64,000 nt of DNA from Microbacterium sp. MYb54 (GTDB lineage Bacteria > Actinomycetota > Actinomycetes > Actinomycetales > Microbacteriaceae): positions 1 to 64,000 of the forward strand of contig NZ_PCPA01000007.1 in assembly GCF_002979515.1 (NCBI RefSeq), read 5' to 3'. Shown in pieces: positions 1-64,000 of the stretch; the stretch's first letter is position 1, and each line of letters begins with the position of its first letter. The notes beneath the pieces are model-generated. The model worked only from the letters and a program-made list of their open reading frames with translations, made no database searches and had not been told where the DNA came from. A program made the translations under genes and the position numbers.

Positions 1-22
1 AGGAGGGGGATGCACAGCACGA

Positions 23-54
23 AACGGCCCGGAGGGATGAGCCTCCGGGCCGTT
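23..54 (-). terminator. Rho-independent-type terminator of the GH101 gene
   Basis: A perfect 13-bp inverted repeat (arms 23-35 and 42-54, six-base loop) lies just past the stop codon of the minus-strand GH101 gene. On the minus strand the right arm is followed by TTTCG, a short T-run. Seen directly; termination is inferred. Confidence 0.8.
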
Positions 55-67
55 CGTGTCAGTGCGT

Positions 68-3000
68 TCAGATGTGGCGGCGCCTGCGCAGCCAGAGCGC
101 CAGGCCGAGGCCCATCGCGGCAAGCGCCGCGAACGCCGCGCCCGCCCAGATCGTGCCGTCAGCACCGGTCGTCGCGAGGTCTCCCCCACTGCTACTTCCG
201 GCCACGGCGGTGACCGCGAGGTCGCCCCGAGCCAGCTCGACGCCCTGGGCATCAGTCGCGACGAGAGAGTGAGCTCCGGCCGGCGTCGCCGCAGGGATCG
301 TGACCGTGGCCACCGCATCACCCTCGGCCGATACCGTCACCTCGCCGATGCGCACCGGCTCGGAGTGCAGCCAGAGCTGCACAAGGGCGTCAGGCTCGAA
401 ACCGCTCAGCTGCACGGTCACACTCGCTCCGGCGACGACCGAACCGATGGATGCCGTGACGGTCGCCTTCTTCCCCGGCTTCGCCTTCTTGACCTTCAAC
501 GGTGCGCTGGCGAGTTCGGCGCCAGCCGAGTCCTGCACGATGACGCGGTGCTTTCCGACCGCGGCGTTCGCCGGGATCAGCAGTCGCGTCGTCAGAGCAC
601 CCTTCGCATCGACCGCGGCATCCGTCAGCTTGACGTCGTCGAGCCAGACCGAAACCGTCGAGCGCGGCGCGAAGCCCGTGAGCACCGTGCCGACGGTCTC
701 ACCGGCACGCACCGAATCCGAGTCGAGTCCGAGCTTCGGATCCGTCACCGGGTTGCACTCGCTCAGGTCGTCGGCCGGTCGTGTCTTCGGCGCGCTACCG
801 CTCTTCGGCGACGACGTGCCGTAGATCGCCATCTCGGCGACGGCCGCGAACTGCGTGCCCGAGATCGACGATGTGGCGGTGACCCGGATGTAGCGGGCCG
901 TCGTCTCGGCGAAGTCCACGTCCTGCCACTCTGCGACGTTCTTCCACTCCCCCGAGGAGACGGGCACGTACGCCTGTCCGTCGGTCGACACCGCGACCTC
1001 GTACCCCTTGATCGGACCGTTCTGGTTGGCGCCGCGGCGCAGGTACGAGATGCCGTCGACCTGCTGGGCCGAACCGAGGTCGAAGGTCAGCACGTGCGGG
1101 TACGACGTGGCGGCCGAGCTCCACCGGCTGTGCCAGAACGTGCCGGCGTTGCCGTCGAGCATGTTCGCGGCCGCACCGTCTTCCCCTTCTGTCTCCTCGG
1201 AGCTCGCCGTCACGGAGATCTGAGCGTTGGGGATGCGGGCCCGCGAAGACACCGACACCTCCTGCGTCGTGCCGACCGTACGCACATCGCAGTCTGCGAG
1301 GTACGTCGCCGCGATCCCGATGCCGACCGTCGTGCCCGCAGCCGTCGCCGGCGCGGTGACCAGCCAGGTGGTCTTGACGCTCTCACCGGCCGCGACCTCA
1401 TCGAACAGGTTCGACGAGCCGTCGGCGACCTCGACCACGTAGCCCTCCGGCACCTCGAGCTGCACGCCGATGTTCTCGACGGCGATCGACTCGCTGTTGG
1501 TGAAAGTGGTCGTGAACTCGGTCTGGGTGCCGGGGCTCAGCACGCCCGCTTCGCCGGACACGGTGGCGCAGGGAGTGCCGCCGGTCGTGGGGCCGAGATC
1601 GGTGACCGTGAAGTCGTCCAACACGAAGTCGACGTCCGGTCCGCCGACCCGCTCGAGTCCCACCCAGGTGTAGTCACCGCATCCGACGATGACGTCCTGC
1701 GAGAACTGCGCCGTCTCCAGCGCCTGCGTGATCCCGGTACGGCTGAGCGTGGTCGACGTGACCTTGCCACCCGCCACGGAGTCCGTCCCGGTGAGCCAGC
1801 GGTACGCCCCGCTCGCGCCGGCCTGGTAGTCGAAGCCGATGCGGTAGGAGTGCCCGGCCTGCAGTGGCACCAGCGTCGGGTCGGTGCGATACACGACCCC
1901 ACTGTTCTCGGAGTGCGACATGAGCGAGTGGTCGCCGTTGAGCGTCGTGTCCACGGCGAGCCCGGCGAGCGGCCCCGCATCGAACGGCTTGGCGGTGTTG
2001 CGCCAGTCACTGCTCGCGTACGGGTCATGACGGCGGGAGATGCTCGTGCGCGGATCGTCGATGCCGTTGGCGTCGCCCTTCACGAACGGCCCCCAGCCCG
2101 CCACGTTGCCCTCGAAGTCGTTCGAGTACACCGTGCCGGCCACGAACGGCGTCGTGGTGTCGGCCGAGACACGGGCATTGTCGATGCGGACCTTCGCCTC
2201 ACCCGCGACGGCACCGATCGACACGGTGACCTCGCCGGATGCCGGTGCCAGGAACGACGTCGAGCCGCGCTGGTAGTACTGGCCCGCCTTGGAGTCGGCC
2301 CTCATGTAGTTGTATGTCGGCGAGAGGCTCCAGGTGCGGTTCACCGCACCGGAGCCGGTGTCGACCGAGACGCTCACGTCGCGAGTCGCGGTCGGATCGA
2401 TCTGCACCTGTGCGGAGAACGCGTACCGCTGGCCGGGGGTGAGTCCGGTCACTGTCTGCGAGATCGACGAGGCGGCCGCACCGAGCACGGCGATGTTGTC
2501 GCCGCGGGACTCGTTCTTCGCGCTGCCGAGGTCGGTGCGCTCGATCGTCACGTCGCCCTGGGGATTCCAGGCGTCGAGAGAACCGGAGTTGAAGCCCGGG
2601 TCGTCGAGGCCGGCGTCGTGATACTCGACGGCCGCGCGCTGTGCGCCACCCTGCGGCACCACGACGTAGGCCGCGCCCTTGTCTCCGCTGAGCGTGAGTT
2701 CGCCGCCGGTCGCTTTGGCCGTGCCGACCTTGACGCGCCCCTGGTCTCCGAGCTCGAAGACGTCGAAGGTGGTGTTCGCGCGGAAGGCATCGGTGAGACC
2801 GAACGTCTTCTCGCCGTCGGATCCGGAGTAGAAGTACATCTTGTCGGCGTCGACCGGCGAGCCGGCATCCTGATTCGACTCCAGCGACTGCCATGGCAGC
2901 AGGTACGAGTCGCCTCGCAGCACCGTCGCCCCGTCCATCGTGATGACCCTGGTGGTTCCGTCCATGCGCACCGCGACGTCGTCCGTCAGCGTCGCCTCGG

Positions 3001-5254
3001 CGCCGGCCTCGTAGGTGAGCAGGTCGAAGTGCTGCAGGAACTTTGTCGGCAGGCTCTGCTTCCAGATGTTGTCGACGAAGCCGTCCCAGTTGCGGTTGCC
3101 GACCCAGCCCTCGGCGTCGATGAGTCGCTGCTGTCCGAGCAGGGCATCGTCGTTCCAGACGTCGGCCTGTCCATTCTGGATGAAGCGCACCATGGTGGAG
3201 TTGATGCCCTTGTTGTCCTTGCCGCCGTATGCGAGGTCGTTCGGCCAGTGCGACCAGACCGTGCTGTCGACGAACTTGTCGCCCCATTCGGTCGCGACCT
3301 CGAGGTCCATGCCGTTCAGCTGATCTGCGAGCTCTTCAGCGACCCAGCCGTTCGAGTAGTACACGTCGATGTAGACGCCGCTGAGGCCGGGAACCTCATC
3401 GCGCAGTTGCTGGAAGCGGTCGAGCACACGACCGGTGCCGAGGTCGGCCTGCTGGTTGATGTAGTACGACTGGTCGAGCCAGTTCCAACCCGGCTTGTAC
3501 GGGGCCGCGCCGTCGATGATCGCGGAGTCGAAGGCGTTCGCCTGCGGATACATCTCGGTGGCGTTGACGTGCACGCTCATGTCGGCGTTGAGCTTCGCAC
3601 CCTCGTCGACGAGGTTGTTGAGGTCCGTGAGACCGCCGGCGCGCTCGTTGTAGTTTCCGCCGTAGTCGGTGTTCGCGGAGTCGTGGCCCTCGCTGCCGTA
3701 GCCCTTGTTGAGCACCCACTGGCCGAGACCGTCGGTCTGGTTCGCGATGCGCTTGGTGTTGTCGAGCGTGAGGTCGAAGTAGTTCGTCGCGCTGGAGGCG
3801 AAGTTGAACGGGATGCGGCTGACCACGCGCTCGGCGACGCGGTCGGCCCCCAGGCGCGGGGTGTCGACCTCGCGATAGCGGATCGCCGCATCCTGCCAGT
3901 CGACCTTCGCATCGCCGTTACGGTCAGCGGCGAGCAGCACGGTGACCTTGGGCAGTGCGTAGGTGGTCACGCGGTCATCGACGGCGGTGGTCGGATGGAT
4001 CAGCCAGGCGCTTGAGCCGATCTCGGCCGTGCGCCCTGCGGCCTCGGTCACGCGCGTGGTCAGGCGACCGTTCCACGATGCCGTGCCGCCGGAGGCCTGG
4101 GTCGTCGCGTTGGTGATCACACTGCCGACGAGAGCGCCGTTGCCGAGGAAGGCGAAGGCCGCCCCCTTCTGACCGGTCGCCGTCGCGCCGTTCACCGCGA
4201 TGTGCTCGTCTGCGTTCTTCGTGCTGTCCGGGCTGATCACGGTGCGATCGAGCGCCGACCCCGCATCCGCAGCGCTCGCGGAGAGGAACGCGTTGTCGGG
4301 CAGCCCGAGGGTGGTCACGGTCGCCGTGCCGTCGACGGCCGTCACTTCGAATCCGACGGTCCCGTCGTTCGCGACGCGGATGCTGCTGCGCACGGTGACG
4401 TCGATACCCGTCAGCTTCGACACGTAGTCGACGCCGGTGGCCGACGGCGTCGAAGTGGTCTCCGCCGGGTAGGCCGTGCCGTTCACCGACCAGGTCTTCG
4501 CCGAGGTGCGCTGTCCGGCGATCTTCTCGCCGCCCACCTGGTAGCCGGTGATCCGGGGGAACTCGGTCGAGACGACGGCGGTCGTTCCGCCATCGGTGAT
4601 CTCGACGGTCTCATCGGTGTCGGGGACCTCGGGCTCGGTGACGATGGGAGGCAACTGCTCGTCGGACAGGACCTCGATCTCGCCGGCGCCCCCTCCGGTG
4701 GTCCCCTGCGCATCGATCACGAGCAGGGCCACGTACCGACCGTCCTTCGCCGTGTCGAGCGTGATGCGCTGCTTCTCGTCGTTCGCGGTCGGCGCGTGCA
4801 GCGTCGCGGTTCCCGACGCCGTGCCCCACCCGCCCTCGGCGGGCGAGTTGCGCGCGACATCGGCGTCGTCTGTAACGTAGACCTCGACCGTCTTGGCGGC
4901 GACGCCCTGCCCCTTCTTGACCGAATAGTCGAGGGCCTTCACCGAGAGCGACCGCTGCAGGTCGACGACGATCCAGTGCGGGAAGGGGGCGTTGGCGGAG
5001 TACCGCGACGTCCACTGCGTCGCGAAGTCGCCGTCGAATGCGCCGAGTGCGGTGCCATCGAGAGACGGCGGAGCCGGGTAGGGGTCCGATTCGCTCGACA
5101 CCGCGTGCAGGCGGTAGTCGGTCTTGGGGACGGAGATCAGGTCGGCTGCCTGCGCGGATGGCGCCTGGGCGAACACGCCGCCGAACGCGAGCGCCGTCAC
5201 CAGCAGCGAGCTGACGGCGACGGCGGTGCGGGGCGGTCGGGAAGGTTTCGACAC
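68..5254 (-). CDS. Cell-wall-anchored endo-alpha-N-acetylgalactosaminidase (GH101)
   Basis: Large secreted glycosidase of 1728 aa that by family releases core-1 O-glycans (Gal-beta-1,3-GalNAc) from Ser/Thr of mucin-type glycoproteins. The N-terminus is a signal peptide (hydrophobic run, then an AQA cleavage motif near residue 36). It is followed by an F5/8-type C (discoidin) domain, the GH101 catalytic region with the YIDVYYSNGW motif (Asp about 630) and ATEWGDKF (Glu about 656) as probable nucleophile and acid/base, carbohydrate-binding regions, a NEW3-like domain and a second F5/8C domain. The C-terminus has LATTG, a hydrophobic helix and RRRR, a sortase-type anchor. The GTG start at 5254 is preferred over upstream in-frame ATGs because GAGAGG precedes it and the signal peptide starts there. 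Catalytic residues are assigned by resemblance, not alignment. It shares an upstream motif with the GH35 gene. Confidence 0.9.
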   Translation of the reverse strand: MSKPSRPPRTAVAVSSLLVTALAFGGVFAQAPSAQAADLISVPKTDYRLHAVSSESDPYPAPPSLDGTALGAFDGDFATQWTSRYSANAPFPHWIVVDLQRSLSVKALDYSVKKGQGVAAKTVEVYVTDDADVARNSPAEGGWGTASGTATLHAPTANDEKQRITLDTAKDGRYVALLVIDAQGTTGGGAGEIEVLSDEQLPPIVTEPEVPDTDETVEITDGGTTAVVSTEFPRITGYQVGGEKIAGQRTSAKTWSVNGTAYPAETTSTPSATGVDYVSKLTGIDVTVRSSIRVANDGTVGFEVTAVDGTATVTTLGLPDNAFLSASAADAGSALDRTVISPDSTKNADEHIAVNGATATGQKGAAFAFLGNGALVGSVITNATTQASGGTASWNGRLTTRVTEAAGRTAEIGSSAWLIHPTTAVDDRVTTYALPKVTVLLAADRNGDAKVDWQDAAIRYREVDTPRLGADRVAERVVSRIPFNFASSATNYFDLTLDNTKRIANQTDGLGQWVLNKGYGSEGHDSANTDYGGNYNERAGGLTDLNNLVDEGAKLNADMSVHVNATEMYPQANAFDSAIIDGAAPYKPGWNWLDQSYYINQQADLGTGRVLDRFQQLRDEVPGLSGVYIDVYYSNGWVAEELADQLNGMDLEVATEWGDKFVDSTVWSHWPNDLAYGGKDNKGINSTMVRFIQNGQADVWNDDALLGQQRLIDAEGWVGNRNWDGFVDNIWKQSLPTKFLQHFDLLTYEAGAEATLTDDVAVRMDGTTRVITMDGATVLRGDSYLLPWQSLESNQDAGSPVDADKMYFYSGSDGEKTFGLTDAFRANTTFDVFELGDQGRVKVGTAKATGGELTLSGDKGAAYVVVPQGGAQRAAVEYHDAGLDDPGFNSGSLDAWNPQGDVTIERTDLGSAKNESRGDNIAVLGAAASSISQTVTGLTPGQRYAFSAQVQIDPTATRDVSVSVDTGSGAVNRTWSLSPTYNYMRADSKAGQYYQRGSTSFLAPASGEVTVSIGAVAGEAKVRIDNARVSADTTTPFVAGTVYSNDFEGNVAGWGPFVKGDANGIDDPRTSISRRHDPYASSDWRNTAKPFDAGPLAGLAVDTTLNGDHSLMSHSENSGVVYRTDPTLVPLQAGHSYRIGFDYQAGASGAYRWLTGTDSVAGGKVTSTTLSRTGITQALETAQFSQDVIVGCGDYTWVGLERVGGPDVDFVLDDFTVTDLGPTTGGTPCATVSGEAGVLSPGTQTEFTTTFTNSESIAVENIGVQLEVPEGYVVEVADGSSNLFDEVAAGESVKTTWLVTAPATAAGTTVGIGIAATYLADCDVRTVGTTQEVSVSSRARIPNAQISVTASSEETEGEDGAAANMLDGNAGTFWHSRWSSAATSYPHVLTFDLGSAQQVDGISYLRRGANQNGPIKGYEVAVSTDGQAYVPVSSGEWKNVAEWQDVDFAETTARYIRVTATSSISGTQFAAVAEMAIYGTSSPKSGSAPKTRPADDLSECNPVTDPKLGLDSDSVRAGETVGTVLTGFAPRSTVSVWLDDVKLTDAAVDAKGALTTRLLIPANAAVGKHRVIVQDSAGAELASAPLKVKKAKPGKKATVTASIGSVVAGASVTVQLSGFEPDALVQLWLHSEPVRIGEVTVSAEGDAVATVTIPAATPAGAHSLVATDAQGVELARGDLAVTAVAGSSSGGDLATTGADGTIWAGAAFAALAAMGLGLALWLRRRRHI

Positions 5255-5335
5255 GTCTTGCCTCTCGATCGGAGCGTCGCTCGGGGAGGAAGACGCCCCG
5301 ATGCGCCGCAGATGGGTGACATCGACTCTCACCGA

Positions 5336-5351
5336 TGTTTGCGCTATCACA
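5336..5351 (+). promoter_or_regulatory. Candidate LacI-family operator half-site A upstream of GH101
   Basis: TGTTTGCGCTATCACA sits about 80 bp upstream of the GH101 start. The TGTTTGCG(C/T)T core recurs in inverted orientation at 5389-5405 and upstream of the GH35 gene at 7322. The pairing with the adjacent LacI-type regulator is inferred. Confidence 0.45.
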
Positions 5352-5388
5352 ATAGGCATGCGAAGAGCGGTATATCAAGCATTTGCCG

Positions 5389-5405
5389 ATAGCGAGCGCA
5401 AACAT
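5389..5405 (-). promoter_or_regulatory. Candidate LacI-family operator half-site B upstream of GH101
   Basis: Read on the minus strand this is ATGTTTGCGCTCGCTAT, sharing ATGTTTGCGCT with site A and facing it. Centres are about five helical turns apart, a spacing compatible with co-operative binding or looping. Inference from motif sharing only. Confidence 0.4.
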
Positions 5406-5434
5406 TGGCCAAAAGTAGCCCCGCACAAACGAGA

Positions 5435-5469
5435 AGAGCCGTCCCGCACACGAAGTGCAGGACGGCTCT
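5435..5469 (-). terminator. Terminator of the GH35 gene
   Basis: A 10-bp inverted repeat (AGAGCCGTCC at 5435-5444, complement at 5460-5469) with a smaller GCAC/GTGC stem inside the loop lies 15 bp past the stop of the minus-strand beta-galactosidase gene. T-run is poor, as is common in high-GC Actinobacteria. Confidence 0.7.
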
Positions 5470-5483
5470 CGCAGCATCCTGGA

Positions 5484-7304
5484 TCAGGAGCCGATGAACT
5501 CCTCGGTCTCGCCGAAGGACGGCTGTTCGCGGATCTCGACCGTCGGACCGAGACCGTCGGTGTCGAGCACCACGATCTCGTTGCGCCCGGCCCTCCACAG
5601 CGGCGCCGGCGCATAGAGCGTCTCCTGCGGTCCGACCTTCCAGTACCGACCGAGAAGGAAGCCGTTCAGCCAGACCATGCCCTTCGATCCACCGGGGAAG
5701 GCGAGCCAGGCGTCGAGCGGCTCGACGATATCGAAGGAGGCGACGGCGACGCCGTCGGCGGCCTCAGAGGCCGACCCGGAGGCCCGATCCGGGGCATCCT
5801 GCGGAACCAGGCGATGCGTCCAGCCGTTGACCAGCCGCCGACCGATCATCACGCCACGCATGATGCCCTTGCCCTCGCCCGTGTACGGACCGTAGTTGAT
5901 GCGCCCGAGGCTCTCGACGACGATCGCGAGCCTGCCCGCTCCCCCGTCGGCGGGCATCGCGAGAGTCGTCTCGCCGTCGCGCTCGAGCACTCCGAGAGCC
6001 TGGGTGTCGAGGAACACCACGGCACGGTCGTGCAGCCCGTCGATCGTGAGCGTCGCGTCGGCGGGGAAGGACACATCCGCCTCGTAGGCGACCAGGCCGT
6101 CTTCGGAACCGAGCTCTTCGAACGTGCGCGGTCGAGGCGAGACATCGCCGGTCACCGGGAGAGCAGCGATCAACTCCAGCAGAGAAGAGCGCGGGGTGAG
6201 CGCCGCGGACGCCGCAGCCTGTCGCCGCGGGGATGCGGGGACAGGGGGGAGCTCGCTCGCGTGGAACGGCGCGAACATCGCGCGCAGTGCGTGGAACTTC
6301 TCGTTGAGCGTGCCGTCTTCGCCGATCGGAGCATCCGAGTCGTAGCTGGTGACGGTCGGCTGCAGCACCAGGTCGTGGTTCGCACCGTTCCAGAGGCCGA
6401 AGTTGGTGCCACCGTGCGCCATGTAGAGGCTCACGGATCCGCCGGCAGCCAGCAGCTCCTCGATCGTGCCCCCGGTGCTCGCGGCGGAGCGCACGTGGTG
6501 CCGCTCACCCCAGTGGTCGAACCAGCCGCCCCACAGCTCGCTGCACATGAGCGCGTCGCCCTCGCGTCGCAGCTCAACAGCCCTCGCGACACCGGTGCCG
6601 AAGGTGAACGTCGCCATGGCACCCGGCACACTGCCGTGCTCGATCATGTCGCCCGTGATGCCGTCGGCGGTCGTGAGCATCTCGACCACTCCACGTGCAC
6701 GGAGCCCGTCGCGCAGGTGGGCGAGGTAGTCGGCGTCGCTGGCGAAAGAGCCGTACTCGTTCTCGATCTGGACCGCGACGATCGGCCCACCATGCGAGGC
6801 CTGGAGAGGGACGAGGCGGGGAATCAGCTCGTCATACCAGGCGTCGACCGCGGCCAGGAAGTCCGGATCGCTGGTGCGCAGCGCGGCGACGCGCCCCGAC
6901 AGCCAGAACGGGATGCCGCCGTTGGACCACTCCGCGCAGATGTAGGGGCTGGGCCGGAGGAACACATCGAGGCCGACGTCGCCGGCGAGACGGATGAAGC
7001 GCTCGAGGTCGCGCCAGCCGTCGAAGCGCACGTCGCCCTCGACGCGCTCGTGGAAGTTCCATGCGACATACGTGTCGACCGTGTTCGCGCCCATCGCGGC
7101 GAGCCGGCGCAGGCGGTCTTCCCACTGGTCGGGGTGCACCCGGAAGTAGTGGATCGAGCCCGCGAGGATGCGGTGCGAGACACCGTCGCGGAGGATCTCT
7201 CCATCGCGCCAGGTCAGGGTGGGCGCGCCGATCGGCGACGCGGCGGCCGGGGCGTCGACGGCAACGGAAGAGCCGTCGAAAGCCGAGGCGAGAAGGTCAG
7301 GCAT
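5484..7304 (-). CDS. Beta-galactosidase, glycoside hydrolase family 35
   Basis: A 606-aa enzyme predicted to hydrolyse terminal beta-linked galactose. The GH35 N-terminal barrel is clear: GSIHYFRVHPDQW, the TYVAWNFHE block, SPYICAEWSNGGIPFW, VQIENEYGS with the acid/base Glu, and MCSELWGGWFDHWG with the probable nucleophile Glu. Beta-sandwich domains follow. There is no signal peptide, so it should act in the cytosol, presumably on disaccharides imported after GH101 action. The ATG at 7304 is chosen over an upstream ATG at 7334 because TTGGAG precedes it by six bases and the longer version would overlap the promoter/operator region. It is divergent from the LacI regulator. No dedicated sugar transporter is adjacent, so the uptake partner is unknown. 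Confidence 0.93.
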   Translation of the reverse strand: MPDLLASAFDGSSVAVDAPAAASPIGAPTLTWRDGEILRDGVSHRILAGSIHYFRVHPDQWEDRLRRLAAMGANTVDTYVAWNFHERVEGDVRFDGWRDLERFIRLAGDVGLDVFLRPSPYICAEWSNGGIPFWLSGRVAALRTSDPDFLAAVDAWYDELIPRLVPLQASHGGPIVAVQIENEYGSFASDADYLAHLRDGLRARGVVEMLTTADGITGDMIEHGSVPGAMATFTFGTGVARAVELRREGDALMCSELWGGWFDHWGERHHVRSAASTGGTIEELLAAGGSVSLYMAHGGTNFGLWNGANHDLVLQPTVTSYDSDAPIGEDGTLNEKFHALRAMFAPFHASELPPVPASPRRQAAASAALTPRSSLLELIAALPVTGDVSPRPRTFEELGSEDGLVAYEADVSFPADATLTIDGLHDRAVVFLDTQALGVLERDGETTLAMPADGGAGRLAIVVESLGRINYGPYTGEGKGIMRGVMIGRRLVNGWTHRLVPQDAPDRASGSASEAADGVAVASFDIVEPLDAWLAFPGGSKGMVWLNGFLLGRYWKVGPQETLYAPAPLWRAGRNEIVVLDTDGLGPTVEIREQPSFGETEEFIGS

Positions 7305-7321
7305 AGCGCTCCAAGCACGAG

Positions 7322-7342
7322 TGTTTGCGTTCACATTATCGC
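7322..7342 (+). promoter_or_regulatory. Candidate LacI-family operator C between GH35 and lacI-type genes
   Basis: TGTTTGCGTTCACATTATCG lies in the short divergent intergenic region 7305-7398. It shares the TGTTTGCG core with the two sites upstream of GH101. A site here could control both the GH35 gene and the regulator itself. Inferred. Confidence 0.45.
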
Positions 7343-7398
7343 ATCACACGACTCGCCGCCTCCTGGATTTACGCCGATTGATCGCTACCATTGAGCAC

Positions 7399-8430
7399 AT
7401 GTCACCTCGTCGCCCGAGAGACGACCGCGCCCCCAGCCAGGTCGATGTCGCCCAGCTCGCCGGAGTCTCCACGCAGACCGTCTCGCGCGTCATGTCCGGG
7501 CAGGACAACGTGCGTCCGGATACCGCCAGACGAGTGCTCGCCGCGGTCGAAGAGCTCGGCTACCGCGTGCACGCCGCCGCCGCCTCGCTGGCCTCCGGCC
7601 GCACCCGCGTGCTGGGCGTGATCGTGGTTTCGACCGACCGGTACTCGTCGGCCGCGCTCGGTGTCGGCATCCAGCAAGCCGCCGCCGCGAACGGATACAC
7701 CGTGTCGACGGCAGCCGTCGCCGACCATGCATCGGCCGAGGCGTTCCTGGAGGCCTTCGACCGACTCGAGCGCCAGGGCGCGGAGGGCATCATCCTCGGT
7801 GTGCCGGTCGAGCTCGAGAGCCCGGCGATGCGGGCCCGCACCGAGCGCACCCCCGCGACCCGGAGCGAACGCACCTCCCTCGACGAAGACGCCCCGCTCG
7901 CCGTCGATCAGCGCGCGATCGCCCGTCTCGCCGTCGAGCACCTGCTGGACCTCGGGCACAAGACCGTGTGGCACGTCTCGGGCGACGACTACTGGACCGA
8001 GACGCAGCAGCGCAGCGAGGCGTGGGAGCAGACGCTCCGCGACCGCGGCATCGTGCCCCCGCCGCTGATCCCCGCCGACTGGACGCCCGAGTCGGGTTAC
8101 CGCGCCGGCCGCACGATCGCCGCCATCCCCGAGGCCACGGCCGTGTTCGTCAGCAGCGACGAGATGGCATTCGGCCTGATCCGCGCCCTGCACGAGGCCG
8201 GTCGCAGCGTTCCCGACGACGTCTCGGTGGTGAGCGTCGACGACATCGCCCTCGCCGCCTATGCCTCCCCCGCGCTCACGACGGTCCGCCAGCCCTTCGA
8301 GGCGATGGGCCGCGCGGCGGCGCTCCGGGTCATCGCGCAGATCGAGGGACACGATGCGGTCGGCGAGATGCCCTCCACCGATCCTCAGCTCATCGTGCGC
8401 TCCTCGACCGCTCCGCCGCGCTCCGCGTAG
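7399..8430 (+). CDS. LacI-family transcriptional regulator
   Basis: A 343-aa regulator. The N-terminal LacI helix-turn-helix is explicit (DVAQLAGVSTQTVSRVM followed by the hinge-helix region near residue 60), and the rest is a periplasmic-binding-protein-like effector domain with the usual VVSVDDIALAAYASPALTTVRQP block near the C-terminus. It is divergent from the GH35 gene and separated by 94 bp. By position and shared upstream motifs it probably represses both glycosidase genes, with a galacto-oligosaccharide as likely inducer; this is inference. The ATG at 7399 starts the protein directly before the HTH; the open frame extends upstream but runs into the divergent promoter region. Confidence 0.9.
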   Translation: MSPRRPRDDRAPSQVDVAQLAGVSTQTVSRVMSGQDNVRPDTARRVLAAVEELGYRVHAAAASLASGRTRVLGVIVVSTDRYSSAALGVGIQQAAAANGYTVSTAAVADHASAEAFLEAFDRLERQGAEGIILGVPVELESPAMRARTERTPATRSERTSLDEDAPLAVDQRAIARLAVEHLLDLGHKTVWHVSGDDYWTETQQRSEAWEQTLRDRGIVPPPLIPADWTPESGYRAGRTIAAIPEATAVFVSSDEMAFGLIRALHEAGRSVPDDVSVVSVDDIALAAYASPALTTVRQPFEAMGRAAALRVIAQIEGHDAVGEMPSTDPQLIVRSSTAPPRSA

Positions 8431-8450
8431 CGACGGGCGGCGCGGAGCGC
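8418..8450 (+). terminator. Hairpin overlapping the stop of the LacI-type gene
   Basis: Perfect 10-bp inverted repeat GCGCTCCGCG (8418-8427) and its complement (8441-8450), loop 13 nt that includes the stop codon. It sits between the convergent lacI-type and histidine kinase genes and could terminate both. No T-run. Confidence 0.5.
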
Positions 8451-8475
8451 ACGGGGGCGATCGCCAGACGGAAAC

Positions 8476-9621
8476 TCACGTCAGCGGCAGCGCCACCCGC
8501 ACCACCCATTCATCGCCCTCGATCGTCTGAGTGAACTCACCCCCGAGCAGACCGACCCTTTCTGCGAGGCGTGTCGTTCCGAATCCTCCAGAGGGCAGAC
8601 GGTTGCGCAGGCCCGTGACGCTGCGGCGATTTCGGACCTGCAGCGAGATGGTCTGCGCATCTGCTTCGACGCGAATGTGCACCGGCCCCTTCCGTCCGTG
8701 TTTCAAGACGTTCGTGGTGCTCTCACGCAGAACGCGTGCCAGAGCAGAATCCACCATGCGAGGCACGGGTTGCGAGAGATTTGAACTCACCGCCGGTGAA
8801 TATCCCGCAGTGCGCAACGTCGCCACCATGTCGGTCAGCGTCGTCTCGAAGTCTTCGATCCGCCCTGTCGGCACCTCGCCGTGGCCGGGTTCGATGAGCC
8901 GTCGAACGTCCCGAAGCGCGCGCCGCGCCGCGTCGCCGATCTCACGATGGATCTCGGCCCGCAGCACCGGATCGCCCTGACGCTCGACGACCCTGGCCTG
9001 CATCGCGATCGCTGTCAGGTCGTGCGCGATGACGTCGTGCAGTTCATCGGCGATCAGCAGACGCTCGTCACGACGGAGTTCCGCCATGACGGATTCCTGT
9101 TCTCGGGCAGCCGCGGCCAACCGCTGTTCACGGCCACGCGCAGAACGCATCAACATCCCTGCGGCGCCAGAGACCACCGCGATCAGAAGCCCGATCTCGA
9201 TGAAGACCGGCTCAGACGGTCGCAGCATGACGATCTTCGCCGCGCTCAACAGCAGCAGTCCGGCGAAGAAGATGATCACACGCGTGGATCCGGTTCTGAC
9301 TGCCACTCCTGTGGCCACGGCCAGTGCCGTGTATGCGGATCCATCCCACCCGGTGAGGAATGCGAGGACCATCGCCGCAGCAAACATGGCCACGGCGATC
9401 GGCGGCGAGACCAAGAACACGGCGAAGAGCCCCGTGACCATCAGGTCGAGCAGGACCGCGGGAGTGAACGAGTTGCCGAGAGCCGCCGTGAGCAGGATGG
9501 AGCCCATCGCGCCGCCGACGACCACGAGGAGGACCACGCGCTCGGCCATGTTCACCGGAGCGGGCCCTTCAAATGCGTGCGACGCGCTCGATGTCTGAAG
9601 GATGGTCCGCACGTTGCTCAC
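8476..9621 (-). CDS. NarL/DesK-type sensor histidine kinase, probable bacteriocin regulator
   Basis: A 381-aa membrane sensor kinase. Residues about 25-165 form four to six hydrophobic segments with no large extracytoplasmic domain, then a HisKA_3 dimerisation region with ELHDVIAHDLTAIA (phospho-acceptor His about 195), and an HATPase_c domain with the N-box in ESTTNVLKHGR and a GFGTTRLAERVGLLGG segment. It starts at a GTG (9621) with only a weak ribosome site. It is transcribed divergently from the bacteriocin genes, and the only NarL-type response regulator nearby is the last gene of that operon (12337-12996). Kinase and regulator are thus split around the peptides and immunity-type genes; the pairing is inferred from position and family. 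A membrane-embedded sensor of this type often senses envelope stress or peptides. Confidence 0.88.
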   Translation of the reverse strand: MSNVRTILQTSSASHAFEGPAPVNMAERVVLLVVVGGAMGSILLTAALGNSFTPAVLLDLMVTGLFAVFLVSPPIAVAMFAAAMVLAFLTGWDGSAYTALAVATGVAVRTGSTRVIIFFAGLLLLSAAKIVMLRPSEPVFIEIGLLIAVVSGAAGMLMRSARGREQRLAAAAREQESVMAELRRDERLLIADELHDVIAHDLTAIAMQARVVERQGDPVLRAEIHREIGDAARRALRDVRRLIEPGHGEVPTGRIEDFETTLTDMVATLRTAGYSPAVSSNLSQPVPRMVDSALARVLRESTTNVLKHGRKGPVHIRVEADAQTISLQVRNRRSVTGLRNRLPSGGFGTTRLAERVGLLGGEFTQTIEGDEWVVRVALPLT

Positions 9622-9923
9622 AGTCCATTATCGGGACATCATCCACCGGACACCGATATTCCGGTCGTCGGCCTCCCGTCCACTCGGAGCGTAGTCGCAT
9701 GTCCACACCCGCCGGTACTTTCGTACCTCTTCACGACGATTCGACCTCGTGATGCATTGCGATGACATACATTTGTACCGCGAACTTCGACTTTGATCCC
9801 CTTTAAGGCACACCGCGCAATCGCGCTCCTTTCTTCGTGTTAGCTTTTCGACGGTCAGGCGGCAGAAGAGCCTGGCAACAAAACTGCTCGAATGTCTCAC
9901 AGAAAGGAAGGGGGGGGGAATCT
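9622..9923. promoter_or_regulatory. Divergent regulatory region of the bacteriocin locus
   Basis: This 302-bp stretch has no gene and is clearly lower in GC than its surroundings. It holds an inverted repeat GGTAC-TTTC-GTACC at 9714-9727 and a further GTACC half-site at 9775-9779, candidate sites for the LuxR-type response regulator. TAGCTT at 9841-9846 could be a -10 element for the peptide operon; no convincing -35 is present, as expected for an activator-dependent promoter. A weak CAGGC/GCCTG stem lies at 9856-9874 in the presumed leader. All assignments are by eye. Confidence 0.45.
9904..9918 (+). promoter_or_regulatory. Ribosome binding site with a nine-G tract before bacteriocin 1
   Basis: AAGGAAG runs straight into a homopolymer of nine G (9910-9918), ending five bases before the ATG at 9924. 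The Shine-Dalgarno element and a slippage-prone tract are therefore the same sequence, so changes in G number would alter spacing and translation of the peptide. Confidence 0.55.
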
Positions 9924-10076
9924 ATGTGGTCATTTCTAGCCAAAATCGGCGGCGCGGGAGTGCGGGTCGTCAACTGGGCGCGAAACAATTGGGGCACGGT
10001 TCAGAAATGGATCGATGCCGGGAAGTCCATCGACTGGATCATCCGCACCATCAGCGGCATCATCGGCGGCGGGTGA
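9924..10076 (+). CDS. Leaderless class II bacteriocin, aureocin A53/lacticin Q-like (peptide 1)
   Basis: A 50-aa peptide with no signal or double-glycine leader. It has five Trp (2, 18, 23, 29, 38), net charge about +4, and alternating hydrophobic and basic residues expected to fold into amphipathic helices. The core WIDAGKSIDWIIRTISGIIG strongly resembles the lacticin Q/aureocin A53 pattern W-(L/I)-(N/D)-A/V-G-x-(A/S/T)-(I/L)-(D/E)-W recalled from the family. Such peptides are made without a leader and permeabilise membranes of Gram-positive competitors. The start is fixed by the strong AAGGAAG/G-tract ribosome site. It is the first gene of a run that continues with a second peptide, two bPH2 membrane proteins and a response regulator. 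Family membership is from sequence pattern; activity is inferred. Confidence 0.85.
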   Translation: MWSFLAKIGGAGVRVVNWARNNWGTVQKWIDAGKSIDWIIRTISGIIGGG

Positions 10077-10085
10077 CACGCAAAC

Positions 10086-10112
10086 GTCGCGAAAGCAAAT
10101 CTTTGTCGCGAC
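10086..10112 (+). other. Stem-loop between the two bacteriocin genes
   Basis: GTCGCGAAAG (10086-10095) pairs with CTTT (10101-10104) and CGCGAC (10107-10112), interrupted by a two-base GT bulge, loop CAAAT. It sits 10 nt after the first peptide stop and could stabilise the upstream message or set relative amounts of the two peptides. Confidence 0.5.
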
Positions 10113-10189
10113 TGTCCATCAACGCTTGCTCGGCATCGGCCAACGTGGACTCGGGTGTCGAAATAGAAAACGTAACGGAGAAACATTAA

Positions 10190-10336
10190 ATGGGTACAGT
10201 AATCAAGCTGGTCACAAAGTACGGTGCACAGGCCGTCGCTTGGGTGTGGAACAACTCGAAGCGCGTGGGCGAGATGCTGGCAAGAATGTCGCCTGAAGAA
10301 GTGGCGAGGGTTATCGCCCAAATGTTCGGCGGCTAA
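10190..10336 (+). CDS. Leaderless class II bacteriocin, second peptide of the locus
   Basis: A 48-aa cationic peptide (about +3), too short for standard ORF calling. It begins directly with the hydrophobic-basic pattern IKLVTKYGAQAVAWVWNN, which resembles the N-terminal half of lacticin Q/aureocin A53 (x-K-Y-G-x-x-A-V-x-W-x-W), and has no leader. The C-terminal half (EMLARMSPEEVARVIAQMF) is more acidic and differs from peptide 1. GGAG lies nine bases before the ATG. It is 113 bp downstream of peptide 1 and 75 bp upstream of the PH-domain genes. The two may act alone or as a synergistic multi-peptide bacteriocin like aureocin A70 or enterocin L50; which is unknown. Family call from pattern, activity inferred. 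Confidence 0.78.
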   Translation: MGTVIKLVTKYGAQAVAWVWNNSKRVGEMLARMSPEEVARVIAQMFGG

Positions 10337-10346
10337 ATCGATTCCG

Positions 10347-10380
10347 GGTGATGGCCTCGGGGTAGACTGAGGCCATCACC
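10347..10380 (+). terminator. Strong hairpin after the bacteriocin genes (terminator or attenuator)
   Basis: A perfect 12-bp inverted repeat, GGTGATGGCCTC at 10347-10358 and its complement at 10369-10380, with a ten-base loop. It starts 11 nt after the second peptide and lies 31 nt before the first PH-domain gene. There is no T-run, so partial termination giving high peptide and lower immunity-gene expression is the likeliest role. Confidence 0.7.
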
Positions 10381-10411
10381 ACCTACTCGACTCACAAAAG
10401 AAAGAAATCTG

Positions 10412-10864
10412 ATGCAATTGGCGCCCAAGGCCGTAGCCGTCGATATCTTGCGCGGGGCGATAGTGTGGGCGATACTCCTCATCGCTGCCGTCAGTCTGGT
10501 TCTCGGAATCCCGGCACTGCAGATCCCCGTCATATTCGCCGCTCTCGTACTCGCCGTGATCGTCCTGATCATCGAGCTCGCATGGCTGACGCCGGCCGCT
10601 GTGCGGAGCTTTCGCTATTCCGTCTCACCTGACGGAGTCCATACGTCGGCGGGCGTCATCTTCAGGCGAGAGAACTTCGTCCCCATGCAGCAGATCCTCA
10701 TCGTCGAGCGGCGCCAGGGACCGATCCTGCGGTCCTTCGGGCTGGTGAAGGTGCGGTTCCGGGTTCCCGGATCGTTTATCGACATCGACGGCGTCACGGA
10801 CGACGCCTTCGCCGTACTGCAACGAGAAGTCCGCTCGGCGCATGCTCCCGACGATCATGGTTGA
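10412..10864 (+). CDS. Bacterial PH-domain (bPH2, YdbS-like) membrane protein, putative bacteriocin immunity
   Basis: A 150-aa protein with two adjacent transmembrane helices (residues about 14-32 and 38-60) followed by one bPH2/DUF304 domain (YSVSPDGVHTSAGVIFRRENFVP, then VERRQGPILRSFGLVKVRFR). This is the YdbS architecture. In leaderless bacteriocin clusters such as aureocin A53 and enterocin DD14, pairs of such PH-domain proteins are linked to self-immunity and export. It lies directly downstream of the two peptides and is followed closely by the larger YdbT-like partner, the usual two-gene arrangement. A weak AAAGAAAG precedes the ATG. Role in immunity is inferred from family and context. 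It could alternatively be a general stress PH pair unrelated to the peptides. Confidence 0.82.
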   Translation: MQLAPKAVAVDILRGAIVWAILLIAAVSLVLGIPALQIPVIFAALVLAVIVLIIELAWLTPAAVRSFRYSVSPDGVHTSAGVIFRRENFVPMQQILIVERRQGPILRSFGLVKVRFRVPGSFIDIDGVTDDAFAVLQREVRSAHAPDDHG

Positions 10865-10880
10865 GAGGAACAGCCGTGTC

Positions 10881-12335
10881 ATGGTCGCGATCGTCTGCGT
10901 TCGCGCCCTCCTCGGCGGCACCCTCGGTCTCGGGGTCGCCCTTCTCATCAGCGCGCTGGTCGGCAAGACCGTACCGCTCGCCGTCTACCTGATCCTGATC
11001 GTCGGGTTCGTCGTGCGCCTCGTGCTCGCCGTGGCCGAGTGGCGAACCACGACGTATCAGGTCCTCGACTCCGAGCTCGTCTACCGGTCGGGGTACGTCA
11101 ACTCGAGTTCGTTGCAGGTTCCGTGGTCGAGCGTCCGGGGTGTGTACGTCGAAACGCCCTGGCTTCTGCGGCTGTTCGGGCGTTCGGAGCTCAGGGTCGC
11201 GCACGGCGCCGGGGAGACGAGCGACGTTCATTTCAAAGCGCTCTCTCCCGCAGCCATCGCTGAACTGCGCACCCGCATCGAGAGCAACCACTCCGCGGGT
11301 GCTCGCGAAGTGCGGTTCACAGACGACACCGAAGATTTCGCACGCGCCGATATCTGGCTGTACGCCTTCACGCATTCGCGGTGGTACGTCATCTTCCCCC
11401 TCGCCATCGCCGCAATCGGATTGCTCTCGCAGTTCCTGGAACGCGACATCATTCAGACTTCGCTCCATCTGTGGCAGTGGCTGACCCAGCTGCCGGTCGA
11501 GATGCTGATCGTCGTGCTGGCAGGCATGTGTGCACTGGCGGCGGCGGCGGGTGTCGTGTCCCGCCTGGTGGAGATGTCGAACTTCCGGATCCGTCAGACG
11601 GAGGAACTCATCGAGACCCGACAGGGACTGCTCTCGACGAGAACGCGAACGATCAACGCCGCGGACATCACCCTTCTCGATCTGCACCAGCCACTCCTCT
11701 TCCGTCTGGCTCGTCGCAGTATCGTTCGCGTGTCGGGCGGATCAGGTGAGGGAGACCCATCCAATTTCGTGTCACCTCATGCGACGGCGCAGGAAGCAAC
11801 GTCGGCGATTCGGAGAGTCTTCCGGAACCACGACGAAGGCACCCTTCTCGCTCGGTCGAGGATCTTCGGGCTGCTCACCCTCGGGGGCCTCTGGATCGGC
11901 GTGATCCTACTCATCCAGACATTGATCGGCACGGCCTGGTCGATTGCGGCAGGGGCGACTCTGATTGCCCTCGTCGCATTCTGGATCGTGCGCGCACCGA
12001 CGAGGCTCTTCCTCTCGCACGACGGCGTCGTGGAGATTCGTCGAGGAGTTCTGTTCCGCCGGAGACTTCTCTTCCGGGCGTCGTCGATCCTGTACTACGA
12101 ATCCGTCGTCAGCCCTGTGGGTCGATGGCTCCCTGCGAACAGGGCGAAGATCACTATCGCCGACAGAGGTACTCGTGACATCTCCGTGAGGGCCATCCCT
12201 CTGGCAGAGCTGCATGTGACGGTTCAGGCGCTCGCCCGGTTGGATGAGGTGGGGACGTATCGGTACAGCCGGATTCCCGAGATGATGGAGGACGCGACAG
12301 ACGACGTGCGCGATGATGTCGGCGCGATGGGATGA
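10881..12335 (+). CDS. Multi-PH-domain (YdbT-like) membrane protein, putative bacteriocin immunity
   Basis: A 484-aa protein of the YdbT type: paired transmembrane helices (about residues 5-50, 175-230 and 355-385) alternating with three bPH2 repeats, recognisable by LVYRSGYVNSSSLQVPW, LIETRQGLLSTRTRTINAADI and VVEIRRGVLFRRRLLFRASSI. It forms a pair with the preceding YdbS-like gene and together they probably protect the producer from, or help release, the leaderless peptides. In-frame ATGs at 10842 and 10857 would extend the protein and overlap the upstream gene; 10881 is preferred because AGAGGAA lies ten bases before it and the first membrane helix starts immediately. No ABC transporter gene is present, unlike many firmicute clusters of this kind. 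Confidence 0.82.
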   Translation: MVAIVCVRALLGGTLGLGVALLISALVGKTVPLAVYLILIVGFVVRLVLAVAEWRTTTYQVLDSELVYRSGYVNSSSLQVPWSSVRGVYVETPWLLRLFGRSELRVAHGAGETSDVHFKALSPAAIAELRTRIESNHSAGAREVRFTDDTEDFARADIWLYAFTHSRWYVIFPLAIAAIGLLSQFLERDIIQTSLHLWQWLTQLPVEMLIVVLAGMCALAAAAGVVSRLVEMSNFRIRQTEELIETRQGLLSTRTRTINAADITLLDLHQPLLFRLARRSIVRVSGGSGEGDPSNFVSPHATAQEATSAIRRVFRNHDEGTLLARSRIFGLLTLGGLWIGVILLIQTLIGTAWSIAAGATLIALVAFWIVRAPTRLFLSHDGVVEIRRGVLFRRRLLFRASSILYYESVVSPVGRWLPANRAKITIADRGTRDISVRAIPLAELHVTVQALARLDEVGTYRYSRIPEMMEDATDDVRDDVGAMG

Positions 12336-12336
12336 C

Positions 12337-12996
12337 ATGCGACCGATACGTGTAGTGATCGTCGACGACGATGCGCTGGTACGTCGCGCATTGAGGGTCT
12401 TCCTCGAGGATGCGGATGACATCGAGGTCGTCGCTGAGGCCCCGGACGGCATAGCCGGCGTCGCCCTCGTCGAGCAGCAGCGGCCCGACATCGTCCTCCT
12501 CGACATGCAGATGCCCCGTATGGGTGGCGTCCAAGCAGCGCACGAGATCGTTCGCACCGTCCCGAACGCCCGGATTCTGGCGATCACCACCTTCGGCTCC
12601 ATCGACATGATCCTGCCGATGCTTCGTGCTGGTGCGTCCGGCTATCTTCTGAAGGATGCCGAGCCCGAGGCGATCATCGACGCCGTCCGCCTTGTTCACG
12701 CGGGGGCCGCAGCGCTGTCCGCAGCGATCACCGCTCGCCTGATCGAAGCCGCTCAGACCGGTGGCGTCGAGACGACCGACGAGTTCCCCGACGGACACCT
12801 GCTGTCGGAACGGGAACACGAGACCCTCCTGCAACTGGCGCTCGGACGTTCGAACGCCGAGATCGCTCGGTCGATTCATGCGTCGGAGAGCACGGTGAAG
12901 ACGCATGTGAGCAGCATCATGGCCAAATGGCGAGTGAACAACCGTGTGCAGATCATCATTCGCGCGGCCCGTGGAGGGCTCGTCCGATTCGACTGA
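12337..12996 (+). CDS. NarL/FixJ-type response regulator, probable bacteriocin regulator
   Basis: A 219-aa two-domain response regulator. The receiver domain carries the acidic pocket VDDD (10-12) and the phospho-acceptor Asp56 in VLLDMQMPRMGG, the conserved Thr in ITTFG and Lys in YLLKDA. The C-terminal LuxR-type helix-turn-helix is LSEREHETLLQLALGRSNAEIAR to ESTVKTHVSSIM. It starts one base after the stop of the YdbT-like gene, so it is probably co-transcribed with the bacteriocin immunity genes. The only matching kinase is the divergent gene at 8476-9621. Being in its own target operon would give positive feedback; this is inference. A longer in-frame start at 12313 would overlap the upstream gene. 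Confidence 0.92.
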   Translation: MRPIRVVIVDDDALVRRALRVFLEDADDIEVVAEAPDGIAGVALVEQQRPDIVLLDMQMPRMGGVQAAHEIVRTVPNARILAITTFGSIDMILPMLRAGASGYLLKDAEPEAIIDAVRLVHAGAAALSAAITARLIEAAQTGGVETTDEFPDGHLLSEREHETLLQLALGRSNAEIARSIHASESTVKTHVSSIMAKWRVNNRVQIIIRAARGGLVRFD

Positions 12997-13050
12997 GGAC
13001 CACCGACCGCGCTCTCAGACCGCCCAGTTCGACGTCGACGGAAGCTGTCC

Positions 13051-13500
13051 TCACCCACCCCACACCGCCCGGGCGCCGGCCTCGCCGATGAGCACGACCA
13101 TGGCCGTGCTCCCCACGCCGCTCACCACAGCCAGTGCGGCCAGAATCATGCGCGCCGTCTTGCGAGGCCCCTCGCCGAAGCGGTACCAGCACCACTGCAC
13201 CGCGGCGACGACGAAAATCGCCAGCGCCCATGGCCACAGGAGCCCGCCGAGAGCCGCGTGATGGACGACGGCCGGCACCGGTCCGACCTGCTGGGCCAGT
13301 GCTTGACCGGCGAGCATGGTGATGGGCACGAGCACCAGCACGACCAGCGCGGCGATCGGCGTGACGATGCCGAGCCTCTTGCGCGCTGCGGGGAGGAGGG
13401 CGCCGAGGATAAGTGCCAGCGCGGTGAGCGGCACGAGGATGACCACCGCGTGCACGATGAGCGGATGCAGCGGGAGGCCGGCGATCTCGAAGAGGTCCAT
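13051..13500 (-). CDS. DUF2231-family integral membrane protein
   Basis: A 149-aa protein with four transmembrane helices. The N-terminus GLPLHPLIVHAVVILVPLTAL matches the DUF2231 pattern (conserved His in HPLIVH) and a second conserved His pair lies in VVHHAALGG. The family is unassigned but often sits near redox or haem-related membrane genes. It is divergent from the ECF sigma gene (92 bp between starts), so it may belong to that regulon. Start at 13500 places the HPLIVH helix near the N-terminus; in-frame ATGs at 13524 and 13548 are possible but would lengthen the protein without recognisable sequence. Confidence 0.8.
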   Translation of the reverse strand: MDLFEIAGLPLHPLIVHAVVILVPLTALALILGALLPAARKRLGIVTPIAALVVLVLVPITMLAGQALAQQVGPVPAVVHHAALGGLLWPWALAIFVVAAVQWCWYRFGEGPRKTARMILAALAVVSGVGSTAMVVLIGEAGARAVWGG

Positions 13501-13591
13501 ACTCAGGACACGGGATCGGATCATCCGAGGTTCAGATGAACTTCTCACCCTCCTGTCTCGTGTCTCCTGAGAAGACCGGAGGAGGTGGCGG

Positions 13592-14098
13592 ATGCCGAAG
13601 GATGATGCGGCACGACTGGGCGCACTCTACGACGCGCATGCCGCGCCGATCTGGCGCTACGTCGTGCACCTCACCGGAGATCGGGCGGGAGCCGACGACG
13701 TGGTCCAGGAGACCCTGCTGCGCGCCTGGCGGACCCCGCGCATCCTCGCCGACGATCCGGAGTCGACCCGTTCCTGGATGTACACCGTCGCTCGCCACCT
13801 GGTGGTGGACGAGGTGCGCAGTGCCCACCATCGCCGGGAGATCACGACAGACGAGCCTCCCGAGTCCGCCGTGCGAGACGCCACCGACGCGATCTTCGAT
13901 GCGATCCTCATCGAGGAGGCACTCTCCGCCCTCTCCGAGGCACATCGCGAGGTCGTGGTCCGCGCGTACTACCGAGGCCTCACCGTGTCGGAGATCTCCG
14001 ACGAGCTGACGATCCCCGAGGGAACCGTGAAGTCGAGGCTGCACTATGGCCTGCGCGCCCTCCGACTCGGGCTGCAGGAGAAGGGAGTGACGCGATGA
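13592..14098 (+). CDS. ECF RNA polymerase sigma factor
   Basis: A 168-aa sigma factor with region 2 (LYDAHAAPIWRYVVHLTGDRAGADDVVQETLLRAWRTP) and region 4 (ALSEAHREVVVRAYYRGLTVSEISDELTIPEGTVKSRLHYGLRALR). There are no extra domains. GGAGGAGG precedes the ATG. The stop overlaps the next ATG (ATGA), which is an anti-sigma gene, so the pair is translationally coupled. Sequence style is close to actinobacterial SigK/SigL-type factors, which respond to redox or envelope signals. Its regulon probably includes its own operon and possibly the divergent DUF2231 gene; no promoter was proven. Confidence 0.93.
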   Translation: MPKDDAARLGALYDAHAAPIWRYVVHLTGDRAGADDVVQETLLRAWRTPRILADDPESTRSWMYTVARHLVVDEVRSAHHRREITTDEPPESAVRDATDAIFDAILIEEALSALSEAHREVVVRAYYRGLTVSEISDELTIPEGTVKSRLHYGLRALRLGLQEKGVTR

Positions 14099-14787
14099 AC
14101 GCCGACCACGCGCGCTATGCCGACTGGGACGCCGCCTACGTGCTCGGAGCTCTCAGCGCCGCCGACCGCGCCGAGTACGAAGCGCATCTCGCGCAGTGCG
14201 CCGAGTGCCGTACCGCCATCGCGGAGATCGCACCGATGCCCGGCCTGCTCTCCCGCGTCACCCCAGAGCGGGCGGAATCGCTGCTGCGGGCACCGGAAGC
14301 CGAGACTCCGACCCCCGAGCACCGCGCACGAGTGCTCTCCCTCGCCGCCGAGCGCGCCCGCCGCCGTCGTCGCACGTGGGTCGCCGGCATCGCCGCGGCC
14401 GCGGCGATCGTCGTGGCCGCCGTAGCGGTGCCCGCGATCTCTGCCCAACTGCGTCCACCGTCGACCACGATCGCACTCGAGCAGCTTCGAGACGCGCCAT
14501 TGACTGCCTCCGTCAGTCTCACCGATGTCGCCTGGGGCACCCGACTCGACATGATCTGCGACTACGGCAGCGAAGGCGACGCTCCCGCTGACGGGTGGGC
14601 GTACGCACTGGTGGTGGTGAGCGACGACGGCACCGAGAGCGTGCTGTCGACCTGGCGGGCACACCCCGGCACCACCGCGCGCCTGAGCGCCGGCACCGAG
14701 CTCCCGGCATCCGATATCGCCGCCGTCGAGATCCGTGCCGTCGACTCCGGAACAGTGCTGATGCGGTCCTCGCTCGACGGATCGTGA
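14095..14787 (+). CDS. Zinc-finger-type anti-sigma factor (RskA-like)
   Basis: A 230-aa single-pass membrane protein that should sequester the upstream ECF sigma factor. The cytosolic N-terminus has the HxxxCxxC signature in HLAQCAEC, the anti-sigma domain fold, then an Arg-rich stretch and one transmembrane helix (about residues 97-118), leaving an extracytoplasmic anti-sigma-K-like C-terminal domain (PASDIAAVEIRAVDSG near the end). The ATG overlaps the sigma stop codon. A cell-surface signal would be transmitted through this protein, normally by regulated proteolysis; the signal is unknown. The following lipoprotein may be part of the sensing module or a target. Confidence 0.9.
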   Translation: MNADHARYADWDAAYVLGALSAADRAEYEAHLAQCAECRTAIAEIAPMPGLLSRVTPERAESLLRAPEAETPTPEHRARVLSLAAERARRRRRTWVAGIAAAAAIVVAAVAVPAISAQLRPPSTTIALEQLRDAPLTASVSLTDVAWGTRLDMICDYGSEGDAPADGWAYALVVVSDDGTESVLSTWRAHPGTTARLSAGTELPASDIAAVEIRAVDSGTVLMRSSLDGS

Positions 14788-14852
14788 ACCTTTCCCGTCT
14801 TCTTCTCGTGTCTTCCATGACCGCACCCGCGGTCCTGCACAGGAGGTTCACC

Positions 14853-15377
14853 ATGCTCTCGAGAGTCTCGAAGACCGCGGCCGTCGCCGCACTGCTCATC
14901 ACGTTCGCCGTCGCCGGATGCACGTCGACCGGCGGAGGTTCCGGTGGCACCACGGACGACACGGGCGGCGCCTACGGCCAGTCCTCGGAGTCGAGCGCTC
15001 CCACCTCGGGATCGGAGTCCGCCTCCGGCACGCTGATGACCGCGGATTCGGATCTCGGCGAGATCGTCGTCGATGCCGACGGGAAGACGCTCTACATGTT
15101 CGACAACGACACCCAGAGTTCGGGCAGGAGCTCGTGCACCGGCGAGTGCCTCACGAACTGGCCTCCGCTGACCGTTGAGAGCGACGCCCCCGCCGTGAAG
15201 GGAGTGACCGGCGAGCTCGGCACCATCACGACCGCCGACGGCTCCACGCAGGTGACTCTCAACGGCTGGCCGCTGTATTACTTCGCGGGAGACGCCGCCG
15301 CGGGAGACGTCAACGGCCAGGGCGTCGGCGGCATCTGGTGGGTGCTCTCCCCCGCCGGGGAACGCATGGGCGAGTGA
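14853..15377 (+). CDS. Lipoprotein with secreted PF03640-type repeats
   Basis: A 174-aa protein starting at an ATG preceded by AGGAGG. It has a lipoprotein signal with lipobox AVAGC, a Gly/Ser/Thr-rich linker (about residues 25-60), then two repeats of the COG4315/PF03640 type, recognised by LYMFDNDTQSSGRSSC...CLTNWPPL and LNGWPLYYFAGD..GQGVGGIWWVLSP. The two Cys may form a disulphide. The biochemical role of this family is unknown; it is common downstream of ECF sigma/anti-sigma pairs in Actinobacteria. Located 65 bp after the anti-sigma gene on the same strand, probably the same operon. Confidence 0.85.
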   Translation: MLSRVSKTAAVAALLITFAVAGCTSTGGGSGGTTDDTGGAYGQSSESSAPTSGSESASGTLMTADSDLGEIVVDADGKTLYMFDNDTQSSGRSSCTGECLTNWPPLTVESDAPAVKGVTGELGTITTADGSTQVTLNGWPLYYFAGDAAAGDVNGQGVGGIWWVLSPAGERMGE

Positions 15378-15553
15378 GCAGCCGTCTCGTCCTCACCTTC
15401 GGCGCATGCCGGCTTGGATTCGTCGGTCGAGGTCATCGAGTTCCGCGATCAGCTCCGACGCGACCGTGCGTATTCCCACTTATAGTCAATAAACAGGACT
15501 AAAGTGCGCGGTGTTCCCGCATTCGACACCACGCCAAGGCTCGGCCCGCGGAC
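15378..15553. other. Intergenic region between convergent lipoprotein and MFS genes
   Basis: This 176-bp stretch shows no coding potential and no clear terminator hairpin. It includes a small A/T-rich patch near 15475-15505. Confidence 0.5.
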
Positions 15554-16867
15554 TCACCAGCGGCCGTGCCGGTGCTCCCACTCGTCCTCGACCGTGCGAC
15601 GACGACCCGCGACGATGCCGGCGGGGATCGCGACTATCAGGACACCCGCGATGACGAGCAGCGGGATCTGCCAACCCGCGGTCGTCTCGTGCAGCAACCC
15701 GATCAGCAGGGGGAAGGTCGCCGCGATCGCATAGCCGATGCTCTGTACGAACCCGCTCAACGCCACAGCGCTCTCGGGGGTGCGGGCACGGATGCTGAGC
15801 AGCACAAGGCTGAGCGGGAACATGATGGCCGTGAGACCGAAGATGCTCACCCACAGCGGCAGGGCGACGGTCGGCGCGAGCAGGAGCCCTGCGAGCCCGA
15901 CCAGTCCGCCGCCGACGGCCACGAAGAAGAGCGGACGTGTCGCTTGGAAGCGGACGACCAGGATCGGCACGATCAGCGAGCACGGCAGACCGATCAGCGC
16001 GAACAGGGAGAGCAGGAACCCCGCGGTCGCCGGAGTGACGCCGCCGATGTCGACGAGCATGGTCGGCATCCACGCGAAGGAGACGTAGGCCATGGTGGAC
16101 GATGCGCCGAAGACGATCGCGAGCGCCCAGGCGAGCGGGAGGCGCCAGAGCCGGGCGAAGTACCGACGGTTCGCGGGAGAAGTCGAGATCGGACCGGTCG
16201 CGACGGCCACCGCATCCTGCATGTCGTTGACGCCGTCGGTGGGATCGGGGACGAGCAGCTCGGTCTTCACCGGCTCGCCCGCCCGCGAGCCGTTCTTCAG
16301 CAGCAGTGCCACCCACGGCACGAGCGCGATCGCCGCGACGATGCCCCACATGCCCAGCGACACCCGCCAGCCGAGCGAGTCGGCCACCGGCACCGCGACC
16401 AGCGGAGGCAGGAAGGTCGACACCGCCATGGTGGTCGAGTAGATCGTCATCATGATCCCGAGGCGATCGGGGAAGTACTTCTTGACCAGTGGCGGCAGCA
16501 GCACGTTGCCCGAGCCGACGCCCGCGAACACCACAGCGGTCGCCGCCAGCAGGGTCGTCGAGTCGGCGGCGAAGCCGCGCAGCAGCAGGCCGAGCGCCAT
16601 CAGAGCGATGGCTGCCACGGCCATCCGCTCCAGTCCGAATCGACGCTCGAACAGCGGCGTGAGCAGTCCGAAGATCGCGAAACACACCGGCGGTGCGGCA
16701 CCGATCAGGCCGACGACGACCGGCGAGACCGGGAAGTCCTCGGCGACGTGATCGATCACCGGCGAGAGGGAGGCGACCGCCGAACGCAGCGAGAACGCCA
16801 CCAGGACGATCCCCACGAGTGCGAGAGCCCGACCCTGCCACAGCGGTCGTGCGCTCGGCATCGTCAT
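15554..16867 (-). CDS. CynX/NimT-type major facilitator transporter
   Basis: A 437-aa, 12-helix MFS protein. The first helix region SLRSAVASLSPVIDHV and the spacing match the CynX/NimT group (cyanate and 2-nitroimidazole transporters). Its start codon overlaps the stop codon of purF (ATGA), so it is translationally coupled to purine biosynthesis. That placement suggests export or import of a purine-related or nucleobase-like compound, but substrate cannot be read from the sequence. A second ATG two codons in is possible. There are no obvious truncations. Confidence 0.88.
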   Translation of the reverse strand: MTMPSARPLWQGRALALVGIVLVAFSLRSAVASLSPVIDHVAEDFPVSPVVVGLIGAAPPVCFAIFGLLTPLFERRFGLERMAVAAIALMALGLLLRGFAADSTTLLAATAVVFAGVGSGNVLLPPLVKKYFPDRLGIMMTIYSTTMAVSTFLPPLVAVPVADSLGWRVSLGMWGIVAAIALVPWVALLLKNGSRAGEPVKTELLVPDPTDGVNDMQDAVAVATGPISTSPANRRYFARLWRLPLAWALAIVFGASSTMAYVSFAWMPTMLVDIGGVTPATAGFLLSLFALIGLPCSLIVPILVVRFQATRPLFFVAVGGGLVGLAGLLLAPTVALPLWVSIFGLTAIMFPLSLVLLSIRARTPESAVALSGFVQSIGYAIAATFPLLIGLLHETTAGWQIPLLVIAGVLIVAIPAGIVAGRRRTVEDEWEHRHGRW

Positions 16868-18336
16868 GAGGTCTGTGACCCCTCCACCCAGGCCAGGTAT
16901 TCATCCGACACGGTGCCGGTCACGTACCGGCCGTCGAAGCAGCTCATGTCGAGATCGGTGAGCACCGATCCCTCGATGATCGCGGCCTTGAGGTCTTCGA
17001 CCTCCTGGTAGACGAGGTGGTCGCAGCCGAGCACCTCGGCGATCTCGGGGATCGTCCGCCCGTGTGCGATGAGCTCCTGACGCGACGGCATGTTGATGCC
17101 GTACACGTGCGGGTGCCGAACGGGAGGGGCGGCAGAGGCGAAGGTGACCGAGGCAGCGCCGGCATCCCGCGCCATCTGGATGATCTCCTTCGAGGTCGTC
17201 CCCCGCACGATCGAGTCGTCGATGAGCAGCACGTTCTTGCCCTGGAACTCGGTGGACATGGCGTTGAGCTTCTGGCGCACGCTCTTCTTGCGCACCGCCT
17301 GCCCCGGCATGATGAAGGTGCGACCGACGTAGCGGTTCTTGTAGAAGCCCTCGCGGTACTCGATGCCGAGCTTGCGGGCGACCTCCATCGCGGCGGGGCG
17401 CGAGGAGTCGGGGATGGGCATCACGACGTCGATCTTGTCCATCGGCACGTGCTTGGCGATCGTGTCGGCGAGGCGGTCGCCCATGCGCAGACGCGACTCA
17501 TACACCGAGATGCCGTTCATGACGGAGTCGGGACGGGCGAGGTAGACGTACTCGAAAGCGCAGGGCGCGAGCGTCGCCGCCGTGGCGCACTGCTTGGAAT
17601 GCAGCTCACCTTCGGTGGTGATGAAGATCGCCTCGCCGGGCTCGACCTCGCGGACGACCTCGTAGTCGCCGTTCTCGAGCACGAGCGACTCGCTGGCGAC
17701 GACCCACTCGTCGCGCCCTTCGGAACCGGGCACCGTCGAGGGACGACGGCCGAGGATGAGGGGACGGATGCCGAACGGGTCGCGGAAGGCGAGCAGACCG
17801 TAGCCGGAGATCACGGCGATCACGGCGTATGCGCCCTCGATGCGCTCGTGCGTGCGGGCCACGGCCTCGAAGACACGCTCGGGGTCGAGGTCGACCGTCG
17901 AGGTCGTGTTCTGCAGTTCGCCCGCGAGCACGTTGAGCAGCAGCTCGGTGTCGCTCGAGGAGTTCAGGTGACGGCGGTCGCGCTTGGCCATGTCGGCCGT
18001 GAGCTCACGCGTGTTGGTGAGGTTGCCGTTGTGGATGAGGATGATGCCGTAGGGCGCGTTCACGTAGAACGGCTGCATCTCCTCTTCGTTCGATGCCGTG
18101 CCCTTGGTCGCGTAGCGCACGTGCCCGAGCCCGACGTTGCCGAGCAGCGCTCGCATGTCGCGGGTGCGGAATGCCTCGCGGACCATGCCCTGCGCCTTGG
18201 CGTTGTGCATCACCCCGTTCGACTCCGCCGTCGCGATGCCCGTCGCATCCTGGCCGCGATGCTGCAGCAGCAGGAGTGCGTCGTAGATGTCCTGATTGAC
18301 CGGGGCAGAGCCCACCATTCCGACGATGCCGCACAT
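16864..18336 (-). CDS. purF: Amidophosphoribosyltransferase
   Basis: A 490-aa enzyme that makes 5-phosphoribosylamine from PRPP and glutamine, the committed step of de novo purine synthesis. It starts with MCGIVGMVG, where Cys2 after Met removal is the class II glutaminase nucleophile and no propeptide is present. The glutaminase domain contains LGHVRYATKG and IHNGNLTN; the phosphoribosyltransferase domain has the PRPP loop VLLIDDSIVRGTT. It is six bases downstream of purM on the same strand, and its stop overlaps the MFS start. Full length for the family. Confidence 0.98.
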   Translation of the reverse strand: MCGIVGMVGSAPVNQDIYDALLLLQHRGQDATGIATAESNGVMHNAKAQGMVREAFRTRDMRALLGNVGLGHVRYATKGTASNEEEMQPFYVNAPYGIILIHNGNLTNTRELTADMAKRDRRHLNSSSDTELLLNVLAGELQNTTSTVDLDPERVFEAVARTHERIEGAYAVIAVISGYGLLAFRDPFGIRPLILGRRPSTVPGSEGRDEWVVASESLVLENGDYEVVREVEPGEAIFITTEGELHSKQCATAATLAPCAFEYVYLARPDSVMNGISVYESRLRMGDRLADTIAKHVPMDKIDVVMPIPDSSRPAAMEVARKLGIEYREGFYKNRYVGRTFIMPGQAVRKKSVRQKLNAMSTEFQGKNVLLIDDSIVRGTTSKEIIQMARDAGAASVTFASAAPPVRHPHVYGINMPSRQELIAHGRTIPEIAEVLGCDHLVYQEVEDLKAAIIEGSVLTDLDMSCFDGRYVTGTVSDEYLAWVEGSQTS

Positions 18337-18342
18337 GGGCTC

Positions 18343-19473
18343 TTACTTCGCTCCGTCCGCGTAGGCGCCGACCAGGCGCACTGCTCCACCGTCGACGCCC
18401 TTGGCGCCCTGTTCGAATTCGCCGGCCGGACGCGGGCCGAAGCCGACGGTCCCGACCTGCCAGGAGGGCATGCCCTCAGCGTTCAGCGCGGCGATCGCGG
18501 CATCCTTCTTCTCCGCGGCGACCACCGCGAGGAATCCGATGCCGAGGTTCCAGGTGCCCTCGGCCGACTCCAGCGTGGAGCCGGCGATGTCACTGAGCAC
18601 GCGGAAGACGGGGCTCGGCGACCAGCTGCTCCGGTCGACCTCTACCCAGCTGCCCTGCGGGAGCACGCGGGCGAGGTTCGCCGCGATGCCGCCGCCGGTG
18701 ACGTGGCTGAGCGCATGCACGCCGCCGGTGCCGGCGGAGGAGCCGAGCTGTTCGATGAGGCGCAGCAGCGGAAGCGTGTAGAGCCGCGTCGGCTCGAGGA
18801 GGGCTTCGCCCCAGGTGGTGCCGAAGTCGGCGGCGTTGTCGCCGTAGCCGATGCCGGCACGGGTCACGATGTGACGCACGAGCGAGTAGCCGTTGGAGTG
18901 CAGTCCGCTGGACGAGACCGCGATCACGGCATCGCCGTCCTGCACACGATCGGCGCCCAGGATCGCGTCGGCCTCGACCACGCCCGTCGCAGCTCCCGCC
19001 ACGTCGTAGTCGCGAGGACCGAGCAGACCGGGGTGCTCGGCCGTCTCGCCGCCGACGAGGGCGGTGCCGGTGGCGGAGCACGCTTCGGCGATTCCGCGCA
19101 CGATGTCGGCGATGCGCTGCGGGAAGACCTTGCCGCAGGCGATGTAGTCGGTCATGAAGAGCGGCTTCGCGCCCACCACGACGATGTCGTCGACGACCAT
19201 GCCGACGAGGTCCTGCCCGATCGTGTCGTGCTTGTCGATCGCCTGCGCGATCGCGACCTTGGTGCCGACGCCGTCGGTACTGGTCGCGAGCAGCGGGCGA
19301 CGGAAATCGCGCAGCGCACTGGCATCGAACAGGCCGGCGAATCCGCCGACACCACCGAGCACTTCGGGACCGTGCGTCGCGCGCACGGAAGACTTCATCA
19401 GCTCGACGGCGAGATCACCTGCAGCGGTGTCGACGCCGGCTTCGGAATAGGGATTGGTGGGGGAGGCAGCCAC
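18343..19473 (-). CDS. purM: Phosphoribosylformylglycinamidine cyclo-ligase (AIR synthetase)
   Basis: A 376-aa enzyme that closes the imidazole ring (FGAM to AIR, ATP-dependent), step 5 of purine synthesis. Recognised by YSEAGVDTAAGD at the N-terminus, LLATSTDGVGTK, the metal/ATP segment DLVGMVVDDIVVVGAKPLF.TDYIACGK, GGETAEHPG and GLHSNGYSLVR. Starts at a GTG (19473). Upstream of purF with a six-base gap, forming a purM-purF operon. The C-terminus is slightly long for the family. Confidence 0.98.
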   Translation of the reverse strand: MAASPTNPYSEAGVDTAAGDLAVELMKSSVRATHGPEVLGGVGGFAGLFDASALRDFRRPLLATSTDGVGTKVAIAQAIDKHDTIGQDLVGMVVDDIVVVGAKPLFMTDYIACGKVFPQRIADIVRGIAEACSATGTALVGGETAEHPGLLGPRDYDVAGAATGVVEADAILGADRVQDGDAVIAVSSSGLHSNGYSLVRHIVTRAGIGYGDNAADFGTTWGEALLEPTRLYTLPLLRLIEQLGSSAGTGGVHALSHVTGGGIAANLARVLPQGSWVEVDRSSWSPSPVFRVLSDIAGSTLESAEGTWNLGIGFLAVVAAEKKDAAIAALNAEGMPSWQVGTVGFGPRPAGEFEQGAKGVDGGAVRLVGAYADGAK

Positions 19474-19559
19474 GTCACCAGCCTACCGCCCGCAGCAGGC
19501 CCGACTCTCCGCGAAGACAGACCTCGGATCCGGACCCCCGACCCGCCTACGATGGGGCC

Positions 19560-20165
19560 ATGTCCGACAAGCCGCAGTGGCTCATCCGCGAAGACGCGAG
19601 CGTTCCGGTGCTCGTCGCGCTCGCCCTGCGGCAGAGTCTCGGGATCCGTGTCCCGGAAGACCTCCCGTCGCTTCGCGAGCTGGCCGTGCGCGCACCGGAT
19701 GCTGTGGACGCCTCTGCCGAGGTCGAGTCGCAGTGGCGGGACTACTGGGACATGACGGTCGAGCCCCGCGCGCACCCCTCCGAGGTGCCGTTGGAACTCA
19801 TCGACGGGTTCGACACCCTGGTCGCGCTGCCCGCTCGCGGTGCGGAGGAGCTGTCTGCGGCGATCGCTCCGCAGGCGACATCCGCTCTTCTCTACGCACG
19901 CGCCGCGCACGACCGCTACGTGAACTCGATGAAGAGCCACACCGGCGGCGACGCCTACCGCGCCTATGCGAGTGCGATCGCGGAGTTCGAGCGCGAGGTC
20001 GGACGGCGTGCGCACTCGTTCGAGTTGAACGTGCAGGTGCTGCCGTTCTCGCAGCGCGGCATCTGGTGGATCGGCGCGCTCACGGTCGCGGTGACCGATG
20101 GCCTGCGCCGAGACGTGGTGGCCTTCGACGCCGCCATCCGCCCGGTGATCGCCGAACTGGCGTAG
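19560..20165 (+). CDS. Conserved actinobacterial protein of unknown function
   Basis: A 201-aa soluble protein, divergent from purM with 86 bp between starts. I do not recognise a domain. It is acidic overall, has Trp-rich patches (QWRDYWDMTVEP), a segment NSMKSHTGGDAYRAY and ends with VLPFSQRGIWWIGALTVAVTDGLRRD, which reads like a beta hairpin motif. No signal peptide or membrane helix. Codon use is typical of the chromosome. Followed by a repeat-containing convergent intergenic region. Confidence 0.75.
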   Translation: MSDKPQWLIREDASVPVLVALALRQSLGIRVPEDLPSLRELAVRAPDAVDASAEVESQWRDYWDMTVEPRAHPSEVPLELIDGFDTLVALPARGAEELSAAIAPQATSALLYARAAHDRYVNSMKSHTGGDAYRAYASAIAEFEREVGRRAHSFELNVQVLPFSQRGIWWIGALTVAVTDGLRRDVVAFDAAIRPVIAELA

Positions 20166-20196
20166 CCCCCGCTGCTTCCAGGGGGTTCACGGACCC

Positions 20197-20280
20197 CGCC
20201 GAGTGCACGGCTTACTTGCGAATGCACGGGATACCTGCGCGAAGAAGCCGTGCACTCGGCGACAAGCCGTGCACTCGGCG
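20197..20280. repeat. GTGCAC intergenic repeat, locus 1
   Basis: CGCCGAGTGCACGGCTT at 20197-20213 is answered by two inverted copies, AAGCCGTGCACTCGGCG at 20245-20261 and 20264-20280, so the region can fold into a 17-bp hairpin. A degenerate GCACGGG copy lies at 20224. It fills the space between two convergent genes. The same core is found at 44.0 kb and 46.1 kb. Confidence 0.8.
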
Positions 20281-20295
20281 ACAGGTGGAGGGGGG

Positions 20296-20610
20296 TCAGT
20301 CCTCGTCGACGACGGTCTCGCGGTCGACCCGGACGACCCGGTCGTGACGGCGGGCGATGCGCTCCATGATGAGGCCGACGACGCCTCCGAGCGCGATTCC
20401 GATCGGCACCGTCCACAGCAGCAGGAAGCCGAACACCTGGCCAGGCGGGTAGACGACGTCGAGCGCCTGCGACTCGTCGAAGCTGCCGGCCCAGGTGAGG
20501 ATGCCGGCCGCGATGACGCCGACCACGACGCCGATGCCCATGAGCACGCCGTACCGCGGCACACGGCGCACGGTCGCCTCGACGGTCTGGTGGGAATCGG
20601 TGGGGGCCAT
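20296..20610 (-). CDS. Small two-helix membrane protein of unknown function
   Basis: A 104-aa protein with two hydrophobic segments (about residues 21-41 and 58-80), each rich in Gly/Val/Ile, and a charged C-terminal tail (IMERIARRHDRVVRVDRETVVDED). The start at 20610 is chosen because the upstream in-frame ATG at 20664 adds only a low-complexity basic segment. No recognised domain. It stands alone between the GTGCAC repeat and the HtaA gene terminator. Confidence 0.7.
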   Translation of the reverse strand: MAPTDSHQTVEATVRRVPRYGVLMGIGVVVGVIAAGILTWAGSFDESQALDVVYPPGQVFGFLLLWTVPIGIALGGVVGLIMERIARRHDRVVRVDRETVVDED

Positions 20611-20756
20611 GGATCCATTGTCCCACCGCCGACGGATGCTGTGTGCCGGGGTCTGCGTACGCATCGGTCGGGAGATCGGAGGGATGCAGGCTCGCGCAGG
20701 CCGATTCCTCCCTGCATCCGTTCATCGTCCCGACATCCGTACACCGGAGACGCAGA

Positions 20757-20791
20757 ACGGCCCTCCCCGCGTCCGCCGCGGGGAGGGCCGT
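20757..20791 (-). terminator. Terminator of the htaA-type gene
   Basis: A 14-bp perfect inverted repeat (arms 20757-20770 and 20778-20791, 7-nt loop), 17 bp past the stop codon of the minus-strand surface protein gene. Read on the minus strand it is followed by TCTGCG. Very stable. Confidence 0.8.
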
Positions 20792-20808
20792 TCCGTGTTG
20801 CGCCTCGA

Positions 20809-23800
20809 CTAGACCTCGGTCGTCGTCTCGGCGGTCTCGTCCTTGCGGTTGCGGCGGACGAGCAACACACCGCCGGTCGCGGCCAGCGCCACGACCACCA
20901 GGCCGCCGACGATCCACGGCCACACCGGAGCGTCTTCGGATGCAGCGGGCTCGTTCGCGGCGGTCACCACTGCGGTCGCCTCGGACTCGGGCTCGGGCTT
21001 CTCCTCGACGACGCCGCAGTCCGCGCCGACCGGGATCACGGCTGTGACCGGGTCGAGCTGCTCGCCGGCGGCGTAGGTGCCGAACGCGGCTGCACCGGCC
21101 TCGGTCAGGGTGGTCGGAAGCGCGTCGAGTGTCAGCGCGCCGTCGACGACTGCCGCATCTCCGAGTGCGAACTCCGCGAGGCGGACGTTCTTCTGGTCGA
21201 TGCTCTCGCCGCCCTGCGTCGTACCCGTCACGTCGAAGACGATGTAGCCCTTGTCTCCGGCGAGCTCGATGCGTGCACCGGCGAGGGTCGTGTTCAACGC
21301 ACCGTCGTGACCCGTGAAGGTGATGCTGCCGCCGTAGGTGACGAGCCCGGTCAGGGTCTTGTCGTCGAACGATCCGGCGCCGTTCCCCCACACGTAGTCG
21401 GGGTACTGGTAAGTCACGTCGGTCAGCGTCCAGCCACCCTTCGCGATGCCCTCGATGTAGGTGCGGAACGACTCCTTGTAACCCCACTTGAGCGTGGCGC
21501 CCTCGACCGTGCAGACACCTACCACCGTCGTCGCCCGGTTCAGCGTGAACGCGAGACCGCGGTTCACCGACCCCTGGAACGTGAGGGTGTGCTCGCCGTC
21601 CTCGAGGCTCGCGGGTAGCGCACCCGACCAGGTCGCGACGCCGTTCGCGTCGGCCGTCACCGTCTCCAGCAGCACGGGCGTCGAGTACACGACGACCTTG
21701 ATGCCCTGCTCGTTCGCCCGGAATCCGGATGCCGACACCGTGGCCGGCTGGCCCGCTCCGAGGGCTGCGAGGTTGGCCTCGTCGGCCTCGATACCCTCGG
21801 TCGCCGGCGGGGTGGCCGGCAGGGTGGTCTTCGGCTTCACGACAGCGGCAGCCACCGTTCCGCTCGAACCGGCCGGCGCCGCCGCCGCCGAGCCGATCGT
21901 GAACGTCACCGGGTTCAGCGCGGTCCCGTAGCCGGCGAGCACGCGGTCACGACCGGCATCCGTCAGCGCCGCGGGTGCCGCCGTGTAGGTCACGGCGCCG
22001 TTGGCCGCGATGCGCGCCGCGTTGGAGAGGTCGAGCGTCGCGAACGGCACCTGTGCGCCGCCGCTCGTGACGTACAGCGTCGCCGCCGAGGCCGAGGTGA
22101 TGCGGATCTGCGGGTTCGACACGGTCACATCGAGCACGCCCTGGTGACCGGTGAAGCGCACCGAGCCGCGGTAGACGACGCTGCCGAGGCCGGTGTTCAC
22201 GTCGAAGTCGCCGCCGACGGTCTGACCGAACTGGAACTGCCCACCCGAACGGGTCGCGCCGTCGGAGACCGCGATGGAGCCCTTCGCGATGTCGCCCGTG
22301 ATGTAGTTCGTGAACGACGAGGAGATCGCCCAGCGGAGTGAGCCGCCAGGGACGTTCGCGGGCGGAGTCGTCGGGGTGACGGGCTTCTCCGGCACCGTCA
22401 CACCGAACAGGTCGTCCCACTGCTGCGGGGTGATCGTCACGGTCGAGCGGGCGTAGATCGTGCTCGCGTCCGGATTCGAGTGCTGCTTCCACACGATCAC
22501 CTCATACGACTTCGTGCGGTCGAGGTTGTTCGCCGCAGTCGTGAGATCGACCGCGAAGGCCCCGAACGTGACCTTCTGCACGTACTGCATCGCGAGGAAC
22601 CCGCCATCGGCACTCACCTTGCCCTCGGTGCCGGCTTCGATCAGGGCGACATAGGCGCCAGGGATCTCGCCGAGGTTCGTGGCCGCTGCTGTGACGGTCA
22701 GGCCGTCCTTCGCGGTCGCAGCCTTGACCGTCGTGCCCACGGTCGGCCCCGCCGGGAAGAGCGTGTCCCACTGCGCGTCACTGACGGTGACGGCGCCTCG
22801 GGCGTAGATCGTGTTCGCATCGGGCATCGAGTGCTGTTTCCAGACGATCACCTCATACGCCTTCGTGCGGTCGAGCTTGTCGGCCGCGGCCGTCAGATCC
22901 ACCGTGAAGGTGCCGCCCGTGATCTTCTGCACGTACTGCATCGCGAGGAACCCACCGCCGGCGGTGACGCTCCCCTCGGTGCCCTTCTCGATCACAGCGA
23001 CGTAGGCGCCAGTGATCGCACCGAGCTTCGAAGCCGCAGCGGTGACGGTCAGGCCGTCCTTCACGCTCGCCGATTTCACCGTGGACGTGACGACCGAGGT
23101 GTCGCCGTAGTTCAGGGCGACGCTGCGCTCCTGGTCGGCGTTCGCGACGCCACCGGCGCCGTAGGTGTACACGCCGTAGGATCCGGGGGTCGCGGCGGCA
23201 TCCTTCAGCGTCAGCGTCGCCTGGAACGTGCCGTCGGCGGCGATGTCCACCCACTGCGCACGGATCGCGCCCTGGAACTGCGCCGGCACCTGGTTCAGCA
23301 CGCCCTCGGCCAGAGCCCAGACCTGCGCGCCCACCGAGCGGGTCGACGATGCCGCACCCGTGGAGGGCTGCCACGCCGAGCCGAAGTTGCCGAAGACCAC
23401 GTAGGTGCCCTGCGGGAGGTGCGCCGGGATCGGCATCCCGCGTCCGCCGACATTCGCGGTCGGGTCATAGCCCGAGCCCTTCACGACGACCTTGTCGCCG
23501 GCCTTGAGCGCGACCCCTGCGGCGGGTGTCGTGCCGTCGGCGAGGAACACCTCGATCGCCGCCGAGACCGGAGCCGGCTTCAGGGCCTCCCACTGCGCGT
23601 CGGTGACCGAGATGGTCGAGCGCGCATAGATCGTGCTCGCATCGGGGTTCGAGTGCTGCTTCCACGCGATGACCTCGTACGACTTGGTGCGGTCGAGCTT
23701 GTCGGCCGCGGCGGTCAGATCGACCGTGAAGACGCCGCCGGAGATCGGGCGCACGTACTGCATCGCGAGGAACCCGCCTCCGCCGGTGACGTTCGCCTCG

Positions 23801-25035
23801 GTGCCCTTCTCGATCACCGCGACGTAGGCACCGGTGATCGCACCCAGCTTCGAGCCGGATGCCGTGACCGTCAGGCCGTCCTTCGCGGTCGCCGACTTCA
23901 CGACCGCGGAGACGGCCGGAGCCTCGGTGTAGTTCAGGGCGACGCTGCGCTCCTGATCGGCGTTGATCACGCCACCGGCGGCATACGTGTAGATCCCGTA
24001 CGACCCCGGCGTCGTCGCCGCATCCTTCAGGGTCACCGTCGCCTGGAACGTGCCGTCGGCTGCGATGTCGACCCACTGCGCACGGATCGCGCTCTGGTAC
24101 TGCGCGGGCACCTGGTTCAGCACGCCCTCGGCCAGAGCCCAGACCTGCGATCCGGACGACCGCGTCGCCGGTGCAGCGCCGACCGACGGCTGCCATGCCG
24201 AAGCGAAGTTGCCGAAGACCACGTAGGTGCCCTGCGGGAGGTGCTTCGGAATGGGCACGCCACGCCCCCCGGTGCCGAGGTTCGCTGTCGGGTCGTAGCC
24301 GGATCCCTTCACGACGACCTTGTCGCCCGCCTTGAGTGCGGCGCCTGCGGCCGGCGTGGTGCCGTCGGCGAGGAAGACCTCGATCGCGGCGGAGGCCGGC
24401 GGGGTCACCCCGGGGTCGGTGCCCGGGTCGGTTCCAGGATCAGTCCCCGGGTCCGTGCCAGGGTCAGTCCCCGGGTCGGTTCCAGGATCAGTTCCAGGGT
24501 CGGTTCCAGGGTCGGTTCCAGGGTCGGTGCCAGGGTCGGTGCCAGGATCGGTTCCAGGGTCGGTGGGCACCGTACCGAACACGGCATCCCACTGCCCGGC
24601 CGAGATGGCGACATCGCTCCGGCCGTAGATCGTGGTCTCGTTCGGGTTCGAGTGCTTCTGCCACACGAGCACCTCGTACGTCTTCGTGCGGTCCAGCGAG
24701 CCGGCCGGCGCGACGAGTGAGAACGTACTCGCCCCTCCGGCGACCGTCGGCATTGCGAATGCGGCGTATCCGCCACCACCGGTGAGCCCTGACTCCGTGC
24801 CCTTCACGATGAGAGCCGCGTATGCGCCTTCGACCTCGGGCAGACCGCTCGCTTGCACCTGAACGCTCGCACCGGAAGTGTCGGCGGAGGCGATCGCGGC
24901 CGTCACCGTCGCGCCGGCGGCATGCGCAGGCGGGACGATCACCGCGCCGGCGGCGATGAGGAGGAAGGAGACGAAGGCGGCGAGCAGCACGCGTATGCGG
25001 CCGCCCCCTGAGGATGCTGTGGCTGTGGCGTTCAC
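20809..25035 (-). CDS. htaA: HtaA-domain haem-binding cell-surface protein with repeated modules
   Basis: A 1408-aa secreted surface protein. A signal peptide (hydrophobic run, then AHA) is followed by repeated beta-rich modules of two types: type A (about 85-100 aa, containing TYEVxVWxQHSxP and TIYxRS) four times, and type B (about 150 aa, containing GDKVVVKGSGYDP and QGTYVVFGNF) twice. A Thr-Asp-Pro-Gly tetrapeptide repeated 13 times follows the first A module. Two HtaA (PF04213) haem-binding domains come after (LRWAISSSFTNYI, with FTGHQG; and LKWGYKESFRTYI, with FTGHDG), then a single transmembrane helix and an acidic tail. The GTG at 25035 has GGAG nearby and starts directly before the signal peptide. 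Divergent from hmuTUV with DtxR-like boxes between, so probably iron-repressed and passing haem to HmuT. Alignment to experimentally studied HtaA was not possible here. Confidence 0.9.
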   Translation of the reverse strand: MNATATASSGGGRIRVLLAAFVSFLLIAAGAVIVPPAHAAGATVTAAIASADTSGASVQVQASGLPEVEGAYAALIVKGTESGLTGGGGYAAFAMPTVAGGASTFSLVAPAGSLDRTKTYEVLVWQKHSNPNETTIYGRSDVAISAGQWDAVFGTVPTDPGTDPGTDPGTDPGTDPGTDPGTDPGTDPGTDPGTDPGTDPGTDPGTDPGVTPPASAAIEVFLADGTTPAAGAALKAGDKVVVKGSGYDPTANLGTGGRGVPIPKHLPQGTYVVFGNFASAWQPSVGAAPATRSSGSQVWALAEGVLNQVPAQYQSAIRAQWVDIAADGTFQATVTLKDAATTPGSYGIYTYAAGGVINADQERSVALNYTEAPAVSAVVKSATAKDGLTVTASGSKLGAITGAYVAVIEKGTEANVTGGGGFLAMQYVRPISGGVFTVDLTAAADKLDRTKSYEVIAWKQHSNPDASTIYARSTISVTDAQWEALKPAPVSAAIEVFLADGTTPAAGVALKAGDKVVVKGSGYDPTANVGGRGMPIPAHLPQGTYVVFGNFGSAWQPSTGAASSTRSVGAQVWALAEGVLNQVPAQFQGAIRAQWVDIAADGTFQATLTLKDAAATPGSYGVYTYGAGGVANADQERSVALNYGDTSVVTSTVKSASVKDGLTVTAAASKLGAITGAYVAVIEKGTEGSVTAGGGFLAMQYVQKITGGTFTVDLTAAADKLDRTKAYEVIVWKQHSMPDANTIYARGAVTVSDAQWDTLFPAGPTVGTTVKAATAKDGLTVTAAATNLGEIPGAYVALIEAGTEGKVSADGGFLAMQYVQKVTFGAFAVDLTTAANNLDRTKSYEVIVWKQHSNPDASTIYARSTVTITPQQWDDLFGVTVPEKPVTPTTPPANVPGGSLRWAISSSFTNYITGDIAKGSIAVSDGATRSGGQFQFGQTVGGDFDVNTGLGSVVYRGSVRFTGHQGVLDVTVSNPQIRITSASAATLYVTSGGAQVPFATLDLSNAARIAANGAVTYTAAPAALTDAGRDRVLAGYGTALNPVTFTIGSAAAAPAGSSGTVAAAVVKPKTTLPATPPATEGIEADEANLAALGAGQPATVSASGFRANEQGIKVVVYSTPVLLETVTADANGVATWSGALPASLEDGEHTLTFQGSVNRGLAFTLNRATTVVGVCTVEGATLKWGYKESFRTYIEGIAKGGWTLTDVTYQYPDYVWGNGAGSFDDKTLTGLVTYGGSITFTGHDGALNTTLAGARIELAGDKGYIVFDVTGTTQGGESIDQKNVRLAEFALGDAAVVDGALTLDALPTTLTEAGAAAFGTYAAGEQLDPVTAVIPVGADCGVVEEKPEPESEATAVVTAANEPAASEDAPVWPWIVGGLVVVALAATGGVLLVRRNRKDETAETTTEV
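22395..24395 (-). repeat. Internal duplicated coding modules in the htaA-type gene
   Basis: Near-identical DNA blocks encode the repeated modules: type A at roughly 22395-22740, 22755-23070 and 23585-23905 (plus a diverged copy near 24570-24880), type B at roughly 23110-23560 and 23940-24390. They are candidates for recombination between copies. Boundaries are approximate. Confidence 0.75.
24409..24564 (-). repeat. Twelve-base tandem repeat coding TDPG x13
   Basis: Thirteen consecutive 12-bp units, each specifying Thr-Asp-Pro-Gly, form a flexible stalk-like linker between surface modules. Units differ mainly at wobble bases. Unit number is likely to vary among strains. Confidence 0.9.
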
Positions 25036-25114
25036 GATTCTCCACGGCTCCGGGCGCGCCAAAGACACGTGCCTGCGGTGCCGCAATGCAGTCGGGTGGA
25101 GGGAGGGGTTTTGG

Positions 25115-25132
25115 TTAGGCTTAGCTAAGCAA
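25115..25132 (-). promoter_or_regulatory. Probable iron (DtxR/IdeR-type) box upstream of htaA
   Basis: TTAGGCTTAGCTAAGCAA contains the perfect palindrome GCTTAGCTAAGC (25119-25130) and starts with TTAGG as in DtxR boxes. It is about 80 bp upstream of the htaA start. The match to the 19-bp consensus is partial. Confidence 0.55.
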
Positions 25133-25178
25133 GCCGCCGTTCCTGAGCGTAGAGGTGCGAATCAGCGCGCGTCAAGTT

Positions 25179-25197
25179 TTAGGATAGCCTTGCCTAA
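25179..25197 (+). promoter_or_regulatory. DtxR/IdeR box overlapping the hmuT promoter and start
   Basis: TTAGGATAGCCTTGCCTAA matches the DtxR consensus TTAGGTTAGCCTAACCTAA at 16 of 19 positions. Its last base is the A of the hmuT ATG. TAGGAT inside it could be the -10 element, placing the transcription start at or next to the ATG. Confidence 0.75.
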
Positions 25198-26303
25198 TGC
25201 GTCGCGTTCTCGCTCTCTTCTTCGTCGCCGCTCTTGCCATCGGGCTCACCGCGTGCGCAGAGCCGGGAGCCACCGCCGCACCGCCAGCCGCTGTGGACGC
25301 CACCTGCCCGCTGGCCTCCGCCCCGCTCGCCTCGCTCGATCTGATCGACGACGTGCGCGGCCACACGGGGCCGTCCACCGCCTGCCTCTCGAGCCATGCG
25401 ATCGAGCCCGTCGACGACGACACCGCGCCGAAGCTGCCCGTGGCAGTGACCGACAGCGAAGGCCACGAGGTCGAGATCACCGACGTCGACCGCATCCTCC
25501 CGATCGACATCTCGGGCACGATCGCGTCGACCGTCTTCGCTCTGGGACTCGGCGACCAGGTCGTCGGTCGCGACGCCTCCACGGTCTTCGCCGGGACCGA
25601 AGACCTCCCGGTCGTCACCAAGACCGGCCACACGCTCAACGCCGAGGCGATTCTCGAGCTGGCCCCGACCGTGGTGCACACCGACACCACGATCGGCCCG
25701 AAAGAGGTCCGTCAGCAGCTGCGCGATGCCGGGATCGCCGTCGTCGTGATCTCCAGCGACCGGCGCCTCGACACCACCGACGAGCTGGTGACCGAGATCG
25801 CCACGGCACTCGGCGTGCCCGGTCGGGGGGAAGCGCTCATCGCACGGCTCGACACCTCGGTCGACGAGACGCTCGCGGAGATCGCCGAGGTCGTGCCCGC
25901 CGCCGAGGCCGATCGCGCGCGGATGCTCTTCCTCTACGTGCGCGGCAGCGCCAACGTCTACTACATCTTCGGCGAGGACTCAGGCGCCGACTCGCTGATC
26001 GACGCGGTGGGCGGCGTCGATGTGGCGGGCGAGATCGGCTGGGAGGGCATGAAGCCGATGACCGCTGAGGCCCTCGTCGCCGCGCAGCCGGACGTGCTGG
26101 TGATGATGACCGATGGGCTCGAATCCGTCGGCGGCATCGACGGTCTCATCGAGCGGATCCCCGCCGTGGCCGAGACCCCCGCCGGAGCGAATCGTCGGGT
26201 GATCGACATGGCCGACAGCGAGATCCTCAGCTTCGGCCCGCGCACCGCCGACGTGATCGGCGCCCTGGCCCGCGCCCTGTACGCCCCCGAGCCCGCGAAG
26301 TGA
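25197..26303 (+). CDS. hmuT: Haem ABC transporter substrate-binding lipoprotein
   Basis: A 368-aa lipoprotein (lipobox LTAC, Cys20) of the class III metal/haem binding family. After a Cys-containing N-terminal segment, the BtuF-like domain starts at VTDSEGHEVEITDVDRILPID and contains ASTVFALGLGDQVVGRD, and ends with ILSFGPRTADVIGALARAL. It should receive haem from HtaA at the surface and deliver it to HmuU. There is no ribosome site: the iron box and likely -10 run up to the ATG, so translation is probably from a leaderless transcript. First gene of hmuTUV; its stop region overlaps the hmuU start. Confidence 0.93.
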   Translation: MRRVLALFFVAALAIGLTACAEPGATAAPPAAVDATCPLASAPLASLDLIDDVRGHTGPSTACLSSHAIEPVDDDTAPKLPVAVTDSEGHEVEITDVDRILPIDISGTIASTVFALGLGDQVVGRDASTVFAGTEDLPVVTKTGHTLNAEAILELAPTVVHTDTTIGPKEVRQQLRDAGIAVVVISSDRRLDTTDELVTEIATALGVPGRGEALIARLDTSVDETLAEIAEVVPAAEADRARMLFLYVRGSANVYYIFGEDSGADSLIDAVGGVDVAGEIGWEGMKPMTAEALVAAQPDVLVMMTDGLESVGGIDGLIERIPAVAETPAGANRRVIDMADSEILSFGPRTADVIGALARALYAPEPAK

Positions 26304-27373
26304 CCGGCGAGGCCGTCACCCCGACACCGAGCAGGCACCGGGGCCTGCGCTTCGCGCTGGTGACGGTCGGGCTGATCGTCGCGCTCGTAACCACCTGCAT
26401 CGTGTCGATCACGAGCGGACAGTACGACCTCTCCCCCACCTCCCTCATCGGGGTGCTGCTGCACGGCGTCGGGATCGACACGGGCTGGACACCCGCGGCA
26501 TCCACCGACTACGGCGTGATCTTCAACCTGCGGATGCCGCGCATCGTGCTCGGGCTCCTCGTCGGCGCCGCCCTCGCCGTCTCCGGCGTGCTCATGCAGG
26601 CGATCTTCGGCAACCCGCTCGCGGATGCCGGTGTGGTCGGCGTCTCCTCGGGCGCAGCGCTCGGTGCAGCCGCGAGCATCACGTTCGGACTCGCCACCTT
26701 CGGGATGTGGACGACGCCGGCATTCGCGTTCATCGGCGGCCTGGTCGCGGTGTTCTCGGTGTACCTCATCAGTCGCTCGGGCGGCCGCACCGAGGTGGTG
26801 ACCCTTCTCCTCACCGGCATCGCGATCAATGCGATCGCCGGCGCCGGCATGGCCTTCTTCACCTTCCTCGGCTCCACATCGACCCGCGAGCAGATCGTGT
26901 TCTGGCAGCTGGGTTCACTCAACGGCGCGCTGTGGTCGAACATCCAGCTGGTGGCGCCCCTCGTGTTGATCGGCGTGGTCGTGGCCCTGATCGTCGCGCC
27001 CAGCCTCGACCTCTTCGCCCTGGGCGAGCGCACCGCACGACACCTCGGCGTCAACGTCGAGCTGCTGCGGATCGTGGTCATCGTCACGGTCGCGCTGCTG
27101 GTGTGCGCGGCGGTCGCGTTCGCGGGGATCATCGGGTTCGCCGGGCTCGTCGTGCCGCACCTGATGCGCATGATGATCGGTCCAGCCCACCTGCCACTCG
27201 TGATCGCCTCGGCGCTCGGCGGCGCGCTGCTCATCGCCGTCGCCGACCTCGTTGCGCGCACCGCCGTCCCGCTCGCCGACCTGCCGATCGGGATGATCAC
27301 CTCGCTCGTGGGCGGCCCGTTCTTCCTGTGGCTGCTCGTGCGCACGCGCCGTCGTTCGGGAGGATGGGCATGA
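26300..27373 (+). CDS. hmuU: Haem ABC transporter permease (FecCD/BtuC type)
   Basis: A 357-aa integral membrane permease with about nine to ten helices. Diagnostic FecCD features are LRMPRIVLGLLVGAALAVSGVLMQ near residue 75-100, NPLADAGVVGVSSGAALGA, and VAFAGIIGFAGLVVPHLMRMM which contacts the ATPase. It begins at a GTG overlapping the hmuT stop codon (GTGA) and its stop overlaps the hmuV ATG, so the three genes are translationally coupled. Confidence 0.95.
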   Translation: MTGEAVTPTPSRHRGLRFALVTVGLIVALVTTCIVSITSGQYDLSPTSLIGVLLHGVGIDTGWTPAASTDYGVIFNLRMPRIVLGLLVGAALAVSGVLMQAIFGNPLADAGVVGVSSGAALGAAASITFGLATFGMWTTPAFAFIGGLVAVFSVYLISRSGGRTEVVTLLLTGIAINAIAGAGMAFFTFLGSTSTREQIVFWQLGSLNGALWSNIQLVAPLVLIGVVVALIVAPSLDLFALGERTARHLGVNVELLRIVVIVTVALLVCAAVAFAGIIGFAGLVVPHLMRMMIGPAHLPLVIASALGGALLIAVADLVARTAVPLADLPIGMITSLVGGPFFLWLLVRTRRRSGGWA

Positions 27374-28143
27374 CCGTGCGGCTCCGCGGCGCAGGGCTCA
27401 CCGTGCGCGTCGGCGAAGGGCGCACGATCCTCGACGACGCCTCCATCGAGATCCACGAGGGAGAGATCCACGCCCTGGTCGGCCCCAACGGAGCGGGCAA
27501 GTCCACCCTGTTCGGCGTGCTCTCCGGCGACGTCGCCGCACAGGCGGGAAAGGTCGAGCTCGACGGCCGGCCGATCGACCGGGTCAAGCCGCGCATCCTC
27601 GCCCAGCAGCGGGCTGTGCTGCTGCAGGAGAACACCGTCACGTTCCCGTTCAGCGCTGAGCAGGTCGTGCGCATGGGGCGGACGCCCTGGGCGCGCACCC
27701 CGGCGTCCGAGGACGACGACGAGCTGGTGTCAGCGGCGATGGTGCAGACCGAGGTCACCGCGCTCAAGGCCCGCGCAGTGCCGTCGCTCTCCGGCGGCGA
27801 GCGCGCACGTGTCGCCCTGGCACGCGTGATCGCGCAGAGCACCGCCATCCTGCTGCTCGACGAGCCGACCGCGGCGCTCGACCTCAAGCATCATGAAGAC
27901 GTCATGCGGCTGATCCGAGGGCGTGCGGATGCCGGGATCGCGGTGGCCATCGTGCTGCACGACCTCAATGCCGCGCTCGCGCACGCCGACCGCGTGACAC
28001 TGCTCGCCGACGGCCGCGTCGCGGCGACCGGCACCGCGGCGGAGGTGCTGACGGCCGAGCGGATCGAGCAGGTCTACGGCCAGGCGGTCGACGTGTTCCC
28101 ACACCCGGCGACAGGGGTTCCTTTGGTGGTCGCCCGGCGCTGA
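27370..28143 (+). CDS. hmuV: Haem ABC transporter ATP-binding protein
   Basis: A 257-aa ATPase with Walker A GPNGAGKST, Q-loop region VLLQENTVTFPFS, signature LSGGERARVALARV, Walker B ILLLDEPTAALD and switch His in IVLHDLNAAL. HmuV-type length. The ATG overlaps the hmuU stop. It powers haem import with HmuTU. The gene ends just before a convergent MarR gene. Confidence 0.95.
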   Translation: MTVRLRGAGLTVRVGEGRTILDDASIEIHEGEIHALVGPNGAGKSTLFGVLSGDVAAQAGKVELDGRPIDRVKPRILAQQRAVLLQENTVTFPFSAEQVVRMGRTPWARTPASEDDDELVSAAMVQTEVTALKARAVPSLSGGERARVALARVIAQSTAILLLDEPTAALDLKHHEDVMRLIRGRADAGIAVAIVLHDLNAALAHADRVTLLADGRVAATGTAAEVLTAERIEQVYGQAVDVFPHPATGVPLVVARR

Positions 28144-28162
28144 ACCAAGGGTCGGCGGAGGA

Positions 28163-28612
28163 CTATGCGTCTCCGCGCAGGGAGCGGATCATGCTCCGCA
28201 GGTTGTGCAGGGCACCCGCCTGCTCTTCCTCGGTCATACCGGAGAGCATCCGGACCTCGACCGAGCGCACAGCGGCGGTCGCCGCCGCCAGGCTCTGCCG
28301 GCCTCGGTCGGTGAGGCTGGCCGGAAGCGCCTTGCCGACCGGAGCGGCGGCGGGCCTGGTCACGAAGCCGTCCCGCTCCAACGCCTGCAGCAGCACATTC
28401 ATCGACTGCCGCGTGACGAATGCACCTCGCGCGAGCTCAGAGTTCGACAGCCCGGGGCGCTGCGCGAGCAGCTCGAGGCAGGAGTAGTGAGTGATGGTCA
28501 TGCCGAGCGGACGGAGCACCTCCTCCATCGCAGCGCGGAGCGCGCTGGACGCCTCCTTCAGCAGGTAGCCCAACGACGTGTCCAGGTCGATCCCGACTCG
28601 GTCTTGACTCAT
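28163..28612 (-). CDS. MarR-family transcriptional regulator
   Basis: A 149-aa winged-helix regulator: dimerisation helices flank LLAQRPGLSNSELARGAFVTRQSMNVLLQALERDGFVTR (recognition helix and wing). It is divergent from a VOC-family gene, and two identical palindromes TGTCAG-N4-CTGACA lie between them, one overlapping its own start codon. It therefore very probably represses itself and the VOC gene. Ligand is unknown. Confidence 0.93.
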   Translation of the reverse strand: MSQDRVGIDLDTSLGYLLKEASSALRAAMEEVLRPLGMTITHYSCLELLAQRPGLSNSELARGAFVTRQSMNVLLQALERDGFVTRPAAAPVGKALPASLTDRGRQSLAAATAAVRSVEVRMLSGMTEEEQAGALHNLRSMIRSLRGDA

Positions 28613-28627
28613 GTCAGTATTCTGACA
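28612..28627. promoter_or_regulatory. MarR operator 1
   Basis: TGTCAGTATTCTGACA, a perfect inverted repeat with a 4-nt spacer. It overlaps the first base of the MarR start codon. Its twin is 28 bp away. Confidence 0.75.
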
Positions 28628-28639
28628 TACAGTTGCGCA

Positions 28640-28655
28640 TGTCAGAAAACTGACA
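28640..28655. promoter_or_regulatory. MarR operator 2
   Basis: TGTCAGAAAACTGACA, with the same arms as operator 1, 20 bp upstream of the VOC start codon. Repression here would block the VOC promoter. Confidence 0.75.
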
Positions 28656-28674
28656 CCTACCGAAGGAACACCAC

Positions 28675-29043
28675 ATGCCCGTCACCGGCCCCGACTTCAT
28701 CTCCCTCCAGGCACGCGACCTCGCCGCATCCCAGTCTTTCTACGAGCAGTACCTCGGCCTCGTCCGCTCTCCGACCGGCCCTGCGCACGCCGTCGTCTTC
28801 GAGACGACTCCGATCGCGTTCGCCCTCCGAGACATCGCCCCGGGCACCGACCTGACCGACGTCGCCCAGCCCGGCATCGGCGCAGCGATCTGGCTTCACG
28901 CCACTGATGTCCAGGCCATCCACGATGCGCTCCTCGCCGACGGACACACCATCGTCGCGGACCCGATCGACGGACCGTTCGGCCGCACCTTCACGTTCGC
29001 CGACCCCGACGGCTACCAGATCACCCTCCACGACCGCGCCTGA
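28675..29043 (+). CDS. VOC-superfamily (glyoxalase/dioxygenase fold) protein
   Basis: A 122-aa single VOC domain: FISLQARDLAASQSFYEQYLGL at the start and FGRTFTFADPDGYQITLHDRA at the end, the two halves of the beta-alpha-beta-beta-beta fold. Metal-ligand candidates cannot be assigned firmly. Divergent from a MarR regulator with paired operators, so it is probably induced by a small reactive or toxic compound. Candidate roles are detoxification or resistance. GAAGGA precedes the ATG. Confidence 0.88.
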   Translation: MPVTGPDFISLQARDLAASQSFYEQYLGLVRSPTGPAHAVVFETTPIAFALRDIAPGTDLTDVAQPGIGAAIWLHATDVQAIHDALLADGHTIVADPIDGPFGRTFTFADPDGYQITLHDRA

Positions 29044-29121
29044 CCGGGCGGCCCCTCCTCCGGGTCGGCCGCCCGCCCGCCGCTACGCTGGAGGATCGCC
29101 CACTGGAGGTCCGATATCAGA

Positions 29122-29898
29122 ATGCCGTCTGCATCCGAACTGCTCGACATCGCCCTCTCCGCCGCAGCCGCCGGCGCCGCAGTGCTCGCCGACGCCGCGC
29201 GTGAGCGCGACGCATCGCCCGACGGTCTCGGCCTCCGCACGAAGGGTGCATCGGGTGACGTCGTCACCGAGATCGACCTGCGCGCCGAACGCTCGATCCG
29301 CGCGGTGCTCGCCGAGCACCGCCCCGACGACGAGGTATCGGGCGAGGAGTACGCGACCACCGGTACCGGCGCCGCGCTCCGCTGGTCGATCGACCCGCTC
29401 GACGGCACCTCGAACTTCGTGCGCGGATTGCCGCACTACGGGTCATCCGTCGCCGTGCAGGACGTGGGCTCCGGCGCCTGGCTCGCAGGCGCCGTGCATG
29501 CCCCCGAGCTCGTTCACGTCTACTCCGCGGGCGCGGGGCTCGGCGCATACCGTGAGTCCCGTGGCATCCGCCGACGGCTGCACGGGCCTGCGGTCGATGC
29601 CACCCCGGTGCTGCTCGCCGTCGGATTCTCCTACGATCCCGAGCAGCGGGCCAGGCAGCTCACCGACCTCCCGGCGAGGATGTCGGCGTTCACGGATCTC
29701 CGCAGCGTCGGGTCGGCCGCGCTCGGACTGTGCCTCGCAGCAGAGGGCAGCGTCGACGCCTTCATCGAAACCGACCTGTACGAATTCGACTGGGCAGCGG
29801 GTGCGCTGATCGCCGAAGAGGCAGGGCTCATCGTGAAGCGTCCGGCGACGATGCGGGGCGGCATCGTCGCGCATCCACCGCACCTGCCGGTCGAGTAG
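29122..29898 (+). CDS. Inositol monophosphatase-family protein
   Basis: A 258-aa Mg-dependent phosphatase. Motifs: VTEIDLRAERSIRAVL, SGEEY (metal-binding Glu), the metal/catalytic signature DPLDGTSNFVRGLPHYGSSVAV and, near the C-terminus, EFDWAAGALIAEEAGL. Substrate could be inositol-1-phosphate, histidinol phosphate or another small phosphate; no neighbour decides this. Full length for the family. Confidence 0.9.
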   Translation: MPSASELLDIALSAAAAGAAVLADAARERDASPDGLGLRTKGASGDVVTEIDLRAERSIRAVLAEHRPDDEVSGEEYATTGTGAALRWSIDPLDGTSNFVRGLPHYGSSVAVQDVGSGAWLAGAVHAPELVHVYSAGAGLGAYRESRGIRRRLHGPAVDATPVLLAVGFSYDPEQRARQLTDLPARMSAFTDLRSVGSAALGLCLAAEGSVDAFIETDLYEFDWAAGALIAEEAGLIVKRPATMRGGIVAHPPHLPVE

Positions 29899-30000
29899 GG
29901 CATCCGACACAGGACGGAGGGCCGACCCGCCCCCGTACAATCGCGATGAAACGCGGAGCGCCAGGCACAGTCCTCGGCGCTGAGGTGAGGGAGGGCGAGG

Positions 30001-30447
30001 ATGTTCGGTTCGAAGAAGAAGAAGCAGCGCCTCAACGATCTGATGGAGCAGCTCAGGCCCGATCTGAGTCGGGAATCGCTCGGCGTCGGACCCGATTTCC
30101 CCGGCATCGCCCCGAACCCGCTCCTGAGCGGTGAGGCACGCACTCGCACTGCGGAACTGCGCACGGGCGAGCTTGCGCTCGGCGTTCTCGTCGACTGGCG
30201 CGAGGTCAACAGCAACCCCCGTGTGGTCCTGCTCCTCGACGTGGAGACCGCCGACGGGATCTCGTTCCGCGGTATCGCCGACGAAGACCTCACGATCACC
30301 GAGCTCACCCGGCTCGCGCCAGGACAGACGCTGCCCGTGCGCTACCGGCCGGCTGTCATGGACCACTACGTCGCCCTCGCCCGCGACGCTGACCCAGCCC
30401 ACGTGCAGCAACTCGCGGACGAGATCGCGCGACGCAAGCGGGCCTGA
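30001..30447 (+). CDS. Soluble protein of unknown function
   Basis: A 148-aa protein with a Lys-rich N-terminus (FGSKKKKQR) and a central beta-rich segment (LRTGELALGVLVDWREVNSNPRVVLLLDVETADG). GGGAGGGCGAGG precedes the ATG. I do not recognise the family. The order of motifs (a basic N-terminus, then a small beta domain, then VRYRPAVMDHYVAL) resembles DUF3592-like SH3/OB folds but without the membrane helices. No partner in the surroundings. Confidence 0.7.
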   Translation: MFGSKKKKQRLNDLMEQLRPDLSRESLGVGPDFPGIAPNPLLSGEARTRTAELRTGELALGVLVDWREVNSNPRVVLLLDVETADGISFRGIADEDLTITELTRLAPGQTLPVRYRPAVMDHYVALARDADPAHVQQLADEIARRKRA

Positions 30448-30461
30448 CCCGAGCACGGTCC

Positions 30462-32162
30462 CTAGGAGCCGGTCTGACCGGTCCCGTCCTGAGTCCGCGC
30501 GATCTCCTCGACGAAGCGGGCGACGGCGACCGAGCCGGGATCCGCATGTCCGACCGAGCGCTCCTGCTGCCAACCGGCACGACCGCGTCGCGACTGCCAT
30601 CCGGTGCTCTCGGTGACCGCGGCGAGCGCTGCCTTCGACACCCCGGCCGCATCCGCTCCGGCCTCCAGCGCTTCGGCGATGGGCACGAGCACGTCGATCA
30701 CGGTCTTGTCGCCCCGCACGGCCCCGCCCTGCGCGCCGATCTTCGCCGCCACTGCCTGGACCACATCGACGAGGCCCGCCCGATCGACGTGCACACCCGG
30801 TGGCACCTCGTCGGACGCAGCGAGCAGACCGCTGCCGATCAGGGCCGCGAACGTCGAGGGGTTCGCTGCGGCGAATGCGTCACCCGCCGTGCGCAGGATG
30901 CTGCGCGCGTCGAGGTCATCCGGAAGTTGCCGCAGTGCATCCGCGACCGCCGCGCTGCCGACCGCGACCGTGACGCCGAGGTCTCCGTCGCCGAGTGCGG
31001 CATCCAGGGCGCGCAGCTCTTCGCGGTGCCGCTCCATCCGCGGCAGCACGCTCAGGAGCAGGTCGCGCAGGTCGCTGCGGGATCCGGCCACCGTCGCCTC
31101 GACGATGACTGCATCTTCGTCCACGACCGCGCCTGCGGTGAACGTCTCTCCCACCGGAGCGGCGCCCTGACGGAAGAACGGCGACCCCGCCGGGTCGTGC
31201 AGCAGTTCCTCCAACTCATCATCGAGCTGCATGATCGACAGGGAGGCTCCGGCCATCTCCAGGCTCGTGACGTACTCGCCGATGAGTCGGTAGCCGATGG
31301 CGACCCCGGCGTCCGCGAGCGTGTGGTGCACTCGCCGGTAGATCACGTAGAGCTCTTCGAGCGGCGTCGAGCCCAGCCCGTTCACGAGCACGGCCACCCG
31401 ACGGCCCTCGGTCAGGTCGAGCTCCGTCGCGATCTCGGCCAGGAACCGATCCGTGATCGCATCCGCCGTCTCCAACGGGCCGCGGTGACTGCCGCGCTCT
31501 CCGTGGATGCCGACCCCGATCTCCATCTCACCCGCGTCGAGCGTGAAGGTCTCCTCGCCCGCTGCCGGGAGCACGGTCGGCGACAGGCCGACGCCCATGG
31601 TGCGGGTCGCCTCCGCCGCCTTGCGGGTCACGCGCTCGACCTCGTCGAGGGAGGCACCGCGATCGGCCATCGCCCCCGCGACCTTGTAGACGAGCACGAG
31701 CCCGGCGACACCGCGCCGCGAATCGGCACGGTCGCTCGGGGCGGACTGGATGTCGTCGGCACCCAGCACCGTGCGGACCTCGATGCCCTCCGCCCGGCAG
31801 CGCTCGGCCGCGATGTCGAAGTTCAGCACATCGCCGCCGTAGTTGCCGTAGAGGTAGAGGAGTCCGGCGTCGGAGTGCACGGCCACGGATGCGGCATGGA
31901 TCTGGGCGGAGCTCGGCGAGGAGAACACGTTGCCCACGGCGACCGCCGAGCACAGACCGCGACCGACGTAGCCGAGGAAGAACGGCAGGTGTCCGGAGCC
32001 GCCGCCGGTGACGATGCCGACGCGGCCCGGTGCCGGAGCATCCGTGCGCGCCAGAGCGCGCCGGTCCGCGGTGACGGCCCGCAGCTCGTCGGGGTGGGCG
32101 AGGAGAATCCCCTCGAGCGTCTCGTCGACGAACGCCTGAGGGTCGTTGATGATCTTGCGCAT
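30462..32162 (-). CDS. Fused DhaK-DhaL-type dihydroxyacetone/tetrulose kinase
   Basis: A 566-aa ATP-dependent kinase with an N-terminal DhaK domain (GGGSGHLPFFLGYVG, NYGGDVLNF, VGIHGERG with the substrate-binding His) and a C-terminal DhaL ATP-binding domain (DAALGDGDLGVTV). The family phosphorylates short ketoses: dihydroxyacetone, and in mycobacterial relatives D- or L-erythrulose. It is the last gene of a sugar/polyol operon, starting one base after the M29 peptidase stop. In this context a ketotetrose or ketotriose intermediate is more likely than glycerol-derived dihydroxyacetone. Substrate is inference. Confidence 0.9.
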   Translation of the reverse strand: MRKIINDPQAFVDETLEGILLAHPDELRAVTADRRALARTDAPAPGRVGIVTGGGSGHLPFFLGYVGRGLCSAVAVGNVFSSPSSAQIHAASVAVHSDAGLLYLYGNYGGDVLNFDIAAERCRAEGIEVRTVLGADDIQSAPSDRADSRRGVAGLVLVYKVAGAMADRGASLDEVERVTRKAAEATRTMGVGLSPTVLPAAGEETFTLDAGEMEIGVGIHGERGSHRGPLETADAITDRFLAEIATELDLTEGRRVAVLVNGLGSTPLEELYVIYRRVHHTLADAGVAIGYRLIGEYVTSLEMAGASLSIMQLDDELEELLHDPAGSPFFRQGAAPVGETFTAGAVVDEDAVIVEATVAGSRSDLRDLLLSVLPRMERHREELRALDAALGDGDLGVTVAVGSAAVADALRQLPDDLDARSILRTAGDAFAAANPSTFAALIGSGLLAASDEVPPGVHVDRAGLVDVVQAVAAKIGAQGGAVRGDKTVIDVLVPIAEALEAGADAAGVSKAALAAVTESTGWQSRRGRAGWQQERSVGHADPGSVAVARFVEEIARTQDGTGQTGS

Positions 32163-32163
32163 G

Positions 32164-33237
32164 TCAGTGCTCCTGTCCGGAGAGGATCGGATCGTAGGTC
32201 GTGCGGTCGATGAGCACCCGCCCGTCGGCCTCGAGTCTGCCGGAGGACCGCAGGTCCTTCACGATGTCCCAGTGGATGGCCGACTCGTTCTTGCCCCCGC
32301 ACTGCGGGTACGAGCGACCGAGCGCGATGTGCACGGTGCCGAGGATCTTCTCATCGATCAGCAGGTCGCCGGTCATCGTCTGCACATGCGGGTTGGTGCC
32401 GATGCCGAGCTCACCCACTCGTCGAGCACCGTCGGCCTCGAGGATGCGCTCCACGAGGTCGAGGCCGCGGGTGGCAGACACCTTCTCCACCCGCCCAGCG
32501 ACGAAGTCGAGTCGGAGGTCGGTGATGGTCGCGCCGCCGAACCAGAACGATCCGGGGAACGTGATGTGCCCCTCGACGCCGTCTTCCACCGGCGCAGTGG
32601 CGACCTCACCGTCCGGCAGGTTCGCCTCCCCCGCGAACGGCACCCAGATGCGGCCGGCGCAGTTCAGGCGCAGATCGGTGTCGTCATCGAGGATGCGGAC
32701 CATCGAGGTGCGGTTCAGCTCGGCGCACAGCCGGTCGAGGTGTGTGCGATGCGCTGTCCAGTCGGCGAGCGTGCCGGCGAAGAACTCCTGCTCCAGCTGC
32801 TCCCGGGGCACGCCGATGAGCGTCGCCCACTCGGGCGTGGGGATGCGCACGAGCGTCCACTTGGTGCCCTGCCACCGTGCGGTCGACACGAGGCCCTTGC
32901 CCTCACGTTGCAGGCTGAGCCTGGCGCCGTCGATCTCATCCGCCGGCGGCTCCATGCCCCGGAACGAGACGTGCACGTCGGCCCATTCCATCGAGGCCAG
33001 CTCGATCGGGGCCGCCTCACGCAGCAGGGGTTCGCTGGCGTACGTCAGAGCGAAGCGATCGTACTTCTCCTCGACGAGCAGCACCTGGGGCATCCCGCCC
33101 CGGCGGTACACCTCTTCGACGAAGGCGTCGACCGCATCGAGCACCGAGGAGGTCGTCGCGAACACCGAGACCCTGGTCCCCTGCCCGACCTCGTTCACCT
33201 CAGCCAGATGTACGGCCAGTTCCTGCCATCTGCTCAT
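32164..33237 (-). CDS. M29-family metallopeptidase (leucyl aminopeptidase-like) in a sugar operon
   Basis: A 357-aa protein of the AmpS/aminopeptidase T (M29) type. Candidate metal ligands are present: Glu in FAGEANLPDGEV, Glu in GELGIGTNP, His in GTVHIALGRS and His/Asp in AIHWDIVKD. It lies inside a carbohydrate operon, overlapping the FGGY kinase stop (TGATG) and one base before the DhaK-type gene. A peptidase has no obvious job here, so it may have been recruited as a metal-dependent hydrolase or isomerase for a sugar intermediate. Full length, no frameshift. Confidence 0.88.
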   Translation of the reverse strand: MSRWQELAVHLAEVNEVGQGTRVSVFATTSSVLDAVDAFVEEVYRRGGMPQVLLVEEKYDRFALTYASEPLLREAAPIELASMEWADVHVSFRGMEPPADEIDGARLSLQREGKGLVSTARWQGTKWTLVRIPTPEWATLIGVPREQLEQEFFAGTLADWTAHRTHLDRLCAELNRTSMVRILDDDTDLRLNCAGRIWVPFAGEANLPDGEVATAPVEDGVEGHITFPGSFWFGGATITDLRLDFVAGRVEKVSATRGLDLVERILEADGARRVGELGIGTNPHVQTMTGDLLIDEKILGTVHIALGRSYPQCGGKNESAIHWDIVKDLRSSGRLEADGRVLIDRTTYDPILSGQEH

Positions 33238-34724
33238 CAGTCCACCTCTCTCAGCGCGCGCAGTGCGCGGTATGTCTCCGGGAAACGTTCGTAGCTCGCC
33301 CGCAGCTGGCGGGCGGCATTCTCCTGCGGCGCGACCTCACCGGAGAAGGCGACCCAGCTCGCGGCCTGCTCCTCCGTCACGACGCCGAGGCCGATCGCCG
33401 CGAGCATCGCATCGCCGTAGGCGGCACCGAGCGTCGCGGCGGTTCGCTGGTGAAGGCCCGTCAGGTCGCTGACCGTCTGCACCAGCACCTCGTTGTACGT
33501 TCCGCCGCCGATCGCGACCACGCGCGGCTCGGCAGCACCGGCATCGAGCAGCGCAGAGACGGCGAGCGCGATCGACTGTCCGACCCCCTCGACCACCGCC
33601 CTGGCGAGATCTGCGCGACCGGTCGAGAGCGTGAGCCCACTGAAGGATGCCCGGGCTTCTGGGTCGTGCAACGGCGTGCGCTCCCCGCTGAAATGCGGCA
33701 GGTGCAGCACGCCGTTCGCGCCGGGCGGGGCCGAACGCACGAGCTCCATCAGGCGTCCGAACATCGCGGAGTCGCCGTCACCGTGGTCGAGTCCGAGCAG
33801 GTCGGCGATCCACCTCGTCGCCGTGCCGGCGGTCGACGTTCCTGCCGCGAGCACGTAGCGCCCACGGAGTGCGAATGGTGCGGCCCACAGCCGCGGATCC
33901 GCATGCGGCTCGTCGGTCACGCGGATGAAGTACCCGCTCGATCCGTACATGAGCATCAGGTCATCGGTCGCCACGACAGAGGCACCGACCGCCTCGGCGA
34001 CGGCATCCGTCGTGCCCACCAGCACCGGGGTGCCCTCGGGGATACCGGTCGCCGCGGCCGCTTCGGCGGTGACCGTGCCGGCGACATCCGTCGACCACCC
34101 GAGCCGGGGCAGCGTCTCCGGGCGGATCAGGTCGTCGATCCCGTCGTGGTTCCAGTCGAGCCGAGCGAGGTCGTAGCAGGGGTGGAAGTACCCGGCCGTC
34201 GCGTGGTCGATCACGACTTCGCCGGTGAGGCGCGCGACCAGGTAGCTCTGACTCGTGAGGTACCACCGGGTGCGTGCGGCGACCGCGGGTTCATTGCGCT
34301 CGATCCACAGGATCTTCGGGCCCGCAGACTGACTCGTCAGCGCATTTCCCGCCCGCCGGAAGATCTCCTCCGGCCCGAGCCGCGTCTCGAGGATGTCGAT
34401 CTCCGCGGTCGCCCTGGTGTCGACGCCGTAGAGGATGGCCGGGCGCAGCGGACGCAGCTCGGTATCGACCGGCAGCACGCACGGACCGATCGCACTGCAC
34501 GCGACCGCGGCGATCACGGCATCCGGTATCGCTTTCCGCAGCGTCGAGGCCACCTCGACGACATCGTGCCACCACACGGCATCGGCATCCTGCTCGACCA
34601 TGCCGGGCTCGGGTGTGCTGATCCCGTGCCGAGCACGCGCCTCGGCGTGCACGTGGCCTGCGGCATCGACCAGCACGCCCTTGGTCTCGTAGGTTCCGAC
34701 GTCGATGCCGAGGAACAGTTCCAT
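33237..34724 (-). CDS. FGGY-family carbohydrate kinase
   Basis: A 495-aa sugar kinase. It starts with LFLGIDVGTYETKGVLVD (phosphate-1 loop), and has LMYGSSGYF, LPHFSGERTPLHDPEARASFSGL, and the C-terminal adenosine motif VAIGGGTYNEVLVQTVSDLTG. FGGY kinases phosphorylate xylulose, ribulose, erythritol, glycerol, fuculose and others; the sequence does not decide. Seven bases beyond 24 nt separate it from the upstream permease. Its stop overlaps the peptidase start. Two kinases of different families in one operon suggest two successive phosphorylation steps or a split between substrates. Confidence 0.92.
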   Translation of the reverse strand: MELFLGIDVGTYETKGVLVDAAGHVHAEARARHGISTPEPGMVEQDADAVWWHDVVEVASTLRKAIPDAVIAAVACSAIGPCVLPVDTELRPLRPAILYGVDTRATAEIDILETRLGPEEIFRRAGNALTSQSAGPKILWIERNEPAVAARTRWYLTSQSYLVARLTGEVVIDHATAGYFHPCYDLARLDWNHDGIDDLIRPETLPRLGWSTDVAGTVTAEAAAATGIPEGTPVLVGTTDAVAEAVGASVVATDDLMLMYGSSGYFIRVTDEPHADPRLWAAPFALRGRYVLAAGTSTAGTATRWIADLLGLDHGDGDSAMFGRLMELVRSAPPGANGVLHLPHFSGERTPLHDPEARASFSGLTLSTGRADLARAVVEGVGQSIALAVSALLDAGAAEPRVVAIGGGTYNEVLVQTVSDLTGLHQRTAATLGAAYGDAMLAAIGLGVVTEEQAASWVAFSGEVAPQENAARQLRASYERFPETYRALRALREVD

Positions 34725-34748
34725 CAGGATGCCTTTCGGATGCGCGGG

Positions 34749-35846
34749 TCAGGCCCGGGGGATCTCGGCGAGCGCGATCGTCTCGGTCTGGCTGCTGGGT
34801 GCGGGGCGTGGCCTTCGCCTGACCCTCACCTGATCGAACACCATCACCGCGATCAGGATCACCCCCTGCGCGATCGCGTACTCGTAGGCCGAGAGCCGGA
34901 TCGCCGTGAAGCCGGACTGCACGACCTGCAGCACGAGCGTCGCGAGGACCACTCCGGTGATGGTCGCGAACCCGCCGGTGGGGTTCGTGCCGCCGAGCAC
35001 CGCGATCACGATCACGAGCAGCACGTACGACGTGCCGTAGTCGGCGCTCGCCGTCGGATTGCGGGAGAGGAACACCAGCCCCGCGATGCCGCCGAGCACA
35101 CCCGTCGTCACGTAGGTGCCGTAGAGCACGCTCGTGCTGCGGATGCCGGAGTACATCGCCGCCGTCGGGTTCGCCCCCTGCAGCTGTGTACGTCGTCCGA
35201 ACGGCGTGCGCGTGATCAGCACCCCGATCAGAACGGCCACCACGAGGAACTCGAGGAACAGAAGAGGGATGCCGCCGACCGTCGCCTGGCCGACCGAGGA
35301 GAGCACCGCCGGGGCGCCGTAGAGCGTGGTGCCGCCGGTCCAGACAATCGCGATGCCGTTGAAGATCTGCATCGTGGCCAGCGTCGCGAGGATGGGCGTG
35401 ATGCCTACCGTCGCGATCAGGAAGCCGTTGACCGCTCCCGCGAGCGCGCCGACCAGGACTCCGACCAGGGCGATGAGGCCACCCATCGACTCCGCGGTCG
35501 CCGGGTCACTGCTGGCTATCGCTGTGAACATCGTGCTGACAGTGATCGCCGAGAGGTTCGCGATCGCCACCAGCGACAGGTCGATCCCGCCGGTGAGCAT
35601 GGCGAGAGCCATGGCGATGGCGAGGATGCCGACTTCGGGCGAGGCGACCATCATGTTCTGCAGGTTGATCGGATTGAGGAAGACCCTCGGGTTCAGGATC
35701 GCGAACAGCCCGAACGCGAGTGCGAACAGCACCAGCATCCGGCCGACGCCACGATTCACGTGGATACGGCCGAGCAGAGAACGCACCGACCGATCGACCT
35801 GGTCGTTCATCCGGGCGAACTGCCCGGGAGGGGTCGTCTGAGGCAT
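34749..35846 (-). CDS. Sugar ABC transporter permease 2 (RbsC type)
   Basis: A 365-aa permease with about nine to ten helices; ALAMLTGGIDLSLVAIANLSA is the BPD_transp_2 signature, and VVLATLVLQVVQSGF lies near the end. GGAGTGACA precedes the ATG, which is two bases after the stop of the first permease. Together the two permeases form a heterodimer like LsrCD or XylH pairs. Confidence 0.93.
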   Translation of the reverse strand: MPQTTPPGQFARMNDQVDRSVRSLLGRIHVNRGVGRMLVLFALAFGLFAILNPRVFLNPINLQNMMVASPEVGILAIAMALAMLTGGIDLSLVAIANLSAITVSTMFTAIASSDPATAESMGGLIALVGVLVGALAGAVNGFLIATVGITPILATLATMQIFNGIAIVWTGGTTLYGAPAVLSSVGQATVGGIPLLFLEFLVVAVLIGVLITRTPFGRRTQLQGANPTAAMYSGIRSTSVLYGTYVTTGVLGGIAGLVFLSRNPTASADYGTSYVLLVIVIAVLGGTNPTGGFATITGVVLATLVLQVVQSGFTAIRLSAYEYAIAQGVILIAVMVFDQVRVRRRPRPAPSSQTETIALAEIPRA

Positions 35847-35848
35847 TG

Positions 35849-36877
35849 TCACTCCTTCACCGTGTCGAGGACGAACGTCCGGCGAGAGGCGCGGCGGGCC
35901 ATGACGGCCTGGATCCCCACGCCGATCACCAGCAGGAACCCGACGGCGGCACGCTGCCACGCCGTGGGTACGCCCATCAGGATGAGACTGTTGTTGATGA
36001 TCTGCACCAGCAGCACGCCGAGCACGGTGCCGGTGACGGTGCCGCGTCCGCCGAAGATCGAGGCCCCGCCGAGGACGACCGCGGCGATCACATCGAGCTC
36101 GGTGCCGACCAGGTCTTGCGGGTTGGCGCTGCGCCCGAGCACGACGTGGATGAGTCCGCCGATCGCGGCGACCGCCCCGACGAGCACGTAGAGCATGACC
36201 TGCAGGCGCACGACCGGGAAGCCGGCGCGTCGCGCCCCCTCCAGGTCGCCACCCATGGCGTAGATGCCGCGGCCGAACATCGTGCGGCGCAGAACGAACG
36301 CGGCACCGATCACGAGCAGCACGACCGGCACGATGAGCATCGGCAGGTAGGCGCGGGTCGATTCGATCGAGATCAGGTTCGCGGTCGACAGCCAGGAGAT
36401 GCCGTCCGGCAGCTCGGCGATGTACTTGGAGCCGATGTAGGCGAGCAGCACCCCCTTGAAGATGCCCTGCGTCGCGAGCGTCACGATCAAGGTGGGGAGC
36501 CGGAACCGGGCGATCACGATGCCGTTGACGAACCCGAGGGCACCGCCGATCACGATCGCGAAGGCGAGGATGCCGATCAGTCCGAAATCGAGCGATCCGC
36601 CCTGAGCGAGCGACACCGTCGTGTACGCGGCGAAGATGCCGATCGCCGCGAACGATACATCGATGCCGCCGGAGATGATCACGAAGAGCACCGCGAGCGC
36701 GAAGACCATCGGGACCAGAGCCGATCGCAGGATCGAGAACAGCGTGTGCACGCTGAAGAACGCGGGGTTCACGGCGCACATCACGATCACCAGGACGAGG
36801 ATGATGCTCGCGAGCACCAGCTCGTTCGACATGCGCCCGATGCGGGGAAGGCGGATGCGGGTGTCGGTGGCGCTCAC
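35849..36877 (-). CDS. Sugar ABC transporter permease 1 (RbsC type)
   Basis: A 342-aa RbsC-like permease with VLFVIISGGIDVSFAAIGIFAA and AVVLGGASIFGGRGTVTGTVLG. It starts at a GTG that overlaps the ATPase stop codon (GTGA). Translationally coupled to the ATPase upstream and the second permease downstream. Confidence 0.93.
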   Translation of the reverse strand: MSATDTRIRLPRIGRMSNELVLASIILVLVIVMCAVNPAFFSVHTLFSILRSALVPMVFALAVLFVIISGGIDVSFAAIGIFAAYTTVSLAQGGSLDFGLIGILAFAIVIGGALGFVNGIVIARFRLPTLIVTLATQGIFKGVLLAYIGSKYIAELPDGISWLSTANLISIESTRAYLPMLIVPVVLLVIGAAFVLRRTMFGRGIYAMGGDLEGARRAGFPVVRLQVMLYVLVGAVAAIGGLIHVVLGRSANPQDLVGTELDVIAAVVLGGASIFGGRGTVTGTVLGVLLVQIINNSLILMGVPTAWQRAAVGFLLVIGVGIQAVMARRASRRTFVLDTVKE

Positions 36878-38412
36878 GCGGCCATCACCTCCTGGATTCG
36901 GGGCGCGGCGATCTCATCGCCGGCCAGTCGCGAGACGATCTCGCCGCGGCGCACCACGAGCACGCGGTTGCAGAGCGAGACGAGTTCGGGCACGTCGTCG
37001 GAGATCATGATCACGCCCATCCCGTCGTTCGCTGCCTCGCGGAGGATCTGCAGGATCTCCTCCTTCGAACCCACGTCGACGCCGACCGTCGGTCCGTTCA
37101 GGATCAGCACCCGCGGCTTGGTCGCGAGCCACTTGGCCAGCACGACGCGCTGCGCGTTGCCGCCGGACAGCGATCGCACGGGAGCCTCGACGCTCGGCGC
37201 CTTGATGCGCAGGCGGGAGAAGAGACGGGAGATGGTTTCGGCGGTGCGCTTTCGACTCAGCAGCACCTTGCCGACCGCGTGCTCGCTGAGGGAGCCCGCG
37301 ATGATGTTGTCGGAGATCGACTTGTCGAGGAACAGGCCCTGGGTGAGCCGATCTTCCGGTACGTAGCCGATGCCCGCGTCGACGGATGCCCGGATACTGC
37401 CCGGTCGCACGGCGCGACCACCGACGGTCACGGTTCCGGACTGCGGGGTGAGCAGGCCGAACAGCGCATCGGCGATCTCACCACGACCCGAGCCGAGCAG
37501 TCCGGTGAGACCGAGGATCTCGCCCGGCTGCAGGTCGAAGGAGACATCGGTGAAGGCACCGGGAAGATCGAGGTGCTCCACACGCAGCAGCGGCTCAGCC
37601 TCCTCGTCGACCTCGACGACGACGCGCGAGTCATCCACCGCACGGCCGGTCATGGCGTGGGTGAGGGAGGCCACGTCGAACTCGTCGGCCGGACCGTTCG
37701 CGACCAGGCGCCCTGAGCGCAGCACCGTGATGTCCTGCGACACCTGCAGCACCTCGTCGAGCTTGTGGCTGACGAACACCAGGGCGACACCGCGCTGCTG
37801 CAGCCGCCGCACGAGCGCGAACAGCCGCTCGACCTCGGAGTGCGTGAGCGCGGTGGTCGGCTCGTCCATGAAGATGACCCGTGCGTCCTGCACGAGAGCC
37901 CGGCAGATCGCGGTGAGCTGCCGGTCGGCGACGGAGAGCCGTTCGACATCGGAGTCGAGGTCGAGGGTCAGGCCCAGCTCCTCGACGATGCGCTGCGCCT
38001 CGGGCCGCCGGTTCTTCGCGCTGTAGAGCTTGCGTCGCGCGGCGATCGCGGCCGGGAGCACGATGTTCTCCGCCACGGTCAGGTTGGGAAAGAGCGAGAA
38101 GTCCTGGTAGATGACCTGGATGCCGGCTCGAAGGGCCTGCGTCGGCGAGAGATGGCTCAGGGGTTCGCCGTCGAGCAGGATCTCGCCTGCTTCCGGCTTC
38201 TCGACCCCGCTGATGATCTTGATGAGAGTGGACTTGCCGCACCCGTTCTCGCCAGCCAGGCAGTGCACCCGTCCGGGGTAGAGGGTGATGCCGACGTCAT
38301 CGAGGGCGACGACACCGCCGAACACCTTCCGCACCCCTCTGACCTCGAGAACGGGCCTGGCCTCGGGAGTGGGCTCGGCCTCGGGCGCCGGCTGCGCCTG
38401 TTCTGCGTTCAT
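36874..38412 (-). CDS. Sugar ABC transporter ATP-binding protein, two ABC halves (RbsA type)
   Basis: A 512-aa fused ATPase. N-terminal half: Walker A GENGCGKST, signature LSVADRQL, Walker B VIFMDEPT. C-terminal half: degenerate Walker A region GLLGSGRGE, signature LSGGNAQRVVLAKWLA, VLILNGPTVGVDVGSKEEI (the usual DEPT is replaced by NGPT). RbsA-type architecture. The start at 38412 (GGAAGAAC before it) is preferred to in-frame starts upstream that run into the intergenic region. An acidic Ala/Glu/Pro-rich N-terminal extension of about 20 residues is unusual. Confidence 0.93.
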   Translation of the reverse strand: MNAEQAQPAPEAEPTPEARPVLEVRGVRKVFGGVVALDDVGITLYPGRVHCLAGENGCGKSTLIKIISGVEKPEAGEILLDGEPLSHLSPTQALRAGIQVIYQDFSLFPNLTVAENIVLPAAIAARRKLYSAKNRRPEAQRIVEELGLTLDLDSDVERLSVADRQLTAICRALVQDARVIFMDEPTTALTHSEVERLFALVRRLQQRGVALVFVSHKLDEVLQVSQDITVLRSGRLVANGPADEFDVASLTHAMTGRAVDDSRVVVEVDEEAEPLLRVEHLDLPGAFTDVSFDLQPGEILGLTGLLGSGRGEIADALFGLLTPQSGTVTVGGRAVRPGSIRASVDAGIGYVPEDRLTQGLFLDKSISDNIIAGSLSEHAVGKVLLSRKRTAETISRLFSRLRIKAPSVEAPVRSLSGGNAQRVVLAKWLATKPRVLILNGPTVGVDVGSKEEILQILREAANDGMGVIMISDDVPELVSLCNRVLVVRRGEIVSRLAGDEIAAPRIQEVMAA

Positions 38413-38476
38413 GTTCTTCCTCCGGGGCGGGGTCGCGCGTGGGCGACCCCGCCCTGAGTCGTGGCGGACGTCGGGA

Positions 38477-39511
38477 TCAGAAGTCGTAGTCGTCGACGTT
38501 GTCCTTGTCGACGATGACGGCGGCGTCACCCACGTAGACGTTGTCGAAGCCGTCGAGCTTCTTCAGGGAGTTGTAGCCCTCGATGCCGAGGTCGGTGCCG
38601 TCGGTGATCTTCTCGCCGTCGACGAGCAGCTGCGCGATCTTGAGCTGCGCCTTGCCGGCCATCGCGGGGTCCCAGAAGAAGATCTTGTCGATCGAGCCGT
38701 CGACGATGTACTTCTTCGCCACCGAGGGGATGCTGGTGCCCATCACGCACACCTGGTCCTCCAGGCCCGCTTCCTGCACGGCGCGGGCGATACCGGCGAC
38801 ATCTGTGCCGGCCGAACCCTGGAAGCCCTTGATGTCGGGGTACTTCGCGAGCAGCTCCTTCGCCCGCTGGTAGGCGACGTTCTCGTCTTCCTTGCTCTCG
38901 ACCGGCTCCTCGACGCGGGTCAGGTCGGGGTACTCGGCCTGCTGCTGGTCGTAGGCGCCGCCGACCCAGTCCATGTGGGTCTTGGCCGTGAGGCCACCGA
39001 CGAACGAGACGTACTGTCCCGAATCGCCCATGCACTCGGCGAGGTTGTCCATGATCTTCGCGCCGTAGGCCCGGTTGTCGAAGGCCTCGATGTCGATGTC
39101 GGCGTTCTTGATGCCCGCGGCCTCGTGGGCGACGACGATGATCCCCTGGTCCCTGGCCTGCTTGAGCACGGACTCCAGCGCCTCGGGCGAGTTGGGGACG
39201 ACCGTGATCGCGGCGGGCGACTGCGCGATCAGGTCCTGGATGATCTGGATCTGCTTCTCGGGGCTCGCGTCGTCCGCGCCCTCCTGGCGGGCGTCGATCC
39301 CGGTCTCCTCGGCGAACTCCTTGACGCCGACCTCCATACGGTCGAACCAGCCGACACCCGAGATCTTGACCACGGTGACCATCGCGCCGTCTTCGGCACT
39401 TCCGCCGGTCTCGCCACCGCCCGTGGATCCGCCGACCTGACCGCAACCGGCCAGGGCCAGCATCGCCACCGCACCGAATCCGACACCTGCAAGCAACTTC
39501 GTCTTACGCAT
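38477..39511 (-). CDS. Sugar-binding lipoprotein (RbsB/LsrB-like), first gene of the transport operon
   Basis: A 344-aa binding protein with lipobox LALAGC and a Gly/Ser-rich tether. The fold is Peripla_BP_4 with VKISGVGWFDRMEVGVKEF, EKQIQIIQDLIAQSPAAI and the C-terminal VDKDNVDDYDF, close in layout to LsrB/RhaS proteins. However, the AI-2 ligand residues I recall for LsrB are largely not conserved (Asp116, Asp166 and the Pro-x-Ala segment differ), so AI-2 is unlikely. Substrate is probably a sugar or polyol. GGAAC precedes the ATG. Spacing of 64 bp to the ATPase. Confidence 0.92.
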   Translation of the reverse strand: MRKTKLLAGVGFGAVAMLALAGCGQVGGSTGGGETGGSAEDGAMVTVVKISGVGWFDRMEVGVKEFAEETGIDARQEGADDASPEKQIQIIQDLIAQSPAAITVVPNSPEALESVLKQARDQGIIVVAHEAAGIKNADIDIEAFDNRAYGAKIMDNLAECMGDSGQYVSFVGGLTAKTHMDWVGGAYDQQQAEYPDLTRVEEPVESKEDENVAYQRAKELLAKYPDIKGFQGSAGTDVAGIARAVQEAGLEDQVCVMGTSIPSVAKKYIVDGSIDKIFFWDPAMAGKAQLKIAQLLVDGEKITDGTDLGIEGYNSLKKLDGFDNVYVGDAAVIVDKDNVDDYDF

Positions 39512-39635
39512 GTTCCACTCCTTCGTGTGTGAGCCAGTGTTAGTTTCCACCACCCCCAGGGAGGAATGGGAAGAAATCTCATCGCTGTGGAACAGTAAAA
39601 CGTCAAACCGTCGCTTGTCAATGCGAAATCTCACA

Positions 39636-39662
39636 CCCGTTGCGCAACCGTTGCGCAACGGG
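39636..39662. promoter_or_regulatory. 27-bp palindrome between the DeoR-type gene and the transport operon
   Basis: Arms CCCGTTGCGCAAC and GTTGCGCAACGGG are separated by one base; inside are two GTTGCGCAAC palindromes in tandem (39639-39648, 39650-39659). It is 21 bp past the DeoR stop and about 125 bp upstream of the binding-protein ATG. It could be a bidirectional terminator, an operator for the DeoR regulator, or both. Confidence 0.6.
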
Positions 39663-39683
39663 TCGGGCGTGGAGCGCGGGCTC

Positions 39684-40457
39684 CTAGAGCGCTGCGACGG
39701 CTTCGATCTGCACGCCGGCCGCCCGCAGACCGACGAGCGCGGGGTGATCCACCGCGCCATCGGTCACCAGCAGGTCGATCTCGCCGGGGCCGGCGACATT
39801 CGTCAGGTGCACACGGCCGAGCTTCGACGCATCGGCGACGACGATGACCCGGTCGCACGCATCGATCGCGGCGCGCTTCACCGCGCCCTCTTCATTGCTG
39901 TAGTCGGAGAGACCGCGCTTGCCGTCGACGCCGGAGACGCCCATGACGTAGACATCGCAGTTGTAGCGCTTGAACGCCTCGATCGACTCGGCGCCGACCA
40001 GGCTGAGCTCGCCGGGACGCACCCGCCCACCCGTGACGAGGATCGTGGTGTTGGGCTCGTCGTGGAGCTCGAGCGCGACGAGGATGCTGGGCGTCACGAC
40101 CGTGAGCCCGAGGCCCTTGCCGACGATCGCGCGGGCCACGGCGAGCGCGGTGCTGCCACTGTCGAGCACGACGGTCTCGCCGTGGTTGAGGTGGGCGACG
40201 GCCGCCGCGGCGATGTTGATCTTCTCGCGTGCGCCCATCAGCGCCCGGGAGTTGAATCCCGGCTCCACCGCCGTCCCGTGCGCGGCGATCACACCGCCGG
40301 TCACCCGGCGCACGCTGCCGCGCTCCTCGAGGAGTTCGAGGTCGCGTCGGATGGTCATCTCGGAGACGTCGAACTCCAGGGCGAGGGCCTTGAATTCGGC
40401 CTCCCCGTCAGAGAGAACCCGCTGTTCGATCAGCGCGCGGCGCTCGTGGGCTTCCAT
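39684..40457 (-). CDS. DeoR-family transcriptional regulator
   Basis: A 257-aa regulator: N-terminal DeoR HTH (RRALIEQRVLSDGEAEFKALALEFDVSEMTIRRDLELLEERG) and a C-terminal sugar-phosphate-binding DeoRC domain (LDSGSTALAVARAI, TILVTGGRVRPGELSLVG, VVADASKLG). It lies between the transport operon and a divergent BtpA-type gene and is the natural regulator of both. Inducer is probably a phosphorylated sugar made by one of the operon kinases. Good start: ATG with AGGTAGGG upstream. Confidence 0.93.
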   Translation of the reverse strand: MEAHERRALIEQRVLSDGEAEFKALALEFDVSEMTIRRDLELLEERGSVRRVTGGVIAAHGTAVEPGFNSRALMGAREKINIAAAAVAHLNHGETVVLDSGSTALAVARAIVGKGLGLTVVTPSILVALELHDEPNTTILVTGGRVRPGELSLVGAESIEAFKRYNCDVYVMGVSGVDGKRGLSDYSNEEGAVKRAAIDACDRVIVVADASKLGRVHLTNVAGPGEIDLLVTDGAVDHPALVGLRAAGVQIEAVAAL

Positions 40458-40582
40458 CCCTACCTCCTCGTGTGGCAGATCCCACCCTAGGCGAGAAGCT
40501 TGTGTGAATGAGTAACTTGTGCTTTGCTCAACGTGAATCTTTCACAGAGCTTGTGATCCATTCCGAAGAAACGAGGAAAGAC

Positions 40583-41401
40583 ATGCCCAACTGGCTCCCC
40601 GAGGTGTTCGGCACGCAGAAGCCGATCGTGGCGATGCTGCACCTGGCCCCGCTCCCCGGCGACCCCGGTTACGACACCGCCGGCGGAGTCGCCGCGATCG
40701 TGAACCGCGCCCGCGGCGAACTCGACGCTCTGCAGAGCGGCGGCGTCGACGCCGTGATGATCTCGAACGAGTTCAGCCTCCCCTACCTCACGAAGACCGA
40801 GCCGATCACCGCGATCACGATGGCCCGCATCCTCGGCGAGCTGCAGCGCGATCTCGCAGTCCCCTTCGGCGTGAACGTGCTGTGGGACGGACGGGCTTCG
40901 ATCGACCTCGCCACCGCCACCGATGCCGCCTTCGTCCGCGAGATCTTCACCGGCGTCTACGCCAGCGACTTCGGGCTGTGGAACACCAACGTCGGCGAGG
41001 TCGCCCGCCACCGCCACCGCGTCGGGGCCGGGAACGTGAAGCTGCTGTTCAACATCGTCCCCGAGTCGGCCGCCTACCTCGCGGAGCGCGACCTCGGCTC
41101 CATCGCCCGCACCACGGTGTTCGCGACCAACCCCGACGCCCTCTGCGTCTCCGGACTCACCGCCGGAGCTCCCACCGACACGCAGTCGCTCGCCATCGTG
41201 AAGGAGAACGCCGGAGACGTCCCGGTGTTCGTCAACACCGGAGTCCGCGCATCGAACGTCGCCGACCAGCTCTCGGTCGCCGACGGCGCCGTCGTCGGCA
41301 CGTACTTCAAGCAGGACGGCAAGTTCGAGAATCGCGCCGACCGCGCGAGGGTCGAAGAGCTCATGGGCGCCGCCAAGGCGTTCCGGTCGCAGCTCGTCTG
41401 A
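40583..41401 (+). CDS. BtpA/SgcQ-family TIM-barrel protein
   Basis: A 272-aa protein that starts at an ATG preceded by GAGGAAAGAC; an upstream in-frame ATG at 40508 is not favoured. It has MLHLAPLPGDPGYDTAGGVAAIV, GVDAVMISNEFSLPY, VPFGVNVLWDGRA and VFVNTGVRASNVADQLSVADGAVVGTYFK, typical of the BtpA family. BtpA was linked to photosystem I in cyanobacteria, but enterobacterial SgcQ belongs to a sugar operon, so a carbohydrate role is likely. It could be the aldolase or isomerase missing from this locus. Divergent from deoR with 125 bp between. Confidence 0.88.
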   Translation: MPNWLPEVFGTQKPIVAMLHLAPLPGDPGYDTAGGVAAIVNRARGELDALQSGGVDAVMISNEFSLPYLTKTEPITAITMARILGELQRDLAVPFGVNVLWDGRASIDLATATDAAFVREIFTGVYASDFGLWNTNVGEVARHRHRVGAGNVKLLFNIVPESAAYLAERDLGSIARTTVFATNPDALCVSGLTAGAPTDTQSLAIVKENAGDVPVFVNTGVRASNVADQLSVADGAVVGTYFKQDGKFENRADRARVEELMGAAKAFRSQLV

Positions 41402-41426
41402 CCCGCAGCCCCCGCAACATCCAGCG

Positions 41427-41456
41427 CCGCTCCCGATCCTCGTGATCGCGGGGCGG
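41427..41456. terminator. Bidirectional terminator candidate between convergent genes
   Basis: Imperfect hairpin CCGC-CCCGATC / GATCGCGGGGCGG with loop CTCGT, between the BtpA-type stop and the SCP-like stop. Stable but not perfect, without a T-run. Confidence 0.45.
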
Positions 41457-41477
41457 CCCTGTGCGTCTCCGGCACCG

Positions 41478-41846
41478 TTACGGTCGTACCGGCAGGACGT
41501 CGCTGAGATCGGCGCGGGTGCCGGAGGCGTGGATACGGCCGGATGCCGCGGCATCCGCCCACCGCTCCGTCCCTGTGGAGACGGCGATCCAGGTCGCGGC
41601 ATCCATCTCGACCACGTTGGGCGGGGTGCCTCGGGTGTGGCGCGGTCCTTGGATGACCTGCACGGCCCCGAACGGCGGCACTCGCACCTCGACACTGTTG
41701 CCGGGTGCCTTCTCGTCGAGCAGCTGCAGGAGGTAGCGCACAGCGGTCGCGAGGTCGGTGCGCTGCGGCTTCGCGTCGGCGGACTCGGCAACGCGAACCG
41801 CGTCAAGAGCCGTCCGTCCGGCGACGATGTCGATCTTCCTGACCAT
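41478..41846 (-). CDS. SCP-like (sterol carrier family) protein
   Basis: A 122-aa soluble protein. The core VEVRVPPFGAVQVIQGPRHTRGTPPNVVEMDAATWIAV matches the actinobacterial SCP-ortholog domain (PF17844), often encoded beside purD. The ligand, if any, is unknown. The sterol carrier name reflects fold only. Divergent from the NUDIX gene with 49 bp between starts. Confidence 0.82.
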   Translation of the reverse strand: MVRKIDIVAGRTALDAVRVAESADAKPQRTDLATAVRYLLQLLDEKAPGNSVEVRVPPFGAVQVIQGPRHTRGTPPNVVEMDAATWIAVSTGTERWADAAASGRIHASGTRADLSDVLPVRP

Positions 41847-41895
41847 TGCTCCAGACTACGACCGCGACCGCACGGCGAGTCCTAAGCTCGGACGC

Positions 41896-42570
41896 ATGAG
41901 CATGCATCCCCAGGGCGCCCGCGCCGAGCTGCTCGCGGCCGCGGCCGATCACTCCTGGGGCGTGCGGATCCCCCCGCTCGCCGATCCGCAGAGCGCCCAC
42001 GATGCCGCGGTGCTCATCCTGTTCGGCGTGCTCGACCGCATCCCCGCCCCGACGACCGATGCCGCCGTCGCCCGTGATCTCGACGTGCTGCTGCAACGGC
42101 GAGCGCCCACTCTCTCCTCTCACCCCGGCCAGGTGTCGTTCCCCGGCGGCCGCGTCGAGGCGGACGATGCCGACCTCGTCGCCACGGCGCTGCGCGAGGC
42201 CGAAGAGGAGACCGGGCTCGATCCGGGCGGTGTCGAGATCCTGGCCACGCTGCCCGTGATCCCCCTCGCCGCGAGCAATCATCTGGTCACCCCGGTACTG
42301 GCGTGGTGGCAGTCGCCGTCGCGGGTCGTGGCGGTCGACCACGCCGAGACGGTCGAGGTGTTCCGCGTTCCCGTCGCACAACTGCTCGACCCCGAGACCC
42401 GGTTCACCTCGACCATCACCCGCATGGGGCACACGTTCCGCGGCCCGGCTTTCGACGTCGACGGCACCATCGTCTGGGGCTTCACCGCGATGGTTCTCGA
42501 TGCTCTCTTCGACGCCGCCGGCTGGACCGTGCCGTGGGATGCCTCCGTGGAGCGGACCGTCGACCTCTGA
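41896..42570 (+). CDS. NUDIX-family CoA pyrophosphatase
   Basis: A 224-aa hydrolase. The UPF0035 coenzyme A motif is present (LLQRRAPTLSSHPGQVSFPGG) and the NUDIX box follows (ALREAEEETGL, with GGRVEADDAD before it). It should cleave CoA or its oxidised forms to phosphopantetheine and 3'-phospho-AMP. The frame is open upstream, but the ATG at 41896 gives the family length. Located between the SCP-like gene and purD. Confidence 0.9.
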   Translation: MSMHPQGARAELLAAAADHSWGVRIPPLADPQSAHDAAVLILFGVLDRIPAPTTDAAVARDLDVLLQRRAPTLSSHPGQVSFPGGRVEADDADLVATALREAEEETGLDPGGVEILATLPVIPLAASNHLVTPVLAWWQSPSRVVAVDHAETVEVFRVPVAQLLDPETRFTSTITRMGHTFRGPAFDVDGTIVWGFTAMVLDALFDAAGWTVPWDASVERTVDL

Positions 42571-42641
42571 GCCGCGCCATCTGAGCCCCGACCTCTGAGC
42601 CCCGCCGAAATCCGGAGCGTCACCCTCGGTAGTCTGGAAGG

Positions 42642-43919
42642 GTGAAGATTCTCGTCCTCGGTTCCGGTGCCCGTGAGCACGCGATCATCCTCGCCCTGCG
42701 GGCCGAGCATACGGAGCACGAGATCTTCGTCGCTCCCGGCAATGCCGGTATCGCGCAGGACGCGACCCCCGTCTCGGTCGATCCCCTCGACGGCGGTGCG
42801 GTCACCGCGTTCGCCCATGAGCATGCGATCGACCTGGTCGTCGTCGGCCCGGAGGCCCCGCTCGTCGCCGGAGTCGCCGATGCCCTGCGCGTGCGTGGCA
42901 TCCCCGTGTTCGGACCCGGGAAGGCTGCAGCGCAGCTGGAGGGCTCGAAGTCGTTCGCGAAGCGGGTCATGGATGCCGCCGGCGTGCCGACCGGCCGCGC
43001 CGTCCGTGCCGCCACGACCGCCGACGTCGAGCGCGCGTTCGACGAACTCGGCGCCCCCTACGTCGTCAAGGCCGACGGCCTGGCCGCGGGCAAGGGCGTC
43101 ATCGTCACGTCCGACCGTGCCGAAGCGCTCGCGCACGCCGAGCAGTATCTTCCCGCGGGCCCCGTGCTGATCGAGGAGTTCCTCTCCGGCCCCGAGGTCT
43201 CCCTGTTCTTCCTGAGCGACGGTGACACCGTGCGCGCGCTCAGCCCCGCGCAGGACTTCAAGCGCGCGCTCGACGGCGACGCCGGACCCAACACAGGTGG
43301 CATGGGCGCGTACTCGCCGCTGCCGTGGCTCGCCGAGCAGTTCGGCAGCGAACAGGCCTTCGTCGAAGAGGTCACCCGCGACGTGGCGCTTCCCGTGGTG
43401 CGGCAGCTCGACGCCGAGGGCACACCGTTCATCGGACTGCTCTACGCCGGCCTGATCCTGACCCCGGCAGGTGTGCGCGTGATCGAGTTCAACGCCCGCT
43501 TCGGCGACCCCGAGACGCAGATCGTGCTGCCGCGGCTGGTCACCCCGCTCTCGGAGCTGCTGTTCGCCGCGGCGTCGGGCACCCTCGAGGACCAGCCGGA
43601 GCCCGTGTTCAGCGATGACGTCGCGATCACGGTCGTGCTGGCCAGTGGGGGCTACCCCGAGGCGCCGCAGACCGGGCGTCCCATCGAGGGTCTCGCGGAA
43701 GCCGCAGCCGTCGAGGGCGTCCGCATAGTGCACGCCGCGACCGCGAGCCCCGACGCACCCGGCGGATCACTCATCGCGACGGGAGGCCGCGTGCTCAACG
43801 TGGTGGCTGTGGCATCCGACTTCCGCACCGCGCGTGACCGCGCGTACGAGGCGATCGCCCACATCCGCCTCGACGGCTCGCACTACCGCACCGACATCGC
43901 CGCCCGCGTCGCCGAGTAG
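42642..43919 (+). CDS. purD: Phosphoribosylamine-glycine ligase (GAR synthetase)
   Basis: A 425-aa ATP-grasp enzyme for step 2 of purine synthesis. It begins MKILVLGSGAREHAI and has VVGPEAPLVAG, FGPGKAAAQLEGSK, YVVKADGLAAGKGV (ATP-grasp), GPNTGGMGAYSP and FNARFGDPETQ. The start is a GTG at 42642 with TGGAAGG upstream. The gene stands apart from purM-purF and purC. Full length. A GTGCAC repeat array follows it. Confidence 0.98.
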   Translation: MKILVLGSGAREHAIILALRAEHTEHEIFVAPGNAGIAQDATPVSVDPLDGGAVTAFAHEHAIDLVVVGPEAPLVAGVADALRVRGIPVFGPGKAAAQLEGSKSFAKRVMDAAGVPTGRAVRAATTADVERAFDELGAPYVVKADGLAAGKGVIVTSDRAEALAHAEQYLPAGPVLIEEFLSGPEVSLFFLSDGDTVRALSPAQDFKRALDGDAGPNTGGMGAYSPLPWLAEQFGSEQAFVEEVTRDVALPVVRQLDAEGTPFIGLLYAGLILTPAGVRVIEFNARFGDPETQIVLPRLVTPLSELLFAAASGTLEDQPEPVFSDDVAITVVLASGGYPEAPQTGRPIEGLAEAAAVEGVRIVHAATASPDAPGGSLIATGGRVLNVVAVASDFRTARDRAYEAIAHIRLDGSHYRTDIAARVAE

Positions 43920-43962
43920 CCCCGCTCTCCCTCCGCCCAGGCACGTCGCCCAGGCACGTCGA

Positions 43963-44160
43963 GTGCACGCTCGCCCGGGTGCACGCTTCGCCCGGGTGCA
44001 CGCTTCTCCCGGGTGCACGCTTCTCCCGGGTGCACGCTTCTCCCGGGTGCACGCTTCTCCCGGGTGCACGGCTTCTCCGCGAGTGCACGGCTTCTCGGCG
44101 AGTGCACGGCTTCTCGACGTGCACACCCCGTCCACTCGGCGAGATCCCGTGCACACGACA
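43963..44160. repeat. GTGCAC repeat, locus 2: tandem array
   Basis: Four perfect 17-bp units GTGCACGCTTCTCCCGG (43996-44063) are preceded by two variant units (43963-43978, 43979-43995) and followed by 19-bp variants GTGCACGGCTTCTCGGCGA at 44064-44120, then inverted ACTCGGCGAGA... remnants to about 44160. It fills the gap between purD and the HxlR-type gene. The 19-bp variants match the dispersed repeats at loci 1 and 3. Confidence 0.9.
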
Positions 44161-44278
44161 GCGGTGCGACCATCCACACCGGCCGCCGGCGCGCGAAAAC
44201 CGTCGAATGCGGAGAGGAATCCTGCCAACGTGCGGGTTCGCGATTGACATCGACAGCTTTCTTCAAGAAAGTGGGCGG

Positions 44279-44758
44279 ATGCCGCTTCGCTCCGACTGGT
44301 CGTCCGCGACCTGCCCGATCGCCCGCTCCGCCGACGTGCTGGCCGACCCCTGGGTGCTGCTCATCCTGCGTGAGCTCTTCTCCGGCCGCACCCGCTTCGA
44401 CCAGCTGCGCGATGCCACCGGTGCCGCCGACTCGGTGCTGTCCCGGCGGTTGACCGCGATGACCGAGGCCGATCTCGTCGAGCGCGAAGACTCCGACGAG
44501 GCCCGCAGCGGGTACCGGTTGACGGAGGCCGGGCGTGAGACCCTTCCGATCCTGCATGCTTTCGCTCGCTTCGCGCGCATCACCGCCCCCGAGGGACCCT
44601 GGGGTCTGACGGTGAGCTGCGGCCGGTGCGGCGAGGTCTCGGAGTCGGCCGACTGGTGCGCGACCTGTGCGGCACCGCTCGATGCCGACAGCACCCGTTG
44701 GGCACGACGCAGCATGGGCGGGGAGCCCTTCGCCCTCATCGCCGGGCACACGGCATGA
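44279..44758 (+). CDS. HxlR-family regulator with C-terminal zinc-ribbon-like tail
   Basis: A 159-aa regulator. The HxlR winged helix includes CPIARSADVLADPWVLLILRELFSGRTRFDQLRDATG and the wing LVEREDSDEARSGYRLTEAG. The extra C-terminal segment SCGRCGEVSESADWCATCAAP has two CxxC pairs, suggesting a zinc ribbon or redox switch. The ATG at 44279 gives the typical N-terminus; the frame is open far upstream through the repeat array but that part is not protein-like. Its stop overlaps the MFS start (ATGA), so it probably controls that transporter. Confidence 0.88.
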   Translation: MPLRSDWSSATCPIARSADVLADPWVLLILRELFSGRTRFDQLRDATGAADSVLSRRLTAMTEADLVEREDSDEARSGYRLTEAGRETLPILHAFARFARITAPEGPWGLTVSCGRCGEVSESADWCATCAAPLDADSTRWARRSMGGEPFALIAGHTA

Positions 44759-46065
44759 CTGCCGAGTCGCTCGACGGTCCGATCGAGGAACCGCTGGGCG
44801 CGCGACAGCGCCGCTTCCACCCCGCGTGGACGGTGGCCCTCGTCGCCCTCATCGCCCTCATCGGTGCGGCCGGCTTCCGCGCGGCCCCCGGCGTGCTCAT
44901 GGTGCCGCTCGAAGAGGAGTTCGGCTGGAGCACGGCCGAGCTGTCCCTCGCGGTCTCGATCAACCTCCTCCTCTACGGACTCATCGCCCCGTTCGCCGCG
45001 GCCTTGATGCAGCGCTTCGGCATCCGCGCGGTGACGGTGGTCGCCCTCTTCGTGATCGGGGCGGGTGCGGCGCTGAGCGTGTTCGTCGCGACTCCCGGCC
45101 AGCTCATCCTGACCTGGGGTGTCCTGATCGGACTCGGAACCGGATCGATGGCGCTGGTCTTCGCCGCAACCATCACCGATACGTGGTTCGCCACGAGGCG
45201 CGGACTCGTCTCGGGCGTGCTCACGGCCGGCAGCGCCACCGGGCAGCTCATCTTCCTCCCGGTGATCGCGGCAGCGGCCGAAGACGTCGGATGGCGCGGA
45301 GCATCGCTCATCATCGCCGGCGGGGCGCTCGCAGTCATGCCCCTGGTCTGGATCTTCCTCCGCAACCGTCCGAGCGACCTCGGCGTCGCCCGCTACGGGG
45401 AGACCGCGCCCACCGTGGCTCCGACACCCGTTCCTCGTGGCACGGCCTGGGGAGCTGCGAAGCTCGCGCTGACCACGCTGCGAGAGGCCGCGCGCACGAA
45501 GACGTTCTGGGCGCTGGCGATCGGATTCGCGATCTGCGGTGCGACGACCAACGGACTCATCGGCACGCACTTCATCCCGAGCGCGCACGACCACGGGATG
45601 GCGACCACCACGGCCGCCGGGCTCCTCGCGGTCGTCGGCATCTTCGACATCGTCGGCACCGTGTTCTCAGGCTGGCTGACCGACCGCGTGAACCCGCGCA
45701 TCCTGCTCGCCGCCTACTACGCGCTGCGCGGCGTGAGCCTGCTGTTCCTGCCGAGCCTGCTCTCGGCCGAGGTGCAGCCGAGCATCATCGTGTTCATCGT
45801 GATCTACGGGCTCGACTGGGTCGCGACCGTTCCGCCGACGATCGCCCTGTGTCGCGAGGTCTTCGGCGACAAGGGCCCGCTCGTGTTCGGCTGGGTGTTC
45901 GCAGCGCACCAGATCGGCGCGGGCATCGCCTCGATCCTCGCCGGGCTCGTGCGTGACCACACCGGCCAGTACACGTTCGCGTGGTTCGCTGCCGCTGGCC
46001 TCTGCGCAGTCGCCGCCCTGGTCAGCGCCACCATCCGCCGCCACCCCGCACCCGTTCGCGAGTAG
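44755..46065 (+). CDS. Major facilitator superfamily transporter (MCT/oxalate-formate-like)
   Basis: A 436-aa, 12-helix MFS protein. GFRAAPGVLMVPLEEEFGWSTAELSLAVSIN and ALMQRFGIRAVTV are typical of the monocarboxylate/OFA-type group. It is translationally coupled to the preceding HxlR-type regulator, which suggests the exporter or importer is induced by its substrate, probably a small organic acid or aromatic. Substrate cannot be told from the sequence. Confidence 0.9.
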   Translation: MTAESLDGPIEEPLGARQRRFHPAWTVALVALIALIGAAGFRAAPGVLMVPLEEEFGWSTAELSLAVSINLLLYGLIAPFAAALMQRFGIRAVTVVALFVIGAGAALSVFVATPGQLILTWGVLIGLGTGSMALVFAATITDTWFATRRGLVSGVLTAGSATGQLIFLPVIAAAAEDVGWRGASLIIAGGALAVMPLVWIFLRNRPSDLGVARYGETAPTVAPTPVPRGTAWGAAKLALTTLREAARTKTFWALAIGFAICGATTNGLIGTHFIPSAHDHGMATTTAAGLLAVVGIFDIVGTVFSGWLTDRVNPRILLAAYYALRGVSLLFLPSLLSAEVQPSIIVFIVIYGLDWVATVPPTIALCREVFGDKGPLVFGWVFAAHQIGAGIASILAGLVRDHTGQYTFAWFAAAGLCAVAALVSATIRRHPAPVRE

Positions 46066-46082
46066 TCGGGCTCGAGACCTCT

Positions 46083-46166
46083 CGCCGAGTGCACCGGATG
46101 CCGTCGAGTGCACGGCTTATTCACGCGAACTACCCGTGCACTCGGCGAGTACCCGTGCACTCGGCG
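46083..46166. repeat. GTGCAC intergenic repeat, locus 3
   Basis: CGCCGAGTGCAC (46083-46094) and CGTCGAGTGCACGGCTT (46102-46118) face two inverted copies CCCGTGCACTCGGCG (46133-46147 and about 46152-46166). Like locus 1 it forms hairpins between two convergent genes. Confidence 0.8.
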
Positions 46167-46191
46167 CCGCGAAGCGCACGGGAAGCTACCG

Positions 46192-46920
46192 TCAGAGCAC
46201 CTTCGAGAGGAAGTCCTTCAGGCGGTCGTTCTTGGGGGCGCCGAACAGCTCGGCGGGCGGAGCCTCCTCGACCACGACACCGCCGTCCATGAAGACGGTG
46301 CGACCGGAGACCTCGCGGGCGAAGCCCATCTCATGCGTCACCAGCACCATGGTCATGCCACCCGAGGCCAGGTCGCGGATGACCTGCAGCACCTCGCCGA
46401 CCATCTCGGGGTCGAGCGCGCTCGTGGCCTCGTCGAACAGCATGATCTCGGGGTCCATCGCGAGCGCACGGGCGATCGCCACACGCTGCTTCTGTCCTCC
46501 GGAGAGCGATGCCGGCTTCGCGTCGGCCTTCTCGGAGAGGCCCACGCGCTCCAACAGCGACAGCGCCCGCTCACGCGCCTCGGCCTTCGACATCTTGCCG
46601 CACTCGACCGGCGCGAGCGTGATGTTCTCGAGCACGGTCATGTGCGGGAACAGGTTGAAGTGCTGGAACACCATGCCGATGCGCTGGCGCACCTCATCGA
46701 GCTTCACGCTCTTGTCCGTCAGGTCGACGCCGTCGATGATGACATGCCCCGAGGTGGGCTCCTCGAGCTTGTTGAGGCAGCGGAGCAGAGTGGATTTACC
46801 CGAGCCCGAAGGACCGATGACCGCCACGACCTCGCCGTCTTCCACAGCCAGGTCGATGCCCTTGAGCACCTCGTTGTCGCCGAACGACTTGTGCAGGTCC
46901 TGCACCACGATCTTGCTCAT
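46192..46920 (-). CDS. Polar amino acid ABC transporter ATP-binding protein (GlnQ type)
   Basis: A 242-aa ATPase with Walker [11 protein letters not shown]-loop [16 protein letters not shown], signature [16 protein letters not shown], Walker [15 protein letters not shown] and switch LVTHEMGFA. This is the PAAT/GlnQ pattern. Its ATG overlaps the stop of the fused binding protein-permease gene. It powers import of glutamine, glutamate or another polar amino acid. Confidence 0.95.
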
Positions 46921-48395
46921 GCGTTGAACTTCCTCTCCAGGCGGTTCGCGAGCAGCGTCAGCAGCGTGATCACGACGAAGTAGATGATGGCGACGATCGT
47001 CAGCACCTGCGCCGACAGGTACGTCGAGGCGATGATCTGGCGAGACACGAAGGTCAGCTCCGCGAGACCGATGACGCTGATCAGCGACGTGTCCTTGAGG
47101 GTGATGATGCCCTGGTTGACGAACGAGGGCAGCATGATGCGGAACGCCTGCGGCAGCACGACCTTCTGCATCGTCTTCCAGTGCCCGAGGCCCAGCGAGC
47201 GCGATGCCTCGGCCTGCCCTGGATCGACCGCCTGGATGCCGCCGCGGATGATCTCGGTCATGTACGCGCCCGTGTTGAGCGAGAGCGTGATCGCTCCGGC
47301 GACGAACGGGTTGAACGTGAGGCCCGGGAACAGCTGCGGGATCGCGAAGAACACGAAGAACGCCTGGATGAGGATCGGGGTGCCGCGGAAGACGTAGACG
47401 TACGCGGTGGCGATCCAGCGGAACGGTGCGAACTTCGACACCCGGCCGAAGCCGAAGATGAGCCCCAGGATGAACGCGGCCACGATCGCGACGATCGTCG
47501 CGAGGATGGTGAGCCACAGACCCTCCATGAGGGCGGGCCAGTACTGCACCGCGACCGAGAAGATGTCGGTCGGCTGCGTCGATTCCTCACCACCGGAGAG
47601 GTAGGTGTCGACGATCTTGTCGTACTCCCCCGACGCCTTCAGGTTCGCGAGCCCGGCGTTGAACATCTCGACCAGCTCGGGGTTCTGCCCCTTGTTGACC
47701 GCGAAACCGTACTCTCCGCCGAGCTCCGGTTCGCCGATGAGACGGAAGCCTGAGCCCTGCTGGATGCCGTAGGCCAGCACCGGGAAGTCCTCGAAGTAGC
47801 CGACCGCCTGGCCGGCCTTCACGGCATCGACCATGTCGGTCGTGTCCTGGTACGGGGTGACCTTGAAGCCGTACTCGGCCTTGTTCTCGTCGGCGAAGGT
47901 CTGCCCCTGCGTACCGGTCTTCACTGCGACAGCCTTGCCGTCGAGGTCGTCGAGGGACTTGATGTCGCTGGCCTCGAGCACGCCGAGCTGGATGCCGCTG
48001 GTGAAGTACGGCTCGCTGAAGTCGAAGGTCTTCTCGCGCTCTTCGGTGATCGACATGCCGGCCATGACCGCGTCGACCTGGTTCGACTGCAGTGCCTGCA
48101 CGGCGGCGTCGAATCCGAGTTGGCGGATCTCCACCTCGAAACCCTGGTCTTTCGCGATCGCACGGAGCAGGTCCATGTCGATGCCGACGAGGTTGCCGTC
48201 CTTGTCGGTGAACTCGAACGGCGCGAACGTCGTGTCGGTGCCGATGACGTACTTCTCGCCGTCGTTCGCGGCGGTGGCGGGGGCGGCTCCGGCCAGGAGC
48301 GCACCCACGGCGACGAAGGCGACGAGCGCGGCCGCGCCGGCAGTGCGCAGCGATCGGCGCAGGCGGCCCGCCGCGGCGGATGGATTTCGGATCAC
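46917..48395 (-). CDS. Fused substrate-binding protein and permease for polar amino acids
   Basis: A 492-aa fusion. A signal peptide (ending ATA near residue 43) precedes a class-3 solute-binding domain ([48 protein letters not shown]), then from about residue 270 a HisM-type permease with five helices and the EAA loop [31 protein letters not shown]. This GlnPQ-like layout puts the binding domain permanently on the membrane. It replaces two genes and is coupled to the ATPase gene. Confidence 0.93.
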
Positions 48396-48449
48396 GACGT
48401 GTGCTCCTCGAGTCGACAGCAGCGACCGGACGACCGCCGAGGAACTACC

Positions 48450-49004
48450 CTAGCTCGCGGCAGGACCAGCACCCGAAATACTGATCCAGTACCGACGCAC
48501 GAGGGGCTGCCCGGCTTCCGGCGCATCGATCACGTCTTCGAGCTCTCCGCCGGCGCCTTCGATCGTGCGGATGGAGCCGACGTTGTCGTCGTCGCAGGTC
48601 AGCATGACGCGGTCGTAGCCCTCCGTCTTGGCGAGACGCAGCACGAGGCGCAGAGCCTCCCGGACGATCCCCTCGCGGCGACGCGACGGGATCACGGAGT
48701 AGCCGATGTGGCCGCCGAACCGACGGAGGTGGTCGTTGAGTTCGCGGCGGAAGGAGATGAAGCCGACCATCTGGTCGCCCTGGGTGATCCAGAAGTAGTC
48801 ACAGGGCACATGGCCCTCCGGCAGCACGGCGCCGGGAGTGGCATACAGAGCCGCCTTCTCGATGATCGCCTCGAACGCGGCGCGGTCGGGAACGAAGCCC
48901 TTCTCGATACCGCCGCCGTCGACGTGTCCGCCCTCGAACTCGGCCACTGCGGCGGCCCATGAGTCGAAGAGGTCGATGCTCGGTCGAGAGAGTGCGATCG
49001 TCAT
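48450..49004 (-). CDS. GNAT-family N-acetyltransferase
   Basis: A 184-aa GNAT enzyme: acceptor-side segment GFISFRRELNDHLRRFGGHIGYSVIPSRRREGIVREAL, where the acetyl-CoA pyrophosphate-binding loop is RRREGI, and TCDDDNVGSIRTIEGAGGELE. Substrate unknown. Between the amino acid transporter and the DHA2 exporter, on the same strand. Confidence 0.88.
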   Translation of the reverse strand: MTIALSRPSIDLFDSWAAAVAEFEGGHVDGGGIEKGFVPDRAAFEAIIEKAALYATPGAVLPEGHVPCDYFWITQGDQMVGFISFRRELNDHLRRFGGHIGYSVIPSRRREGIVREALRLVLRLAKTEGYDRVMLTCDDDNVGSIRTIEGAGGELEDVIDAPEAGQPLVRRYWISISGAGPAAS

Positions 49005-49024
49005 CGCCCGATGACATCAGAAAA

Positions 49025-49058
49025 GGTGCCGCATCCGCAAACCGCCGGATACGGCACC
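49025..49058 (-). terminator. Terminator of the DHA2 exporter gene
   Basis: Twelve-bp stem with a single mismatch (GGTGCCG-ATCCG / CGGAT-CGGCACC), read on the minus strand followed by TTTTC. It lies 15 bp past the exporter stop and is the best T-run terminator in the window. Confidence 0.8.
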
Positions 49059-49072
49059 CTCCCTGAACCCGA

Positions 49073-50644
49073 CTACTCGGGACGCGCGGCCACCGGAGCG
49101 GCCGCATCGGTCTTGTCGTAGCGACCGAGGAACAACGAGGCGATGAGGGCGATCACCATCACGCAGGCCGGAAGCAGGATCGACTGCGCCATGCCGGTTG
49201 CGAATCCATCGGCCACCTGCGGCGGCAGCGTCCCACCCGTCGTGATGCCGGCCGGCGCATCGGCCAGCCCCGGGAGGTTCGCTTCGAGGCGAGACTGCAT
49301 GAACGCGGCGATGGATGCCGAGCCGATCACCGATCCGATGGTCCTTGTGGTGTTGTAGATGCCGGCGCCCGCACCTGCCTGACGCGGCGGGAGCTTGCGC
49401 GTCGCCGTGGTGGCGAGCGGCCCCCACATGCCCGCGTTGCCGATACCCATCAGCGCAGAGGGCAGCAGGAACATCCAGATCTCGGTCTCCATGTTGATCA
49501 GGGCCGAGTACCAGACGAGCGCGCCGGCGACGCAGAGCAGACCGGGGATGAGGATGAGGCGCGGGTCGATGCGATCGAGCAGCTTCCCGGCGCCGGGAGC
49601 GAGCACACCCGAGAGCACGGCCATCGGGATCATCAGCAGTGCCGCCTGTGTGGGGGTGAGCCCGCGCGCGGTCTGCAGGAAGAACATCATCGGCAACGAC
49701 ATGCTCGTCACGGTGAAGCCGACGGCTGCGATCGCGACGTTCGCTCCCGAGAAGTTGCGGTCGCGGAACAGCTCGAGAGGCACCAGCGGCTCGCTGCGGG
49801 TCTTGGCCTGTTGCAGGATGAACAGCCCCAGCACCACGAGACCGACGATGATCAGGCCCCACACCGAGATGGGACCCCAGATGACGCCCCAGTCGTACTT
49901 CTCACCCTCCTGGAGTCCGAACACGATGAGAAAGAGGGCCACGGCGCTCAGCACCACACCCACGATGTCGAACCGGTGCGGGTGCGTCGCGAGCTTCGGG
50001 ACCAGACGCCACGCGAGCACGAACGCGACGATGCCGACCGGGATGTTGACGAAGAAGATCCACTCCCAGCCGAAGCCGTCGACGAGCAGACCGCCCACGA
50101 GCGGGCCGACGAGGGTGGCGACACCGGCGGTCGCACCCCAGAGGCCCATCGCTGCGCCACGGCGCTCCGGCGGGAACGTGCGGGTGATCACGGCCATGGT
50201 CTGCGGAGTCATGAACGCCGCACCGAGACCCTGCACGGCGCGAGCGACGATCAGTCCCTCGAGCGTGGTCGACAGTCCGCACCACAGCGAGGCGAGGGTG
50301 AAGACCGCGAGTCCGATCAGGTAGATGTTCTTCGGGCCGAAGCGGTCACCGAGGCGTCCGGTGATCAGCAGCGGCACCGCGTAGGCGAGCAGGTAGGCGC
50401 TCGTGACCCACACGACGTTGTCGAGGTTGTTCGTGTTCGGGTCGAGCGCGGCCTTGATCGCCGGGTTCGCGACCGAGACGATCGTGGTGTCGACGAGGAT
50501 CATGAAGAAGCCGATGACCAGCGCCCAGAGGGCGGGCCAGGGGCTCGTGGGCTTGTGCCCCACGGAGTAGGTGCCGGTCGACGGACCGGATGTGGAGGGA
50601 GCAGACACCGGTGGACGGTCTCCGTCGCGGGTGGGATCGGTCAT
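49073..50644 (-). CDS. DHA2-family (EmrB/QacA-type) multidrug exporter
   Basis: A 523-aa MFS exporter with 14 helices. Landmarks: MILVDTTIVSVANPAI (motif D1), AYLLAYAVPLLITGRLGDRFGPK (motif A), RAVQGLGAAFMTPQTM (motif B), and GLWGATAGVATLVGPLVGGLL (motif C, antiporter). The ATG overlaps the stop of the PadR gene. PadR-exporter operons are usually induced by the drug the pump expels. Confidence 0.93.
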   Translation of the reverse strand: MTDPTRDGDRPPVSAPSTSGPSTGTYSVGHKPTSPWPALWALVIGFFMILVDTTIVSVANPAIKAALDPNTNNLDNVVWVTSAYLLAYAVPLLITGRLGDRFGPKNIYLIGLAVFTLASLWCGLSTTLEGLIVARAVQGLGAAFMTPQTMAVITRTFPPERRGAAMGLWGATAGVATLVGPLVGGLLVDGFGWEWIFFVNIPVGIVAFVLAWRLVPKLATHPHRFDIVGVVLSAVALFLIVFGLQEGEKYDWGVIWGPISVWGLIIVGLVVLGLFILQQAKTRSEPLVPLELFRDRNFSGANVAIAAVGFTVTSMSLPMMFFLQTARGLTPTQAALLMIPMAVLSGVLAPGAGKLLDRIDPRLILIPGLLCVAGALVWYSALINMETEIWMFLLPSALMGIGNAGMWGPLATTATRKLPPRQAGAGAGIYNTTRTIGSVIGSASIAAFMQSRLEANLPGLADAPAGITTGGTLPPQVADGFATGMAQSILLPACVMVIALIASLFLGRYDKTDAAAPVAARPE

Positions 50645-51267
50645 TGCTGTGCGGCCTTTCGCTGAGCGCGGTAGCGGTCTGAGTACTGGAATGCCGTGGG
50701 CCCCCACGGCAGGACTTCGGTCTCGAGGCGATCGAGGAGGGAATCGAGCCACCGGATCTCGGCATCCAGCAGCGCTTCCTGACGCTCGATCTCGACGAGC
50801 ACCTGCTCGGGCACGCCCTTCGCCCTGGCCTTCAGCAGGCCGTCGCTGTGCCTGACGTGATCGTCGAGGAGAGCGATCCGCCTCGCGCGAAGGAGGTCTA
50901 CGACCTCAGGACGCTCGAGGTTGTGCGCCTCGGCGAGCGCGATGCGGAAGTCGGCCGGGCGATCGATGCGGGGCAGCTCGCGCTGCACCCACGTCACCAC
51001 CGCTTCGCGTCCGGCCTCCGTCACGGCGTAGGTCGTGCGCTCGGGACGGTTGCCCTCCCGGTCGATGCCGAGCTCATCGATCAATCCGGCTCGGTGCAGG
51101 CGCGACACCGTGTGATAGAGCGTGCCGTTGGTGATCGTGAGCAGCCGGTCATCGTGTCGGGACCGCATGAGACGGACCATCTCATAGGGGTGCATGTCGC
51201 CCTCGCGCAGCAGCGCGAGCACCATCACCCCCATCGGGGTGAGCCGGTCGACGGCATCTTTCTTCAT
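50641..51267 (-). CDS. PadR-family transcriptional regulator
   Basis: A 208-aa PadR protein: winged helix (LTPMGVMVLALLREGDMHPYEMVRLMRSR, TITNGTLYHTVSRLHRAGLI) plus a long C-terminal coiled region (PadR C-terminal dimerisation). The ATG at 51267 is chosen because GAGGTGGGAC precedes it; an ATG at 51288 lies within the operator palindrome. It forms an operon with the DHA2 exporter. Confidence 0.93.
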   Translation of the reverse strand: MKKDAVDRLTPMGVMVLALLREGDMHPYEMVRLMRSRHDDRLLTITNGTLYHTVSRLHRAGLIDELGIDREGNRPERTTYAVTEAGREAVVTWVQRELPRIDRPADFRIALAEAHNLERPEVVDLLRARRIALLDDHVRHSDGLLKARAKGVPEQVLVEIERQEALLDAEIRWLDSLLDRLETEVLPWGPTAFQYSDRYRAQRKAAQQ

Positions 51268-51279
51268 GTCCCACCTCAA

Positions 51280-51297
51280 ATAGTCCATGTGGACTAT
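51280..51297. promoter_or_regulatory. PadR operator
   Basis: ATAGTCCATGTGGACTAT, a perfect 18-bp inverted repeat with an ATG in its middle, directly upstream of the PadR ribosome site. Autoregulation and control of the exporter are inferred. Confidence 0.8.
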
Positions 51298-51355
51298 ACG
51301 CCCTTTTCGGGGTGCCGAACAGCCGGATTTCGCGCTGGCCGGAAGCGTGCCCCTA

Positions 51356-51904
51356 CTACAGCGACACCGCCGCGAGTTGCGCCTGCGTGAGCGGACGGTC
51401 GGCGTACACGAGACGCCAGACAGACGGGTCGGGGTTGCCCGCATCAGGTGCCCGGTAGACGAGTTCGAGCCCGACCTTCTCGGCGACGCGCGCCGAGGCA
51501 CGGTTGTGCTCGACGAGGAAGGCGATCACGGGACGATCAGGGTCGAGGGCCCGCACCGCCTCGACCGCGGCGAACGAGAGCTCGGTGGCGTAGCCGTTGC
51601 CGTGGTGGTCGGCCGACAACCGATATCCCAGGTTCCAGACCTCGCCGCCGAACAGGGAGCATCCGCCGTAGCCGATCAGCTCCCCCGACCTTCGCAGGCG
51701 AACCGACCAGGGTCCGAGCCCCGCGACCTCCCACCCCTCTTCCCAGCGCGCCATCATCGTCGCGGTCTCCTCCGGGGCGACGTGCCGCAGCGTCGGGTAG
51801 TGGGTCCACACCCGCGGGTCGGCCGAGATCGCGAACAGCGTCTGGAGGTCTTCGGCGGTCGGACGCGACAGCCGAAGGCGCGGCGTGAGGGTGTCGACGG
51901 TCAT
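51356..51904 (-). CDS. GNAT-family acetyltransferase (RimJ/RimL type)
   Basis: A 182-aa Acetyltransf_3 protein. LRLSRPTAEDLQTLFAISADPRVWTHYP at the start and GYRLSADHHGNGYATELSFAAVEAV, with the acyl-CoA loop HHGNGYA, and ENRASARVAEKVGL-like VEHNRASARVAEKVGLELV. Typical of ribosomal-protein or small-amine acetyltransferases. Substrate unknown. Divergent from purC. Confidence 0.88.
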   Translation of the reverse strand: MTVDTLTPRLRLSRPTAEDLQTLFAISADPRVWTHYPTLRHVAPEETATMMARWEEGWEVAGLGPWSVRLRRSGELIGYGGCSLFGGEVWNLGYRLSADHHGNGYATELSFAAVEAVRALDPDRPVIAFLVEHNRASARVAEKVGLELVYRAPDAGNPDPSVWRLVYADRPLTQAQLAAVSL

Positions 51905-52003
51905 GCCCCCAGGCTAGGTCGCCCCACCGACGCCTCACCCCCGACGCTTCCGCCCGATGACTTCTCGGCGGGCGGGCGCGGACGGAACCGGGATAATGGG
52001 CGG

Positions 52004-52882
52004 GTGAGCACTCCTTCAGAAGGCACGGCACAGAGCATTCCCGGCTGGCGGCACATCTACTCGGGCAAGGTCCGCGACCTGTACGCCTCGGCGGATCCGG
52101 CCGATACCCGCATCCTCGTCGTGGCCTCCGACCGCGTGAGCGCCTTCGACACCGTGCTCTCCCCCGGCATCACCGACAAGGGCGCCTTGCTGACGCGACT
52201 GAGCCGCTGGTGGTTCGCGCAGCTCTCCGATTTCCCCAACCACATCGCCGAGGGCGAGCTGCCGGATGCCGTCGCCGATCACGCCATGCTCGCGCAGTCG
52301 CTCGAGATGCTGCCGATCGAGTGCGTCGTGCGCGGATACATCACCGGCTCCGGATGGGCCGAGTACCAGGAGAGCGGCACGGTGTGCGGCATCCCGCTGC
52401 CCGACGGCCTGAACAACGGCGACCGACTGCCCGAGCCGCTGTTCACCCCGGCCTACAAGGCGCCGATGGGCGAGCATGACGAGAACATCACGTTCGAGCG
52501 CACCGTCGAACTGGTCGGCGCCGAGCGCGCGGCCGAGCTGCGCGACGCCTCCCTCGCGATCTACGCCCGCGCCGCAGCGATCGCCGAGGAGAAGGGCCTG
52601 ATCCTCGCCGACACCAAGTTCGAGTTCGGGACGGACGCCGACGGCACCCTGCGCCTGGCCGATGAGGTGCTCACGAGTGACTCCTCGAGGTACTGGGACG
52701 CCGAGGCCTGGCGCACCGGCACCACCCCGAGCGCACGGATGGCGAGCTTCGACAAGCAGATCGTGCGCGACTGGATGGCCGCGAACTGGGACAAGCAGGG
52801 CGAGCCGCCCGCACTCCCCGACGACGTCGTCGCACGCACGGCCGACCGCTACCGCGAGCTGATCGACCGCCTCGGCGCCTGA
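52004..52882 (+). CDS. purC: SAICAR synthetase
   Basis: A 292-aa ATP-dependent ligase joining CAIR and aspartate, step 7 of purine synthesis. HIYSGKVRDLY, VVASDRVSAFDTVLSPGITDKG, VVRGYITGSGWAEY and ILADTKFEFG are family hallmarks. It starts at a GTG with GGCGG in front (52004). Stand-alone pur gene, adjacent to a toxin-antitoxin pair. Confidence 0.97.
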   Translation: MSTPSEGTAQSIPGWRHIYSGKVRDLYASADPADTRILVVASDRVSAFDTVLSPGITDKGALLTRLSRWWFAQLSDFPNHIAEGELPDAVADHAMLAQSLEMLPIECVVRGYITGSGWAEYQESGTVCGIPLPDGLNNGDRLPEPLFTPAYKAPMGEHDENITFERTVELVGAERAAELRDASLAIYARAAAIAEEKGLILADTKFEFGTDADGTLRLADEVLTSDSSRYWDAEAWRTGTTPSARMASFDKQIVRDWMAANWDKQGEPPALPDDVVARTADRYRELIDRLGA

Positions 52883-52886
52883 ACCG

Positions 52887-53282
52887 TCAGGCAGGTTCGA
52901 CGCGACGCACGTCGGTGTGGATGAAGTCGTCACCCTTGAAGAGCAACGGCTCGTCGCGACTGACCGCGAGCGCATAGGAGAAGCAGTCGCCGTAGTTCAG
53001 GCGGGCGCGACTCCCGGAGCCGCGCCCGTAGCGCACGTAGGCTCTGGTCGCCAGGCGCGCCTGATCCTCGTCAAGCGGAACGACGGTCGCCCCCGTCGCC
53101 TCCAGAAGCTCGTCCAGCGCGAGCGTCTTCTCCTCGCCTCCCTTAGCGCGGAGCACGATCATGCACTCCGTGAGCGTGGCCGCGGATAGGGAGAACGGCC
53201 CCGCCTCCAGCAGTCGTCCGATCTCCGCAGCTTCGGGCTCCGCCATCAAGACAGCCACGAGGGCCGAGGAGTCGACGATCAC
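52887..53282 (-). CDS. vapC: VapC-type PIN-domain toxin ribonuclease
   Basis: A 131-aa PIN domain: MIVDSSALVAVLMAEPE (Asp4), LTECMIVL (Glu), and NYGDCFSYALAVSRDEPLLFKGDDF (acidic cluster). Expected to cleave specific RNAs when freed from VapB. Starts within the last codons of the antitoxin gene (four-base overlap). Confidence 0.92.
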   Translation of the reverse strand: MIVDSSALVAVLMAEPEAAEIGRLLEAGPFSLSAATLTECMIVLRAKGGEEKTLALDELLEATGATVVPLDEDQARLATRAYVRYGRGSGSRARLNYGDCFSYALAVSRDEPLLFKGDDFIHTDVRRVEPA

Positions 53283-53542
53283 CGAGGCATCCCTGTCTCG
53301 TCGTAGAGCTCGTCCATGATCTCTTCGGTCGTGCGCCCGGTGGAGGGGATCTGCTGCGCCCGCCGGATTATCGCCCGTATTCGGCGACGACGCTCCAGCT
53401 CGTCATCCGAGCGCTGCTGCTCCAGCTCGGCCAGCCTCCGCCGCACCGCATCCTCCACCGCACTCGTCTGACTCTGCCCGGTGAGCGCCGCGAGCTGACG
53501 CACCAGCTCGTGCGTCGTCTCGTTCTTGATGTTCAGGCTCAT
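53279..53542 (-). CDS. vapB: VapB-type antitoxin
   Basis: An 87-aa antitoxin with an N-terminal DNA-binding region (MSLNIKNETTHELVRQLAALTGQSQTSAVEDAV) of the Rv0623/PSK family and a charged C-terminal tail that would bind VapC (STGRTTEEIMDELYDETGMPR). The ATG at 53542 is preferred; another ATG nine bases upstream is possible. Operator repeats lie just upstream. Confidence 0.9.
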   Translation of the reverse strand: MSLNIKNETTHELVRQLAALTGQSQTSAVEDAVRRRLAELEQQRSDDELERRRRIRAIIRRAQQIPSTGRTTEEIMDELYDETGMPR

Positions 53543-53543
53543 G

Positions 53544-53577
53544 TCTACCATTCTACCGTCGCGTCTACCATGGTAGA
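53544..53577. promoter_or_regulatory. VapB operator repeats
   Basis: The perfect palindrome TCTACCATGGTAGA (53564-53577) and a related direct copy TCTACCATTCTACC (53544-53557). Such clustered repeats are the normal autoregulatory site of vapBC operons. Confidence 0.7.
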
Positions 53578-53654
53578 AAGCGCTCAGGGAAAACTCAGGA
53601 ATCGGTAGTCTTGCTCGAGCACTCCCGACATCCCCCGAACCTTGAGGAGCCCGC

Positions 53655-55010
53655 ATGGCCCTGTGGAAGCTGCACGGAAACGGCCGCACGGTCGAGCCCG
53701 GTGCCGTCGTCGCCCCCGAAGAACGTCTGAACTGGCCAGCGACCATCGCGATCGGTGCGCAGCACGTCGTCGCCATGTTCGGTGCGACATTCCTCGTGCC
53801 GACGCTGACGGGCTTCCCCGTCTCGACGACGCTCCTGTTCAGCGGTGTCGGAACGATCCTGTTCCTCCTCATCACGAAGAACCGGCTGCCCAGCTACCTC
53901 GGTTCCTCGTTCGCGTTCATCGCACCGATCACGGCAGCCGTCGCCGCTGGCAACATGGGCTCGGCATTGGCCGGGGTGGTCGCCGTCGGCGTCCTGCTCA
54001 CGATCGTCGGTCTGGTCGTGCAGTTCGCCGGACTCCGCTGGGTCGATGCCCTGATGCCCCCGGTGGTCGCCGGTGCGATCGTCGCGCTGATCGGCTTCAA
54101 CCTCGCACCCACCGCCTGGAACAACTTCCAGATCGACCCGGTCACCGCCACCATCACGCTGGTCGCGATCATCCTGTTCGCGGTGCTGTTCCGGGGGTTC
54201 CTGGGCCGCATCTCGATCTTCCTCGGTGTCGCGGTCGGTTTCATCTACGCGGCGTTCACGGGATCCTTCGACGTTCCCAACGCCCTGCGCGGCGGCAAGA
54301 CACCCGCCGAGCTCATCTCCGACGCTCCGTGGATCGGGCTGCCGGAGTTCCACCTCCCCGACTTCGTCGAGCCGGGCACCTGGTCGACCATCGCCATGTT
54401 CCTGCCGGTCGTCCTGGTTCTCGTCGCCGAGAACGTCGGCCACGTACGCGGCGTCGCCAGCATGACCGAAGACCCTTCGATCAACAAGCACACCGGCCGT
54501 GCGCTGATCGCCGACGGTGTCGCCACGACCATCGCCGGTGGCTTCGGCGGCTCGGGAACCACGACGTACGGCGAGAACATCGGCGTCATGGCCGCGACCC
54601 GCGTCTACTCGACGGCCGTGTACTGGGTCGCAGGTCTGTTCGCGATCCTGCTCGCGTTCTCGCCGAAGGTCGGCGAGGTGTTCAACTCGATCCCTGCCGG
54701 TGTCCTCGGCGGAGCCACCACCGCGCTGTACGGCCTCATCGGCATCATCGGCATCAAGATCTGGGTCGACAGTCGCGTCGACTTCTCGCGCCCGGTGAAC
54801 CAGTACACGGCCGCCGTCTCGCTCGTGATCGGCATCGCCGGGTTCTCCATGCAGCTCGGCGACTTCGCCTTCGGTGGCATCGTGCTCGGCACGGTCGCGG
54901 CACTGCTGATCTACCACCTGGGTAACCTCATCGCGCGCGCACGCAAGACCGGCGCCGACGACCCCAAGCCTCTCGAGGCGGTCGGTCCGCTCGGCGGCGA
55001 CCCCGCGTAG
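53655..55010 (+). CDS. uraA: Uracil/xanthine permease (NCS2 family)
   Basis: A 451-aa, 14-segment NCS2 transporter: LNWPATIAIGAQHVVAMFGATFLVP, SYLGSSFAFI, VLVLVAENVGHVRGV and GGFGGSGTTTYGENIGVMAATRVYS (substrate/cation site with the conserved Glu). The Glu and Gly pattern fits a uracil rather than a urate transporter. GAGGAG precedes the ATG. The gene ends at a strong bidirectional terminator. Confidence 0.93.
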   Translation: MALWKLHGNGRTVEPGAVVAPEERLNWPATIAIGAQHVVAMFGATFLVPTLTGFPVSTTLLFSGVGTILFLLITKNRLPSYLGSSFAFIAPITAAVAAGNMGSALAGVVAVGVLLTIVGLVVQFAGLRWVDALMPPVVAGAIVALIGFNLAPTAWNNFQIDPVTATITLVAIILFAVLFRGFLGRISIFLGVAVGFIYAAFTGSFDVPNALRGGKTPAELISDAPWIGLPEFHLPDFVEPGTWSTIAMFLPVVLVLVAENVGHVRGVASMTEDPSINKHTGRALIADGVATTIAGGFGGSGTTTYGENIGVMAATRVYSTAVYWVAGLFAILLAFSPKVGEVFNSIPAGVLGGATTALYGLIGIIGIKIWVDSRVDFSRPVNQYTAAVSLVIGIAGFSMQLGDFAFGGIVLGTVAALLIYHLGNLIARARKTGADDPKPLEAVGPLGGDPA

Positions 55011-55030
55011 GTCGCCCCCACGAACACGAA

Positions 55031-55064
55031 GATCCCGGATGCCTCGCGTGAGGCATCCGGGATC
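55031..55064. terminator. Bidirectional terminator
   Basis: A perfect 15-bp inverted repeat (GATCCCGGATGCCTC, loop GCGT, complement), between the convergent uraA and biotin carboxylase genes. Confidence 0.85.
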
Positions 55065-55087
55065 CTTGCGTTTCGCGCGGTAGAGGC

Positions 55088-56827
55088 TCAGTCGATGACC
55101 GCGAGCACGGCGTCGGCAGCGACCGATGCGGAGAGCTCTGCACGCTGCGACAGGATGCCTGAGCGATGCGCCGTCACGGTCGTCTCCATCTTCATCGCAT
55201 CGAGCACTGCGACCGCGTCACCCTCCGCGACGTCGGCACCGTCGTCGACGAGCCAGCGCACGAGCGTGCCCGGCACCGGCGAGCGCAATTCGGTCGGATC
55301 GGTCGTGGGTGCTGCCGTCGCGGCGTCCGCCGGCCGACCGAGCCCTGCCAGCAGAGCGGCGGGGAGGCCGAGCAGGACACGGCGTCCGTCGATCTCGACG
55401 GGGAAGCGCTGCAGCGCGGCATCCGGCACGGCTGCCGGCCGCGCCTGCGACTCCAGCTTCGACAGCAGGGCGCTCTCGATCCACTGCGTATGCACCGCAA
55501 AGGTCGCCGTGGCGAAAGCCTCCTCGTCGAGGGCCATCAGGTCGAACGGGATGACCGTCGCCGGGCCCTCCACCGCGAGCTCGCGCAGCGCCCGCCGCGC
55601 GCGCACGATGGCCGCGTCACGGGATTCGGCGTGCACGATCAGCTTGGCGATCATCGAGTCGAACGCCGACTGCACGACGTCACCCTCTTCGATGCCGCTG
55701 TCCCAGCGCACGCCGGGACCGCCGGGGATCCGCAGCCTCTCCACGCGACCAGGGCTGGGCAGGAAGCCGCGACCGGGGTCTTCGGCATTGATCCGGAACT
55801 CGAACGCGTGGCCCACAGGCACAGGAGTATCGACGATAGAGATGCCCTCACCGAATGCGATGCGGAACTGCTCGCGCACCAGGTCGACGCCGGTGACCTC
55901 TTCGGTGACCGGATGCTCCACCTGAAGCCGTGTGTTGACCTCCAGAAACGAGATGGTGCCGTCGGCCGCGAGCAGGAATTCCACGGTGCCCGCCCCGCGG
56001 TACTCCACCTCGGCGCAGATCGACCGTGCCGCATCGTGGAACCTCGTGCGCTGCTCGGCGGAGAGCCCTGGCGCGGGTGCCTCCTCGATGAGCTTCTGAT
56101 TGCGGCGCTGCATCGAACAGTCGCGATCGCCGACCACCACGATGCCCCCGAGCCCGTCGCCGAGCACCTGCACCTCGATGTGCCGCGGGCTCTCGAGGAA
56201 ACGCTCCACGAAGCACTCCCCACGACCGAACGCCGCGATCGCCTCACGGGTCGCAGCGCCGAAGGCCTCAGCGACCTCGGACAGTTCCCGAACGACCTTG
56301 AGCCCGCGTCCGCCACCGCCGAAGGCCGCCTTGATCGCGATGGGGAGTCCGTGCTCCTCCGCGAACGCCACGGCCTCTTCGGGCCCTGACAGCGGCTCGT
56401 CGGTGCCGGCGGCGAGCGGCGCCCCGACCTGCTGAGCGATACGGCGTGCTGTCATCTTGTCGCCGAGCGCGTCGATGCTCGCCGGCGTCGGTCCGATCCA
56501 GACCAGCCCCGCATCCTCCACGGCCCGTGCGAACGACGCACTCTCCGACAGGAATCCGTATCCGGGATGCACTGCTGTCGCACCCGACTGCCGCGCGGCG
56601 GCGAGCAGCGCATCGACGGAGAGGTAGGTGTCAGCCGCGGTGGTGCCGCCGAGGCCCACGGCCTCGTCGGCCAGACGCACGTGCAGGGCGTCGGCATCCT
56701 GATCCGCGTAGACCGCGACGGACGTGTATCCGGCTTCGGTGCAGGCGCGGATGACACGCACCGCGATCTCCCCGCGATTCGCGATCAGGACCCTCTGCGT
56801 GGTCGGCACGGTCGACACGGTGGTCAT
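55088..56827 (-). CDS. Biotin carboxylase with C-terminal biotinyl domain, in the 5-oxoprolinase operon
   Basis: A 579-aa protein: biotin carboxylase (RVLIANRGEIAVRVIRACTEAG, GYGFLSESASFA, AFGGGGRGLKVV, EVNTRLQVEHPVTEEVTG) and a C-terminal biotinyl carrier with AMKMET. No carboxyltransferase gene is adjacent. Its ATG overlaps the stop of the PxpBC gene and GGAG precedes it. Clusters joining pxpABC and AccC/AccB-type genes are known, where the carboxylase may work with 5-oxoprolinase, or feed a nearby carboxylated intermediate. Exact acceptor is unknown. Confidence 0.9.
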   Translation of the reverse strand: MTTVSTVPTTQRVLIANRGEIAVRVIRACTEAGYTSVAVYADQDADALHVRLADEAVGLGGTTAADTYLSVDALLAAARQSGATAVHPGYGFLSESASFARAVEDAGLVWIGPTPASIDALGDKMTARRIAQQVGAPLAAGTDEPLSGPEEAVAFAEEHGLPIAIKAAFGGGGRGLKVVRELSEVAEAFGAATREAIAAFGRGECFVERFLESPRHIEVQVLGDGLGGIVVVGDRDCSMQRRNQKLIEEAPAPGLSAEQRTRFHDAARSICAEVEYRGAGTVEFLLAADGTISFLEVNTRLQVEHPVTEEVTGVDLVREQFRIAFGEGISIVDTPVPVGHAFEFRINAEDPGRGFLPSPGRVERLRIPGGPGVRWDSGIEEGDVVQSAFDSMIAKLIVHAESRDAAIVRARRALRELAVEGPATVIPFDLMALDEEAFATATFAVHTQWIESALLSKLESQARPAAVPDAALQRFPVEIDGRRVLLGLPAALLAGLGRPADAATAAPTTDPTELRSPVPGTLVRWLVDDGADVAEGDAVAVLDAMKMETTVTAHRSGILSQRAELSASVAADAVLAVID

Positions 56828-58428
56828 GAGGACTCCTTGACGGTGAAACGAAGGCGCACGCCCGGAGCCAGTTGACCGGCGAGGTCGAGGCTGCGGTCGG
56901 TGAGTGCACCGATGATGGGGTATCCGCCGGTGAGCGGATGGTCTGGAAGGAACAGGACCGGCTGCCCGTCGGGCGGCACCTGGATCGCACCGGTGACGGC
57001 TCCCTCGCTCGGCAGTTCGCCTCCGAGCGCGCGCTCCAGCGGCACCTCGCCCTGGAGTCGGATGCCGACGCGATCGGAGCGCGGCGTGACGGTCCACTCC
57101 TGGCCGGTGAGGGTCGCGAGGGCCGCGGCCGTGAACCAGTCGTCGCGCGGGCCGAGGGTGATCTCGAGGTCGACGAGCTCTCCGGGAGCGGGAAGCTCGC
57201 GCGGCACGACGGCCGGCTCGACAGCATGCCGACCGGCGTCACCGACCGGGAGCACGACGCCGGCTGTGAGAGCCACCGGGCCGAGTCCGGCGAGGGTGTC
57301 GGCAGCACGGCTTCCGAGCGCGGGGGCCGCATCCAGTCCGCCGCGAACGGCGATGACGTAGCGCAGCCCACGCTCGGGGTGGCCGAGGGTGAGCTCGTCG
57401 CCGTCGACCGTGGCGAAGGGCTCACCGTGTGCGACGGGTCGCTGTGCGCCGTCGGCCTCCTGCAGCGTGAGCGAGCCGAAGGCCCCCGTGACGGCGGCCA
57501 CGCCGGAACCGCGGAACCGCAGCACGGCTCCCCCGACGCTCTCGAGCACGGCGGCTTCGGATGCATTGCCCACCGCACGGTTCGCGTCGTGCATCGCTCG
57601 ACGGTCTGCCGCCCCGGATGCCGAGACCCCGAGCGCCGCATAACCCGGGCGCCCGGCATCCTGCACCAGCAGCTGCAGCGACGGACGGACGACCTCTACG
57701 GCGGCATCCGCGCCGAAACCCCGGCCATCCGCGTCAGCTGCGGCGGGTTGCTCCTCGACGCGCCGAGCGTGTGCCGCAACGTCTCGGTTTCGGTCCGACC
57801 CAGCAGCGTCTAGCCGAGCCGCCTCGCGCACCTGCTCGAACCGCACCGTCGTGCCCGGGGAGAGCAGTGCGGGCGGGTCGCGGTCGATGTCCCACATCAC
57901 GGCATCCGTGCGCCCGATGAGCTGCCATCCACCAGGACTCTCGCGCGGGTACACCCCGGTGAACTGTCCGGCGAGCGCGACGGATCCGGCAGGCACTCGG
58001 GTACGCGGCGACGACCGGCGGGGCACGTCGAACAGGGGGTCGCTGCTCACCACGTATCCGAAGCCGGGGGCGAACCCGGAGAACGCGACCCGCCAGTCCG
58101 CGGCGAGGTGCCGGTTCACGAGCTCCTCCGGCGACACACCCAGCAGGGATGCCGCCTCGGCGAGGTCTTCGCCGTCGTACCGCACAGGCACCGTGACCTC
58201 GCCGGTGCCCGGCAGGTGCGCGGTGTCGATCTCGGTCGCGGCGAGCGCGATCGCGAGCTCGGCGGCGGAAACCCGAAGCGGATCGAAGCGCACCAGCACC
58301 GTGCGCGCACCGGGGATGCGCTCGACGATGCCGGGCACTCCCTCCCACGCGAGGTTCAGGCGCATCGCCTCATCGAGGTCGGCCGCCTCGACGAGGAGAG
58401 CATGATCGGATGCCGTGAGGATGCGCAT
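56824..58428 (-). CDS. Fused 5-oxoprolinase subunits PxpB-PxpC (KipI-KipA)
   Basis: A 534-aa fusion. The N-terminal half is PxpB/KipI (VPVRYDGEDLAEAASLLGVS, FAPGFGYVVSSDP, PRRSSPRTRVPAGSVALAGQFTGVYP) and the C-terminal half is PxpC/KipA (VVRPSLQLLVQDAGRPGYAALGVSASGAADRRAM, DHPLTGGYPIIGAL). A linker of about 40 residues joins them. With PxpA they should hydrolyse 5-oxoproline to glutamate using ATP. Upstream of it is pxpA (22 bp gap), and downstream the biotin carboxylase overlaps. Confidence 0.93.
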   Translation of the reverse strand: MRILTASDHALLVEAADLDEAMRLNLAWEGVPGIVERIPGARTVLVRFDPLRVSAAELAIALAATEIDTAHLPGTGEVTVPVRYDGEDLAEAASLLGVSPEELVNRHLAADWRVAFSGFAPGFGYVVSSDPLFDVPRRSSPRTRVPAGSVALAGQFTGVYPRESPGGWQLIGRTDAVMWDIDRDPPALLSPGTTVRFEQVREAARLDAAGSDRNRDVAAHARRVEEQPAAADADGRGFGADAAVEVVRPSLQLLVQDAGRPGYAALGVSASGAADRRAMHDANRAVGNASEAAVLESVGGAVLRFRGSGVAAVTGAFGSLTLQEADGAQRPVAHGEPFATVDGDELTLGHPERGLRYVIAVRGGLDAAPALGSRAADTLAGLGPVALTAGVVLPVGDAGRHAVEPAVVPRELPAPGELVDLEITLGPRDDWFTAAALATLTGQEWTVTPRSDRVGIRLQGEVPLERALGGELPSEGAVTGAIQVPPDGQPVLFLPDHPLTGGYPIIGALTDRSLDLAGQLAPGVRLRFTVKESS

Positions 58429-58450
58429 CAGACCAGGCGCTCCGCATCCG

Positions 58451-59218
58451 TCATCGCGAACCCGCGAACGGCGCGATCGTGATGCCTGCTTCCTGCAGCA
58501 TCCGCTTGGTCGCAGCCGCCATCGCCACCGAGCCGGGGCTGTCGCCGTGCACACAGATCGACTGTGCGACCACGGGCACATCGGTGCCGTCGATCGCACG
58601 GATCACGCCGTCGGAGGCGAGGCGCACCATGCGCTCGGCGACCGCGGCCGGGTCGTGCAGCACGGCCCCCTCCTCGGTGCGCGACACCAGCTGCCCGTCG
58701 GGCTGATACGCGCGATCCGCGAACGCCTCGGCGGCGACGGCGAGACCGGCGCGCTCGGCGACATCGAGCACGACGCCGCCGGAGAGCCCCAGCAGCACCA
58801 GGCTCGGGTCGATCGCGCGGATCGCCGCCACGACGTCTTTCGACTGCCGTTCGTCGCGCGCGATCGTGTTGTACAGCGCCCCGTGCGGCTTGACATAAGA
58901 GACCCGTCCGCCGACCGCGGCGGCGAGCCCGATGAGCGCCCCGAGCTGGTACTCGACGTGGGCCTGCAGGGTGGCCGAGTCGATGTCGACCTTGGTGCGC
59001 CCGAAGTTCTCGTAGTCACGGTAGCCGGGGTGCGCGCCGATCACGACGCCGCCCTGCACCGCGGCTGCGAGCGTCTCGCGGATGCCCTCGGGACTGCCGG
59101 CGTGGAACCCGCACGACACGTTCGCACTGGTGACGAGGCGCAGCATGCTCGCGTCGTCGCTGACGATGCGGCCCGGGACGTTCTCGCCGAGGTCCGAGTT
59201 CAGGTCGATCGACGTCAT
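58451..59218 (-). CDS. pxpA: 5-oxoprolinase subunit A (LamB/YcsF family)
   Basis: A 255-aa protein with the YcsF pattern: [51 protein letters not shown], and [11 protein letters not shown]. It begins four bases after the NRAMP-type transporter stop. Works with PxpBC to open 5-oxoproline. Confidence 0.95.
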
Positions 59219-59222
59219 GCGA

Positions 59223-60500
59223 TCACGCTCCGATTCCGAGGAAGGCGAAGATGGGACCCACCGAGACGATCCCCATGTACCAGGTGAGCAGCGTCACGAG
59301 CGTACCGGCGACGAGCAGCCACATCGGGTACTTCTTGGTGCCGAGCAGGTCGCGGCGGAACCAGCCGATGTACATGAAGACGGTGAGTCCGATCGGCAGG
59401 ATCAGACCGTTGAAGCCACCGACGAACACGAGGATCGCAGCCGGTGCGGTACCGATCGAGAGGTAGACGATCAGCGACACCACGATGAAGGCGACGGTCG
59501 CGAGCTGCAGCGGCCATCCGCCCTTGAGCTTCTTGGTGAAGGTGGAGAGGAAGGTCGCCGAGGTGTACGCCGCACCGATGACCGAGCTGATCGCCGCAGC
59601 CCAGAAGATCGCGCCGAAGATGCGGAGACCTGCGTCACCGAGCACCGCGCCGAAGGCCTGGCCGGCCGGGTTCGCGCCCTGACCGGAGAGGTCGAGCGTC
59701 ACGCCGGAGGCCACTACGCCGAGGATCGCGAGGAACAGCACGTAGCGCATGACACCGGTGACGAGGATGCCGTTGGTCGCCGCACGCATCACGGGGCCGG
59801 CGTGCTCGGGGCCCGTGTGGCCGGAGTCGAGGTAGCGGTGGGCGCCGGAGTAGGTGATGTATCCACCGACGGTTCCGCCGACGATCGTGGTGATGGTGGC
59901 GAAGTTCAGCTCGTCCGGCAGGAAGGTCTGTCGCAGGGCCTCACCGATCGGCGGCTGCGCGATGACGGCCACGATCACGGTCATCACGATCATGGCGATG
60001 CCGAGCACGACCAGCACGATGTCCATCACGGGGCCCGCCTTCTTCACGAGGAAGATGATGATCGCGAGGGCCGCGGTGACGATGCCGCCGAGCTTGGGGT
60101 CGATGCCGAGCAGAGCGTTCAGTCCGAGCCCACCACCGGCGATGTTGCCGATGTTGAATGCCAGCCCGCCGATCACGACGAGCACGGCGATCAGGTGACC
60201 CGAGTAGGGGATCGCGCTGTTGGCGAGTTCGCCCGCACGCTTGCCGGACGAGGTGATCATGCGCCAGACGTTCAGCTGCACGGCGATGTCGACGAGGATC
60301 GAGATGAGGATCGCGAACGCGAAGGCCGCCCCCATCGTCGCCGTGAACGTGGCGGTCTGGGTGATGAAGCCGGGGCCGATGGCACTGGTGGCCATGAGGA
60401 AGATCGCGCCGATGACGGCACTGCGGCCTGCGCGCTTCTTGGCGGACGAGAGGCGGGCTTCGTCTTCCGGAGAGAGGGAGGCGGTGGACTGCTCAGACAT
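59223..60500 (-). CDS. NRAMP-family transporter (YcsG type)
   Basis: A 425-aa protein with 11-12 helices; [21 protein letters not shown] is the NRAMP-type first helix and [18 protein letters not shown] is found in the YcsG branch. Members of this branch co-occur with pxpABC, so a role in 5-oxoproline or related solute uptake is more likely than divalent metal transport. First gene of the operon. Start taken at 60500; an ATG at 60515 adds five residues. Confidence 0.88.
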
Positions 60501-60564
60501 GCGGGGGATTCCCATCGTCGTTGGTGGGTGTCGGGTGACCCCCAGTGTAGAACGGGTAGAACCC

Positions 60565-60579
60565 GATTGTTCAACAATC
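60565..60579. promoter_or_regulatory. Candidate GntR operator upstream of the pxp operon
   Basis: GATTGTTCAACAATC, a perfect 15-bp palindrome, about 65 bp upstream of the transporter start. The shape fits a GntR/FadR-type site, and a GntR-FCD regulator is encoded at 62886-63524. Confidence 0.6.
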
Positions 60580-60794
60580 ATGTTACGGCCGTGCTACAAC
60601 GCGATTGCCTTCATATGTTCACCCAAGCTCGACCGCAGAAGTGGAGGTCGCGTCCTGCCAGCGCGAGTTCCGTTTTCGTGTCGGGCTTGAGGATGTGCCG
60701 CCGGCTAGCAGTCACGAGCGAGAAGAGGACCAGTCCATGGTTCCGCAACCGCCCATGTCCACAGGCCGTCGAATCGGCCAATCCGAAGTCCCGA
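60580..60794. other. Non-coding or degraded stretch upstream of the insertion
   Basis: No convincing gene. On the minus strand a short open frame is visible across 60611-60865, but it is too short and not protein-like; it may be the remnant of an older gene. Coding statistics are weaker than around it. Confidence 0.45.
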
Positions 60795-60921
60795 CTAGGG
60801 CGTGTCTGACAATTACGTGGTCCTGGCGATGATGCCGTCGAATGCGACGGCGGCGCAGTTGACACTGGTCACGGATCGGTTGGCCGGAGCGAGCGTGGAT
60901 GCGTCCTGCGAAGATGGTCGA

Positions 60922-61458
60922 GTGAACGAGAACCCCGATGTCGAGATTCGTCCGTACCGGAGCGAGGACGCACGCGCGACCCTGGCGGTGTTCATTGATG
61001 CGGTGACGGTGACCGCAGCAGCTGATTACTCGACCGAACAGATCGCCGCATGGGCGCGTCCGGCACAACGCAACGAGAGCGACTGGGACCGTGCGATGAA
61101 GGGCCGCAACAGCTACGTCTGCGTCGTGGATGATGCGATCGCAGGATTCTCCGATGTGAGCCCGACGGGGTACATCGACATGATGTTCGTGTCGCCGCGT
61201 CATGCTCGTCGCGGTCTGGCCTCTGCGCTGCTCGCGCTGCTAGAAGCCGAGGCGCGGGCCACTGGTGCCATCGCGCTCTCGGCGGACGTCAGTCTCACAG
61301 CGCGCCCCTTCTTCGAACGTCACGGCTTCATCGTGGAGGCCGAGCAACACCCCATGACGGCCGGTGTGCCGATGACAAACTTTCAAATGACCAGGCCGCT
61401 TGCTGCATCGAACTCGGGTGTGCTTGACAGAAGTGCGGGTGACGGGCTGGGAGCCTGA
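60922..61458 (+). CDS. GNAT acetyltransferase inside the IS unit (3' end replaced by IS sequence)
   Basis: A 178-aa GNAT enzyme starting at a GTG. Motifs: VEIRPYRSEDARATLAVFIDAV, YIDMMFVSPRHARRGLASALLALLEAEARATGA (acetyl-CoA loop RHARRGLA) and the C-terminal ARPFFERHGFIVEAEQ, the small Acetyltransf_1 pattern. The last about 13 residues (from residue 166) are encoded by the IS left end, so the native C-terminus seems to have been replaced by insertion of the element. It lies between the outer inverted repeats and would travel as a passenger. Possible role: resistance or detoxification, not known. Confidence 0.8.
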   Translation: MNENPDVEIRPYRSEDARATLAVFIDAVTVTAAADYSTEQIAAWARPAQRNESDWDRAMKGRNSYVCVVDDAIAGFSDVSPTGYIDMMFVSPRHARRGLASALLALLEAEARATGAIALSADVSLTARPFFERHGFIVEAEQHPMTAGVPMTNFQMTRPLAASNSGVLDRSAGDGLGA

Positions 61459-62359
61459 GCGGGTGTCGCGCTTCCAAGTGCTCTCGGATGCTCAGTGGTC
61501 GTTTATCGAGCCGATGCTCCCGGCGCGGACGGGGCGACGAGGGCGACCGTTCTCCGATGCCAGGTCGATGGTCGAGGCCATCGTCTACCGGTATCGGACC
61601 GGGATCGCGTGGCGGGATCTGCTGAGGTGTTCGGCCCGTGGCAAACGGTGTGGACCTGGCATCGCCGGATGGCGGTGGAGGGCACGTGGGAGAAGGTGCA
61701 TGCTCGATTGACCGCTGCCGCGGATGCCGCCGGATTGGTGGACTGGTCGCTGTCGGTGGACTCCACGATCGCTCGCGCACATCAGCACGCGACGAACACG
61801 ATGCGCCTCACTGGGGGCTGGGTCGAACTACACGAATCTGCGGGAAGAGCCGCCTGACCACGGCATCGGTCGCTCACGCGGCGGGCTATCGACCAAAGTC
61901 CATCAGCTCGTCGATGGTAACGGGCTGCCCTTGGTCGCCAGGATCACGCCCGGTCAGGCCGGTGACTCGCCGATGTTCCTGCCTCTCATGTCGTCGCACC
62001 TGCGCGTTGGGCGTGAGATCGGTCGGCCACGCACCAGACCGGACGCGGTACGCGGCGACAAGGCGTACTCGTCTCGCGCGATCCGCTCGCACCTACGCGA
62101 CCGCGGCATCAAGGCTGTCATCTCCGAGCCCGACGACCAGAAGGGTCACCGCAAACGCCGAGGATCACGAGGCGGACGCCCCGTCGCGCTCGACACGGCC
62201 GACTACAGGAACCGCGACGTCATCGAGCGCCGCTTCAGCCACCTCGAGCAGTGGCGCGGCCTGGCCACCCGAAACGACAAACACGCGACCACCTACCGAG
62301 CCGCGGTCATCCTCCACGGCATCATCGCCTGGACCAGGCAATTGTCAGACACACCCTAG
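61439..62359 (+). pseudogene. IS5-family transposase, frame-disrupted
   Basis: The N-terminal part (VSRFQVLSDAQWSFIEPMLP, GRPFSDARSMVEAIVYRYRTGIAWRDL) is in one frame, then GPWQTVWTWHRRMAVEGTW to DSTIARAHQHATNT continues in another, and the C-terminal catalytic part (REEPPDHGIGRSRGGLSTKVHQLVDGNG, DKAYSSRAIRSHLRDRGIKAVI, FSHLEQWRGLATRNDK) is back in the first. The first break (about 61622) fits loss of one base (ctg-ctgag where a Pro codon is expected); the second (about 61805-61850) may be the normal OrfA/OrfB frameshift of this group. As written the transposase is probably inactive. The stop codon TAG is taken from the flanking CTAG. Confidence 0.85.
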
Positions 62360-62448
62360 TCGTGCACAGAGTCTGGGCATCGCTACTTCCCGACGCGCGA
62401 CAAAGAGGTTGGGGGTGTGGACGAAGAGAGACACATCCTGGACCACCA

Positions 62449-62480
62449 TTTGTCTGTCGGCCAGACGGGGGACAGACAAA
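62449..62480. promoter_or_regulatory. 10-bp inverted repeat upstream of a small membrane protein
   Basis: TTTGTCTGTC (62449-62458) and GACAGACAAA (62471-62480), perfect arms, 12-nt spacer. Could be an operator or a hairpin. The surrounding 62360-62555 has no gene. Confidence 0.45.
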
Positions 62481-62555
62481 AACCACGCGGCAGATTAGGG
62501 TGGGAGAGGTCCTGGGGTGTCTTGGGGCGTCGATGAACAATGGGGGGATCACCTG

Positions 62556-62597
62556 ATGAAGATGCAGAAACGTAAAGTCCTCCTAGGCCCCGCATGA
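62556..62597 (+). CDS. Short leader ORF overlapping the membrane protein start
   Basis: A 13-codon open frame (MKMQKRKVLLGPA) preceded by a GGGGGGATCACC purine-rich stretch. Its stop overlaps the ATG of the next gene (ATGA), so it may deliver ribosomes to that gene, which has no ribosome site of its own. Small, hence uncertain. Confidence 0.35.
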   Translation: MKMQKRKVLLGPA

Positions 62598-62806
62598 AGA
62601 CACGCGTCGCGGTACGCGCCACGATCATCACCCTCGTGCTCCTCGCAGCAACTCTTCCGCTGCTCGCTCGGATCGACGTGTTCCACGACGCGGTCTGGGC
62701 GTTCTGGGGTGTTTCTCTCGTGCTAGTGATCGTTGTCCTCGCGCTTAGCATCAAGAACTTCGCGCGAAGGCAAGACGGACCACGCGGAAGAAGCGAACAC
62801 GAATAA
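62594..62806 (+). CDS. Small two-helix membrane protein of unknown function
   Basis: A 70-aa protein with hydrophobic stretches at residues about 7-22 and 35-55 and a basic/acidic tail (RRQDGPRGRSEHE). No family recognised. No ribosome site is visible, so translation may depend on the overlapping leader ORF. It lies between the IS unit and the GntR gene. Confidence 0.55.
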   Translation: MKTRVAVRATIITLVLLAATLPLLARIDVFHDAVWAFWGVSLVLVIVVLALSIKNFARRQDGPRGRSEHE

Positions 62807-62885
62807 CAAAACGTGAAAGGCCTGGCCCCGCAGGCACCGCTGGCGACCGCAGACGATCCGCCCCTCCGACACCTACGATGAAGGC

Positions 62886-63524
62886 ATGAACCAGCAGGGC
62901 CCGCTCGCCGACGTGCTCCGTCAGCGCATCATCGACGGCGACTTCGCACCGGGCTCACGGCTGTCGGAGTCAGCCCTCGCCGAGCAGTTCGACGTGTCAC
63001 GCAACACCCTCCGCGAGGCGTTCCGGGTGCTCGCAGAGCAGGGGCTCGTCGAGCACATCCCGCACCGCGGCGTCTCAGTGGCCTCCCCCACCATCGCCGA
63101 CGTGATCGACATCTACCGTGCCCGCCGCGTGATCGAGTGCACGGCGCTGCGCCAGTCCGAGCCCGAGCATCCCGCCGTGCAGCTCATGCGCGACGCCCTG
63201 GCCGAGGCCGAGGAGCAACTGCCGCACGAGGACTGGCGGCGCATCGGCAGCGCGAACATGGCCTTCCACGACGCGATCGTGGCCCTCGCCGACAGCGCCC
63301 GGCTCGCGCGCACCTACCGCGATGTGGCCGCCGAGCTGCGACTCGTCTTCCTCGAGATCGACGAGCCGCGATCTTTGCACGAGCCGTTCGTCCGGCGGAA
63401 CCGTGCCGTGCTCACAGCGCTGCTGGAAAGGGGCCCCGAAGCGGCCGCCGAAGAGCTCGAGCGCTACCTCACCGCATCTGAACGCAGCGTCCTCGGAGCC
63501 TTCGCCCGCATGGGTCACCCCTGA
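62886..63524 (+). CDS. GntR-family regulator, FCD type
   Basis: A 212-aa regulator: GntR winged helix (LADVLRQRIIDGDFAPGSRLSESALAEQFDVSRNTLREAFRVLAEQGLVEHIPHRGVSVASP) and an FCD ligand-binding domain (AFHDAIVALADSARLARTYRD). FCD regulators usually sense small carboxylic acids. It is the likely regulator of the pxp operon because a GntR-like palindrome lies upstream of that operon and similar regulators neighbour pxp clusters. The IS unit now separates them. Confidence 0.92.
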   Translation: MNQQGPLADVLRQRIIDGDFAPGSRLSESALAEQFDVSRNTLREAFRVLAEQGLVEHIPHRGVSVASPTIADVIDIYRARRVIECTALRQSEPEHPAVQLMRDALAEAEEQLPHEDWRRIGSANMAFHDAIVALADSARLARTYRDVAAELRLVFLEIDEPRSLHEPFVRRNRAVLTALLERGPEAAAEELERYLTASERSVLGAFARMGHP

Positions 63525-63525
63525 C

Positions 63526-63541
63526 CCCCGACGTCTCGGGG
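63526..63541 (+). terminator. Weak hairpin after the GntR gene
   Basis: CCCCGA-CGTC-TCGGGG, a six-bp stem two bases past the stop codon. Short and without T-run. Confidence 0.4.
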
Positions 63542-63757
63542 AGCCGGACACCACCTTCGACCAGAACAGTGTTCGGTATTTTTGACCTGAGTGCATAAAT
63601 CTGTGAACATGCCGGGAAATGCCTTGCGATCTCGTGAAAGCCATGGTTACGTGAGCGGACTTCGGCACGATCGGCGGCGCAGAGTTGCTCGCCTTTCATC
63701 CGGAGGCCGCGTGCCGAGGGGGCGCGCGGATCGTTCAGATCGAAAAGGACTACTACT
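63542..63757. other. Intergenic region upstream of the partial secreted protein
   Basis: About 216 bp of non-coding DNA, with a short A/T-rich patch (63571-63605: gtgttcggtattttt) that could hold a promoter. No riboswitch or operator recognised. Confidence 0.5.
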
Positions 63758-64000
63758 TTGCGACTCACGAGAAAACTGGCGTTCGCCGCTACCGCGGCTG
63801 CTGCGCTCTGCCTCGGCACGGTCATCCCCGCTGCCGCCAATTCCACACCCGACGCCGACGACGTCCCCACCTTCCAGGAGTTCGAAGCGTCGACCTACCG
63901 AGACATCGACGGCGCCTACGTCGTCAACGGAGACGAGGTGATCTCCGACCGGGGCGAACTGCGGTCGTTCTACGAACAGCTCCTCGGCGCCGACCCCGTG
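63758..64000 (+). CDS. Secreted protein, start only (partial)
   Basis: Eighty-one codons are visible before the window ends. It starts at a TTG with AAAGGA eight bases upstream. The N-terminus RLTRKLAFAATAAAALCLGTVIPAAA is a signal peptide, followed by an acidic segment VPTFQEFEASTYRDIDGAYVVNGDEVISDRGELRSFYEQLLG. The pattern is like the prodomain start of secreted zinc metallopeptidases of the M57/HEIGH type recalled from Actinobacteria, but the catalytic part is outside the window, so this is a weak guess. Frame is in-frame throughout. Confidence 0.7.
   Translation, partial: MRLTRKLAFAATAAAALCLGTVIPAAANSTPDADDVPTFQEFEASTYRDIDGAYVVNGDEVISDRGELRSFYEQLLGADPV

Follow-up and report, generated by a model that had tools for sequence, protein, structure and literature searches.

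The window, a stretch of 64,000 nucleotides of Microbacterium sp. MYb54, contains a compact run of two short peptide genes, two bPH2 membrane protein genes and a response regulator gene, with a sensor histidine kinase gene lying divergently upstream (Table 1). All these reading frames, as claimed in the earlier note, were confirmed at their positions. The H-box (ELHD) and the N-box (RESTTN) of the kinase are intact. Judging by the alignment, the regulator probably starts at ATG 12337 rather than at 12313; this ATG directly adjoins the stop codon of ydbT, which makes co-transcription probable. There is no ABC gene within the run from the peptides to the regulator. The hairpin region (10334-10411) has a folding energy of -32.5 kcal/mol (z -5.9), and no T run was found 3' of the hairpin itself.

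Table 1. Features of the peptide locus in the window (membrane segments were counted by a simple hydropathy scan).
Feature	Positions	Strand	Details
Sensor histidine kinase	8476-9621	-	381 aa, about five predicted membrane segments, HisKA_3
Divergent intergenic region, kinase/pep1	9622-9923	no strand	
pep1, aureocin A53-family peptide, predicted leaderless	9924-10076	+	50 aa
pep2, second aureocin A53-like peptide	10190-10336	+	48 aa
Hairpin, pep2/bPH2 gap	10347-10380	+	perfect 12-nt arms, 10 nt between
YdbS-type bPH2 membrane protein	10412-10864	+	150 aa, two predicted membrane segments, one bPH_2
YdbT-type bPH2 membrane protein	10842-12335	+	497 aa, six predicted membrane segments, three bPH_2 stretches
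NarL/LuxR-type response regulator	12313-12996	+	intact receiver, HTH signature MAKW

As to the two-component bacteriocin suggested in the earlier note, the sequence shows two adjacent peptide genes that differ from each other, pep1 containing 5 Trp, 6 K/R and 2 D/E (net +4) and pep2 containing 2 Trp, 6 K/R and 3 D/E (net +3). Their assignment to the aureocin A53 family was borne out by the family HMM, as both exceeded the cut-off of 27 of the NCBIfam model NF033881 (aureocin_A53) with 48.5 bits (E 4.8e-13) for pep1 and 34.6 bits (E 1e-8) for pep2; with Pfam PF11758 (cut-off 25), pep1 reached 24.5 bits, just short of the cut-off, and pep2 30.7 bits. The match of pep1 spans the full profile, that of pep2 is limited to residues 1-30 in both NCBIfam and Pfam, and its C-terminal half has no family match in either. 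Position 1 of NF033881 is aligned to residue 1 of each peptide, and SD-like stretches precede both ATGs; with the model starting at the start Met and each gene having its own SD, both peptides are predicted to be leaderless. The best PDB sequence match was lacticin Q (E 3.5e-6 for pep1, 0.0014 for pep2). The comparison with the lacticin Q/aureocin A53 fold agreed with this assignment, albeit at weak E-values: four helices were predicted for pep1 (mean pLDDT 91.6) and for pep2 (82.9), the Foldseek PDB matches of pep1, four in all, were aureocin A53 (top, E 0.065), lacticin Q, epidermicin and BacSp222 (query TM 0.72-0.79), and the top match of pep2 was aureocin A53 (TM 0.74, E 0.8), with no match of either peptide reaching E <=0.001. 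The models thus predict a compact four-helix fold for both peptides, weakly supported for pep2. Certain helices of pep1 and pep2 were amphipathic above shuffles. Of the 295 genomes searched in the genus, 8 had a match to the family (7 above the cut-off), the present one among them, and of 14 control genomes none had; with the family so rare, the matches of pep1 and pep2 are not due to chance. Neither peptide matched any of 72,556 plasmid records at E 0.1, and a plasmid origin was rejected on these grounds.

Next to the peptides, a one-PH protein with two transmembrane segments and a three-PH protein with six stand in tandem as a YdbS/YdbT pair, so that family matches and layout support the association of this pair with aureocin A53-family leaderless peptides in an actinobacterium. 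According to our own models, YdbS and YdbT adjoin the peptide in all nine other Microbacteriaceae aureocin loci read. The window YdbS scored higher against each of the eight other cassette YdbS in the comparison (42-70 bits) than against the other bPH2 pair of the genome (contig 45; 35 bits), and the window YdbT is nearer to five of the eight other cassette YdbT than to the contig 45 pair. A contig scan with the 497-aa YdbT-type protein as query returned nothing. Homologues of YdbS/YdbT are described as Orf7/Orf8 in the aureocin A53 cluster and as LnqC/LnqD in the lacticin Q cluster, and the export of enterocin DD14 is reported to need both bPH2 partners (PMC8657885), with DdD conferring immunity (PMC13262744).

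The locus resembles the aureocin A53, lacticin Q and epidermicin NI01 systems in its leaderless, cationic, Trp-containing peptides of about 50 residues with a predicted four-helix fold and in its YdbS/YdbT homologues, and differs from them in the ABC-free run. It possesses a kinase and a regulator, whereas lacticin Q has the TetR-type LnqR (PMC6131525) and the aureocin A53 cluster is described as having no obvious regulator (PMC11580447). Enterocin DD14 (ddABCDEFGHIJ) likewise combines two leaderless peptides with a bPH2 pair of 2 and 6 membrane segments (141/458 aa versus 150/497 aa in the window; PMC8657885), but it has the ABC genes ddHIJ, and its description there mentions no kinase or regulator. 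In the 2024 survey of Hourigan et al., Microbacterium accounts for seven of the eight actinobacterial multi-peptide aureocin-like cases, and a Brevilactibacter cluster is reported with two peptides, a PH protein, an ABC system and a DNA-binding response regulator (PMC11580447). Since multi-peptide operons of Microbacterium have already been surveyed there, the window bacteriocin itself is less new. The main text of the survey, though, uses ‘histidine kinase’ and ‘two-component’ 0 times and describes neither a cassette between kinase and regulator nor a mini-peptide family; the window genome may be in its Table S1. The bacteriocin operon is therefore a new example of an already known type; what looks new in kind is the signalling link.

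The window regulator belongs to a subfamily of NarL regulators marked by a K-W signature, and the presence of such a regulator in the bacteriocin run recurs: full-length K-W regulators were found in seven of the nine other Microbacteriaceae aureocin loci, in other species and with differing gene orders. The signature is carried by the window regulator, these seven and a piece at L020, where only 56 codons of the HTH part were seen; no regulator was found at L023. The receivers of the L018, L019 and L024 regulators look degenerate, and the same three have long branches in the regulator tree. Two further claims of the earlier note hold for the window but not in general: the matching kinase is present here, yet a divergent kinase occurs in only three of the nine other loci, and the run is minimal, without an ABC transporter, yet six of the nine have an ABC ATPase. 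On this tree the bacteriocin label must have been gained or lost four times or more, and a single origin of bacteriocin-linked regulators was rejected on this basis; the window regulator shares 47% identity with its own paralogue (contig 41) versus 25-43% with the other aureocin-locus regulators. KW or RW was also present in 78 of 82 kinase/regulator pairs of this family without aureocin genes (the remaining four were not read by the pattern), among which there was no YdbT and one weak YdbS-like match. K-W was thus rejected as a bacteriocin-specific marker, and, as most K-W regulators were found without bacteriocin genes, the presence of the regulator is by itself no sign of bacteriocin control.

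A mini-gene for an aromatic peptide of 11-32 residues lies upstream of the kinase in 65 of these 82 fetched pairs, as detected with a fixed pattern that was drawn up after the peptides had been seen and superseded an earlier selector, which kept 48 of the 82 loci. Examples are MTFWQQVGKFFGLVR, MWYWLGQLIGIWK and a C-x5-C class ending in LCRLLGLCS. On the other strand the pattern was found in none of the 82 loci, the resample mean was 0.22 against the 65 observed, and the single match among 1,038 upstream regions of other ORFs was the same mini-gene. Mini-genes accompany 57 of 80 family kinases and none of 7 other kinases. A codon-position test of one class (26 distinct sequences from 29 loci, earlier selector) revealed conserved second positions, with 718 differences versus 1,635 and 1,661, while the 674 synonymous and 1,785 non-synonymous codon changes of the same class are not by themselves a sign of constraint. 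The amphipathicity of four mini-peptides was in no case clearly above shuffles, and the search at the kinase of the window itself yielded no mini-gene.

Acquisition of the locus had been suggested from locally lower GC, which indeed dips to 54% around the peptides. Codon-third GC, however, is also low in the kinase and the regulator (0.77 versus 0.80-0.91 in flanking genes), so the drop extends beyond the peptide genes; GC alone was rejected as proof, for these two genes also occur without the cassette in a relative. This relative, the single genome G087, does speak for acquisition, as its divergent pair stands next to the same MFS-purF genes but lacks the bacteriocin cassette. DNA identity to it is 71.5% for the kinase, 76% for the regulator and 86% for the flank; as the pair has diverged further than the flank, the entire block may just as well have been exchanged as the cassette inserted. 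In G059 and G097, other genes likewise lie between the kinase and regulator halves. A sigma-70 scan of the region upstream of pep1 gave no match. A comparison of the kinase/regulator gaps revealed no k-mer clear of shuffles, and two recurrent dyads (in 12 and 8 of 44 gaps compared) were confined to loci L106-L121 and missing from the window, by which an operator shared with relatives was rejected.

We consider it probable that the locus is a leaderless-bacteriocin operon with export and self-protection by YdbS/YdbT and with kinase/regulator feedback on the operon's own peptide. Made in active form, pep1 and pep2 would attack membranes of Gram-positive competitors, YdbS/YdbT would move them out and protect the producer, the operon having no ABC transporter dedicated to this, and the hairpin 3' of pep2 could let the peptides be expressed more strongly than the transporter genes. 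Because the regulator is last in the run and the kinase is divergent, the regulator, once activated by phosphotransfer, would act on the operon promoter and raise peptides, exporter and itself, closing a positive feedback loop. The Microbacteriaceae family of the pair stands mostly beside a much shorter leaderless peptide gene, hence a membrane-active peptide is the most likely signal for the kinase, and in the window this is probably the peptide of the operon itself. Our best reading is a two-component family linked to peptides, where leaderless bacteriocins came to serve as both the linked peptide and the output, with peptide sensing presumed. More tentatively, the Microbacteriaceae family of K-W pairs may be an undescribed peptide-signalling system with very short leaderless signals, joined by bacteriocin operons several times, the window bacteriocin acting as weapon and inducer. 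In three-component bacteriocin quorum sensing of lactic acid bacteria, an inducing peptide, a kinase and a regulator cooperate and the pheromone is processed; the logic here would be similar, but with HisKA_3/NarL-type proteins, leaderless peptides and no processed pheromone.

The pairing of a HisKA_3 kinase with a NarL-type regulator is also the general architecture of LiaRS/VraRS, which favours another, rather unlikely explanation: the kinase, in the manner of Lia/Vra, senses envelope damage caused by whatever membrane-active compound and turns on a bPH2 resistance module, the bacteriocin genes riding along without density control. In agreement with it, LiaFSR mutations in Enterococcus faecium are reported to give resistance to aureocin A53-like bacteriocins (PMC10269926), and G056 and G232 keep the regulator and kinase with ABC ATPase-like and permease-like genes (identified by eye, from likeness to L015) and no peptide or bPH2 gene. 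The kinase does match LiaS and MadS weakly and the regulator reaches 141.9 bits with MadR, but these scores lie far under the curated cut-offs for LiaFSR/MadRS membership (LiaS 16.9 against 450, MadS 20.5 against 500, MadR against 300), and a short peptide gene is tied to most of the family copies fetched. A Pfam scan of seven window proteins showed no LiaF.

That the pair is a resident bystander, between whose halves a cassette with its own constitutive promoter landed, appears improbable; the pair standing alone in G087 and the other genes between the halves in G059 and G097 fit this, yet the regulator is probably co-transcribed with ydbT, and K-W regulators recur at aureocin loci of other species. 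Least credible is a decayed or silent cluster, with pep2 having lost its C-terminal family features and no active bacteriocin made: although the family match of pep2 stops early and the sigma-70 scan was empty, all frames are open, the motifs of both signalling proteins are preserved, pep1 aligns with the profile over its full length, and the predicted structure of pep2 still has four helices, with aureocin A53 as its top match.

The timing of production, export and self-protection in leaderless bacteriocin producers is described as poorly understood (PMC13262744), and a review states that no regulatory mechanism is common to leaderless bacteriocins (PMC6131525). Here, a compact operon unites two peptides, a PH-domain pair and a two-component system, and its signalling family, tied in the genus to minute peptide genes, allows a test of a leaderless peptide as its own inducer. 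It also provides a candidate system for signalling between cells of an actinobacterium that is common.

Re-reading the open reading frames of the window (part of contig 43; genome size 4.25 Mb) returned the gene order described in the earlier note, with a kinase gene diverging from pep1, pep2, ydbS, ydbT and a regulator gene. The claim that this is a leaderless aureocin-type locus held in the family search, both peptides exceeding the cut-off of the NCBIfam aureocin A53 model (NF033881); by Pfam score, pep2 was above the cut-off and pep1 0.5 bits below it. The closest solved structures by sequence were lacticin Q for both peptides and also epidermicin for pep1, and AlphaFold2 predicted four helices in pep1 (mean pLDDT 91.6) and in pep2 (mean pLDDT 82.9). 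The fold comparison (Foldseek against the PDB) bore the claim out in part: pep1 matched only aureocin A53, lacticin Q, epidermicin and BacSp222, but with a best E value of just 0.065, and aureocin A53 was the top match of pep2, but with an E value of 0.8 and followed by four unrelated low-probability matches. Since aureocin-like operons have been reported in Microbacterium (Hourigan et al., 2024; PMC11580447), the bacteriocin type is, by that report, already known. A nine-G run lies just 5' of the pep1 start codon, inside the SD region; variation of its length could tune pep1 translation, or the run may be a matter of chance, the genome being GC-rich.

Positions of the features discussed (in the window unless a contig is named)
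Feature	Position	Strand
Kinase gene (HisKA_3)	8476-9621	-
Nine-G run	9910-9918	
pep1	9924-10076	+
pep2	10190-10336	+
ydbS	10412-10864	+
ydbT	10842-12335	+
Regulator gene (NarL-type)	12313-12996	+
DUF2231/sigma-like block	12997-15553	
Second bPH2 pair, contig 45	137.0-138.9 kb	
Kinase/regulator pair L065 of the own genome, contig 41	about 19.8-21.8 kb	

The cassette YdbS has one bPH_2 domain and two predicted membrane segments, and YdbT three bPH_2 stretches and six such segments. Their equivalent in enterocin DD14, the DdE/DdF pair, is reported to be required for export, its loss causing a toxic build-up of the bacteriocin (PMC8657885). Elsewhere the genome holds a lone bPH_2 match on contig 4 and, on contig 45, a second bPH2 pair. 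In a comparison with eight other loci, the cassette YdbS scored 42-70 bits against every YdbS there and 35 bits against the contig 45 copy, and YdbT was nearer to its counterpart than to the contig 45 copy in five of the eight. Because of this closeness to copies from other aureocin loci, the pair is most likely part of the bacteriocin cassette. The contig 45 pair is of the YdbT/YdbS type, and nothing seen links it to a bacteriocin. A strong hairpin lies between the peptide genes and those of the exporter, a position like that of the terminator which is reported to control LsbB (PMC6249370).

NF033881 matched 8 of 295 genomes in the genus; draws across the family, the class and the order gave 3 of 398, 3 of 394 and 1 of 396, respectively. 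The draws overlap, and the own genome is in every count. The nine other Microbacteriaceae loci read (L014-L020, L023, L024) are every match of the genus and family draws; of two class-level matches, one (L021) had an ORF list. The peptide adjoins ydbS and ydbT in all nine, by models built from these same loci, and among the ten loci only the window has two peptides by family search. An ABC ATPase was found in six (L014, L015 and L017 from ORF lists, L015 also by Pfam; L019, L023 and L024 by Pfam), the scan at L016, L018 and L020 covering one non-bPH2 neighbour each.

A full-length NarL-type regulator adjoins the peptide in seven of the nine loci. Its HTH reads M-x-K-W (K-W signature), and that of most NarL proteins of the own genome x-K-L; there, K-W occurs in only 2 of the 11 regulators whose HTH was readable by scan, those of the window and of contig 41. 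L020 retains a fragment of 56 codons that carries this signature, and no K-W regulator was found beside the peptide of L023. The window and L014-L017 have intact receiver domains; the receiver search gave no match in L018 and a weak one in L019 (24.0 bits, cut-off 30.2), and that of L024 scored 43.9 bits, above the cut-off, yet has Gly at the phospho-Asp column. A divergent kinase is present at three of the nine loci; with fewer kinases and intact receivers than regulators, the regulator linkage is steadier than the phosphorelay. At L018, L019 and L024 (Leifsonia sp. ALI-44-B), a K-W regulator with a degenerate-looking receiver had no adjoining kinase that we could find, and these regulators are apparently phosphorylation-independent. 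The window regulator shares 47% identity with its paralogue on contig 41 and 25-43% with those of other aureocin loci, a comparison that speaks against a locus-specific regulator.

In the genus, the regulator profile gave some match at E 1e-30 in 247 of 247 genomes, a count that takes in generic NarL proteins. Eighty of the listed places, taken from the upper part of the list, three found via a kinase search and the contig 41 pair (L065) gave, after two duplicates, 82 non-aureocin loci (L065, L102-L141, L160-L162, L164-L203). All 82 have a divergent kinase; a YdbT-like gene or an aureocin peptide scoring above noise occurs in none of them, and a weak YdbS-like match in one. L102 and L103 (genomes G056 and G232) carry a regulator and a divergent kinase together with genes that, by eye, are ABC ATPase-like and permease-like; both resemble the bacteriocin loci L014/L015 but lack the peptide and bPH2 genes, and each may be an orphan resistance module. 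By eye, a PadR-like regulator and a membrane protein lie between kinase and regulator in L160 (G059), and secreted-looking, sigma-like and membrane proteins in L162 (G097); insertions into this gap may be recurrent. In a 53-row regulator tree the window regulator groups (100/100) with that of G087, a cassette-free relative, and the bacteriocin label changes at least four times.

In G087 the pair has the same neighbours as in the window, an MFS gene and purF (protein identity 86% and 97%, respectively). By BLASTN, about 145 bases replace window 9633-12333, so the cassette fills the space between the kinase and regulator start sites, and about 41 bases replace the block between regulator and MFS gene. 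That block, missing from the G087 arrangement, encodes a DUF2231 protein and, by eye, sigma-factor-like, anti-sigma-like and lipoprotein-like products. Insertion of the cassette and exchange of the whole block appear equally compatible with this single comparison, because the pair is more diverged (kinase 71.5%, regulator 76%) than the MFS-purF flank (86%, all by BLASTN), has a lower codon-third GC (0.77 in the window versus 0.86 and 0.90 in G087) and has a different left flank.

In most K-W pairs the gap between kinase and regulator contains, on the kinase strand, a very small gene of 11-32 codons that starts with ATG and has a strong SD (mini-gene). One fixed pattern found it in 65 of the 82 loci and never on the opposite strand (0/82), and 50 resamples gave a mean of 0.22 and a maximum of 2 of 82. 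It precedes 57 of 80 family kinases but none of 7 low-scoring ones; among 1,038 other ORFs, which include no kinase of middle score, there was one match (in L135), and this is the same mini-gene. The pattern was devised after the peptides were seen, and the controls therefore outweigh the count. Inspection by eye added 9 of the 17 missed loci, or 10 with a GTG-start case. Peptide classes include a 15-residue M(T/S/P)FW..., a 13-residue MWYWLGQLIGIWK and C-x5-C, and L162 retains its mini-gene despite 3.4 kb of other genes separating kinase from regulator. Among 65 genomes drawn from the family, K-W regulators occurred in two other genera: a C-x5-C peptide lies near the regulator of G350, and near that of G345 no peptide of this kind was found. 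Nor was a mini-gene found at the window kinase, in G087, at L102-L104, L160, L161 and L164, or in the short gaps of L014-L016. Titles and abstract openings of open-licence literature on such bacteriocin loci, or on small peptides with kinases, in Microbacterium, Microbacteriaceae or Actinobacteria yielded no description of the K-W family or mini-genes. The product is a candidate leaderless signal peptide; alternatively, it could be a leader peptide regulating kinase translation.

The two-component control proposed in the earlier note would fit a self-inducing bacteriocin operon, the likeliest reading of the window locus, in which the peptide product, putatively exported and killing, would be sensed by the kinase and induce its own operon through promoter control by the regulator, itself the last gene of the run. 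Judging from gene content, a multi-membrane kinase is coupled in most members of the K-W family to a small aromatic peptide without a leader, and peptides of the aureocin type have come to be linked to such kinase/regulator systems more than once.
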